Part shown: positions 1 through 44,436 of the stretch, piece by piece
How the letters are laid out: each line of letters starts with the position of its first letter
Numbering within the stretch: position 1 is the first letter of the stretch
DNA from: Chloroflexota bacterium
Lineage (GTDB): Bacteria > Chloroflexota > Anaerolineae > Anaerolineales > Anaerolineaceae
Assembly (NCBI GenBank): GCA_012798455.1
Contig: JAAZNC010000046.1
Span: 1 to 44,436 of the forward strand
Direction of reading: 5' to 3'
Length of the DNA stretch: 44,436 nucleotides
Notes under the pieces: generated by a model
Seen by the model: the letters and a program-made list of their open reading frames with translations, nothing else
Databases searched by the model: none
What the model was told of the DNA's origin: nothing
Made by a program: the position numbers and the translations under genes

Positions 1-10
1 CAACTCCTGC

Positions 11-46
11 TTGACTTTTCGAAAATATTCTATAAAATAGATATAT
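11..46 (+). promoter_or_regulatory. Probable lacI promoter
   Basis: A -35 element TTGACT (11-16) is followed after 16 bases by a -10 element TAAAAT (33-38). The predicted transcript start, near 45, lies at the left edge of the palindromic operator, so the promoter looks built for autorepression. Seen by eye; no start site is proven. Confidence 0.6.
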
Positions 47-48
47 GA

Positions 49-66
49 ATTGGGAACGCTCCCAAT
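49..66. promoter_or_regulatory. LacI-type operator, site 1
   Basis: ATTGGGAACGCTCCCAAT is an 18-bp near-perfect palindrome with a central CG, the classic form of LacI/PurR-family operators. It lies just downstream of the lacI -10 element. An identical 18-mer occurs at 15207-15224 and a diverged copy at 1166-1183. LacI of this locus is the obvious ligand, but that is inference. Confidence 0.8.
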
Positions 67-116
67 TTTCACAAGGATCCTAGCACGTTGGATCAAAATT
101 ACTTCGGAGTCATAGC

Positions 117-1124
117 TTGGACAATCTAACCCTGGAAGATATCGCAAGAAAAAGCGGCGTTTCACGTTCGACCGTCTCGCGAGTCATTAATGACCATCCG
201 AATGTTAGTCGGAAAGCACGTGAGCGCGTCAAGGAAGTGATCAACCAGACTGGGTTTCAGCCGCACGCCGCTGCCAGGGCATTGGTCTCTAACCGCGCAT
301 GGACGTGCGGGTTGATCTTGCCCAGAACGATCAACTCATTCTTTACCGACCCTTATTACCCTTGCTTGATCCAGGGTATCGCACAAGCATGCAGTAAACA
401 GGATTACACTTTTTCATTATTTTTGATGGGGGATAAAGAGGACGAAGAGAAGATGTTTGCACGGGTAGCCAGACGTGGGTTCATGGATGGCATTCTGTTT
501 CAATCTGATCAGATTGGGGATATGCTGATTGATCGTTTGGCAGATTCAGGCATGCCGCTAGTGGTGCTAGGAAGGCCATTCCAGGAAAATAAAGTTAGCT
601 ATGTTGATATTGATAACGTTGAATCTGTGGAAGCGGCGGTCGATTACCTTATCCACACCGGTCATAAACGTATTGGTACAATTACCGGACCTCTAAATAC
701 CACAGTTGGGATTGACCGTAAACGTGGTTATGCCAATTCACTTAAAAAAAATGAATTGATGTTTGATGAATCACTGGTGGTAGAGGGGACATTTACCGAA
801 GAAAGTGGATATCGGGGAATGAAGAAACTTCTTCCCGCCAAACCGGACGCGATATTTGCTGCGTCAGATCAAATGGCACTGGGAGCGATCCGGACGATCA
901 AAGAATATGGATTGAATATCCCCGAGGATGTTTCCGTGATCGGATTTGACGATTTTCAGCTTCCCATTCCACCGTCGATTTCTCTTACAACTATACGCCA
1001 ACCGATTGCGAGATTTGGTAATGAAGCGTTGAATTTACTGTTAGATATCATCAAGAATAAAAGTGAATCACCCAGGCAGGTGATTTTAAAGTCGGAATTG
1101 ATTATTCGTGAATCAACAAAATAG
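117..1124 (+). CDS. LacI-family transcriptional repressor
   Basis: A 335-residue LacI/GalR regulator. The N-terminal helix-turn-helix (about residues 4-37, with GVSRSTVSRVIND) is followed by a periplasmic-binding-protein-like effector domain with the family signatures HKRIGTITGP, DAIFAASDQMA and VIGFDDF. The start codon is TTG at 117, seven bases after GGAG (106-109); no better upstream start exists. The gene stands directly before a five-gene oligosaccharide importer and glycoside phosphorylases. Its own leader carries the 18-bp palindrome repeated at two other promoters of the locus, so it is likely an autoregulated local repressor released by a cello- or manno-oligosaccharide. The inducer cannot be read from the sequence. 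Confidence 0.93.
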   Translation: MDNLTLEDIARKSGVSRSTVSRVINDHPNVSRKARERVKEVINQTGFQPHAAARALVSNRAWTCGLILPRTINSFFTDPYYPCLIQGIAQACSKQDYTFSLFLMGDKEDEEKMFARVARRGFMDGILFQSDQIGDMLIDRLADSGMPLVVLGRPFQENKVSYVDIDNVESVEAAVDYLIHTGHKRIGTITGPLNTTVGIDRKRGYANSLKKNELMFDESLVVEGTFTEESGYRGMKKLLPAKPDAIFAASDQMALGAIRTIKEYGLNIPEDVSVIGFDDFQLPIPPSISLTTIRQPIARFGNEALNLLLDIIKNKSESPRQVILKSELIIRESTK

Positions 1125-1165
1125 AAAGCGGGTGTGCATAGGGTACATATATTTTTTTTGATTCA

Positions 1166-1183
1166 ATTGGGAGCGATTCCATA
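1166..1183. promoter_or_regulatory. LacI-type operator, site 2
   Basis: ATTGGGAGCGATTCCATA matches site 1 across its left half and the central CG, with a degenerate right half. It lies between lacI and the binding-protein gene. A weak promoter may overlap it (TTGATT at 1158-1163, CATAAA at 1180-1185), which would put the operator between -35 and -10. It is probably the control site for the importer and the genes downstream. Confidence 0.65.
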
Positions 1184-1257
1184 AAGGAGGTAAAGAGGGA
1201 AGATCATAAAATAAACCGACACATAATTCTATAAAAACCTAAAAAGGAGAGAGAAAA

Positions 1258-3033
1258 ATGCGTAAGAATGCTTTATTTCTATTGAGTGTTTTGATTATCG
1301 CTGGAGTGGTTCTGGCAGCCTGCCAACCGGCAGCTGAAACAACAAGCGAACCCGCCATATCAGATGATGCTTCAATGGCATCTGAAACGACGGCAGAAGA
1401 AACTGTTCCAACTGAATTTCCTCGCAATGAAACCATCTACGTCAGTGGTGCAGCTTGGGGTCCCGCTTCAACCTGGAATCCATTCCAACCCGGTAGTCTG
1501 GCAAATACAACAGGAACGATCGGCTTCGTCTACGAGTTCCTGTATGCATTTGATCCACAAACCGGAGAACTAACTCCCTGGCTTGCAGAAAGCGGGACCT
1601 GGGCTGATGATACCACATTCGATGTGACCCTGCGCTCCGGATTAACCTGGACGGATGGGGAACCCCTTACTGCAGAAGATGTGGCATTCACATTCGAGCT
1701 AGGAAAGCAATATGCTGCGCTATGGTTCAGCCCGATGTGGGAGTATGTTGAGAGTGTTACAGCGTTGAGTGATACCGAGGTGGAATTCAAGTTGTCCAGT
1801 GATCCACTTTATCAGGAGTTCGAGAACAACCTGTATAATGTTCCCATCGTTCCAAAGCATCTGTGGGAAAACATGTCTGAAGAAGACATCACTGTTGGCG
1901 TGAATGAAAATCCCATCGGTTCCGGTGCCTACAAATATCTCACGAATTCCGAAGATCGCAATATTTGGGTACGCAGTGAGGAATGGTGGGGTAATGACGT
2001 TTTCGGCGTACCTGCTCCGAAATACATTGTTGACATTCGGACATCTAGCAATAACGTTGCACTTGGTATGGTCTTGAAGGGCGAAATCGATCTGAGTAAT
2101 AACTTCTTGCCTGGTGTGGCAGAAATGGCAGATAAGGGTTATGTAAAGACATATTATGCTGAAGCTCCTTATATGCTTTCAGCCAATACGGCAGTGTTGT
2201 TCTTGAATACTACACTGAAGCCGCTGGATGATGCAGCATTCCGTCGTGCGTTGGCGTTTGCTATCGATGTTCCTTCTATTGTGAATGTGGCATATGCTCA
2301 ATTGGTGAAAGCAGCCAGTCCCTCCGGTCTGTTGCCGGTATTGGATAAATATGTAGACCAGGATGTGATGGCTGAGCTTGGCTATTACTTTGATACTGCC
2401 CAAGCCAAACAGATGCTGGCAGATGCAGGTTATGTGGACATTGATGGGGATGGCTTTGTGGAAACTCCGGATGGTGAGAAGATCGAATTGCAGGTTACTT
2501 GCCCCAGTGGGTGGACTGACTGGATGGCAGCCATCGACATCATCGCCTCCAGCGCACAGGCAGCCGGCATCAATTTGAAATCTGCTTATCCGGATTATGG
2601 CGCATGGAACACTGAACTTCAGGGCGGAACATTTAACATGACACTCAACAACTGGGCATCCATGAGCAATACTCCTTGGACCCTCTATAACCTCTTATTC
2701 CGCCATCCCATTCAGGACCAGATGCAGAGTGGTAATTTCGGGCGCTATGATAACCCAGAGATCTTCAATCTGGTGGATGCATTGGCCAGAATCCCAATGT
2801 CTGATGAGGAAGGGATGAAGGAAGCTTGCTCGGCAATTCAAACTGCCATGCTCACCGATATGCCAATGATCCCTCTGTGGTACAACGGTCTGTGGGCTCA
2901 GTACAGTACCTCCACCTGGACGAATTGGCCTGATGAAAATTCAGCTTCACCGACACTGCCAACCACATGGTCAGGATACTGGCAGTTGGGTGGATTGCAA
3001 ACTCTGATCAATCTAGAACTGGTAGGTGAATGA
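1258..3033 (+). CDS. Oligosaccharide/oligopeptide-type ABC substrate-binding lipoprotein
   Basis: A 591-residue family-5 (SBP_bac_5, DppA/OppA-like) extracellular solute-binding protein. The N-terminus is a lipoprotein signal ending in VLAAC, so the mature protein is tethered outside the membrane. Family signatures include GLTWTDGEPLTAEDVAFTFE and AFRRALAFAIDV. A strong ribosome site (AAGGAGAG) precedes ATG 1258. Family-5 proteins bind peptides, but several bind cello- or manno-oligosaccharides. Here the following genes are GH94, GH5, GH130 and an epimerase, so a beta-linked oligosaccharide is the likely ligand. The operator at 1166-1183 controls the upstream region. A strong hairpin directly after the stop may help keep this message more abundant than that of the permeases. 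Confidence 0.9.
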   Translation: MRKNALFLLSVLIIAGVVLAACQPAAETTSEPAISDDASMASETTAEETVPTEFPRNETIYVSGAAWGPASTWNPFQPGSLANTTGTIGFVYEFLYAFDPQTGELTPWLAESGTWADDTTFDVTLRSGLTWTDGEPLTAEDVAFTFELGKQYAALWFSPMWEYVESVTALSDTEVEFKLSSDPLYQEFENNLYNVPIVPKHLWENMSEEDITVGVNENPIGSGAYKYLTNSEDRNIWVRSEEWWGNDVFGVPAPKYIVDIRTSSNNVALGMVLKGEIDLSNNFLPGVAEMADKGYVKTYYAEAPYMLSANTAVLFLNTTLKPLDDAAFRRALAFAIDVPSIVNVAYAQLVKAASPSGLLPVLDKYVDQDVMAELGYYFDTAQAKQMLADAGYVDIDGDGFVETPDGEKIELQVTCPSGWTDWMAAIDIIASSAQAAGINLKSAYPDYGAWNTELQGGTFNMTLNNWASMSNTPWTLYNLLFRHPIQDQMQSGNFGRYDNPEIFNLVDALARIPMSDEEGMKEACSAIQTAMLTDMPMIPLWYNGLWAQYSTSTWTNWPDENSASPTLPTTWSGYWQLGGLQTLINLELVGE

Positions 3034-3064
3034 CCCCCGGTCATAAATTGTGAGACCATCTGAA

Positions 3065-3098
3065 AATACCCCTCCCTGTTTGAATGGGGAGGGGTATT
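3065..3098 (+). other. Intra-operon stem-loop after the binding-protein gene
   Basis: ATACCCCTCCC (66-76 of the 3000s) pairs with GGGAGGGGTAT (3087-3097) across a 10-base loop. No T-run follows, so it is more likely an RNA-stabilising or 3'-end-protecting hairpin than a full terminator. It lies between the binding protein and the first permease, a common place for such elements. Confidence 0.7.
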
Positions 3099-3129
3099 AG
3101 TAAACCGAATATACCGGAGTGGAGATTAC

Positions 3130-4128
3130 ATGAAGCGTTATTTCTTGCGAAAGATATTGATTTATTTACTGACTTTTTTCCTGGCTGTTACGATTGATTG
3201 GCTGATCCCGCGCTTTATGCCTGGTGATCCGATCCGCAATATGTTGACCAGGGTTTCAGTGAGCAGCAATGCGACTGCGATCCAAATGATGTACGATTAT
3301 TATTCACACTTATTTGGATTAGACCTTCCCGTGTGGCAGCAGTATTTTAATTTTTGGAAATCCCTTCTCCAGGGTGATCTTGGCATAAGCACTTATCTTT
3401 TTCCTACACCCGTAACCAAAGTATTGGCACGCGCGGTTCCATATGATGTTTTTCTATTAGTCCCTTCTATTCTTCTGAGCTGGTATGCTGGAAACAAATT
3501 TGGTGCATTTGCTGCGCGTTCTAAAAAACTAGATAATACTCTATCCCCGTTGGGTTATATTCTCAATGCTACGCCTTATATGTGGCTGGGTATTTTGCTG
3601 GCATGGTTTTTTGGTATTGTACTTGGCATCTTTCCAATCGCCGGTGCTTATAGTTTCTCTTTGCAACCAAACTTATCCTTGAAATTCATTGGAAGTGTTT
3701 TGCATCATTGGTTTTTACCTTTTGCGTCAATCTTTCTGGTGGAGTTTGGAGGGCAAGCGATCGGCATGCGTAATATGATCATCTACGAACTTGAAGCTGA
3801 TTATTCCCATTATCTGGGCACACTGGGTGCCCCGAAGAAACTCATTCGAAAGTATGCCTTCAGAAATGCGATCCTGCCGCAGATTACCGGGTTGGCATTG
3901 AAATTAGGTGTGATCGTGGCGGGTGCATTGGTGACCGAAGTGGTCTTTTCCTATCCCGGAATTGGTTATTTGCTGCTGGCTGCGATCCAGAACCAGGATT
4001 ATTTCCTCATTCAAGGTTGCTTCCTATTTATCATTATTGGAGTCTTGATAGCGAATTTTACGATCGATATTATCTACATATTGATCGACCCACGTACGCG
4101 CATGGGAATGACCGGAGAGACAGCATGA
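3130..4128 (+). CDS. ABC transporter permease, DppB/OppB type
   Basis: A 332-residue inner-membrane permease of the oligopeptide type. It starts with the usual signal-anchor helix (ILIYLLTFFLAVTIDWLIPRF), followed by the GDPI segment, and has about six membrane segments. The cytoplasmic coupling-helix (EAA-like) region is near residues 215-250 (GTLGAPKKLIRKYAFRNAIL). GGAGTGGAG precedes ATG 3130. Its stop overlaps the start of the next gene by four bases (ATGA), indicating translational coupling. It would form the heterodimeric channel with the next gene for the binding protein at 1258. Confidence 0.92.
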   Translation: MKRYFLRKILIYLLTFFLAVTIDWLIPRFMPGDPIRNMLTRVSVSSNATAIQMMYDYYSHLFGLDLPVWQQYFNFWKSLLQGDLGISTYLFPTPVTKVLARAVPYDVFLLVPSILLSWYAGNKFGAFAARSKKLDNTLSPLGYILNATPYMWLGILLAWFFGIVLGIFPIAGAYSFSLQPNLSLKFIGSVLHHWFLPFASIFLVEFGGQAIGMRNMIIYELEADYSHYLGTLGAPKKLIRKYAFRNAILPQITGLALKLGVIVAGALVTEVVFSYPGIGYLLLAAIQNQDYFLIQGCFLFIIIGVLIANFTIDIIYILIDPRTRMGMTGETA

Positions 4129-4985
4129 AAGTATTAAAGAACAAAAACGAAATCTTATTCTTCGCATTCAGGAATTGGAAGTTGCAGATTGGAGTTTTGA
4201 TCATCCTGCTATTCATTTTCATCGCTTTGATCGGACCATCTCTTGCTGAATTTGAACCATTTCAATACGCAAATGCACTTGGTCCCGTTCCACCATCTTC
4301 CGAATTCTGGTTGGGCACCACTTTCTTTGGACAGGATGTGTTTTCACAATTTGTGCATGGCTTACGTGCGACATTTACGGTTGGTATCATTGGTGGGGGT
4401 ATTGGTACCTTACTGGGTTTGATCATCGGTTTTATTGCCGGTTATAAAGGTGGGGTCATTGATGAAATACTCAATGCCCTGACAAATATTGTTCTGGTAA
4501 TCCCGACCATGGCGGTGTTGCTCATTATCGCCGCTTATTTGCAGGTTCGCACGGTTTTCATCGAATGCATCTTTATCGGATTGACTTCCTGGCCATGGAC
4601 GGCGAGAGCTATTCGAGCACAGACTTTCTCGCTCCGCACGCGTGATTTCGTTGATCTGGCGAAACTGACTGGTGTGAAATCTTTGAGAATCATCTTCTCA
4701 GAGATCGCCCCCAACATGATGTCGTATTTGCTACTGATATTTATTTTGCAGTTCGGTGGGGCGATCTTGACTGCCGCCACACTAGATTTTATCGGTTTGG
4801 GTCCAACAAATGCGATTTCTCTGGGCTTGATGATGCAATACTCGGTTTTGTGGGGAGCCTTGCAATTCGGTATGTGGTGGTGGTTCGTTCCACCCGGTCT
4901 GGCGATCACAATTATCGTGGGGGCTTTGTATAGCATGAATGTCGGTCTGGACGAAGTTTTCAATCCTAAACTTAGGGGGATGTAG
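4125..4985 (+). CDS. ABC transporter permease, DppC/OppC type
   Basis: A 286-residue partner permease with an N-terminal membrane helix (IGVLIILLFIFIALIGPSL), the FWLGTTFFGQDVFSQFVHG segment typical of DppC proteins and a coupling-helix region near DLAKLTGVKSLRIIFSEI. I chose ATG 4125, which overlaps the previous stop as ATGA and has CGGAGAG just upstream, rather than a start over 100 bases further up inside the previous gene. It is part of the importer operon 1258-6879. Confidence 0.92.
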   Translation: MKVLKNKNEILFFAFRNWKLQIGVLIILLFIFIALIGPSLAEFEPFQYANALGPVPPSSEFWLGTTFFGQDVFSQFVHGLRATFTVGIIGGGIGTLLGLIIGFIAGYKGGVIDEILNALTNIVLVIPTMAVLLIIAAYLQVRTVFIECIFIGLTSWPWTARAIRAQTFSLRTRDFVDLAKLTGVKSLRIIFSEIAPNMMSYLLLIFILQFGGAILTAATLDFIGLGPTNAISLGLMMQYSVLWGALQFGMWWWFVPPGLAITIIVGALYSMNVGLDEVFNPKLRGM

Positions 4986-4988
4986 CGT

Positions 4989-5948
4989 ATGACCTTAAAA
5001 GTCGAAAACCTCACGGTCTACTATCAAACTATCAGGGGTGATGTTCGAGCACTTGAAGATGTGACCTTTGATGTTCAGCCTGGTGAGATCATGGGGCTGG
5101 CGGGTGAATCAGGATGCGGGAAAACTACCCTCTGTCAGAGCTTGATCTTTCTCACTCCTCCTATGAAATATATCAAGGGTAAGGTTGTTCTCAATGGGAT
5201 CGAATTACCGGTTTGGGATACCGAAAAGATGAACAAATTCAGATTCAGGGATATTTCTATCATTCCGCAATACGCCATGAATGCCATGAATCCTATCCGC
5301 AAGATTGGTCCAATGACTAGAGAATTACTGGAAGCTAAGGATATCAATTATCACTCCAATTTAGCTGAGATCAAGCACCGTCTTGACTTGGTGAACCTGC
5401 CTCACGATGTGCTTGATATGTATCCCATCGAACTTTCGGGGGGGATGAAGCAAAGGATGGTGATGGTGCTTTCAACCTTGTTAAATCCATCGTTGCTGAT
5501 AGCCGATGAGATAACCTCAGCCCTGGATGTCGCCAGTCAGAAGGCTGTGGCTGAAATGCTGGTGGATTTCTTGCAAGAGGGTTGCTGCAGTAGCGTGATC
5601 TTTATTACTCATGATATCTCTATTTTGTACCAGATCGCCAATACCATTCTGATCATGTATGCTGGTTGTCTGGTTGAGAAAGCCAGCACCGAAACCATCA
5701 TCCATTCACCTCGTCATCCCTATACCAAATTATTGATCTCCTCCCTTCCAAAGATTGGAGCAAGATACAGCGAAAAGAAATTAAAAGGAATTCCGGGTCA
5801 ACCTCCCATTTTGTTAGATCCTCCTGTCGGTTGCCGATTTCGGGATCGCTGTCCGGTGGCTTTCGAAAAATGTGTTGAGGTCCCTCCGTTCATGGAAATA
5901 GCCCCTGACCATTTGGTAGCTTGCTGGCGGGAGGTGCCCCATGCTTAG
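4989..5948 (+). CDS. ABC transporter ATPase, DppD/OppD type
   Basis: A 319-residue ATPase with Walker A GESGCGKTTL (about residues 37-46), signature LSGGMKQRM, Walker B LLIADEITSALD and the switch histidine in FITHD. The C-terminal oligopeptide-type extension (Oligo_HPY) is present, with GCRFRDRCPVAFEKC cysteines seen in Fe-S-binding DppD relatives. It starts three bases after the permease stop and overlaps the next ATPase by eight bases. It powers the importer as a heterodimer with the next gene. Confidence 0.93.
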   Translation: MTLKVENLTVYYQTIRGDVRALEDVTFDVQPGEIMGLAGESGCGKTTLCQSLIFLTPPMKYIKGKVVLNGIELPVWDTEKMNKFRFRDISIIPQYAMNAMNPIRKIGPMTRELLEAKDINYHSNLAEIKHRLDLVNLPHDVLDMYPIELSGGMKQRMVMVLSTLLNPSLLIADEITSALDVASQKAVAEMLVDFLQEGCCSSVIFITHDISILYQIANTILIMYAGCLVEKASTETIIHSPRHPYTKLLISSLPKIGARYSEKKLKGIPGQPPILLDPPVGCRFRDRCPVAFEKCVEVPPFMEIAPDHLVACWREVPHA

Positions 5949-6879
5949 TTTGGAAAATGTATCGAAGGTATACAGAGTGGGGACCTTTGGGGGAAAGGAA
6001 CTGCATGCGGTTAATAATGTGAGTTTCTCAATCGGGGAAGGAGAAGTTGTCTCCCTAATCGGTGAGAGCGGCAGCGGGAAAAGTACTATAGGGAAGATGA
6101 TCTTACTTTTGCTATCCATCACCTCCGGTAAGATCTTTTTTGAAGGGCAGGATATTTCACTCATTCAAAATGATGAAACGAAGGATTACTACCGCCGGGT
6201 TCAGGGGGTGTTTCAGGATCCTTACAGTTCTTATAACCCGATCTTTAAGGCAGATCGTATATTCCAGATGATCCACGATGAGTTCTACCCCAATCTCGAT
6301 TCTGTTTTCTGGAAAGAAAAAGTCAATGCTGCTTTGCAAGATGTGGGATTGAACCCACAGCATGTACTGAACAAATTCCCGCATCAACTAAGTGGAGGGC
6401 AGCTACAGCGTTTTTTGATTGCGCGGGTTTTACTGCTTGATATTAAATTTCTGGTAGCCGATGAGATCATCAGTATGTTGGATGCTTCTGTTCGTATCGA
6501 TGTTTTGAATTTGCTGGCGGGATTGAAAAAACGCGGTCTCTCCGTCCTGTTCATCACACATGACCTATCTCTGGCAAATTATATCAGCGAGAATGCTATC
6601 ATCCTCTACCATGGCTGTATCACTGAGAAGGGGTCAACTGAAAAGATTTTTGAAAATCCATTCCACCCCTATACTCAAATGTTGATTTCTGCAGTGCCCC
6701 GTCTAGATCATAAATGGAATACCCCGATCAATACTGAAATTAATAGAGCACCCACCGGCATTCCGCGCGGTTGTGTGTACAGTGATCGATGTCCCCTGGT
6801 CTTTGAGAGATGTCAGGAAAGACCGCAATTGGTCGAGATTGAACCAAATCATTTTGTTGCATGCTGGAAAGTTGAGTGA
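5941..6879 (+). CDS. ABC transporter ATPase, DppF/OppF type
   Basis: A 312-residue second ATPase. Walker A is GESGSGKSTIG, the Q-loop is QDPYSSYNP, the signature is LSGGQLQRFLIARVL and Walker B is FLVADEIISMLD. The last part keeps the cysteine-rich GCVYSDRCPLVFERC tail of the family. The usual Walker B run DEPTS is DEIIS here and DEITS in its partner, a mild shared variation. The start overlaps the previous gene by eight bases. It completes a full binding protein-BC-DF importer, so unlike the maltose-type system further right this one needs no shared ATPase. Confidence 0.93.
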   Translation: MLSLENVSKVYRVGTFGGKELHAVNNVSFSIGEGEVVSLIGESGSGKSTIGKMILLLLSITSGKIFFEGQDISLIQNDETKDYYRRVQGVFQDPYSSYNPIFKADRIFQMIHDEFYPNLDSVFWKEKVNAALQDVGLNPQHVLNKFPHQLSGGQLQRFLIARVLLLDIKFLVADEIISMLDASVRIDVLNLLAGLKKRGLSVLFITHDLSLANYISENAIILYHGCITEKGSTEKIFENPFHPYTQMLISAVPRLDHKWNTPINTEINRAPTGIPRGCVYSDRCPLVFERCQERPQLVEIEPNHFVACWKVE

Positions 6880-6934
6880 TCATAGATTCCACTTGTGACG
6901 AAAAATACTCTGATTATTGTTTTTTGGAGGCTTG

Positions 6935-9394
6935 ATGCAATACGGTTTTTTTGATGATGAGCAACACGAATACATTATTACCAGACCCGATACACCACTA
7001 CCATGGATCAATTATCTGGGCTGTCAAGATTACTTTGGGATCATTTCCAATACAGCTGGAGGGTATTCTTTTTACAAGGATGCCCGCCTGCGCCGGCTGA
7101 CGCGCTATCGTTACAATAATGTTCCCCTTGACAGCGGCGGAAGATATATTTACTTGCGGGAAAATGACCCTCATATTGCAGCACCAGACTCCTTCTGGTC
7201 ACCTACCTGGCAGCCGGTTAAAAAAGAACTGGATGGGTATTCCTGCCATCATGGATTGGGGTATAGCAGGATCACCTCAAAGTATAGGGGAATTCAATCC
7301 GATATCTGCTACTTTGTTCCTCTTGGTCAGTCTCTTGAGATCTGGGATGTACATATTAAGAATACCCGAAAAGAAAAGGCTGATTTGTCTTTATTCTCAG
7401 CCATTGAATTTTGCTTATGGGATGCTTGGGATGATGCCACCAATTTCCAAAGGAATTTTTCCATTGGAGAAGTAGAAGTAGCGGGGGATGTTATATATCA
7501 CAAGAGTGAGTATCGGGAAAGAAGAAACCATTTTGCTTTCTTTGCCTGTTCTGAAAAGATCAATGGCTTTGAAACCCAGCGTGAGGACTTCCTGGGTGCT
7601 TATCGTGGTTGGGATGACCCCCGGGTGGTCAAAGAAAATAAAATGCACGATTCGATCGCCCACGGTTGGGCACCTATCGGCTCGCACCAACTTAAGTTCC
7701 AACTAAGAGCAGATGAGGAGAAGCGCATCATTTTCCTGCTTGGTTATCATGAAAATCCGGCGGATGCCAAGTTTGAAAAGGGAAACCCGCAGATCATTAA
7801 TAAGGAAACAGTCATACCACTGATCGAAAAGTTTACACAACCTTCGAATGTGGATGCTGCGTTTAAAGAACTAAACTCATATTGGCAGAGCATCTTAAAT
7901 CATTTCCAGGTAAGCTCGCCAGATGAGAATGTGAACCGCATGGTCAATATCTGGAATGCCTATCAGGTAATGGCTACTTTTAACATCTCACGTTCCGCCT
8001 CCTTTTTTGAAAGCGGCGTCGGCAGGGGCATGGGATTTCGTGACTCAAACCAGGACCTACTGGGTTTTTGCATGCTTGATCCCCTGCGTGCTCGTAGGAG
8101 GATCGTTGATCTGGCTGCTACCCAATTAATCACAGGTGGTGCCTATCATCAATACCAGCCTTTGTCGAAAACAGGCAATAATGACATAGGCAGTGGTTTC
8201 AACGACGATCCTCTATGGCTGGTATTGGCGGTAGCTGCTTACATTAAAGAGACCGCTGATTGGGCAATTCTGGATGAGATGGTTCCTTACGATGGTGAGT
8301 TTTCTTCTGCTGAAACACTATATGCCCATTTGCAGCGTGCCTTACAGTATACTCTTGATCACCGGGGGCCACATCAGTTGCCCCTGATCGGGCGGGCAGA
8401 CTGGAACGATTGCCTGAATCTTAATTGTTTTTCTGATTCGCCGGGACAATCCTTTCAAACAACCACCAATCGCAATGGCAAAACAGCGGAGAGTGTTTTG
8501 ATCGCCGGATTGTTCATTCTAACAGCCACGGAAATGATCCAGATGGCTGCCCATCGTGGGGATTCAATACTACAGTCTAAATATGATTCCGCAAAAGAAG
8601 AGATGGAAACTGCAGTATGGCGGGCTGGATGGGATGGCAGGTGGTTCAAGCGTGCCTACGATTATTTTGGAAACCCCATCGGGTCTCATACAAATAAAGA
8701 GGGAAAAATTTTTATCGAACCCCAGGGCATCTGCGTTATGGCAGGATTAGGATTGGAGGATGGAAAAGCCGAACAGGCGTTGGATTCAGTGACGCAGAAT
8801 CTGGCTACCCCTGACGGGATCGTGCTGCAGCAACCCGCTTATTCTACCTATCTACTGCATTTGGGAGAGATTTCTTCTTATCCGCCTGGATATAAAGAGA
8901 ACGCGAGTGTCTTTTGCCATACTAACCCTTGGATCATGATTGCAGAAACAATGATTGGCAGAGGAGACCGTGCATTAGATTATTATTTACGCATAAATCC
9001 CTCTGCTCGAGAAAAAATGAGCAATGTGCATAAGTGTGAACCTTATGTGTATGCTCAAACTATCTCTGGACGTGATGCTGCTGTGCATGGTGAGGCGAAG
9101 AATTCATGGTTGACGGGAGCTGCTGCTTGGAATTTTGTGGCAATCACTCAATGGATCCTCGGTATTCGCCCTGAATATGAGGGTCTTCGTATTGAACCGT
9201 GTATTCCGCAAGACTGGTCCGATTTTTCTGTGACGCGGCTATTTCGAGGTGTGCGTTTTCATATCAATGTGAAACGAAAAGGAATGGGAAACAAAATTAC
9301 TCTGTTTTTGGATGGGATACCGCTACCAGAAAACATTATTCGTATGGAAGCCTTCAAGAAAAAAGAAATCGAAATCCTGGCAATACTCGAATAG
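6935..9394 (+). CDS. Cellobiose phosphorylase, GH94
   Basis: An 819-residue GH94 inverting phosphorylase, the usual length for cellobiose phosphorylase. It would convert cellobiose plus phosphate to glucose 1-phosphate and glucose in the cytoplasm; there is no signal peptide. Clear family motifs are FRDSNQDLLG (about 368-377), YHQYQPLSKTGNNDIGSGFNDD (split here: YHQYQPL near 404 and NDIGSGFNDD near 416), and the general-acid region GRADWNDCLNLN (about 486-497), whose DWND aspartate is the proton donor. ATG 6935 follows GGAGG by four bases; upstream in-frame codons lack a ribosome site. It is 55 bases after the importer ATPase and eight before the GH5, so probably in one transcript. Sugar specificity is inferred from motif similarity. 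Confidence 0.9.
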   Translation: MQYGFFDDEQHEYIITRPDTPLPWINYLGCQDYFGIISNTAGGYSFYKDARLRRLTRYRYNNVPLDSGGRYIYLRENDPHIAAPDSFWSPTWQPVKKELDGYSCHHGLGYSRITSKYRGIQSDICYFVPLGQSLEIWDVHIKNTRKEKADLSLFSAIEFCLWDAWDDATNFQRNFSIGEVEVAGDVIYHKSEYRERRNHFAFFACSEKINGFETQREDFLGAYRGWDDPRVVKENKMHDSIAHGWAPIGSHQLKFQLRADEEKRIIFLLGYHENPADAKFEKGNPQIINKETVIPLIEKFTQPSNVDAAFKELNSYWQSILNHFQVSSPDENVNRMVNIWNAYQVMATFNISRSASFFESGVGRGMGFRDSNQDLLGFCMLDPLRARRRIVDLAATQLITGGAYHQYQPLSKTGNNDIGSGFNDDPLWLVLAVAAYIKETADWAILDEMVPYDGEFSSAETLYAHLQRALQYTLDHRGPHQLPLIGRADWNDCLNLNCFSDSPGQSFQTTTNRNGKTAESVLIAGLFILTATEMIQMAAHRGDSILQSKYDSAKEEMETAVWRAGWDGRWFKRAYDYFGNPIGSHTNKEGKIFIEPQGICVMAGLGLEDGKAEQALDSVTQNLATPDGIVLQQPAYSTYLLHLGEISSYPPGYKENASVFCHTNPWIMIAETMIGRGDRALDYYLRINPSAREKMSNVHKCEPYVYAQTISGRDAAVHGEAKNSWLTGAAAWNFVAITQWILGIRPEYEGLRIEPCIPQDWSDFSVTRLFRGVRFHINVKRKGMGNKITLFLDGIPLPENIIRMEAFKKKEIEILAILE

Positions 9395-9402
9395 GAGAAA
9401 GT

Positions 9403-10440
9403 ATGGAAAAACATTGCCTGCACAAGGGTATCAACCTGGGTGGCTGGCTTTCGCAGTACAAACGCTATGATCATCAGCATTTCGGAGAATTTATCACCCG
9501 AGCTGATATTCAGCGTATTGCAGATTGGGGCTTTGATCATATCCGTTTGCCCATCGATTATCCGATGCTGGAATGTGATTCCCGACCTGGTAAATTACTG
9601 GAAAGCGGGTTGGATTATCTTTTCGGATGTTTAAAATGGTGCGAAAAAGCCGGATTGCGTGTAATCCTGGATCTGCACAAAGCTCCCGGTTATGCATTTG
9701 ATGAACAGGAGTCAAATCAACTTGAGCAGAGTATTGCCTATCAGGATCGCCTGGTTCGTCTGTGGTCTGAGATCTGCAGTGCGTTGCAGGCGGTAGATGA
9801 AGACCTATTGGCACTCGAACTGCTGAATGAGGTGCATTTCAAATCGTCGGCGGTTTGGAATGAAATTGCGCAACGCATTCTGCGGGCAATTCGCCAAATC
9901 GACTCAAAACGCTTGATCCTGCTGGGGGGAAATTATTTCTGTTCGGTGGACCATTTATCGGAACTGGTTCGCTTCGATGATCCGGAATTGCTGTATAAAT
10001 TTCATTTCTACCTGCCAGCTTCGGTAACCCATCAAAAGGCATATTGGTTTGATGGGCTGTATGAATTCGATCAGCAGGTAGGTTATCCGGGAGAAGCTAC
10101 TGGTTTGAGGGAGTTTCTGGAAAAGAATCCTCAGTATCAGGAACGTCTCAGCGAAGATGTGGATCAGTATTTCGACCGCGTTTATCTGCTGAAGCGCTTG
10201 CAGCCAGCCATCGCTTTTTCACACTCCTTGAATCAGCCGCTGCACTGTGGCGAATTTGGCGTGATCGATAAGGCAGATCGGCAGACCCGTATCAATTGGA
10301 TCAGAGATATGGTTTCTTTGTTTGAAGGAAACAATATCGGATATGCATATTGGACTTATAAAGAAATGGATTTTGGATTGGTGGATCAACAAGGAAATAT
10401 TCTTGATCAAGAACTAATTGATATCCTGGTTAGGCGGTGA
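9403..10440 (+). CDS. Cytoplasmic glycoside hydrolase family 5 (cellulase/beta-glucanase-like)
   Basis: A 345-residue TIM-barrel GH5 enzyme. The acid/base glutamate is E143 in LELLNEVH and the nucleophile is E284 in LHCGEFGV; other conserved parts are GINLGGWLSQY at the N-terminus, HIRLPIDYP and VILDLHKAPG. There is no signal peptide, so it acts inside the cell on imported oligosaccharides, trimming longer cello- or gluco-oligosaccharides for the flanking GH94 phosphorylases. ATG 9403 follows AGGAG and lies eight bases after the GH94 stop. Exo-glucanase and endo-glucanase activities are both possible; the subfamily is not determined. Confidence 0.9.
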   Translation: MEKHCLHKGINLGGWLSQYKRYDHQHFGEFITRADIQRIADWGFDHIRLPIDYPMLECDSRPGKLLESGLDYLFGCLKWCEKAGLRVILDLHKAPGYAFDEQESNQLEQSIAYQDRLVRLWSEICSALQAVDEDLLALELLNEVHFKSSAVWNEIAQRILRAIRQIDSKRLILLGGNYFCSVDHLSELVRFDDPELLYKFHFYLPASVTHQKAYWFDGLYEFDQQVGYPGEATGLREFLEKNPQYQERLSEDVDQYFDRVYLLKRLQPAIAFSHSLNQPLHCGEFGVIDKADRQTRINWIRDMVSLFEGNNIGYAYWTYKEMDFGLVDQQGNILDQELIDILVRR

Positions 10441-10442
10441 AT

Positions 10443-12863
10443 ATGAAATATGGTTATTTTGATCTGGAACATAAGGAATATGTGATTACGGACCCCCAAA
10501 CACCTGTGAAATGGATCAATTATATTGGCACGCGTGATTTTGGTGGATTTGTGGACCATACTGGTGGTGCTTTGATCTGCCAGGATGACCCGGCTTTCAA
10601 CCGTATCACCAAATATATCCAACAAATGCCTTCCTCTGATTTTAAAGGAGAAACGCTCTACCTGCGTATCCATACTGGTGATGAGTATCTCGTTTTCTCA
10701 CCCTTCTTTGTGCCCACCCTGCATGAGCTGGATCGATTCGAATGTCATATCGGGTTAGGATACACACGCATTGTCAGCCGGGCGTATGGATTGGAATGCT
10801 GTGTAACCATTTTTATCCCGCAGAATGCTCGTTGCGAGATCCGCGATATTCGGATCAGGAATGTTTCTGATCGGGTGCTGGATGTGGATGTAATCCCGCT
10901 GGTGGAATACACCCATCCAGACGCATTGGCGCAGTTCACCAATGCTGATTGGATCCCGCAGACCATGCAAAGTGAAGCTCTGTTGCAGCAAGATGGTAGC
11001 ATTATTTTGTTGCAGTATCCGTTCATGTACAGAGATTGGAAAACCAATTATTTTACATCCAATTACCCGGCATCTTCGTTCGAAACCGACCGCAAGAAAT
11101 TTCTAGGAGCCAACGAGTACGGTAGTTTTCGGGATCCATTTTCATTGCATGCTCCTGAATTGACCAATGCGATAGCACTGCGTGGAGATAATATAGCAGC
11201 GCTCATGCACCACTTGGGGGAACTGGCAGCAGGGAAGGAAAAGAGCATCATTACCCAACTCGGGCAGGTAGAAAACATTTCACTCACTGTGGATCTGACC
11301 TCTCGTTACAAACAGGTTGTGCGTGTGGAGCAAGAACTGGAGAAGCTTTCACAATTCTGGCATGCCTATCTGGAGACATTGACAGTAGAAACCCCCGATC
11401 CGGATTTGAATGCGATGATTGATCTTTACAATCCACGCCAGTGTTTCACCACCTTCACCTGGTCACGTTATCTATCGTATTACCAGATGGGGTTGGGCGC
11501 GCGCGGTATTGGCATCCGGGATTCTTCACAGGACCTACTGGCGGTGCTGGCTGCCCTGCCGCAGGAGAGCGCTCAGTTTTTGGAACGCCTGCTTTCTTTT
11601 CAAAAGATAGATGGCTCTGCCATGCACCAGTTCAATCCGCTCACCAATCTCGGAAGCTGTGGGGATTCAATGGAAATGGAGGATCGCTATCACTTTTACA
11701 GCGACGATCATCTCTGGCTGGTGCTAGTTACCGCTGCTTACATCAAGGAAACTGGAGATCTGGCATTTCTGAAAAAAACTATTCCCTACTACGAGAGAGA
11801 CCGCGCCGGAAAACCACTGGAGCAAGGGACCGTTTTGGATCACATTGAAAGGGCACTTGCCTTTACCAACCAGAATGTGGGCAGTCACGGTATTCCCTTA
11901 TTGGGTTTTGCAGATTGGAATGACACGGTAAACTTGCCCAAAGGATCTGAATCGTTCTTTACAGCCAACTTATTCGGATTGGTATTGAAAGAATTACTTC
12001 CAGTTATCCAGGCATTGGGCAGATTCAACTTGCTGAAAAAATTCCAAGATGTATATCAAGAAATGCAGCGAAGGGTGGAAAGCTGTGGTTGGGATGGAGC
12101 GTGGTATTTGCGCTATTTTGATCACAAAGGAAGGGCAATCGGCTCGCATAAGGACGAATACTGCCGGATTTACCTGAATGGACAATCATGGACAGTGCTG
12201 TCAGGCTTTGCATCGGGAGAACGAGCCAAAATAGCCATGGATTCTGTTTTTGACAAATTGTTCACCACCAGTGGTCTCAAGATATCCACTCCTTCGTTTA
12301 ATGGATACGATCCTGTTTATGGAGGGATTACCACTTATCGACCGGGTACCAAGGAGAATGGCGGTATTTTCGTTCACCCCAATCCCTGGGCAATGATCGC
12401 CGAAACCATGCTTGGCAACGGCGATCGCGCTTATCAATATTACTGTGCTACCAATCCCGCGCTGCGTAATGAAAGAGCGGATGTATATGAGTGCGAGCCG
12501 TATGTTTATGCTCAAAATATTCTCAGCGATGAACATCCCCAGTTTGGACTGGCGCGCAACTCTTGGTTGACCGGTGCGGCTGCCTGGCATTATATTGCTG
12601 CCACGCAGTTTATTCTGGGTATCCGCCCCTCGCTGGATGGACTGCTCATCGACCCCTGTATTCCATCAAGCTGGAATGGTTTCACTGCAACCCGAAAATA
12701 CCGAGGAAAGACCATCCAGATCGAAATTCACAACCCCACTCACATTTGCAAAGGGGTACGTTCACTCGAATTGGATGGAGTGAGGATCATCGGTAACCTG
12801 ATTAACTTTAAAGACATGAGGTCAGATTCGCATGTCGAGGCATGGTTGGGAAAAGAAGACTAA
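10443..12863 (+). CDS. GH94 phosphorylase of unresolved specificity
   Basis: An 806-residue second GH94 enzyme. It shares the fold and landmarks of the first (IRDSSQDLL, MHQFNPLTNLGSC, FADWNDTVNLPKG near residues 485-497, KENGGIFVHPNPWAMIAET) but differs at acceptor-site loops: the first enzyme has YHQYQPLSKTGNN and GRADWNDCLNLN. A different acceptor, such as a longer cellodextrin, another beta-glucobiose, or an epimerised or oxidised disaccharide, is therefore plausible. I chose ATG 10443 with GGCGG just upstream; a GTG at 10437 overlapping the GH5 stop is an alternative. No signal peptide. It ends 55 bases from the convergent GH130 gene without a recognisable terminator. Confidence 0.88.
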   Translation: MKYGYFDLEHKEYVITDPQTPVKWINYIGTRDFGGFVDHTGGALICQDDPAFNRITKYIQQMPSSDFKGETLYLRIHTGDEYLVFSPFFVPTLHELDRFECHIGLGYTRIVSRAYGLECCVTIFIPQNARCEIRDIRIRNVSDRVLDVDVIPLVEYTHPDALAQFTNADWIPQTMQSEALLQQDGSIILLQYPFMYRDWKTNYFTSNYPASSFETDRKKFLGANEYGSFRDPFSLHAPELTNAIALRGDNIAALMHHLGELAAGKEKSIITQLGQVENISLTVDLTSRYKQVVRVEQELEKLSQFWHAYLETLTVETPDPDLNAMIDLYNPRQCFTTFTWSRYLSYYQMGLGARGIGIRDSSQDLLAVLAALPQESAQFLERLLSFQKIDGSAMHQFNPLTNLGSCGDSMEMEDRYHFYSDDHLWLVLVTAAYIKETGDLAFLKKTIPYYERDRAGKPLEQGTVLDHIERALAFTNQNVGSHGIPLLGFADWNDTVNLPKGSESFFTANLFGLVLKELLPVIQALGRFNLLKKFQDVYQEMQRRVESCGWDGAWYLRYFDHKGRAIGSHKDEYCRIYLNGQSWTVLSGFASGERAKIAMDSVFDKLFTTSGLKISTPSFNGYDPVYGGITTYRPGTKENGGIFVHPNPWAMIAETMLGNGDRAYQYYCATNPALRNERADVYECEPYVYAQNILSDEHPQFGLARNSWLTGAAAWHYIAATQFILGIRPSLDGLLIDPCIPSSWNGFTATRKYRGKTIQIEIHNPTHICKGVRSLELDGVRIIGNLINFKDMRSDSHVEAWLGKED

Positions 12864-12918
12864 ATGGGTCCATGCGTGAGGATCCTGCATGAATAACTTT
12901 TTCTTTCCGCCTGGATGA

Positions 12919-13965
12919 CTAGATCGACAAAGCGGACATGCCATACTGCCTGAAAATATCCACCTTTGAGGGATTGGCTTTGACAAAATCAATGATCTCA
13001 TGGATATAACCGAAAGCCACACAAATGACGGTATCGGCTCCGCCGTAATAGATAGCGATTCGTCCGCTATCTCCATCCACCAGAGCTGCTCCTGGGAAGG
13101 CAACATTGGGCACATCGCCCACTTGTTCGTAAAGACGTTGAGGGGAAAGTAGATAGGGTTCACTGCGCGCAATCACCTTCCAGGGCTGCTCCACATCGAG
13201 CAACGCGGCTCCGAAACTGTATACAAAACCATTGCAGGACGTGAGTACTCCGTGGTAGAACAGCAGCCAACCTTCACTGGTTTCGATGGGCGTCGATCCA
13301 GCACCGACTTTGGTCGCCTGCCAGCCGTAGGTGGGACCCATGACAAAACGGTGGTGTCCCCAGTATTTCATATCAGGACTTTCACTGTAAAAAATATCTC
13401 CAAAGGGGGTATGCCCGGTGTCACTGGGGCGGCTGAGCATGGCGAACTTTCCGTTGATCTTGCGCGGGAACAGCACTCCATTGCGGTTGTAGGGGAGAAA
13501 GGCATTTTCCAGCTGGAAAAAATCCTTGAAATTAAAGGTATATCCCACCCCGATCGTGGGCCCATGATAGCCATTGCACCAGGTCACATAATATCGGTCT
13601 TCGATCCAGGTCACACGCGGATCATAAGAATACAGAAAGGTTGTGATCTCCTGGTTTTCCTTTTCAGCGGCTTTCCACTGGATGCGCTCGTCAGATAACT
13701 GCCAATGGATGCCGTCGTCGCTGAAGCCGACATGCAACTGCTGAACGCGAGTTTTGTTGTCGCAGCGGAAAACACCTGCAAACTTGCCCTTGAAGGGCAC
13801 CACCGCGCTGTTGAAAATGCTGTTTGCCGATGGGATCAGATCACGGGGAATGATAGGATTCTTCGAATAACGCCAAATGGGTTCTGTGCTCCGGGCAGGT
13901 TTCTCTTCCCAGGGGATATTGGGCAGGGGGGAGCAGTTCTTCAAAAGTTCTTTTTTCTTGTTCAT
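12919..13965 (-). CDS. GH130 beta-mannoside phosphorylase-like enzyme
   Basis: A 348-residue five-bladed beta-propeller of family GH130. Landmarks are NSAVV (52-56), FRCDN (67-71), the catalytic-acid region SYDPRVTW with D115, and the phosphate/active-site segment near [11 protein letters not shown]130 members release mannose 1-phosphate from mannosyl-glucose or manno-oligosaccharides, although some are hydrolases. It lies 16 bases downstream of a cellobiose 2-epimerase-like gene, the pairing known from the mannobiose pathway (mannobiose, epimerised to mannosyl-glucose, then phosphorolysed). Subfamily cannot be fixed by eye; it is shorter than the Bacteroides mannosyl-glucose phosphorylase. 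A purine-rich ribosome site (GGAGAGGGAAAG) precedes the start. Confidence 0.85.
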
Positions 13966-13981
13966 TTTCTTTCCCTCTCCT

Positions 13982-15172
13982 TTACTCTGATGATCGTTTG
14001 ATCATCTCAAAACACATGCGGCTTTCGTGATAGGAACTCTCCCAGGGTCCGAGCTTGGGACTGGTCTGATCGACCGTGCCATCGGGGGTCAAGCGCTTGA
14101 ACCAGCCGCCATGTACTTCATCGATAAATTTGTCTTGGATGAAATTCCAGCAGGTCTGGCTGGCGTGCAGGAACCTGGATTTACCCGAAAGCTGATAGGC
14201 ATTATAGAATCCGATCACCGCTTCTGCCTGTGGCCACCATTCTTTACCGGTCTGATTGATCTTGCTGGTTGTGCCTTCTTGGATGATGCCGCCGTGCGGG
14301 TCCATCCCAGAAGATAACACTCTTTCTGCCAGATTTAGAGAGACGGATTGGATTTTTTCTATTAATCCATGGTCTCCTAAAACGCTGGCAGCCTCATCGA
14401 GCAACCAACTGCCTTCGATTTCATGCCCACAGGAAACAAGATCGGATAACGAATGCCATTCTTTATCCAGAAAGAGCTTAAAATGTCCGCTTTGAGGGTC
14501 GATGATGTATTCTATGAAATCAAGCAGCAGATTTTGCAGGCTATTCCGAAGTGAAGGATCGTTCCACACTCTGAACAGGTTGGTATACGCTTCGATTAAA
14601 TGTAGCAAGGTGTTCATCGATTTATTGCAGTTCATATCTTTAGGGCTGAGGCGCATGTCAACCAACGGTGTAAAATTGCGGGCACTTCCTTCGATATATC
14701 CACCGAATTGTGGATCGTGGGCATGCTCTTCTACAAGGTGATAGAGATGGATAGCACGGTTCAGGCTTACCGGATCATGGGTTGCTCGGAAGAACTCACT
14801 GTAGCTGTAGATGCCAAATGCCTGGGCATAGTACTGCTTGTGATCGGATACCGGATTCCCACGTTTATCGATCGACCAGAATAATCCCTGGTAATCTTTA
14901 TCCCAAAATGCTGAATCAAGATAATCGCGTGCCATGATGGCGACCTGCAGGTATTCTTTTTCTGGATAGTGGAGATAGGCATGCGAGAAAGTCCACAGGA
15001 TTCTGGTGCAGGTTACTGCAGTGCGGGGAATATCGTTATTGATCCGTCCATCACTGTAAACAGCACCAAAAAAACCGCCATTTTCATAATCAGGGGCGGT
15101 TTTTATCCAGTAGGGCAGAATGTTATCGAGCAGTTCTCTTTCAAATTGTGATGGGAGGAATTGATTATTCAT
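13982..15172 (-). CDS. Cellobiose 2-epimerase-like (AGE family) enzyme
   Basis: A 396-residue alpha6/alpha6-barrel enzyme of the N-acylglucosamine/cellobiose 2-epimerase family. Motifs diagnostic of cellobiose 2-epimerase are GHEIEGSWL (catalytic H250), KEWWPQAEA (310-318), [12 protein letters not shown] (354-365) and [14 protein letters not shown] with catalytic H382. It would interconvert glucose and mannose at the reducing end of cellobiose or mannobiose. The start is ATG 15172: the longer reading frame begins with TTG inside the LacI operator and cannot be translated from the likely transcript. No clear Shine-Dalgarno precedes ATG 15172. First gene of an operon with GH130, downstream of operator site 3. 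Confidence 0.88.
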
Positions 15173-15206
15173 ACGCGAGGTTTTGAAATGCCCTGTTTTT
15201 GGAATT

Positions 15207-15236
15207 ATTGGGAACGCTCCCAATCAATCTATTTTA
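15207..15236 (-). promoter_or_regulatory. LacI-type operator site 3 with -10 element of the epimerase-GH130 promoter
   Basis: The 18-mer at 15207-15224 is identical to the operator at 49-66. Reading on the minus strand, TAAAAT (15236-15231) precedes it by six bases, much as TAAAAT precedes site 1 at lacI. A consensus -35 is not obvious; TTGAAC at 15262-15257 is 20 bases away, longer than ideal. The arrangement indicates repression of the epimerase-GH130 operon by the LacI protein. Confidence 0.78.
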
Positions 15237-15583
15237 TCATGAAACCCCTCTTTTTGGTTCAAGTGACATTTTTTTTGATCAAGGAATCAAGTTTGTTTCT
15301 TTGCCTTCGCGGATTTTTTTGCTGGTTTATCAAGATCATCCCGGTAATGGTGATGATCGAACTAATTTAATCTTAAACTGAAAGAGCGGTATACTCAATG
15401 TTTGATCGGCGATGTGCCTGAAATATATCAAGAGTGAGATTTATCATCAATCAATAATATTAGAATAATACTTTTTGTGATAGAAACACTGATAAAACTG
15501 TTCATCGCATCCGATTGATCACTGCACATGATTGAGGGAGATTTTCATTCAATACACCTTTAAATACGTTAAAGAAAAAACAT
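15225..15583. other. Divergent intergenic region between epimerase and MFS genes
   Basis: About 360 AT-rich bases. The left end holds the minus-strand promoter of the epimerase operon. A GAGGGAG at 15534-15540 looks like a ribosome site but has no fitting start codon; the MFS start at 15584 is over 40 bases further on. No convincing plus-strand promoter or RNA gene was seen. Confidence 0.5.
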
Positions 15584-16786
15584 ATGTTGGACAAGATAAA
15601 GAAGAGTGCCTTATACCCGAACATTGGATTGATCGTCCTTGCTTATATCGCGTTCATCGCTCTGGGGATGCCGGATGGCTTGTTAGGTGTAGCATGGCCA
15701 TCCATTCGAGCCGATTTTTCAATCCCATTGGATGCGGTTGGCGTATTGATTTTGTCATCAATGGCTGGATATTTAACTTCCAGCTTTCTTAGTGGTCTTC
15801 TCGTTTCTCGCTGGGGGATTGGAAAAGTTCTCATGATAAGCTGCGTTATGACGGGTGCGGCACTTCTCTCTTACACGTTTGCTGCAGATTGGTGGTTGAT
15901 GGTGTTGTTGGGTACCGTAAGTGGTCTGGGAGCTGGAGGAATTGATGCAGGTCTCAATAATTATGTGGCTGCGAATTTCAGTGATAGATTAATGCAGTGG
16001 TTGCATGCCAGTTATGGGATCGGCATTACCCTTGGTCCAATTATCATGACATTATCCCTTTCAATTCTAAATTCCTGGCGAATTGGATATCGTATAGTAG
16101 CTTTATTTCAGTTTCTATTAGCCGCTTGTTTTTTGTTAACCCTCTCTTTATGGAAATTAAAAAAGCAAACTGAGAAAAGTGAAGATTCAAAACCGCAAAC
16201 TGAGAATAAAGCGCCTTTTATCGAAACGTTAAGGCAGCTACAAGTGTGGTTAAGCATGTCCTTGTTTTTTACGTATGTTGGAGCTGAAGTGTCAGTTGGA
16301 ACATGGATTTATAGCCTGCTTACAGAATCACGTGGAATTGATGCAACTCTGGCAGGATATTTTGTCAGCAGTTATTGGGCGACCTTTACTGTTGGTCGAA
16401 TCATTGCGGGGATTTTCGTGAAAAAATTGGGGGTAAACACTTTGGTACAAGGAAGTGTGGTGGTAGCTTTGTTGGGCACATTTTTATTAATCTGGAATCC
16501 CTCCGAAGTGATGAATCTGTTAGCAGTGGCTCTCATAGGTTTTGCCATTGCTCCAATTTTCCCATCTTTAATGTCGGGTACCAACCGACGTGTGGGTTCT
16601 CGTTTTGCTACCAATACCATTGGTATGCAAATCGCTTTTACAGGGTTGGGAGCTGTGGTTATCCCCAGCTTTTTTGGGATGCTGGCACGTCATTTTTCAC
16701 TGGAGGTTATTCCTGTTTGTCTGGTGGTTGTGTTTTCAGTATTATTCTGCCTTTACCGTTTATCAATGCAAAAAGCATGTAAATAA
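15584..16786 (+). CDS. MFS transporter, FucP-like
   Basis: A 400-residue major facilitator protein with about 12 membrane segments in two halves, joined by a charged cytoplasmic loop (KKQTEKSEDSKPQTENK, near residue 200). The N-terminal stretch ALGMPDGLLGVAWPSIRADF and the second-half motif YFVSSYWATFTVGRIIAG resemble the FucP/sugar-permease-like MFS subgroup. It lies divergent from the epimerase operon, so uptake or export of a sugar is possible, but substrate is unknown. Translation signals before ATG 15584 are weak. No operator copy lies on its own side of the intergenic region. Confidence 0.85.
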   Translation: MLDKIKKSALYPNIGLIVLAYIAFIALGMPDGLLGVAWPSIRADFSIPLDAVGVLILSSMAGYLTSSFLSGLLVSRWGIGKVLMISCVMTGAALLSYTFAADWWLMVLLGTVSGLGAGGIDAGLNNYVAANFSDRLMQWLHASYGIGITLGPIIMTLSLSILNSWRIGYRIVALFQFLLAACFLLTLSLWKLKKQTEKSEDSKPQTENKAPFIETLRQLQVWLSMSLFFTYVGAEVSVGTWIYSLLTESRGIDATLAGYFVSSYWATFTVGRIIAGIFVKKLGVNTLVQGSVVVALLGTFLLIWNPSEVMNLLAVALIGFAIAPIFPSLMSGTNRRVGSRFATNTIGMQIAFTGLGAVVIPSFFGMLARHFSLEVIPVCLVVVFSVLFCLYRLSMQKACK

Positions 16787-17147
16787 AGTGGGAGTAATCT
16801 ATCATGAGAATGATACTAAAAGGCGAGAAAGAATAACTGCTTGCTGCTCTAGAATTGAATCATTTGATCTGTAGTAATTTCAATATTGATAAATCACTCA
16901 TAGGAACGTGTTGGTCATAAACAAGAACATCATCCAACCCGATGGATTTGTTTACATCTTGGTGATGAGATATATTGGTGCTCAGCCAATAAAAATGCAT
17001 TCGACAGTGATTATTTCTGCTCAATGAACAACATTCAACAGAGATCGCTTTGCTGGGTGCAAATTGAAAAATAATCAGGGTGGGTAAGTTTATGTTTTCT
17101 CATCAATATTGTGCAGGACAGATTATCGCTACTTCATCAAGTTCCAA
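16787..17147. other. Gene-free stretch, possibly decayed sequence
   Basis: About 360 bases between convergent MFS and EamA genes. It carries only short open frames, for instance one of 15 codons from 17023, and a 6-bp hairpin TATCAT-GAGA-ATGATA at 16800-16815 with no T-run. I saw no terminator, RNA gene or repeat. Decayed coding DNA is possible but unproven. Confidence 0.45.
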
Positions 17148-18044
17148 TCAATGATGGGGTGTCTTTTTAATATTTGTCATCGTTATCCCAACTGTGGCGA
17201 TCAACAAGCTGATCCATGCCTGGATGGAGAGCGTATCTCCCAGAAAGATGACCGAAAGCAGTGCAATCTGCACCAGCATAGAATTATTGAGTGCGCCGGA
17301 TTCTACCGCGCTGAGCACTTGCAGTGATTTGTTCCACAGGGTGAAAGCAAATGCTGTATTAACTGCTGCCAGGCTTAAAATAACGATCCAGTTTGTGATG
17401 GAGATGGTAGGAAATTTCTCACTTGCTAATCCGATAACCAGCAATAGGATTGCTCCGATGCTCATGCTGACGCCGGTTGTTACACTGGCAGACAGATTTC
17501 CATGCCGGTTGACCATTCTTCCCAACAGCGCAGCCAGTGCATTGGCAAGCACAGTGAACCCAGCAAAGAAATAACCGATTAACTCACCCTGCAGGTCCGG
17601 ATTAGGAGTGAAGTAGAGCAGTACCCCAATGATGAAAACGGAGATACCTATCCACTGGAGAAGACTGGGTTTTTCGTGCAACAAGAAGATCCCGAAAATG
17701 GCGATAAAAATGGAAGTGAAATTCAGTAGCAGGCTAAAAGTGGTGGTTGGCAGGTATTTGAGAGTGATGAATTGTCCACCCTGTGTGAAAGTGTAAAATA
17801 CGATCCCCAGCAAGGTCAGTTGCTGCCAGTTTTGTATGGATAGGTCCCGAATGACGGATCTACTTTTCAGCAATTTGGGTAGAAGGAACAAGCTGGCAAA
17901 TCCGTAGCGCAATCCAGCAAAGGTCAACGGGGGAATGTCGCTGATGGTGAATTTGATGAGGATCCAAGAGGAAGACCACAATATGGTTACCAGCAGAGCC
18001 TGCAATATGGCTTTAGTTCTTTGGGAAGAGATAGTATTGTTCAT
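17148..18044 (-). CDS. EamA/DMT-family metabolite exporter
   Basis: A 298-residue drug/metabolite transporter with two EamA repeats and about ten membrane segments. N-terminal signature LLVTILWSSSWILIKFTISDIPPLTFAGLRYG and C-terminal ESGALNNSMLVQIALLSVIFLGDTLSIQAW (both quoted only in part by key residues WSSSW, PPLTFAGLR, NSMLVQ) are typical. Family members export amino acids or other small metabolites. It is divergent from the threonine operon with only 82 bases between starts, so amino-acid export is a reasonable guess. No Shine-Dalgarno precedes ATG 18044, and a weak promoter (TTAAAA, 17 bases, TAATTT) would place the transcript start about at the ATG. Confidence 0.85.
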   Translation of the reverse strand: MNNTISSQRTKAILQALLVTILWSSSWILIKFTISDIPPLTFAGLRYGFASLFLLPKLLKSRSVIRDLSIQNWQQLTLLGIVFYTFTQGGQFITLKYLPTTTFSLLLNFTSIFIAIFGIFLLHEKPSLLQWIGISVFIIGVLLYFTPNPDLQGELIGYFFAGFTVLANALAALLGRMVNRHGNLSASVTTGVSMSIGAILLLVIGLASEKFPTISITNWIVILSLAAVNTAFAFTLWNKSLQVLSAVESGALNNSMLVQIALLSVIFLGDTLSIQAWISLLIATVGITMTNIKKTPHH

Positions 18045-18086
18045 ATCTAAAATTATCTCATTGAATAGGCGATTTTAAGAAAAAGC

Positions 18087-18122
18087 TTGACTTGTTTTAG
18101 CTGAGATGATATAGTATTGCCC
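18087..18122 (+). promoter_or_regulatory. Threonine operon promoter
   Basis: TTGACT (18087-18092), a 17-base spacer and TATAGT (18110-18115) form the best promoter in the window. The predicted transcript start, near 18122, lies only about five bases before the ATG of the leader peptide, so the leader may be translated from an almost leaderless message. Confidence 0.75.
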
Positions 18123-18126
18123 AATT

Positions 18127-18228
18127 ATGAACTGCTACCGGGCGTACGCTACTACTACCGCTACTACTACCACTCATCACGATCGTGATGGAGGGTTGCG
18201 GTGCGTTACCTGCAGCAGGAATGGATAG
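18127..18228 (+). CDS. Threonine operon leader peptide
   Basis: A 33-codon frame, ATG 18127 to TAG 18226-18228. Codons 9-16 read Thr-Thr-Thr-Ala-Thr-Thr-Thr-Thr (ACT/ACC), followed by His-His, with one more Thr at codon 28. This is the layout of attenuator leader peptides, where ribosomes stall at codons for the pathway's end product. It lies between a strong promoter and an intrinsic terminator that precedes aspartokinase, in an operon ending in threonine synthase. E. coli thrL mixes Thr and Ile codons; here Thr alternates with Ala, and no Ile occurs. An in-frame stop (18112-18114) bars any earlier start, and there is no Shine-Dalgarno site. Confidence 0.85.
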   Translation: MNCYRAYATTTATTTTHHDRDGGLRCVTCSRNG

Positions 18229-18268
18229 AATCAATCTATCCGTAAAAAGGAAAGAACAAACGCCTCGT
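18146..18268 (+). promoter_or_regulatory. Candidate alternative folds of the thr attenuator
   Basis: Segment 18198-18207 (GCGGTGCGTT) can pair with 18259-18268 (AACGCCTCGT), nine of ten positions counting G-U pairs. That would destroy the terminator: an antiterminator. The same segment can instead pair upstream with ACCGC (18157-18161) and ACGC (18146-18149), inside the Thr-codon run. A ribosome stalled on Thr codons would mask that upstream strand and favour antitermination. Two further hairpins are visible: CATCACGATCGTGATG (18175-18190) and GGATAGA-ATCAA-TCTATCC (18223-18241), the latter over the leader stop codon. Pairing was judged by hand, with no energy calculation. Confidence 0.6.
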
Positions 18269-18290
18269 ACCCCACGAGGCGTTTTTCTTT
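18258..18290 (+). terminator. Attenuator terminator of the threonine operon
   Basis: ACGCCTCGT (18260-18268) pairs perfectly with ACGAGGCGT (18274-18282) around a five-base loop; flanking A and T residues extend the stem to 11 pairs, followed by TTTTTCTTT. A strong intrinsic terminator placed 30 bases after the leader stop and 33 before the aspartokinase start. Confidence 0.92.
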
Positions 18291-18322
18291 ATCTACAAGC
18301 TTTCATTATAAAGAGGTGCTTT

Positions 18323-19771
18323 ATGGACGGGAACAAGATCAGGAAGAAACAAGCCAGATTGCTAGTGATGAAGTTTGGAGGAACTTCGGTCGGGAGCAGT
18401 GATGCCATCGCTCAGACGGCGCACATCATTCAGGATGAATGTGCCAATTGGGAGGATGTGGTGGTGGTGGTTTCGGCAATGAGCGGGGTAACCGATGCCT
18501 TGATTGCCTGCGCAAAAAGCGCGGTCACGGGAGACCAAGAAAAATATGCAGATTTGGTGTGCGCTGTGCAGAAAAAACACCAAAGGGTTGTTAATGAACT
18601 TATCACCAATCATGAAGTCAAGGTCAAATTGCAGGATGAACTGGTTGTCTTGTTCGACACACTACGTTTGTTGTGCCAGGGTATCCATATTATGGGAGAA
18701 TTGACCCCGCGTGGAATGGATGCAATGATCTCGCTGGGAGAACGGATGAATGCCCGCATGGTGAGCGCCTTGCTGCATCAGAACGGGTTTGCCAGCCAGG
18801 CAGTGGAAGCTACTGCCCTGATCATTACGGATGATTCCTTTCAGCATGCGCACCCAATAATGGAACTTTCCCGCAGTAAAACCAGGGCAGCTTTACAGCC
18901 GTTGCTTGCAGATCATATTATCCCGGTGGTGACGGGTTTTGTTGCTGCTAACCGCGAAGGTATCATTACAACCCTGGGCAGAGGTGGAAGCGATTATACT
19001 GCTGCACTGTTGGGTGACTTTTTGAATGCTCAAGAAGTATGGACATGGACAGACGTAGATGGTGTGATGACCGCCGACCCACGTATCGTGCCGGATGCAC
19101 GTGTTATCCCTGAACTCACCTACAATGAAGTTTCGGAGATGGCATATTTTGGAGCAAAAGTACTGCATCCGCAAACCATCCGCCCGGTGATAGAACGTGA
19201 TATTCCCTTATGGGTAAAGAATACCTTCAACCCTGCGTTCCCTGGCACACGTATTGATGGCTGTTCTAAAACGGAGCGTGGGCGCATCACTGCGGTCACA
19301 GCCATCCACGGATTGAGTCTGATCACGGTGGAAGGGCGTGGTATGTTGGGTGTGCCTGGTATCGCAGCGCGCACCTTTGCCGCGGTTGCCAGGCACGAAG
19401 CCAGTGTGCTGATGATCTCCCAATCTTCTTCGGAACAGTCTATTTGCTTTGTTATTCCCTCTGATATGGAGGTGGCGGTACTCCAAGCTATTGAAGATGA
19501 AATGGCTTTAGAACTAACCCGCCGCGATATTGATCGAGTGTGGGCGCAACCGGATGTGGTCATTGTGACTGCCATCGGATCGGGCATGCGCCAGACCCCC
19601 GGTGTTTCCGCCCATCTTTTCGGGGCGCTTGGCAAGAAAAATATCAATGTGATCGCCATTGCGCAGGGCTCATCCGAATACAGCATTTCGGTAGTGGTAT
19701 CTGCGGCGGATGCCGACCAGGCAGTGCGCCAGATCCATGAGGAGGTGATCTGCAATGAACTATCAGAATAA
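18323..19771 (+). CDS. Aspartokinase (monofunctional)
   Basis: A 482-residue aspartate kinase, first step of the aspartate pathway (aspartate to aspartyl phosphate). The kinase signature KFGGTSVGSSDA begins at residue 17; TDVDGVMTADPRIVPDA and MAYFGAKVLHPQT mark the catalytic domain. The last 150 residues form two ACT-like regulatory segments (LGVPGIAARTF and TPGVSAHLFGALGKKNIN), so feedback inhibition by threonine or lysine is likely. Layout resembles the kinase half of ThrA, but no homoserine dehydrogenase domain follows. ATG 18323 has AGAGGTG (18312-18318) upstream; the open frame reaches further up but crosses the attenuator. It overlaps the next gene by 17 bases. Confidence 0.95.
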   Translation: MDGNKIRKKQARLLVMKFGGTSVGSSDAIAQTAHIIQDECANWEDVVVVVSAMSGVTDALIACAKSAVTGDQEKYADLVCAVQKKHQRVVNELITNHEVKVKLQDELVVLFDTLRLLCQGIHIMGELTPRGMDAMISLGERMNARMVSALLHQNGFASQAVEATALIITDDSFQHAHPIMELSRSKTRAALQPLLADHIIPVVTGFVAANREGIITTLGRGGSDYTAALLGDFLNAQEVWTWTDVDGVMTADPRIVPDARVIPELTYNEVSEMAYFGAKVLHPQTIRPVIERDIPLWVKNTFNPAFPGTRIDGCSKTERGRITAVTAIHGLSLITVEGRGMLGVPGIAARTFAAVARHEASVLMISQSSSEQSICFVIPSDMEVAVLQAIEDEMALELTRRDIDRVWAQPDVVIVTAIGSGMRQTPGVSAHLFGALGKKNINVIAIAQGSSEYSISVVVSAADADQAVRQIHEEVICNELSE

Positions 19772-20816
19772 AAAGATCAACGTGGCAGTACTGGGTGCCA
19801 CCGGAGCGGTGGGACAACGTTTTGTGCAATTATTATGTGATCATCCCTGGTTCCAGATCAGCACGCTGGCTGCCTCTGAACGGAATGTGGGCAAACGCTA
19901 TAAAGATGCCTGTGGATGGCATCTCAACAATGCCATGCCCGATGTCGTGCGCGAAATGACCATCCAACCTGTGAAACCTTCAGTAGATGCCCAGATTGTT
20001 TTTTCTGCTCTCCCTGCGCAGGTGGCGCGAGAGATTGAGCCGCTTTTTGCGCAAGCTGGTTATGTGGTTTGCTCCAATTCATCTGCTTTCCGCCTGGATA
20101 TGGATGTGCCGGTCATCATCCCGGAAGTCAACGCGGATCATCTAGCACTATTGAAACGGCAGAAAGAACTACGCGGTTGGAAGGGATTGCTTGTAACCAG
20201 TCCCAACTGTACTACCACCGGCATCGCCATTCCTCTAAAGCCGATCGATATGGCTTTTGGGGTGAAGAAGGTGGTAGCGGTCAGCATGCAGGCAGTTTCG
20301 GGTGCAGGCTATCCGGGGCTCTCTTACCTGGATATCCAGGATAACGTCATTCCCTTCATCAAAGGTGAAGAGGAAAAAATGGAGCGCGAATCCAAAGCCT
20401 TATTGGGTCGTATGGCAGGTAAACAGCGCCTGGATGCAGATTTCATTTTCAGCGCCCAGGCGAACCGCGTAGCGGTGTCGGAAGGACATACCATTTGTCT
20501 TTCACTGGAACTGGAAGAAAAAACTGAAATTGCAGCTTTGCAAGATCTGCTGCGGGATTTTCGTGCTCCTATATACCGTCCAAACTTGCCCAGTATGCCC
20601 CTGTTCCCCATTGCTGTGCGAGAGGAAGTTGATCGACCGCAGCCACGTAAGGACAGCAACGCTGGAGAAGGGATGCAGGTTTCAGTGGGGCGTATCCGTC
20701 CTTGCCCGGTGTTGGATGTGCGTATGGTCTCGGTGGTACATAATACATTACGCGGCGCAGCCAGCGGTGCTATTCTGAATGCGGAATTGTTGGTGGCAGA
20801 AGGATATCTCTCATGA
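19755..20816 (+). CDS. asd: Aspartate-semialdehyde dehydrogenase
   Basis: A 353-residue NADPH-dependent enzyme making aspartate semialdehyde from aspartyl phosphate. The Rossmann motif is GATGAVGQRF (14-23), the catalytic cysteine is C152 in SPNCTTTG, and the catalytic histidine is H245 in SEGHT. The length and the segment VSMQAVSGAGYPG place it in the archaeal/fungal-like long branch rather than the short E. coli branch. It overlaps the aspartokinase end by 17 bases and the next start by four (ATGA), so translation is coupled throughout. Confidence 0.94.
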   Translation: MNYQNKKINVAVLGATGAVGQRFVQLLCDHPWFQISTLAASERNVGKRYKDACGWHLNNAMPDVVREMTIQPVKPSVDAQIVFSALPAQVAREIEPLFAQAGYVVCSNSSAFRLDMDVPVIIPEVNADHLALLKRQKELRGWKGLLVTSPNCTTTGIAIPLKPIDMAFGVKKVVAVSMQAVSGAGYPGLSYLDIQDNVIPFIKGEEEKMERESKALLGRMAGKQRLDADFIFSAQANRVAVSEGHTICLSLELEEKTEIAALQDLLRDFRAPIYRPNLPSMPLFPIAVREEVDRPQPRKDSNAGEGMQVSVGRIRPCPVLDVRMVSVVHNTLRGAASGAILNAELLVAEGYLS

Positions 20817-21946
20817 AAAACTATGGATTTGCTTCCCTGCAGGATTTTCTGGGTGATCGCATCCTCTTCCGCAATCTCAATGCACTGGACCCTGCTTTAC
20901 CGCGTCTGGATGACCTACGCAAGGATGTAAATCTGTCCCCTAACATCATTCCACGCAAGACCTCCCTCGATTATGCGCGTGTCATTATCGAATTGGTGAA
21001 GCAAGCTCGCCGACAGGATGGTAACCCAGCTGACATTCGCCATATCATTTATGTGGGTGATACTCGCATGAATGATGGCATGGCGTTCCGAAATATCTGT
21101 GCGAGCGCGCACTGGCGTGGCGCTGCCATGATCATTGCAGAGGATGATGAACTATCAAAATTGGATCAAGAACAGGATGAAAATTCCATTATCTTTTTCA
21201 ATAATCATTGGGTCAATCTGCGCGTTTTTCACTTGCTTTTACAAATGAAGGAAATAGAGTTGAATGAGGAAACAGTGGTATTGATCGATGTGGATAAAAC
21301 TGCCCTGGGCGCGCGTGGACGCAACGATGCAGTGATCGATGAGGCGCGTGTCAAAGCTGCCCAGACGGTGCTGCAAGAGATTCTTGATTATACATTTGAT
21401 GTTGATGAGTTTGTGCGTGTATATTCGACTTTGAATCAGCCCGCCTATCATCCCTTCACTGGGGATAATCAGGATTATCTGGTATATATCTGTCTGATCT
21501 TGCTGAGTGGACTTTTTAAATTGGAAGATATTGTTACCGATGCTCATCTTGGATTGCTTTCCAATTTTGACAGTTTCATCGATCAGGTAGAGCAGCGTTG
21601 TATAGATCTGCCAGTTGGTGTGTGGGAAGTGCATCACGAGATCTACCATCTGGTGAAATGTGGAGATGCCACTCCATTTAAACAGTTCCGGAAAATGGAA
21701 TATCACACAACCTCGGCACGAATGGGTCAACTCCCTTGTCAAAGCTCAATTGAGGAACTACTGCAACAAGAGATCCTCATCACGCGTGAAGTACAGGAAT
21801 TTGCAGTGCGTTGCCGCAAGGCGGGCGCCACTCTATTTGGGCTATCAGATAAGCCGGATGAAGCATCAGTGTCCTTTTCTCAAGATGAAAATTTGAAATC
21901 TTTACATCAGATATCAACCCACGTGGTAGGAGCGAAAAATGAGTGA
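20813..21946 (+). CDS. Unrecognised HAD-like protein with permuted motifs, in the threonine operon
   Basis: A 377-residue protein I do not recognise as a named family. Its motifs match the haloacid dehalogenase superfamily but in rotated order: a motif-III-like lysine K49 ([11 protein letters not shown]), motif [13 protein letters not shown] (78-88), motif I LIDVDKT with D159 and D161, then, after a mainly helical stretch of about 180 residues that could be a C1-type cap, motif [10 protein letters not shown] with S345. HAD enzymes are mostly phosphatases or phosphotransferases. It is translationally coupled to asd (ATGA) and overlaps thrC by eight bases, so a role in threonine synthesis is likely. 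The operon lacks homoserine kinase; a phosphotransfer role at homoserine, as in Pseudomonas ThrH (also HAD), is a speculative option. A regulatory or unrelated phosphatase role is possible. Confidence 0.6.
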
Positions 21947-23252
21947 ACAAAGTTGGTTGGAATGTATTCGTGGCTGCGGTGAAAAGCATGCCATCACTGA
22001 AGTGGTTTACCAGTGCGAACAGTGCGGTGGTTTGTTGGATGTGAAGCATGATGTGGATGCTCTCAAACAGCGTTCTGTGGGAGAGTGGAAAGAATTGTTC
22101 GAGCAGAGAGCGGCTGTTCGCTCCGGTTCTTACGCCAGCGGAGTATGGGCAAAGAAAGAATGGGTCTGCCCACAGCTATCATTGGAAGATATCGTCACCT
22201 TTTATGAAGGAAATACTCCGCTCCTAAAGGTTCCAACCCTGGGAAAGCATATCGGTTTGTCTGATCTGTGGGTAAAGCTATGTGGGAATAGCCATACCGG
22301 TTCCTTCAAAGACCTGGGTATGACAGTGCTGGTTTCTGTAGTAAATCACATGATCCGGCAGGGCAATCCTATCCGGGCGGTGGCATGCGCCTCTACTGGT
22401 GATACCTCTGCGGCACTGGCTGCTTACGCTACGGCTGCCGGGATTCCGGCGGTCATCTTATTGCCACATGCCAAAGTATCACCCGAACAACTTATCCAAC
22501 CGCTCTCCAATGGTGCCAAAGTACTGTCGCTGGATACAGATTTTGACGGCTGCATGCGCGTTGTACAAGAGCTGACGCAGGATCCGTCCATCTATCTGGC
22601 AAATTCCATGAACTCCCTGCGCATAGAAGGGCAGAAGACAGTTGGTATCGAGGTTGTGCAGCAGTTTGGCTGGCAGGTGCCCGATTGGATCATCCTGCCA
22701 GCGGGCAATCTGGGAAATGTCAGCGCACTGGGAAAAGGGTTGCTGTTGATGTACGAATTGGGATTGATCGATCATCTCCCGCGTATTGCCTGTGCTCAGG
22801 CGCAGAATGCCAATCCTTTTTATCTGGCGTATAAAAATGGATTCAAGCAATATCAGCCTGTTGCGGCGCAAAAGAGCATGGCGAGCGCCATCCAGATTGG
22901 GGCACCGGTAAGTTATGAGCGGGCGGTTAAGGTCATGCAATGTTTTGATGGAATAGTTGAACAAGCTAGTGAAGAGGAACTGGCGAACATGTGTGCTCTT
23001 GCTGATCGCAGCGGGCTATATTGCTGCCCGCAGACCGGAGTGGCACTGGAAACTGCCCGCAAATTGGCAGTGCAGGGCGTAATCAAACCAAACGAACGCG
23101 TGGTGGTGATCTCGACTGCCAATGGGCTGAAATTTTCCCAATTCAAAGCCTCTTACCATGATGGAAGGATGACCGGTATGGATGCTCTATATGCCAATCA
23201 ACCGTTGGAGTTGCCAGCCGATCTGGGTGCGGTTTTAGCAGCGATTGGGTGA
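21939..23252 (+). CDS. thrC: Threonine synthase
   Basis: A 437-residue PLP enzyme converting O-phosphohomoserine to threonine. The PLP lysine is K124 in [11 protein letters not shown], with the phosphate-binding region [15 protein letters not shown] following. The N-terminus carries cysteines C9, C13, C26 and C29, a zinc-ribbon-like head seen in many longer threonine synthases. It overlaps the HAD-like gene by eight bases and is the last gene of the attenuated operon. No terminator was seen within the next 140 bases. Confidence 0.94.
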
Positions 23253-23394
23253 TAAGGGAATTACAGTTTTTATTATTCTAGCGATCATTATCATTTCCTT
23301 CATAAAATGAAATCTGTTTCTTGAAGCGGATATCTTTTTATGAGATGATTGTACATAAGAATTACTTAGAATTGCTTCTAGGGAGAACTCAGGA

Positions 23395-24708
23395 ATGATC
23401 TCAAAGAAAGATTTACGCAATCTGGTGATCTATGAAATCTACGTGCGCAATCACAGCCAAGGCGGTGATTTTCAGGGAGTGATTGGTGATTTGCCGCGCA
23501 TCAAAGCTTTGGGAGTAGATTACATTTGGCTGATGCCCATCCATCCCATCGGAAAGGTTAACCGCAAGGGCACGTTGGGCAGTTCTTATGCCATTGCGGA
23601 TTACACCACCGTCAATCCGGATTATGGCACCGAACAAGATTTCAAACATCTGGTTGATACAGCACATGATCTGGGGTTGAAGGTCATGATCGATGTGGTT
23701 TATAACCATACTTCCCCCGATTCAGTTCTGGTGCAAGAACATAAAGAATGGTTCCGTCTGGATGTGCGAGGCAATCCCACTACCTCGGTGCCAGATTGGT
23801 CTGATATCGTTGAGCTGGATCATTCTCATCCCGAGTTGCACGAATATCTGGTAAAAGCCATTCAAAAATGGTCTGCGCTGGGGGTGGATGGCTATCGCTG
23901 TGATGTGGCATCCCTGGTACCGCTGGAATTCTGGTACAAGGCGCGGGCAGCTGCCGCTGCCATCAATCAAGATACTATCTGGCTGGCTGAGTCCGTCCAT
24001 CCGGATTGGGTGGCAGAACGGCGCCGCAACGGGTTGTTTGCCCTCTCAGATAGTGAACTCTATCATGTCTTCGATATCACCTATGATTATGACATTTTCC
24101 GAGCTTGGGAGCGGGCAGTCAAGGGTGACCTGGATACCCGTTACTATCTAGATCTGCTTTATCTGCAAAATGCCATTTACCCGGTAGATTATATCAAGTT
24201 GCGTTATGTCGAGAACCATGACACTGATCGGGTGATGGAGTTAGCCCCCACCCGACAGCAGGCGCTGGCATGGACTGCCTTTCAAGCTTTTAACAAAGGT
24301 GCCTGGTTGATCTATGCTGGTGAAGAATCTGCCACCCCCCATAAACCGGATCATTTTGAAAAGGACGTTATGCCCTGGGGAAACTATGAATTGACTCCTC
24401 TGATCCAAAAACTGGTCGCTTTGAAAAAAGATCCAGCTCAAGTGACGGGTGAATTGCACTTCCTGACCTCACAACCACTGATACAGGCAGTGTGGTTGGC
24501 ACAGCCTACCAGCCTGGTGGGCATCTTCAACACCAGCGCAGTAAAAGGTGAATTCCCCACCGAATTTCCTGATGGAACTTACCAGGATCTGCTATCCGGT
24601 GAGGATTTCGTTATTCGTGACCATAAGATGAATGTTCCAGTAATGGCTTGCATTTTCCACTGTGCTTTATCGAATTTCAAACCCACACGAAAGATGCTGC
24701 TGGTTTAG
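23395..24708 (+). CDS. Cytoplasmic GH13 alpha-glucanase-like enzyme
   Basis: A 437-residue GH13 enzyme. Conserved regions are DVVYNHTS (100-107), GYRCDVAS with nucleophile D170, WLAES with acid/base E199, and VENHDTDR with D276. There is no signal peptide, so it acts inside on alpha-glucosides such as maltodextrins brought in by the adjacent minus-strand importer. It is short, with a reduced C-terminal domain. GGGAG lies about 18 bases and AGGA directly before ATG 23395. It is convergent with the GH57 gene with 16 bases between stops. Exact activity (amylase, glucosidase, transferase) is not determined. Confidence 0.88.
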   Translation: MISKKDLRNLVIYEIYVRNHSQGGDFQGVIGDLPRIKALGVDYIWLMPIHPIGKVNRKGTLGSSYAIADYTTVNPDYGTEQDFKHLVDTAHDLGLKVMIDVVYNHTSPDSVLVQEHKEWFRLDVRGNPTTSVPDWSDIVELDHSHPELHEYLVKAIQKWSALGVDGYRCDVASLVPLEFWYKARAAAAAINQDTIWLAESVHPDWVAERRRNGLFALSDSELYHVFDITYDYDIFRAWERAVKGDLDTRYYLDLLYLQNAIYPVDYIKLRYVENHDTDRVMELAPTRQQALAWTAFQAFNKGAWLIYAGEESATPHKPDHFEKDVMPWGNYELTPLIQKLVALKKDPAQVTGELHFLTSQPLIQAVWLAQPTSLVGIFNTSAVKGEFPTEFPDGTYQDLLSGEDFVIRDHKMNVPVMACIFHCALSNFKPTRKMLLV

Positions 24709-24724
24709 CCCATCTTATGGTATC

Positions 24725-27700
24725 TCATTGTGTGGTAGCTGGCAGGCTGAACATGGGGATCAACGCCAAGTCGTCGATGGTCAGTTCGGATTGCCCTTTG
24801 TCATTGGGCGTGAAGTTGCTTAAAAAATCTTCTTGTGTGCCATCATACCCGGCTGACCACACCATATCAACCACCCGTGTATGGTTATTGCCTGTCGGTG
24901 CACCACCCAGGCGCCATTGCTCGGCGCTTTGATTGACATCTCGTATACGCCACACACCTAACGATGGATAACCATCTTGGCTCATCACCACGGCTGCGTA
25001 TGCCCAACTCTCCGGAGTGGAATCCCCGAAGGTCTCGCGTGGCACGCGCATGGTAACGGTATTGGTGGCAGGATCTACCAGTATCTTGATCTCGGTGTTG
25101 GCGCTTAATGCTTCTCCGCTTTCCGGATCAGGCACCAACACCTCCGGATACCAGCCCTCACCCCACACAACCACATCCCAACCATATCCTTCCTGCAGCC
25201 CCAGATTCCTGCCGGGCAAGAGCAGACGCGAGCCGGTGCCAGCGCCCGGATCGGTGTCTACATATACATCCATGGTTTGCAAGGATAGATCGATGGAAGA
25301 ACCCCACGGATTGGTGATGGGACCGAAAAAATTGAATGCAAACATCACATATTTATCGTTATATGAAACCTGGAAGGTATTGATATCAAACACCTGTGCT
25401 TCGAAGACCGTGTCGGTGGGATAAGTATAACTACCCGGTCCATGGTCGTCCCCTTCGGGATCCTGCACTTCGATAGCACTGGTATAAGCGCCGATCTGCA
25501 GCAGTGTGATCTCCGCCGGACCATCAATGGGGAAGCTATCCAGATTGCTGGGGTCCACTGCCTTAATCAAGATGAAATCCCCACTTTCCAGTTCCCCTAA
25601 TTGTTCAAATGGAATGGCGATCTCGATGGTGCTGCCCTGGCGGGCTGCTGTCCAGTTGATATCGGTGGCTTTCCAGGCTTCATTTTCCACACTGTAGCTG
25701 CTTAAATTATCTGAGTTGAAATGCAATAGATGAGATGCTGCCATACCGATTTGATCGGTGCTATTCTCATTTAGCACGAACGGATAATATTCCGCTGCCC
25801 CCGGAATGCGTAGATACAAGTCTCCGCTATTCTTCAAAACATCAGTGTTGAGCATATCTATTCGCACATACAGGTTGTTGGCATCCATGCTGATCGCCAT
25901 GCCCTGTAGTGAGGCATTTTCATCCGGATTGCTGTAGTAAGCTGCGGTTGACCATTCTTCATCCGTGGCTGCGCCATCTATTGTTACCGTAGAAGCTGCA
26001 GTGAGATATTGATCTGGTTTCACTGCCTGGGGTGGGATGATGGGCACGTTCAGAAATGCCGGAATCTCGTCTCCCAGTGACTCATACACTTTCATCAAGA
26101 GCTGGCGGAAACCCAGATCGAAATAAGTATCCTGTCCGGAATCCTGGTCAGCGCCATACCACCAGAACCAATCCGAACCTTCCGCCAGATACATGTAATC
26201 CTGCGCCAAGGCGATGGCATCTGCTGATGCTTCACGTTTATGGGTTATATCATACTTTGCCAGGTGATCTCGTACCTTGCCGAGATAGTCCCAGGCTTGG
26301 TTCTCTTCATCCTCCCCGATCCAGGTATCGTAATTCTGGCTGAACCAGGCACTCGGGAAGAGTGCATCCAGTTCCTGCTGCTCGGGGAACAGCGCCAGGT
26401 ATTCGCTGGGGGTGACGGGTTTGATGGTTTTACTTTCCGATAGCATGCTGTAAAGGGCGTTCAGGAATTCTTTGCCGTCATTGGGGTAATATTCCCAGGC
26501 ATTTTCGCCATCCAGGATGATGCTGACGATATGTGGACCACTGGCATTTTCTTTTACCAATTCCTGGCGGATGTTTTCGAGGCGCTGCATCAGGTCTACG
26601 GCAGCCTCTTCACCGGGAGTCTGTGAATAGGTGAAACCCACTTTATCCGATAAAGTCCAATCCCGAAAGAAAATTGCTACCGGATTGCCTGTTGCCCCCT
26701 GTACATAATAAGGACGGTAGAGGGCATCGGCTTCCTGCACGGTCTCTTGCCCATTACGGGTGAAGTTCGCCATACCGAGCGAGGCTGCCAGCACCGGTTC
26801 ACCGGTTGCCATCCACTGGTATCCGGCATTGGCGATTAATGAAACTACATCCTCCGCCACTGCTCCTTCACCAGGCCACAAGCCCTTGGGCATGTGACCG
26901 AAATGTTCCTGATAGATCTCTACGCTGTTGCTCAAGTGTGTGATGGCATCATTTGGCCAGGAGAAACGCGTGGGCAACTCGGTGGTGAGATTGCCAACTG
27001 CCGCCAGATCGGAGTTATATATCAAAGGAAGGATAGGATGGGCGTAAGGGGTGGTGATGACCTCGATCTGCCCGCTGTCTTGCAGTTCTTTATGAACAGG
27101 AATGATCTGTGCCATGACGCTGCGTACTTCATCGAAAACGATCTGTTTATCTTCTTCATTGAAATCGCGCCCTTTATCCACCAGAGACTTCAAAGGTTCC
27201 TGTGCCAGAAAATCTGGATCGAACCATGCCAGGTTGAACCAGATTTGCAGATCGCGGAAATCCTGAACGGAAAAATCGGTCATTGCTTTGGAAATAGAAG
27301 CATCGTCGCTTCCACCGCGCTTCTGCAGCAACTCTTCATAGCGCGGGAAACGCCCGATGATATTGTCGTAATTGGCATCGAAGAAACGGGTGAGGATGAG
27401 TTTCTTTTGTTCGTCGGTCAGTTCTTCAGCAGGTACTTCTGCCATTATCCAGTATAGGTCTTTAGCATCATTGTCCACAAAATCATCCAGTTGCCGGATC
27501 AATACGGGCGTGAGATTAAAGGTGACGTGTACATCGGGATAATTCTTAAGAATACTTGCCATGTCATAATAATCTTTGGTGGCATGCACCCGCACCCAGG
27601 GACGGGTGTAGACTCCATCCTCATCCTTGTAATAAATGGGTTGGTGCTGATGCCACAGCAGGTTCAGATATAATACGCTTTCGTCTGTGCTGCTTTGGGT

Positions 27701-27802
27701 AGGAGTGCTGGTCTCCACATTTGCTTGTGGGGCATTGTTGCAAGCACTGAACAGCATTCCCACCAGTAAGAAAATGGAAAGGATCAATTGTTTTATTCTC
27801 AT
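24725..27802 (-). CDS. Large lipoprotein GH57 alpha-glucanase (amylopullulanase-like)
   Basis: A 1025-residue surface enzyme. The signal ends in the lipobox FSAC (C21), followed by a Ser/Thr-rich linker. The GH57 domain (about 43-500) has HQHQP (51-55), TTPYAHPILPL, GLWPGEGAV with nucleophile E312 and ILDGENAWEYY with acid D431. A middle beta-rich region (about 590-780) resembles a carbohydrate-binding or DOMON-like module, and the C-terminal part (about 780-1000, with GYGWDVVVWGEGWYPEV) resembles the glucodextranase C-terminal domain. It would cut starch or pullulan outside the cell, feeding the importer encoded upstream. GAGAGAAG precedes ATG 27802. A hairpin with T-tract lies just upstream. 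Confidence 0.9.
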   Translation of the reverse strand: MRIKQLILSIFLLVGMLFSACNNAPQANVETSTPTQSSTDESVLYLNLLWHQHQPIYYKDEDGVYTRPWVRVHATKDYYDMASILKNYPDVHVTFNLTPVLIRQLDDFVDNDAKDLYWIMAEVPAEELTDEQKKLILTRFFDANYDNIIGRFPRYEELLQKRGGSDDASISKAMTDFSVQDFRDLQIWFNLAWFDPDFLAQEPLKSLVDKGRDFNEEDKQIVFDEVRSVMAQIIPVHKELQDSGQIEVITTPYAHPILPLIYNSDLAAVGNLTTELPTRFSWPNDAITHLSNSVEIYQEHFGHMPKGLWPGEGAVAEDVVSLIANAGYQWMATGEPVLAASLGMANFTRNGQETVQEADALYRPYYVQGATGNPVAIFFRDWTLSDKVGFTYSQTPGEEAAVDLMQRLENIRQELVKENASGPHIVSIILDGENAWEYYPNDGKEFLNALYSMLSESKTIKPVTPSEYLALFPEQQELDALFPSAWFSQNYDTWIGEDEENQAWDYLGKVRDHLAKYDITHKREASADAIALAQDYMYLAEGSDWFWWYGADQDSGQDTYFDLGFRQLLMKVYESLGDEIPAFLNVPIIPPQAVKPDQYLTAASTVTIDGAATDEEWSTAAYYSNPDENASLQGMAISMDANNLYVRIDMLNTDVLKNSGDLYLRIPGAAEYYPFVLNENSTDQIGMAASHLLHFNSDNLSSYSVENEAWKATDINWTAARQGSTIEIAIPFEQLGELESGDFILIKAVDPSNLDSFPIDGPAEITLLQIGAYTSAIEVQDPEGDDHGPGSYTYPTDTVFEAQVFDINTFQVSYNDKYVMFAFNFFGPITNPWGSSIDLSLQTMDVYVDTDPGAGTGSRLLLPGRNLGLQEGYGWDVVVWGEGWYPEVLVPDPESGEALSANTEIKILVDPATNTVTMRVPRETFGDSTPESWAYAAVVMSQDGYPSLGVWRIRDVNQSAEQWRLGGAPTGNNHTRVVDMVWSAGYDGTQEDFLSNFTPNDKGQSELTIDDLALIPMFSLPATTQ

Positions 27803-27823
27803 TTCTTCTCTCTTTCATTCATT

Positions 27824-27858
27824 AAAAAAATCCCCAACTTCGGTTGAAGTGGGGATTT
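27824..27858 (-). terminator. Hairpin with T-tract between malG-like and GH57 genes
   Basis: On the minus strand TCCCCACTTC (27855-27846) pairs with GAAGTTGGGGA (27841-27831) with one bulged base, followed by seven T residues. Only about 20 bases separate its end from the GH57 ATG, too little for a new promoter, so GH57 would be expressed by read-through. Confidence 0.75.
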
Positions 27859-27874
27859 TGTGCAGCATTTTAGG

Positions 27875-28795
27875 TTATCCCTTTACGCTTCCCAAGGTCA
27901 AGCCTGAGATCATGTATTTGGACATTGCCAGAAACAGGATCATGACCGGGACGGAGACAATAATAGCAGCAGCATTATACTGCCCCCACTGCACCAGATA
28001 CTGCCCCATCAAGCGGTTCAAACCGAGCGGCCAGGTCAAGATGGATTCCTGGGAACCCAAGATGATGCGTGCGATCAAGAATTCGTTCCAAGCCTGGCTG
28101 AAATTGAACAGGAACGTGATCGCCAGAGCCGGGGTAGAGAGGGGCAGGATGATCTTCCAGAAAGCTTGTAATGGAGAGGCTCCATCGATGATGGCAGCTT
28201 CTTCCAGCTCCGTGGGGATGGTATCGTAATAACCTTTCAAAATCCAGATACTGAAAGGCACGGAAGTGACAGCATAGGCGATCACCAATCCACGGTATGT
28301 TCCGATCATGCCCAATTTGATGGCAAGGATATACAATGGCACCATCAACATGGCAGTTGGGATCATCTGAGTGGTTAAAAGATATATCAGAAGTGTACTT
28401 CTTCCTCTGAACTTAAAGCGGGAAAAAGCATACGCCGATGTGGCTGCGATGATCAATCCAATAATGGATGTGGTGATGGTCACTGCCAGGCTATTCCAGA
28501 TCCACTGCAGTAATCCCTGGTCATAGATGACCTTGTGATAATTTTCGAAAGTTGCGTCTGGTGGAACGATGGATAGATCGGTTGAAAGCACCCGGTTGCC
28601 TGGGCGTAGTGAAACGCTGAAGATACGCATCAGCGGATAAATGGAGATCAGGCAGTAAAAGATCAAAATCAAATGGATGATCAGCCGTTTGAACTTGCTG
28701 TCCCCACGCCCAGCATGAAAGAAGGATTCTTTTCTTCGTTTTATCGGCTTGGATTCTGATGTGTTGTTTTTGTAAGTAGTGCTTTTGATAGCCAT
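27875..28795 (-). CDS. Maltose-type ABC permease, MalG-like
   Basis: A 306-residue CUT1-family inner-membrane permease with about six membrane segments. The coupling-helix (EAA) motif is ELEEAAIIDGASPLQAFWKIILPL, near residues 195-220. The N-terminal 40 residues are basic and polar. It overlaps the MalF-like stop by one base (TAATG), so the two permeases are coupled. It imports maltodextrins in concert with the binding protein at 29908-31128; the identity of the sugar is inferred from the GH57 and GH13 neighbours. Confidence 0.9.
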   Translation of the reverse strand: MAIKSTTYKNNTSESKPIKRRKESFFHAGRGDSKFKRLIIHLILIFYCLISIYPLMRIFSVSLRPGNRVLSTDLSIVPPDATFENYHKVIYDQGLLQWIWNSLAVTITTSIIGLIIAATSAYAFSRFKFRGRSTLLIYLLTTQMIPTAMLMVPLYILAIKLGMIGTYRGLVIAYAVTSVPFSIWILKGYYDTIPTELEEAAIIDGASPLQAFWKIILPLSTPALAITFLFNFSQAWNEFLIARIILGSQESILTWPLGLNRLMGQYLVQWGQYNAAAIIVSVPVMILFLAMSKYMISGLTLGSVKG

Positions 28796-29799
28796 TAGTC
28801 TTTCACTCCTTTCAATGCGCCGGTGGTTTTGGCAAATACCACGGAATAAGCGAGCAGGATGAAGAAGATGATAAAGGCGAAGGCGGCTGAGAAGCCATAG
28901 CGATTGTACTGGAAGGCTGCCCGGAACAGGGCGGTGACCAGGATATCACTGCTCTCCAGCTCGAACTGGTTGATGAAGAAGGAAATATTGAATGTGTTGA
29001 ATGTCCATACAGTGCCGAGGATAACAGCCGGGGAAATAACAGGCATCATGATCGGAAAAGTGATCCTCCAAAATTTTTGCCAGTTGGTAGCACCATCCAT
29101 TTCGGCTGCTTCATAGAATTCACCCGAAATACTCTGCAGCCCACCCAGGAAGATAACCGTCATGAAGGGAATACCTAACCAGATATTAACAATGCACATG
29201 GCGATAAAATTGGGTGCTGGACTGGTCAACCACTGCACGGGTGACAGTCCGATGCGCTGCAGCATGATGTTGATCCAGCCGTATTCGTAGTTGAATTCAC
29301 CGCGCCACGCCATGGCAGCCACCACTTGCGGAAGTGCCCATGGGATAATAATGATCATGCGGTAGATACCGCGCATCTTCATTTCACGATTGAGCAATAA
29401 AGCCAGGATCATACCACCGGTCACATGGAAGAATACATTCACAAAAGTCCATAAGACGGTTCGCCATAAAAGCGGGAAGAAAGTGACCTGTTTTAAAACC
29501 GGTTCAGTAAAGACGCGTACATAATTTTTCAATCCAATAAAAGAAAAATTGAAAAAATGGCTCAAACTCATGTTTGTCATGGAGATATACCCTTCCCATA
29601 ACAGCGGGTATACCTGCAGGACAAGCAGACCAAGAATTGCAGGAGAAACCAGCATATAAACTAGCGCATTCTTTACCTTCATCCATTTCACTAGAATGAA
29701 GTATAGAAGTGTCTCAAGTGCTGCAACGATGAGGGCTACTGCCAGGATGGTGGTAGCTACTTCGGATATGCTTTTTAAAATCGCATCAAAGTTGAACAT
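28795..29799 (-). CDS. Maltose-type ABC permease, MalF-like
   Basis: A 334-residue CUT1 permease. It has two N-terminal membrane helices, no large periplasmic P2 domain like that of E. coli MalF, and a coupling motif GEFYEAAEMDGATNWQKFW near residues 225-245. AAGGAG precedes the ATG. It is separated from the binding-protein gene by 108 bases containing a strong hairpin with T-tract, which probably reduces permease expression relative to the binding protein. Confidence 0.9.
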   Translation of the reverse strand: MFNFDAILKSISEVATTILAVALIVAALETLLYFILVKWMKVKNALVYMLVSPAILGLLVLQVYPLLWEGYISMTNMSLSHFFNFSFIGLKNYVRVFTEPVLKQVTFFPLLWRTVLWTFVNVFFHVTGGMILALLLNREMKMRGIYRMIIIIPWALPQVVAAMAWRGEFNYEYGWINIMLQRIGLSPVQWLTSPAPNFIAMCIVNIWLGIPFMTVIFLGGLQSISGEFYEAAEMDGATNWQKFWRITFPIMMPVISPAVILGTVWTFNTFNISFFINQFELESSDILVTALFRAAFQYNRYGFSAAFAFIIFFILLAYSVVFAKTTGALKGVKD

Positions 29800-29850
29800 A
29801 GGTCAATACTCCTTTGATGATACCTAAAGAATGACAGGCGATAATCTATG

Positions 29851-29885
29851 AAAAAATGCTGGAACCGGATTATCCCGGTTCCAGC
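29851..29885 (-). terminator. Attenuating terminator after the binding-protein gene
   Basis: Minus strand: GCTGGAACCGG (29885-29875) pairs perfectly with CCGGTTCCAGC (29868-29858) around a six-base loop, then A and six T residues. A textbook intrinsic terminator inside the operon, between the MalE-like and MalF-like genes. Confidence 0.88.
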
Positions 29886-29907
29886 TTTGAATGGTTGCCC
29901 TGTGCAA

Positions 29908-31128
29908 TTACTCTAATTGCAGGATGCAGGCTTCTGCAGCGCCTTGCATAGCTGCGGCTGCATCGGCAGGTGTTTCGCTACCAGCCAACACCAGTGTCTG
30001 TTCTGGTTTCATGGCGTCCCAGTTGCAGCGCATCTCGGTTACCGAGGGCATAGGAACCCCATAACTCATCTGGAGGGCTGAGCCGGCGAGGATGGGATCG
30101 TTGGCGATTGCCTCGTTATCCAATACCGATTTCAAACCGGGCAGTCTCTTGAGAGTATCCAGCTGGTTCAACTGGTTTTCTTCATTGGTTGCGAATTCGA
30201 TAAAGCTAATGACCGCGTTCAATTTGTCACCGCTCAGGTCTTTTGGAAGCATGAAGTATTTACCGGAGGTGTAGGGCGCGGGGTATTTGCCAGTGGCGGT
30301 TACCATGGGTAGTGGAGCTACACCCAGTTTGTCACCAAACTGCTCTTGATAGGCACCCAAAGACCAGTCACCGTTGATCAGCATGGCAGCTTTGCCTTCC
30401 TTGAAGAGGGTATCGGCTGTATCATAATCAGCTGATTCGGGGACAATTCCGTAGGTGAATTTCAAGTCATACAAGAATTGCAGGGTATTAACCATAGCAT
30501 CAGTGTTGAGAGTGGGTGTTACACCATCTTCGGCAAAGACACTCCCATCAAAACCGCCTAACCACGGAACAAGCCAGAAGGGTTCGGTCATATTGTAAAC
30601 CAGACCGTAATTGTCACCGCTGGTAAGTTCCTGACCCTTTGCAATCAATTCATCGGTATCCTTTGGTGCTTCAGCGATCAAGTCTTTGTTGTACAGCAGC
30701 ATCAAATGATTGCCACTGGAGATCGGGACACCCCAGGTCTTGCCATCCATGACAACACTGGGAACGTATAGGGACATATCGAAATAATCATCAACGGGTT
30801 GGATGATTCCGGCGGTGGTGAATGGTCCAGCATGGTCGCTAACCGTCCACAGTAGGTCGGGAGCTGAGCCCGCCAGACTGGCGGTTTGGAAATCTTCACG
30901 CAGTGTCTCGGTGTCCTTCTGTACCACCTCAAAAGTGATGTTGGGATACATGGCGGTGAAGGCATCGCTTAGGCTAACCACATACTGGTAAGCGTTGTCA
31001 GATTCACCTTCCTGTGTCCACAATTGGATGGTGACATCTCCGGTGGGCACTTCTACTTTTGCTTTGCATGCGGTGAGCGCTAATGCAAGCATCCCTAGAA
31101 TTACTACAATACTGAATGTCTTTTTCAT
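29908..31128 (-). CDS. Maltose-type ABC substrate-binding lipoprotein
   Basis: A 406-residue family-1 extracellular sugar-binding protein. The signal peptide ends in the lipobox ALTAC, followed by the usual family start VTIQLWTQEGE. Further landmarks are GSAPDLLWTVSDHAGPF, GKAAMLINGDWSLG and the C-terminal SYGVPMPSV segment, all typical of MalE/GanO-like proteins. GGAGAG precedes the ATG. It is the first gene of a minus-strand operon with two permeases and GH57. No ATPase is encoded in the cluster, so the system probably shares an MsmK/MalK-type ATPase encoded elsewhere. Confidence 0.92.
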   Translation of the reverse strand: MKKTFSIVVILGMLALALTACKAKVEVPTGDVTIQLWTQEGESDNAYQYVVSLSDAFTAMYPNITFEVVQKDTETLREDFQTASLAGSAPDLLWTVSDHAGPFTTAGIIQPVDDYFDMSLYVPSVVMDGKTWGVPISSGNHLMLLYNKDLIAEAPKDTDELIAKGQELTSGDNYGLVYNMTEPFWLVPWLGGFDGSVFAEDGVTPTLNTDAMVNTLQFLYDLKFTYGIVPESADYDTADTLFKEGKAAMLINGDWSLGAYQEQFGDKLGVAPLPMVTATGKYPAPYTSGKYFMLPKDLSGDKLNAVISFIEFATNEENQLNQLDTLKRLPGLKSVLDNEAIANDPILAGSALQMSYGVPMPSVTEMRCNWDAMKPEQTLVLAGSETPADAAAAMQGAAEACILQLE

Positions 31129-31461
31129 ATTTTCTCTCCTCAGAAAATTTGGAACTTATACCTAAAATTATGCTTTTATGGTCTCTTAATGCACCTCCTC
31201 TAATACAAAATTTATATTGTTCATACAAACCAAACAATACTCAATTTGAATTAACTTTTACTGATAAAAGGGGAAAAATATTTCTGAACCGAATATTGCT
31301 ATTCTTTTTGTTCATACTTTGTAGAAGTAAAACTTGCCTTAATCCAGTATACACACATTTCTATAGATTTAAAGGATCATTTTTGATGACTATCATCTGT
31401 TTTTTAGACGAAAATCATACTTTGACATCATGAAATTTTGTGAATGTATTAGAATTGGTTC
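31129..31461. promoter_or_regulatory. Divergent AT-rich promoter region, mal operon and ADP-ribosylglycohydrolase
   Basis: About 330 AT-rich bases. For the plus strand, TTGACA (31422-31427), a 17-base spacer and TGTATT (31445-31450) lie just before the ATG at 31462, predicting a transcript with a leader of about five bases. For the minus strand I saw AT-rich -10-like sequences but no clear -35. No operator palindrome like that of the LacI locus is present. Confidence 0.5.
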
Positions 31462-32271
31462 ATGGAAAAACCAAACAAGTACGCTCATTTTCGATTGTTG
31501 GGAGCTGTGGCAGGTGATGTGATTGGTTCACGTTTTGAGTGGAATCCTGTCAAAACCACTGATTTCGATTTGTTTCACTCTGATTGCACGTTTACGGATG
31601 ATACCATTTTAACGGTGGCTGTTACCAGTGCTATCCTGCAGGGTGGATCTTTTGCCGAGGAGATCTGGGATTTTGGAAGTCGTTATCCGGGTCGTGGCTT
31701 TGGTAACAATTTTATGCAATGGTTGTCTGGACCCAAAAAAGAGCCCTATAATAGTTTTGGTAACGGTTCGGCCAAGCGAGTCAGTCCGGTTGCGTGGGCA
31801 TATGATACCGTTGATGATGTGCTGGAAAATGCATATCAAAGTGCGGTGGTTACCCATAATCACCCCGAAGGTATCAAGGGGGCTCAGTCGGTTGCGCTGG
31901 CGGTCTTCATGGCGCGCCAGAAGAAAAAGAAAGATGAGATCCGCGCTGAGATCACCCGACGATTTGGTTACGATCTGAATCGCACGCTGGCAGATATCCG
32001 CCCTGCTTATTCTTATGATGTCACCTGCCAGGGTTGTGTGCCTGAAGCTATCATCGCCTTTTTGGAATCAGCCGATTATGAGAGCGCGCTTCGCAATGCC
32101 ATTTCCCTGGGTGGGGATGCTGATACCCAGGCTGCGATCGCCGGTTCTATTGCAGAAGCATACTATGATGGTGTTCCGGAAGAGATAATCCAGTTTGTGA
32201 AGAAGATCATCCCCGAAGAATTCTTGCAAGTCATTAAAGAGTTCAATGTCACATTCATCGACCATGATTAA
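31462..32271 (+). CDS. ADP-ribosylglycohydrolase-family protein
   Basis: A 269-residue all-helical ARH/DraG-family protein. The two metal-binding regions are visible: CTFTDDTILT (about residues 42-51) and SLGGDADTQAAIAG near 210-223. Family members remove ADP-ribose from proteins or act on related ADP-ribosyl substrates; the substrate here is unknown. There is no Shine-Dalgarno before ATG 31462, and a promoter ends about ten bases upstream, so the message may be leaderless. It stands alone between the mal and glycerol loci. Confidence 0.85.
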   Translation: MEKPNKYAHFRLLGAVAGDVIGSRFEWNPVKTTDFDLFHSDCTFTDDTILTVAVTSAILQGGSFAEEIWDFGSRYPGRGFGNNFMQWLSGPKKEPYNSFGNGSAKRVSPVAWAYDTVDDVLENAYQSAVVTHNHPEGIKGAQSVALAVFMARQKKKKDEIRAEITRRFGYDLNRTLADIRPAYSYDVTCQGCVPEAIIAFLESADYESALRNAISLGGDADTQAAIAGSIAEAYYDGVPEEIIQFVKKIIPEEFLQVIKEFNVTFIDHD

Positions 32272-32275
32272 CATA

Positions 32276-32307
32276 TAAAAATACGAGATTTTCGATCTCG
32301 CTTTTTT
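32276..32307. terminator. Bidirectional terminator
   Basis: CGAGAT (32284-32289) pairs with ATCTCG (32295-32300); an A-rich run lies on the left and CTTTTTT on the right. It would end the ADP-ribosylglycohydrolase message rightwards and the glycerol operon leftwards. Confidence 0.8.
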
Positions 32308-32311
32308 AATT

Positions 32312-32683
32312 CTACATATCCCGACTGGCGAGGATGGGAATGCCCGTTCCCAGTGCATCATCCAGAATGATCTGTCCTTCTTTGATAGGCGCTTTGATCT
32401 CGATGTGGCGCAGTAGTGCCAGCAGTTCCATGATGTGCGCCTTCGGAAATGGACTGGCGGTGTAGACAGGCAGCAGCGGATGCCTGCCACCCTGGATGCG
32501 CACCGTGGTAGCTACCATACGGCGTGGATCTTTCTTTTCCTCAATGGCATATTCCACACCACGCTTGCAGCCTTCGTTGGTGACCAGTACCTTTTCGCCA
32601 TCTTGCTGAACGCTTAAACGGCAGCCTTTGGGGCAGGCTACACAGATGATTTGTTTGGTGGATATCTCTGAATCGCTTATCAT
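32312..32683 (-). CDS. DUF1667 protein of the glycerol 3-phosphate oxidation operon
   Basis: A 123-residue protein with an N-terminal cysteine set C14, C17, C21 (CVACPKGC) and C39 (NEGCKRG), which suggests a bound metal or Fe-S centre. DUF1667 proteins are regularly encoded after GlpA-like and FAD-oxidoreductase genes in anaerobes, and that is the order here. It starts two bases after the oxidoreductase stop. A role as a small electron carrier or assembly partner is inference. Confidence 0.85.
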   Translation of the reverse strand: MISDSEISTKQIICVACPKGCRLSVQQDGEKVLVTNEGCKRGVEYAIEEKKDPRRMVATTVRIQGGRHPLLPVYTASPFPKAHIMELLALLRHIEIKAPIKEGQIILDDALGTGIPILASRDM

Positions 32684-32685
32684 TT

Positions 32686-33963
32686 TTATTCCTTTTCGAT
32701 GATCTGTACGGTGAGGTGCTGTGCTTTTTCCACCTGTTCGCGATGTTTTGCTTTCAATTCAATGGTGACCATCTCACCCGGGCGTGCGTAAGGCAGCGTG
32801 CGGCTGGCAATCACCTCTTCTCCATCTAGTACCTGCACTTTGACCGGTTGTTCCAGTGGTTTTGTGACGCGCATCTGCAGTTGTTCGTCCCCGTGTTGTA
32901 AACTGAGCGGATCAAGGGTATGTGGGATGATATGATGTACATTCTTGCCATGTTGGATGGCTATCTTCTTCTCTCTGCAACTTAGTTCGCCGCTGGCATA
33001 GCGGGCGGCGCTCTCTCCGGCGCGCAACCCTGCCGCGGTTACCCAATCTACCAGGTCATACACATGCACCACATTGCCGGCTGCAAAAAAACCTTCTGCG
33101 CTGGTCTGGAAATGATTATCCACCAGCGGTCCGGAGGTCAAAGGGTCCAACTGGATGTCGATCTGGCGCGACAGTTCGTTTTCGGGTATCAATCCCACCG
33201 AAAGCAACAGGGTGTCACAGGCGATCACTTCTTCGGTGCCGGGAACCTCCTGCCAGTGGTCATCGACCGCCACGGTCTCTACCGCTTCCACGCGCTCGTT
33301 TCCAATGATGCGTTTGATGGTATGCTGCATTTGTAGTGGGATGTCAAAATCCTGTAAGCACTGCACATAATTGCGCATCAAGCCGGATAGATAAGGCATA
33401 ATTTCCAGCACGCGTTCCACCTTGGCACCTTCAAAGGTCAACCGGCGTGCCATGATCATACCAATATCCCCGGACCCCAGGATAACGAATTTCTTCCCCG
33501 GCATAAACCCTTCCACATTCACCCAACGTTGAGCGGTGCCGGCGGTGTAAACCCCTGCCGGACGCGCACCTGGTAACTGCACTTGGGCACGGGTTCGTTC
33601 ACGGCAGCCCATTGCCAGAATGATCGCTTTTGCCTGAATTTCCAGCATACCTTCGCTCTTGTTGCTGGCAAAAATACGTTTGTCTTTAGTGATCTCCAGA
33701 ACCATGGTATCAAGCAGGAACTGAACGCCCGCTTCTTCTGCTTCATTAATAAAGTGTTGGGCATAAGCCGGTCCGGGCAGATCTTTTTTGAAGATCTCAA
33801 CGCCGAAACCGTTATGAATGCACTGCAGGAGAATTCCACCCGGTTCTTTATCGCGTTCGATGAGCAGTACTTCCTTTGCTCCATTCTGCCTGGCAGCCAG
33901 AGCTGCCGCCAGACCGCCCGGTCCACTGCCGATCACAGCAATATCGCAATTTTTGATCTTCAT
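32686..33963 (-). CDS. FAD/NAD(P)-dependent oxidoreductase, glycerol 3-phosphate operon
   Basis: A 425-residue two-dinucleotide-domain flavoprotein. The FAD motif is AVIGSGPGGLAAALAA near the N-terminus, followed by GGILLQCIHNGFG, typical of the relatives found beside GlpA. A second nucleotide site is FVILGSGDIGMIMARRL near residue 160. The segment FFAAGNVVHVYDLVDWVTAAG closes the FAD fold. It overlaps the GlpA-like stop by one base (TAATG). It probably passes electrons from glycerol 3-phosphate oxidation to NAD or another carrier; the partner is not visible here. Confidence 0.87.
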   Translation of the reverse strand: MKIKNCDIAVIGSGPGGLAAALAARQNGAKEVLLIERDKEPGGILLQCIHNGFGVEIFKKDLPGPAYAQHFINEAEEAGVQFLLDTMVLEITKDKRIFASNKSEGMLEIQAKAIILAMGCRERTRAQVQLPGARPAGVYTAGTAQRWVNVEGFMPGKKFVILGSGDIGMIMARRLTFEGAKVERVLEIMPYLSGLMRNYVQCLQDFDIPLQMQHTIKRIIGNERVEAVETVAVDDHWQEVPGTEEVIACDTLLLSVGLIPENELSRQIDIQLDPLTSGPLVDNHFQTSAEGFFAAGNVVHVYDLVDWVTAAGLRAGESAARYASGELSCREKKIAIQHGKNVHHIIPHTLDPLSLQHGDEQLQMRVTKPLEQPVKVQVLDGEEVIASRTLPYARPGEMVTIELKAKHREQVEKAQHLTVQIIEKE

Positions 33964-35462
33964 TAAGCACCCCCTGCATCTTTGGTAGATCGATAAAGAA
34001 ATTTTGAAGAGCTGTTCTTCTTACTTACCTCTAATTGCGAGATTCCTAATTCGCGGGCTAAGATCGCGGTCACGCGTGGCATATCGAAACCGCCCTGGCA
34101 GCGCCCGGTTCCCAACCAGGTGCGCCGTTTGATAGCATCATAGGTGAGCGCAGGGATGGGGGAGTGGATCTCTGCCACGATCTCGCCTTCGGTCACATTT
34201 TCGCAGCGGCATACCACCCGTCCATAGCGCGCATCGCGTTTGATCAATTCTTCACGCTGAGCATGGGTAAGATGCCTGAATTGCGGGCGGGCGGGTCTGA
34301 TGGGATTCCAGTTTTTCTTTTCTTTCAGATGCTCCCCCGCATCTTTCATCAATTCGATCACATACTGGGCGATAGCTGGCGAAGCGGTCAAGCCGGGTGA
34401 CTCGATGCCGCCCAGGTTGATAAAGCCCTGCACCTGCTCGGGGATCTCGATTATGAAATCGTGCTGGTAATCACAACCGGGAGTCAGGCAGGGTGCATTA
34501 CCGCCCGCCCGCAGCCCGGCGAAGATGGCGATGATATGGCGTGGATTGATTGCTGGTACCAGTTTCTTGGCGCCTTCGAAGACCTCATCCAACCCCTGGC
34601 TGGTATTTTCCTTGTCATCTTTATTATCAATATTCTGGGCGTTTGGACCCAGGATGGTATTGCCATGCACGGTGGTGGTCACCAGAATGCCTTTGCTGAT
34701 GTCGGTGGGCACCGGAAAGAGCACATTATTGACCGTGAATTGGGCGCGGTCCAGGACAAAGTATTCCCCTTTGCGCGGGGTGATATTGAACTCAGGGTGC
34801 ACATTTGCCAGGTGCATGACCTTATCGCAAAATAATCCGGCGGCGTTAATCACCCAGCGGCTCGCAAAATCTCCTTGAGTGGTTTTGATCCCAACGATGC
34901 GGGTTTTGTCCCAGATGAAATCTTCAAAAGCGGTATGCCGTAGAATGGTGACCCCATTGGCGATGGCATTTTCAGCCGCTGCGATGGTGATCCCGAAAGG
35001 ATCACACACACCGCCGCTGGTTGCCCAGATGGCGGCGCTCACAGCAGGATTGATGTTAGGTTCGCGCTGGCGCATTTCTTCACCACTGACCCTGCGCATC
35101 CCTGGCACACCATTTTTCTTTCCGCGTTCCAGCAGTTCATCCAGTTTTGGTAATTCTTCCTTGCCGATCGCCACCACGTAATCGCCGTGGCGCTCGAAAG
35201 CGAACTGCAACTCGGCGGCAAGCTGGTCCCACATGGGGTTGGCAGCCACGTTCAATTTTGCTTTCAATGAGTCAGGAATAGCATCATAACCGGGATGAAC
35301 GATGGCGGTGTTGGCAGCGCTGGTGACAGAACCGATATCGGATTCTTTTTCGATCAGCAAGATGTGCAGTTCATAACGTGAAAGAAAACGTGCCAGCATG
35401 CAGCCGATCACACCTCCCCCGATGATGATGATGTCATATTTATTGTTTTCTTTTATGCCCAT
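33963..35462 (-). CDS. GlpA-like FAD-dependent glycerol 3-phosphate dehydrogenase
   Basis: A 499-residue dehydrogenase that would oxidise glycerol 3-phosphate to dihydroxyacetone phosphate. The FAD motif is IIGGGVIGCMLARFLS and the substrate domain has NAAGLFCDKVMHLA. The C-terminal domain is the BFD-type [2Fe-2S] domain, with C418, C420 (VCRCEN) and C455 (GRCQGGF). The fourth ligand position, normally cysteine in GRCQGGFC, is D460 here. Cluster binding may thus be altered. Divergent from glycerol kinase across the SorC-type regulator gene, it forms a coupled operon with the next two genes. Confidence 0.88.
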   Translation of the reverse strand: MGIKENNKYDIIIIGGGVIGCMLARFLSRYELHILLIEKESDIGSVTSAANTAIVHPGYDAIPDSLKAKLNVAANPMWDQLAAELQFAFERHGDYVVAIGKEELPKLDELLERGKKNGVPGMRRVSGEEMRQREPNINPAVSAAIWATSGGVCDPFGITIAAAENAIANGVTILRHTAFEDFIWDKTRIVGIKTTQGDFASRWVINAAGLFCDKVMHLANVHPEFNITPRKGEYFVLDRAQFTVNNVLFPVPTDISKGILVTTTVHGNTILGPNAQNIDNKDDKENTSQGLDEVFEGAKKLVPAINPRHIIAIFAGLRAGGNAPCLTPGCDYQHDFIIEIPEQVQGFINLGGIESPGLTASPAIAQYVIELMKDAGEHLKEKKNWNPIRPARPQFRHLTHAQREELIKRDARYGRVVCRCENVTEGEIVAEIHSPIPALTYDAIKRRTWLGTGRCQGGFDMPRVTAILARELGISQLEVSKKNSSSKFLYRSTKDAGGA

Positions 35463-35513
35463 AATTTCTCATCTAGATAAAATGATGATCCCTTTCGATA
35501 AATATATGAAAAA

Positions 35514-36491
35514 TCATTGAACTTTCTGGTTCGGAAAATATTCTTCGACCAGGGTTCTGGCAGTGGGTTCATCTACGATTAGTTCTTTGATGAATCCGCC
35601 TTTCAGGGCTGCATGTAACCCACGTACTTTTGCCAGTCCGGATACTACACAGATGCCATCTTTGTTGCGGAACAGATTCAAACCTGGTCCACTGGCACGC
35701 TGATTCAATGGGATATTCTCAAAACTGCCATCTTCGCGGAAGAATACGGTGGCAACATCTCCGACGATCTGGTATTTACGGATCTCCAGCAGATCACTTT
35801 CTTCCAGGTATCCTGCTGCATAAACGTGACTGGGCACGCCGGCACTGACCGAGCCGATGCTGTAAAGCAGCAGATCGGCTTGTTCTTGCAGTTTGAGGAT
35901 GCGTTGGATGCTGCGTTCTTTCCACATAGCGTTTTTGGTGCTGGCATAATCGAAGAAGGTAGGGACGGGGAAGAGGTGCGCGCGTGCTTGAAAGCAATTG
36001 GCAAAGCGCATGATAATCTCGCTGGCATATTCAATACCCATGCTGCGGGTGTTGCCGGCTCCGTTCAATTGCACGACTTGGGCATTGTGGGTGGTTTTGG
36101 GCAGCAAATGACGGGAGATGGCGCTTAAAGTGGTTCCCCAGGCGATCCCCAAGATCATATTGGAATCGAAACGAGTGTTCAGGTATTTCGCGGTATATTG
36201 TGCTACTCGCTCCAGCCATTCGGCTTCTCCCACAATATCTGGTACCGGCACGACATGCGCTTCTTTGATCTTGTAGAATGTGGTGATTTCTTTCTCGAGG
36301 ATCATGGGTTGTTCGACGGGGTCGATGATGCGGATATCGACATAGCCATTTTCACGGGCAAAGCTGATCAGGCGCGAGATGGACGAACGTGACAGGTTCA
36401 TTTCATGCGCAATGGCATCACTGGTCATGCCCTGATAGTAATACATGCGAGCTGCTCGAATGGCTTGATTGATCTTCTCTGTCTTATCCAT
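35514..36491 (-). CDS. SorC/DeoR-type sugar-binding transcriptional regulator
   Basis: A 325-residue regulator. The N-terminal helix-turn-helix (about 15-45, with [26 protein letters not shown], quoted by key residues [13 protein letters not shown]) precedes a SorC-type sugar-phosphate-binding domain ([38 protein letters not shown]). It is followed by the glycerol 3-phosphate oxidation genes and divergent from glycerol kinase, so glycerol 3-phosphate or a relative is the likely effector. The start has no Shine-Dalgarno; the promoter below predicts a leader of about eight bases. Confidence 0.88.
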
Positions 36492-36498
36492 GATTGCT

Positions 36499-36534
36499 TT
36501 GCAATAATATACATCTTACCGCACATTTATTCAA
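36499..36534 (-). promoter_or_regulatory. Promoter of the SorC-type regulator and glycerol operon
   Basis: Minus strand: TTGAAT (36534-36529), a 17-base spacer and TATATT (36511-36506). The predicted start near 36499 leaves about eight bases before ATG 36491, another short-leader transcript. Confidence 0.65.
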
Positions 36535-36542
36535 AAGGTGTG

Positions 36543-36560
36543 CAAATATTTTCATATTTG
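36543..36560. promoter_or_regulatory. Palindrome in the divergent glycerol control region
   Basis: CAAATAT-TTTC-ATATTTG is an 18-bp perfect inverted repeat. It lies nine bases upstream of the minus-strand -35 and about 50 bases upstream of the glycerol kinase start of transcription (TATAAA at 36597-36602). It is the best candidate binding site for the SorC-type regulator. A looser pair, GGTGTGCAAA (36537-36546) and TTTTTGCACC (36580-36589), is also present. Confidence 0.55.
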
Positions 36561-36680
36561 AGACGTCAATCGATTCCAATTTTTGCACCTTTGTGCTATA
36601 AAATTGAAAAAACGAACAAAAAATCCTACTATGAAATAGATTCTGTTGACCATATTTCATCCACAATTCAGGAGCAAAAA

Positions 36681-38186
36681 ATGGCAGATTATGTTGCATC
36701 CATTGACCAGGGCACGACCAGCACGCGCTGTATGATCTTTAATAAAAAAGGAGAGATCGTCGGCAGCCATCAGTTGGAACATACCCAGGTCTATCCGCAA
36801 CCAGGTTGGGTGGAGCATAATCCCAATGAAATCTGGGCGCGCACCCAAGACGTGATCGATGAAGCCATGCGCAATACTGGCACCCGCGCGGAGGATATTG
36901 CTGCCATCGGAGTGACCAACCAGCGTGAAACCACCATTGTGTGGGATAAAACCACCGGAAAGGTGCTCTATAACGCTATCGTGTGGCAAGATACCCGCAC
37001 GGATAGGATCATTCAGGATTTAGGGAAAGAAGGTGGTCAAAACCGTTTCCAGCACAGTGTGGGGTTACCACTGGCGACCTACTTTTCCGGTCCCAAGATC
37101 AAATGGATCCTGGATAATATAGAGGGTGCCCGCCAGGCAGGCGAGGAAGGACGGGCTGTTTTCGGCAATATCGATACCTGGTTGATCTGGAATTTGACTG
37201 GCGGGGTGGAGGGTGGAGTGCACGTCACCGACGTGACCAATGCCAGCCGCACCATGCTGATGGATTTGAAAACGTTGCAATGGGATGAAGAGATCTGCCA
37301 CATCATGGGCATTCCCATGCAGATGCTGCCCGAGATTCATCCCTCATCTCAAGTTTATGGATATACCAAAACCGATGGTCCCTTTAAAGGTATTATTCCG
37401 GTGGCAGGAGATCTGGGTGACCAGCAAGCTGCCACGGTAGGGCAGGCTTGTTTTGATGTTGGGGAAGCCAAGAATACCTATGGCACCGGTTGCTTCATGA
37501 TCCTCAATACCGGACATGAACTGGTGTTTTCTAAAAATGGATTACTGACCACCGTGTGCTACCAGTTCAAGAATGAAAAACCGGTGTATGCGCTGGAAGG
37601 TTCAATTGCTATTACCGGTGCTCTGGTACAGTGGCTGCGAGATAACTTGAAGATGATCGATAGTGCTCCCGAGATCGAGGACTTGGCGAAGACAGTTGAT
37701 GATAACGGTGGTATGTATCTGGTGCCGGCTTTTTCAGGATTATTTGCCCCCTACTGGCGTGCCGATGCGCGTGGGGCTATTGTAGGGTTGACGCGCTATG
37801 TCAATCGTGGTCATTTTGCCCGCGCGGCTCTGGAAGCCACCGCTTTCCAGACACGTGAAGTGCTGGAAGCCATGAAAGCCGATTCCAATGTAGATTTGCT
37901 GGTGTTGAAGGTGGATGGCGGTATGGTGCAAAATGATCTGCTCATGCAGATCCAGGCGGATGTCTTACAGGTGCCGGTCATTCGACCCAAGGTGGCAGAG
38001 ACCACTGCTTTGGGCGCGGCGTATGCTGCCGGTTATGCGGTGGATTTCTGGCAGGATCTGAACGAAATGCGCAGCAACTGGAGAAAGGATAAGGTCTGGG
38101 CACCCAAACCATTCAGCAAATTGCATACCGAAAAATACAAGGAATGGAAGAAAGCGGTTACCCGCACCTTTGATTGGGTAGATTAA
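36681..38186 (+). CDS. glpK: Glycerol kinase
   Basis: A 501-residue FGGY-family kinase making glycerol 3-phosphate from glycerol and ATP. The N-terminal motif [14 protein letters not shown], then [26 protein letters not shown] (key part NQRETT), [11 protein letters not shown] and the second phosphate motif [15 protein letters not shown] are all those of GlpK. ATG 36681 follows AGGAGC by six bases; the open frame extends further left but crosses the divergent promoter region. No glycerol facilitator gene is in view. Confidence 0.96.
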
Positions 38187-38197
38187 TAACGGATATT

Positions 38198-38497
38198 CTA
38201 TTCTTCCCTATTTTTAAATAACCGACTGAAACCGTCATAGGGCACCAATGGAATAAGCTCGAAATCGATCAAGCCAGCCTGCACCAGTGGTAGTTCATTC
38301 AATATCTCCAAAGCCTGTCGTGTTGAATTTGTCTCTAAAACCAGCACGGCAGTATGTGTGTTCTGGTTGAAATAAATCTCCCGCAGGATGTTCCGTTGCT
38401 GCAGGTTCCATACCGCAGCAGCTTCCTGTTTTAGATAGGCACCAAAGTCGGTTTTAGCCAACCCTTCCTTCTCCACTTCCAGTGCGATGATCTTCAT
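38198..38497 (-). CDS. Small protein with probable ferredoxin-like alpha/beta-barrel fold
   Basis: A 99-residue protein of unknown function. The start is ATG 38497 (MKIIALEVEKEG), with a strong AGGAGGA six bases upstream; a frame extension of seven codons covers the ribosome site. Its pattern (MKIIALEVE, then a helix, then TAVLVLET, then a helix ALEILNELPLVQAGLIDFELIPL) resembles dimeric alpha/beta-barrel proteins of the YciI/muconolactone-isomerase type. It faces the glpK end with 11 bases between stops. Confidence 0.7.
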   Translation of the reverse strand: MKIIALEVEKEGLAKTDFGAYLKQEAAAVWNLQQRNILREIYFNQNTHTAVLVLETNSTRQALEILNELPLVQAGLIDFELIPLVPYDGFSRLFKNREE

Positions 38498-38531
38498 TCT
38501 TCCTCCTACTAGATACATTCATTATTAAAGC

Positions 38532-38557
38532 AAAAACGGGCATTTTCTACCCGTTCT
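38532..38557 (-). terminator. Terminator of the lipoprotein gene
   Basis: Minus strand: AACGGG (38555-38550) pairs with CCCGTT (38540-38535), followed by T residues. It lies just past the stop of the lipoprotein gene at 38564. Confidence 0.65.
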
Positions 38558-38563
38558 GTTTTT

Positions 38564-39040
38564 CTAATAGCAATTGATGCTGTTGATCTTCCACCCATCG
38601 ACTTCCTTTGCGAGATGTACAAAGAAATACTGATCCTCAAAATTGGTTTTGATCATGTAAGTGACCATCCCCGGGCTGACCAGCGGATCATCAAAGGTAA
38701 TATAATCCGGTACGTCTTGACCGCATACGATCGGGTCATACGCTCCACCGGAATCAAAAGATGCTATGGTTTCATCGATCTTGTCGATGAAATCCTGGGT
38801 GACATAATGACGATTGGCAAACACACGATCAGCCAGCGGGTTGCGGAAAGCACCTGTATCCGGATCCTCGAAGTAATCCAGGTAGTCCGAGAAAAAACCT
38901 TCCATGGCTGCTTCAGCGGAGAGCGTGCTGGCATTGGATTGGTCATTAGCGTTTGTCGCAGCTTGATTGGAAGATTTGCTGCAACCGCTGGTGGCTAAGA
39001 GGAAGGCGGTAGTGAGTAGAATAAATATTTTACGGTTCAC
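38564..39040 (-). CDS. Small secreted lipoprotein, function unknown
   Basis: A 158-residue protein with a signal peptide ending in the lipobox ATSGC, followed by an Asn/Ser/Thr-rich linker. The rest is a compact domain with two cysteines (C in DPIVCGQDVPDYITFDDP and the penultimate residue in INCY) that could form a disulfide. The C-terminal strand-rich part with FFVHLAKEVDGWKINSI resembles DUF3828-type or NTF2-like accessory lipoproteins, but I would not assign a family firmly. Confidence 0.72.
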   Translation of the reverse strand: MNRKIFILLTTAFLLATSGCSKSSNQAATNANDQSNASTLSAEAAMEGFFSDYLDYFEDPDTGAFRNPLADRVFANRHYVTQDFIDKIDETIASFDSGGAYDPIVCGQDVPDYITFDDPLVSPGMVTYMIKTNFEDQYFFVHLAKEVDGWKINSINCY

Positions 39041-39202
39041 AATATACTCCTAAATGAATGTTGAATAAGTGTGGTGATACAGGTGCCAATGATAATCCTT
39101 AAATTGATCAAATCAGATAATTCACTGCACCTAAATTGTGTTTTGACAAAAATCTGACAAGCCACATCGGGAAATACTTGATAAAATGGGACGCTAAAAA
39201 AG

Positions 39203-39736
39203 ATGAGAAAAAAGATCGAGGAAATGATGTCTGTAATTTCTGATTTCCGTCAGATGAAAGATGCTTTCTTTGTGGAAGATGCGCAAAGCCCATTGACCGA
39301 AGAGCAGAAAACCACTTTCAAAGGTCTGCACTATTTCCCGGAGGATCGCCAATACCGTTTCTATTTGGAGATCGAAGAATTTTCCCAAAAGGAAATGGTG
39401 AATATCAATACTTCCAAAGGGGATGTGCGTACCTACCAGCGTTTTGGCAAGATCAATTTCCAGATCGATGGTAAGGATGTTTCACTTACTGTGTACAAGA
39501 CTGATTTTGGTTTTTTTCTGCCATTTGTTGATAGCCTGGCGGGAGAACAAACCTATCCGGCAGGGCGTTATCTGGAGATCGAACAGTCTGAGGAAGGAAA
39601 GTACCTGGTCGATTTCAATATGGCTTACAACCCTTCCTGTGCCTATAACGATCGTTGGTCATGCCCTATTACCCCGGCAGAAAATCGTTTACCGGTTGCC
39701 ATCAGAGCTGGGGAGATGATCTACGAAGCACATTAG
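39203..39736 (+). CDS. DUF1684 protein
   Basis: A 177-residue cytoplasmic protein of the DUF1684 family. The diagnostic C-terminal block is RYLEIEQSEEGKYLVDFNMAYNPSCAYNDRWSCPITPAENRLPVAIRAGE, recognisable by NPSCAY, CPITPAENRLPVAI. Family function is unknown. The start is uncertain: ATG 39203 lacks a ribosome site, while ATG 39224 or 39227 lies just after GAGG (39218-39221). A hairpin CTCCC-TTTCACT-GGGAG at 39748-39764 follows the stop but lacks a T-run. Confidence 0.82.
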   Translation: MRKKIEEMMSVISDFRQMKDAFFVEDAQSPLTEEQKTTFKGLHYFPEDRQYRFYLEIEEFSQKEMVNINTSKGDVRTYQRFGKINFQIDGKDVSLTVYKTDFGFFLPFVDSLAGEQTYPAGRYLEIEQSEEGKYLVDFNMAYNPSCAYNDRWSCPITPAENRLPVAIRAGEMIYEAH

Positions 39737-39957
39737 CTGGTTCTGCTCCCTTTCACTGGGAGTATGCCTGAGAAACTCTGTTCTGTACACTACAAAAAAA
39801 TTTATCGAATGTGCTCTTTCTTCGCAATTGATATGCGCTGTGAGGTAAAAGACACTCCGCATTTCTTTATGGCATTCATCCTCCTGCGGGCAACCGGGGA
39901 TCGTTTGAGTGGAAATTAAATACTAAGAATCCCCTGCTTTGAGGCAGGGGATTTCAT
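39737..39957. terminator. Intergenic region with slipin-end hairpin
   Basis: About 220 bases between convergent genes. At 39928-39953, AATCCCCTGC pairs perfectly with GCAGGGGATT around six bases. On the minus strand the hairpin is followed by a moderately T-rich run, fitting a terminator for the slipin gene. Nothing else was recognised. Confidence 0.6.
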
Positions 39958-40833
39958 CTACTTGTTCTTGCTGTCGCTTGCTTCACGACCTTGAACGAAG
40001 TCCTTCAACAAAGAAGTAAACTCCATGGGGAAGATATATTTGGTGGATTGGCTGGCACCCAGGTCCTTCAAGGTGTCAAAATATTTCAGCGTGATGGTTT
40101 TGGAATCGATGCCTTTGGCGGCATTATATATATTTTCCAGCGCTTGCGCGTAACCCTCAGCATTCAATACCTGGGCTTTGCGGGTACCTTCAGCCTGTAA
40201 GATAGCTGACTGTTTTTGTCCATCTGCCACATTGATGGCAGCTTCGCGCGTACCCAGTGATTCGGTGACCACGGCACGGCGGTTGCGCTCGGCGGAAAGC
40301 TGGCGGTTCATGGATTCCTGCACTTCGCGGGGTGGTACGATCTCGCGGATTTCCACATTGGTAACTTTCACACCCCAGCGCTCGGTTACTTCATCCAGAC
40401 GAGTGCGCAGCGCATTGTTGATCTGTTCGCGCTCAGACAGTACACTATCCAGCATGATGCTGCCGATCACGGAACGCAGCGTGGTGGTGGCGATGCCCTG
40501 GGCTGCCAGTTCGAAATTACCAACCTGCAGTACGGTCTTAGTGGGTTCCATCACTTTGTAAAACCACAAAAAATCGATGGCGATGGGTGCGTTATCTTTA
40601 GTGATGGAGGTCTGGGTGGGAATCTCACGCACTTGTTCACGCAGGTCTACCATCACTGCGCGATCGATGATCGGGATGAGCATTACCAAACCAGGACCGC
40701 GTTCACCCACGCAGCGACCCAGTCGGAAGACAATCAGGCGCTGATATTCCGGTACCACCCGGATGGATGATGCCAACAGGATGATGACCAGGATGGCAAT
40801 CAATGCCGTTAAAATTGGAACAAGACTAAACAT
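39958..40833 (-). CDS. Slipin/stomatin-like SPFH membrane protein
   Basis: A 291-residue SPFH (band 7) protein: one N-terminal membrane helix (ILTALIAILVIILLASSI), the stomatin start VPEYQRLIVFRLGR, then the band-7 core (VREIPTQTSITKDN, GVKVTNVEIREIVPP) and a charged coiled coil rich in Ala, Glu and Arg (about 175-235). Slipins form oligomeric rings on membrane microdomains and are paired with NfeD or STOMP protease partners. It lies 30 bases after the NfeD gene, which is the usual operon. Confidence 0.93.
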   Translation of the reverse strand: MFSLVPILTALIAILVIILLASSIRVVPEYQRLIVFRLGRCVGERGPGLVMLIPIIDRAVMVDLREQVREIPTQTSITKDNAPIAIDFLWFYKVMEPTKTVLQVGNFELAAQGIATTTLRSVIGSIMLDSVLSEREQINNALRTRLDEVTERWGVKVTNVEIREIVPPREVQESMNRQLSAERNRRAVVTESLGTREAAINVADGQKQSAILQAEGTRKAQVLNAEGYAQALENIYNAAKGIDSKTITLKYFDTLKDLGASQSTKYIFPMEFTSLLKDFVQGREASDSKNK

Positions 40834-40863
40834 ATTACCTCCAGTTTCTAGATTGACTAACGA

Positions 40864-41481
40864 TTATTTCTTCTTCGTTTTTTCTACTTCCGGGAGAGAA
40901 ACTTTCAAAACTAACCCGGAACGCTCTTTCACGACCACCGCGTTGCCTTTGGCGATCTTGCTGTCACTGGTGGCGGACCAGTTTTCTCCATCTACATAAA
41001 CACTGCCATCATTCAGGATGTCGGTGATGGCTCTACCGGTCATACCTATCACTCTGTCGGGGTCACGCGCTGGTGCCAGTTTGTATGCGGCATAGGTATT
41101 GCGACCGACAATCCAAATGAATGCCCCCATGGTCGCTGAAACAATCACCGCCAACGCAGGATCAACTGCTAAAAAACGGCCATTGTGGGATCGGTAAACG
41201 AACAACATTCCTACAATGAGGGTTGTGATCGAAATCGCCAGGAAATACCATTTCCCGGTACGCTTCAAAGATAGAATCACCAAGATCACACCCACCAGCA
41301 GTAGTATGATCGCCCAGGTATTCACCGCCATGTTGGCGATCGAATACCCTACCAGCATTAATGAAGCCAGGGATAAGACCTCCAGCACACCGGTTCCTGG
41401 TGCAACCAGCGCAAAGATGGTGATCAGAAACGCCAGTGCCAGTAGAACATAAGCAACATTTGGATTAAGTATGAATTCCAT
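40864..41481 (-). CDS. NfeD-family membrane protein
   Basis: A 205-residue short NfeD protein without the ClpP-like protease domain. It has about four membrane segments (through residue 135) and a C-terminal OB-fold with the NfeD pattern GMTGRAITDILNDGSVYVDGENWSATSD (key part GRAITDIL and GSVYVDGENW) and KGNAVVVKERSGLVLKV. It pairs with the slipin encoded downstream. An inverted repeat CTCATTA-7-TAATGAG (41511-41531) lies 30 bases before the start and may affect its expression. Confidence 0.92.
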   Translation of the reverse strand: MEFILNPNVAYVLLALAFLITIFALVAPGTGVLEVLSLASLMLVGYSIANMAVNTWAIILLLVGVILVILSLKRTGKWYFLAISITTLIVGMLFVYRSHNGRFLAVDPALAVIVSATMGAFIWIVGRNTYAAYKLAPARDPDRVIGMTGRAITDILNDGSVYVDGENWSATSDSKIAKGNAVVVKERSGLVLKVSLPEVEKTKKK

Positions 41482-41691
41482 AGAATCTCTCGCTTCCTTC
41501 TTTCAATACTCTCATTATCAACCTTAATGAGCACGAGGGCGATTAACAATATATCAATAATAGTACGAATTGATTTCAGTGACGGTATCAAACATAAGAA
41601 ATGATGAAATGATCAGGGCTGAAAACCCATCTCAAATCACCAGCACCCTCTGATTGAATGCAAGAAACTGGTTCTGTGCGGTATTGGTTCT

Positions 41692-42189
41692 TTACTTTTC
41701 TCCGACGATCTGAAAATGTACTGTGCGTTCGCGTGCTCTTACCTGGTCGAAATCTGTAAAATAGATCTTGCCAAATTCACCCAATTCCAACTTTCCATTG
41801 ATAATGGGGATCGATTCAGAGCGCCCCATGATGATCGAACGTAAATGGGCATCGGTGTTCAGGCTCCAGGATGGCAGTTCCTTTCGACTGGTGGCATCAG
41901 CGATGTGCGCCGGTCCGGGGTGCAAGTACTGCCCCTCTGTGCGGCAGGTAGGAACGATCTTTTCGAAAACATTCAGCAGATCTTGCATGATCGATTTAAT
42001 GCCCCAAAAATTCTCGTCGTGTGACTCTTCTTGGATCATGACACTGCAGGTGGTATGCTGCGAGTACACCACCAGGATGCCATTCTGGATGCCTGATTTT
42101 TCCAGAGCTGTTTTTGCCTGAGAGGTGACATCATGGAAGGTTGGCATTCTTTCGGATTGTACCTGGATGGATTCGTGATAAACGGACAT
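41692..42189 (-). CDS. YjbQ/UPF0047 family protein
   Basis: A 165-residue YjbQ-family protein, slightly longer than the usual 130-140. Conserved parts are VYSQHTTCSVMIQE, EGQYLHPGPAHIAD with its histidines, and GRSESIPIINGKLELGEFGKIYFTDFD (key part GELGxF-like LELGEFGKI). Members are trimers reported to have weak thiamine-phosphate-synthase activity; the true role is unclear. GGAAAAG precedes the ATG. It starts 13 bases after the isomerase-like gene and is probably in the same transcript. Confidence 0.9.
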   Translation of the reverse strand: MSVYHESIQVQSERMPTFHDVTSQAKTALEKSGIQNGILVVYSQHTTCSVMIQEESHDENFWGIKSIMQDLLNVFEKIVPTCRTEGQYLHPGPAHIADATSRKELPSWSLNTDAHLRSIIMGRSESIPIINGKLELGEFGKIYFTDFDQVRARERTVHFQIVGEK

Positions 42190-42202
42190 GGTCTTTTCCT
42201 TA

Positions 42203-42919
42203 TTAACTATTCACTTGGTGAGTTTCGTCCCATGCAGTACGCATGGCTTTGATCATTTCTTCCAGCATGGCAAAGGGATCGTCTGCCAGCAGAATTCCGC
42301 TAGTTGAACCGCTGCCTTGTGCTCCATTCTTGACCACCTCATAGATATCCTGACCGCACTTGATGCCTGCTCCGTGTAGGACCAGGATATCCGGGTTGAT
42401 ATGCCACACTAACTGGTTGATTCGCTGGATCTGCTGCTGGTCGCTTTCTTCACGTTGGCCTACCCCGATCAAATCGGGTGATTCAGCCAGGATGATGTTG
42501 GGATTGAACCGGGCGATCTCCACCGCCTGTTCGGGTGTATCGGCGCATATCATTGATATCAGACCTACCTCGTCCCCTCGACGGATGGCTTTTCCGATCT
42601 CCGGTAAGGTTACCCGCTTTTCGGAATGGTTCAAAAGGAAGCCCTGTGCTCCTGCTTCTTTGATAGCCTCCGGCAGCACTGTACCGATGCCCCTGCCGGC
42701 TTTAATGACGTCCATGTGTTGGGCGAAGATGTGAATGTGTCTGGTATGGCTGGCGAGCAGGGGAATATCCACGCATTGCGGGGTGAAGATGATGCTCACA
42801 TCATATTTTATGCTCATTATATCCGCGTGCTGGGCTAACCCTAATGCTTTCTTTCCATAAAGATAAGCTTTGGGACCGATCTCGAAGAAGGGTGGTTTGA
42901 TCTGAATGCCAGTATACAT
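42203..42919 (-). CDS. Triosephosphate-isomerase-like protein, short archaeal type
   Basis: A 238-residue TIM-barrel isomerase. The N-terminal GIQIKPPFFEIG, the electrophile-loop segment FLLNHSEKR (about 135-143), the acid loop ILAESPDLIGVG (about 170-181, with E) and the phosphate-binding GSGSTSGILLADDP are recognisable. It resembles the shorter archaeal branch rather than normal bacterial TpiA. Because it stands with a DeoR repressor and a sugar isomerase, it may act on a triose or tetrose phosphate of a dedicated catabolic route rather than in glycolysis. Confidence 0.82.
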   Translation of the reverse strand: MYTGIQIKPPFFEIGPKAYLYGKKALGLAQHADIMSIKYDVSIIFTPQCVDIPLLASHTRHIHIFAQHMDVIKAGRGIGTVLPEAIKEAGAQGFLLNHSEKRVTLPEIGKAIRRGDEVGLISMICADTPEQAVEIARFNPNIILAESPDLIGVGQREESDQQQIQRINQLVWHINPDILVLHGAGIKCGQDIYEVVKNGAQGSGSTSGILLADDPFAMLEEMIKAMRTAWDETHQVNS

Positions 42920-42955
42920 TATCTGTTGGAAATCCTTTCTGATCTTCGAGAACTG

Positions 42956-43744
42956 CTAAACCAGCAGTACTTCCACACCCATGTCACGGATAGCCTGGAC
43001 TATCTCGGCAGGAGCGCCATTATCGGTGATGATGGTATGGTAAGCAGAAACGGCTTTCACTGGTACGAAACCTTTTCTTCCGAATTTCGAACTATCGGTA
43101 ACCAGTACAGTCTTGCGGGCGTGATCAGCCATCATGCGATCCACTTCCGCCATCAATACATTGGCAGTGGTCGCTCCACCTTCCATGGTCAATCCATCGG
43201 TTCCCAGAAAGGCAATGTCGGCGGTCAGTTCCTGTAATTGGTTCAAGGTCTGCGGTCCAACCGTAGCTTGGTAATCCGGTAGGTAGATACCACCCAGGAT
43301 GGTCAGGTTGGGGGATGGCCAGGTGAGCACTTCCTGCGCAAGCGGCATGGAATTCGTCACCATATTGATCATGTTACTCACCCGCAGAGAAACCGGAGTG
43401 TTGCGCACGATCTGCAGCGTGGTGGTACCGGAATCCAGCAGGAGGATGTTGCCCTGCTGGATCAAACTGGCAGCCACCTGCCCGATGCGTTCCTTGGCGC
43501 TGTTGTGTAGCTTTTCTTTTTCCTCGAATGAGTCTGTGCGGAAATTACCCGGGATCGGAATAGCTCCGCCATGCACCCGTTTCAAGCGGCGCGATTCTTC
43601 CAACAGGGTCAGATCACGGCGGATGGATACTTCCGACACGTTGAACATCTCCACCAGATCGGACACGAGTACCTGTCCCTTCTCTATGACCATCTGGGCG
43701 ATCAACGACCTTCGTTCGGCTGCACTTGTTTCATTCATGACCAT
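42956..43744 (-). CDS. DeoR-family transcriptional repressor
   Basis: A DeoR-type regulator, 262 residues from ATG 43744. The N-terminal helix-turn-helix (KGQVLVSDLVEMFNVSEVSIRRDL, key part VSEVSIRRDL) ends in the family hallmark LKRVHGGA. The sugar-phosphate-sensing domain has LLLDSGTTTLQI and TVLVTDSSKFGRKG. I chose ATG 43744 with AAAGGA nine bases upstream; a TTG two codons earlier is an alternative. It probably controls its own cluster (isomerases at 42203 and 43771). Confidence 0.9.
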   Translation of the reverse strand: MVMNETSAAERRSLIAQMVIEKGQVLVSDLVEMFNVSEVSIRRDLTLLEESRRLKRVHGGAIPIPGNFRTDSFEEKEKLHNSAKERIGQVAASLIQQGNILLLDSGTTTLQIVRNTPVSLRVSNMINMVTNSMPLAQEVLTWPSPNLTILGGIYLPDYQATVGPQTLNQLQELTADIAFLGTDGLTMEGGATTANVLMAEVDRMMADHARKTVLVTDSSKFGRKGFVPVKAVSAYHTIITDNGAPAEIVQAIRDMGVEVLLV

Positions 43745-43770
43745 CACCAAAAATCCTTTTATTGTTATAG

Positions 43771-44436
43771 CTAGATTTCAATAAAATTCAATCCCTGCAT
43801 TTTAGCGTAGATTTTAATTTTGTCGGCAAGGTGTCCAAATGCTAGTGCTTGATGGTGTGGCGCACCTGCTTCAACCCAACGGGTGCACCAATCCGCGATC
43901 GGCAGAGATTTGGGTTTGAACAGCATCTGAGGAGCAGCTACCGGTCGTGGCTTGATAGCGATGGATTCCCCTTCGGAGATGATCAAACGCCAGTGCCCCT
44001 GCACCGGTACCAATGATAGATTGGTCACCGGACCGGCTGCGTAAGCGAATTCAAACCCTGCACCAAAGCCCTTTACTCCTTCGTAATAGATGCTATGTTT
44101 CAGCGTCACATCTGCTGGGCTGGCAGCCATGGCTGGGTTGCCGTGCCCGTCGTGTGAGAGGATGATGGACTCATGCTTGAAATCGATGACATAGTTTTCC
44201 AGGAAGGTGGCTTTTCCAGTGAAACCCTGCAGGATCAACATGGCGGTTACGGTGGTGATATCGGCTTCAGTAGAGCAGGGAATGCCCAATTCGCATAGGC
44301 GACCTGTGCCATAGGAGGGAATGATCCCTACGCGCGGATCGGTTAGCCATACCTGGTCAAAGGATGCCACCGCATCAAATTTGCCATCACGAGTGACCTT
44401 TTCCAGTGCTAGCGCCAGCCGGCAGGATTGCTCGAA
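43771..44436 (-). CDS. Fucose/arabinose-isomerase-type sugar isomerase, C-terminal part
   Basis: The frame stays open to the right edge of the window, so the N-terminal part is outside. About 222 codons are visible. Landmarks are GIIPSYGTGRLCELGIPCSTEADITTVTAML (key part CSTEADI), FLENYVIDFKHESIILSHDGHGNPAMA (key part DGHGN) and GAPHHQALAFGH near the end, the pattern of the FucI/AraA-superfamily C-terminal half with Glu and His metal ligands. It would convert an aldose to a ketose; which sugar cannot be told from this part. Confidence 0.82.
   Translation of the reverse strand, partial: FEQSCRLALALEKVTRDGKFDAVASFDQVWLTDPRVGIIPSYGTGRLCELGIPCSTEADITTVTAMLILQGFTGKATFLENYVIDFKHESIILSHDGHGNPAMAASPADVTLKHSIYYEGVKGFGAGFEFAYAAGPVTNLSLVPVQGHWRLIISEGESIAIKPRPVAAPQMLFKPKSLPIADWCTRWVEAGAPHHQALAFGHLADKIKIYAKMQGLNFIEI

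Follow-up and report, generated by a model that had tools for sequence, protein, structure and literature searches.

Leader-peptide attenuators were known, according to a survey published in 2010, from the Proteobacteria and the Actinobacteria only, to which that survey added the Firmicutes (PMC2965389). Among them is the trpL attenuator of Sinorhizobium meliloti, whose transcript begins directly at the leader ATG (PMC7298713). In mycobacteria, leaderless short ORFs with poly-Cys runs are described, as far as the later reports that relay this work go, as controlling downstream genes through ribosome speed (Canestrari 2020, via PMC9031893 and PMC13236596). Since leaderless leaders are already known from these two cases, a leaderless attenuator is not new in itself, and the view taken in an earlier note on the DNA analyzed here, that a leaderless start would be unusual for attenuation, needs correction in the light of these precedents. 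In the Chloroflexi, leaderless genes have been predicted to make up 4-6% of genes in 4 of 12 genomes (PMC3160421); the mechanism is therefore available in this group, but not dominant. Our search of the literature found no report of a leader-peptide attenuator in the Chloroflexota, priority being uncertain beside the broader comparison of 2010 (Lopatovskaya et al., via PMC4833913).

A threonine-rich leader before an aspartokinase operon

The window analyzed here, a 44,436-nt stretch of a Chloroflexota genome that probably belongs to the order Anaerolineales, to judge by its kinship with named loci (L081), contains on its forward strand, to which the leader and the operon described below belong, a promoter (18087-18115) composed of a TTGACT -35 box (18087-18092), a 17-bp spacer and a TATAGT -10 box (18110-18115). 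The -10 box is followed by the stretch ATTGCCC and then by AATT (18116-18126), and transcription is predicted from this promoter to start at A18123, leaving a 4-nt 5' UTR that is too short to hold a Shine-Dalgarno sequence. The leader ORF (18127-18228) begins with ATG at 18127, encodes the 33-codon peptide MNCYRAYATTTATTTTHHDRDGGLRCVTCSRNG and ends with a stop codon at 18226-18228. Seven of the eight codons at 18151-18174 (ACT ACT ACC GCT ACT ACT ACC ACT) specify Thr. A TAG within the -10 box closes the leader frame upstream, and hence ATG 18127 is the sole ATG, GTG or TTG start available to the Thr run. The near-consensus promoter, the 33-codon frame, the seven Thr codons in eight and the 11-bp terminator discussed below all lie where the earlier note had placed them. 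If a leaderless gene is defined as one whose 5' UTR measures 0-5 nt and carries no Shine-Dalgarno sequence, both the predicted promoter and its conservation are consistent with a leaderless leader.

The first gene of the operon is preceded by the Shine-Dalgarno sequence AAGAGGTG (18311-18318), with AGAGGTGC conserved in the genus, and the same transcript combines two start modes, predicted leaderless for the leader and Shine-Dalgarno for aspartokinase. This gene (18323-19771) codes for an aspartate kinase with AA_kinase and ACT domains, as identified with Pfam and NCBIfam, and is followed by the aspartate-semialdehyde dehydrogenase gene asd (19755-20816; NCBIfam TIGR00978), a 377-aa ORF without Pfam or NCBIfam match (20813-21946) and the threonine synthase gene thrC (21939-23252; NCBIfam TIGR00260, above cut-off). 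The gene set indicates that the operon makes threonine; homoserine dehydrogenase is absent from it. An N-terminal extension of aspartokinase through the terminator, by way of the frame that is open from 18185, was considered and rejected, because the sibling genome G118 lacks it (open frame of 485 aa) and a conserved Shine-Dalgarno sequence precedes ATG 18323.

Conservation of the leader and of its promoter layout

Among 56 relatives searched at the DNA level, the element was identified in no genome but the four others of the genus. Each of the five genomes retains promoter, leader frame, Thr run, antiterminator and terminator (5/5); the Thr run shows synonymous changes and one in-frame 3-nt indel and amounts to 7, 7, 8, 7 and 7 Thr per 12 codons. 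The -10 box is invariant in the five genomes, and from TGATATAGTA to the ATG a single base varies, whereas the promoter spacer has diverged over most of its length.

Beyond the genus, similarity at the DNA level fades and the design of the leader stays. Among 153 aspartokinase upstream regions sampled across family and class, 20 present at least five Thr in 12 codons, against 3 among shuffled sequences and 4 on the reverse strand; the accompanying scan of contigs with universal aspartokinase motifs is no census. A Thr leader with a matched promoter and a terminator is found in L018 and L019, which represent a second genus of the family. For a second family, also of this order, eight regions were sampled: leader, promoter and terminator occur together in L183, L187, L217, L219, L226, L249 and L259, and L274 presents leader and promoter, with a predicted UTR of 7 nt and no terminator recognized by the scan. 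Three regions of a third family (L180, L185 and L239) also combine Thr leader, promoter and terminator, and at least three other Chloroflexota contigs among the matches listed (L081, L082 and L085) carry such leaders. L274 apart, every leader locus scanned has a terminator that separates leader and gene. Thr-rich leaders with terminators, which the earlier note had proposed to look for before aspartokinase in related genomes, are thus present both in the genus and in other families, and their conservation supports its reading of the locus as a threonine attenuator with near-leaderless initiation from a predicted 5' end.

The leaders with a matched promoter share a common layout, in which TTGAC, a spacer of 17 or 18 nt, the -10 box and 7 further nt lead to an A. 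The ATG coincides with this A in L180 (TAAACT-CTCGCCC-ATG) and L185, lies 3 nt past it in relatives with AAT, AAC or ATT, and 4 nt past it in this genus and L219 (AATT) and in L259 (AATC). The predicted 5' UTR ranges accordingly from 0 to 4 nt across leaders, with the 7 nt of L274 apart. A fixed distance from the -10 box to the A, combined with a variable one from the A to the ATG, is what would be expected if the A were the transcription start. The Thr/Met leaders of L088 and L235 lack the fixed promoter-to-A layout. The 5' end of the leader being known as a prediction, one could also postulate a promoter further upstream, giving a normal 5' UTR and a leader driven by a Shine-Dalgarno sequence, the leaderless layout being coincidental. 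Such an arrangement is unlikely, given that in the genus hardly any base changes between the -10 box and the ATG, in contrast to the variable spacer, that the distance from the -10 box to the A is constant in other families, and that the 30 nt before the leader ATG hold no Shine-Dalgarno sequence.

The codon composition of the run had led to the suggestion that threonine alone exerts control. This holds for the present genus, in which the leaders combine Thr with Ala only, and fails for most relatives outside it, which mix Met with Thr. Mixed leaders, with sequences such as MTMTTTT and MMTTT, are seen in L081, L085, L180, L183, L185, L235, L239, L259 and L286, and this mix of codons may reflect joint sensing of two products of the aspartate pathway. 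L081 and L085 also present a SAM riboswitch downstream of aspartokinase.

Leaders of related appearance were met elsewhere. Pattern searches for leaderless leaders in the genome under study yielded mostly chance hits and one further good case, a second near-leaderless leader (L049:1480-1660; G000:C59:5781-5960) with the arrangement TTGACA-N17-TATAGT-TGCGCCC-AAT-ATG. Its peptide, MQKHNHAKRTNNINKILIGGVVLVAEWW, is followed by a terminator, the leader is conserved throughout the five genomes of the genus, and it precedes what appears by inspection to be an ABC-transporter-like operon (substrate-binding protein, then permease). In the Bacteroidota, at least ten loci among the matches listed (L105, L111, L117, L118, L119, L130, L136, L137, L138 and L149) present short ORFs rich in Thr, or in Thr and Ile, upstream of aspartokinase. 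Those of the Flavobacterium type begin some 10 nt downstream of a TAnnTTTG box, so that they too are perhaps near-leaderless; a CCCC/GGGG hairpin covers their stop codon in place of an ordinary terminator.

Terminator, antiterminator and the predicted switch

The intrinsic terminator (18258-18289) consists of an 11-bp stem (18258-18268/18274-18284), an ACCCC loop and a U tract (TTCTT). The pairing of 18198-18207 with its 5' arm at nine of ten positions, pointed out in the earlier note, is real and forms part of a longer helix, in which the antiterminator strand GGGTTGCGGTGCGTT (strand 2, 18193-18207) makes 13 bp with 18259-18272. This helix takes in the CCC of the terminator loop, which would explain why the ACCC loop persists in both genera of the family. 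In the minimum-energy fold, a pre-emptor (1:2) structure spanning 18132-18218 is predicted to hide the antiterminator strand when the Thr codons are free of ribosomes. The fold also includes, inside the antiterminator loop, a small GGATAG/CTATCC hairpin over the leader stop codon (18221-18243), possibly a pause or spacer element. Hairpins over or just after the leader stop are seen by inspection in relatives as well (GTAGA/TCTAC, AACC/GGTT, AACT/AGTT).

The predicted transcript folds better than 200 of 200 dinucleotide shuffles (z = -6.3). When the transcript is folded as it stands just before the terminator 3' arm is made, a ribosome on the Thr codons raises the expected number of antiterminator (2:3) pairs from 1.2 to 12.9 and lowers that of 1:2 pairs from 19 to 0-2; masking the Thr codons, as previously suggested, hence moves strand 2 from the one structure to the other. 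The switch reaches p = 0.03 at this locus, and a combined Fisher value of 2e-5 over seven lineage representatives, when judged by dinucleotide shuffling of the intervening segment. The 1:2 pairing, which is predicted in most leader loci, does not surpass that of shuffled sequences at this locus (p = 0.27) and gives p = 0.005-0.05 in L183, L187, L226, L082 and L085, and folding indicates a weak or absent switch in L019, L217, L249 and L259. In the equilibrium fold of the full-length RNA of this locus, the terminator always forms, even with the Thr codons blocked, and read-through must therefore depend on the antiterminator forming first, that is, on co-transcriptional timing. Such reliance is usual for attenuators.

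In most loci, the antiterminator strand begins 14-23 nt past the last Thr codon and does not extend to the stop, a spacing at which it is predicted to be left free by a ribosome stalled on the Thr codons. The 9-bp antiterminator (2:3) helix of the second-family type also shows covariation, with four of its nine pairs changed on both sides and six cells, values that are reached in 3 of 500 shuffles for pairs and in 0 of 500 for cells; all the slid controls give zero. For this analysis the segments were excised manually from related sequences, a MAFFT alignment of the second-family leaders having misplaced one terminator arm. Pairing, folding and covariation in relatives therefore point, by computation, to an antiterminator that is incompatible with the terminator and becomes accessible upon stalling.

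These results bear on the remaining explanations. A genuine Thr-rich ORF might exert its control through translation, by reinitiation or by access to the aspartokinase start, the terminator just trimming the transcript, much as the mycobacterial leaderless poly-Cys ORFs are described, in the account given in PMC9031893, as acting on downstream translation. This is improbable, since leader and gene are separated, in almost every lineage, by a strong intrinsic terminator with its U tract and the conserved pairing engages the terminator arm, not the aspartokinase Shine-Dalgarno sequence at 18311-18318. Direct sensing of a ligand or of tRNA by the RNA, through a riboswitch or a T-box and with an incidental Thr run, could invoke locus L011 (genome G053), from a sibling genus of the same family, where a T-box scoring 102 bits and no Thr leader precedes aspartokinase. 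At the present locus, however, Rfam gives no match to T-box (RF00230) or to riboswitches, and the structures vary among lineages whereas the Thr codons and the 2:3 pairing persist, which makes direct sensing most improbable. The Rfam Thr_leader family (RF00506) has no match up to E = 5 within positions 15000-22000 of the window, and the relatives with leaders that were searched give none that reaches the gathering score. The weak hits to His_leader and Phe_leader at this locus, which fall below that score and sit on the terminator, were discarded. Finally, short ORFs are common, yet the chance occurrence of one before an ordinary terminator is scarcely credible for a run of at least seven Thr in eight codons (P = 1.5e-8 per random eight-codon window, or about 0.0014 expected over the whole window and both strands, with five or more Thr in eight codons found in just one further place, antisense to the aspartokinase gene) that is conserved in relatives and recurs upstream of aspartokinase in several families.

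Proposed mechanism and comparison with known systems

Taken from the sequence, the most probable reading, to which we assign a probability of roughly 0.85, is ribosome-mediated transcription attenuation by threonyl-tRNA, with a leader that would be read by leaderless (70S-type) initiation. RNA polymerase would start about 4 nt 5' of the leader ATG, and the leader would be translated directly from the 5' end of the transcript. With ample threonyl-tRNA, the ribosome would pass the Thr run and depart, strand 2 (18193-18207) would fold back onto the 5' part of the leader, and the terminator at 18258-18284 would halt transcription before aspartokinase. When threonyl-tRNA is scarce, the ribosome would stall at 18151-18174 and block the 5' part, leaving strand 2 to take the terminator 5' arm and loop and allowing read-through into aspartokinase, asd, the 377-aa ORF and thrC. 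Given a predicted 70S-type start for the leader, at the very 5' end, and a Shine-Dalgarno start for aspartokinase, it is conceivable, though improbable, that the leaderless start is itself part of the sensor, which would then respond not just to threonyl-tRNA but also to the state of the ribosome (initiation factor 3, free 70S, stress), and that the terminated RNA of about 165 nt, or the peptide, acts in trans in analogy to rnTrpL/peTrpL of S. meliloti. The proposed arrangement raises the question of how leaderless initiation keeps the coupling with RNA polymerase tight enough for attenuation.

Among described systems, enterobacterial thrL shares with this locus the Thr-rich leader peptide, the alternative antiterminator and terminator, and a threonine operon with aspartokinase as its first gene. 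It differs in combining Thr and Ile codons with a Shine-Dalgarno sequence, whereas the present leader carries Thr (Thr and Met in relatives) and is predicted to be leaderless. The trpL system of S. meliloti is a transcription attenuator with a leaderless leader ORF, as is predicted for the present locus, but it senses Trp, belongs to the Alphaproteobacteria and has a UTR of 0 nt, as opposed to Thr and a predicted 4 nt here. The mycobacterial poly-Cys ORFs, insofar as the relaying reports describe them, resemble the present leader in being small ORFs with a run of the sensed codon and, if its predicted 5' end holds, in being leaderless, and differ in their action on downstream translation in place of an intrinsic terminator. 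The T-box of L011, in turn, precedes the same gene, which it probably also controls through tRNA charging, by direct binding of tRNA to RNA and with no leader peptide; judged from sequence, the two loci represent an exchange of sensors at the same gene. Beside these systems, the Chloroflexota stand as an added phylum with a conserved and covarying set of Thr and Thr/Met leaders, for which leaderless initiation, as far as the predicted 5' ends indicate, would be a lasting rule and not a one-off.
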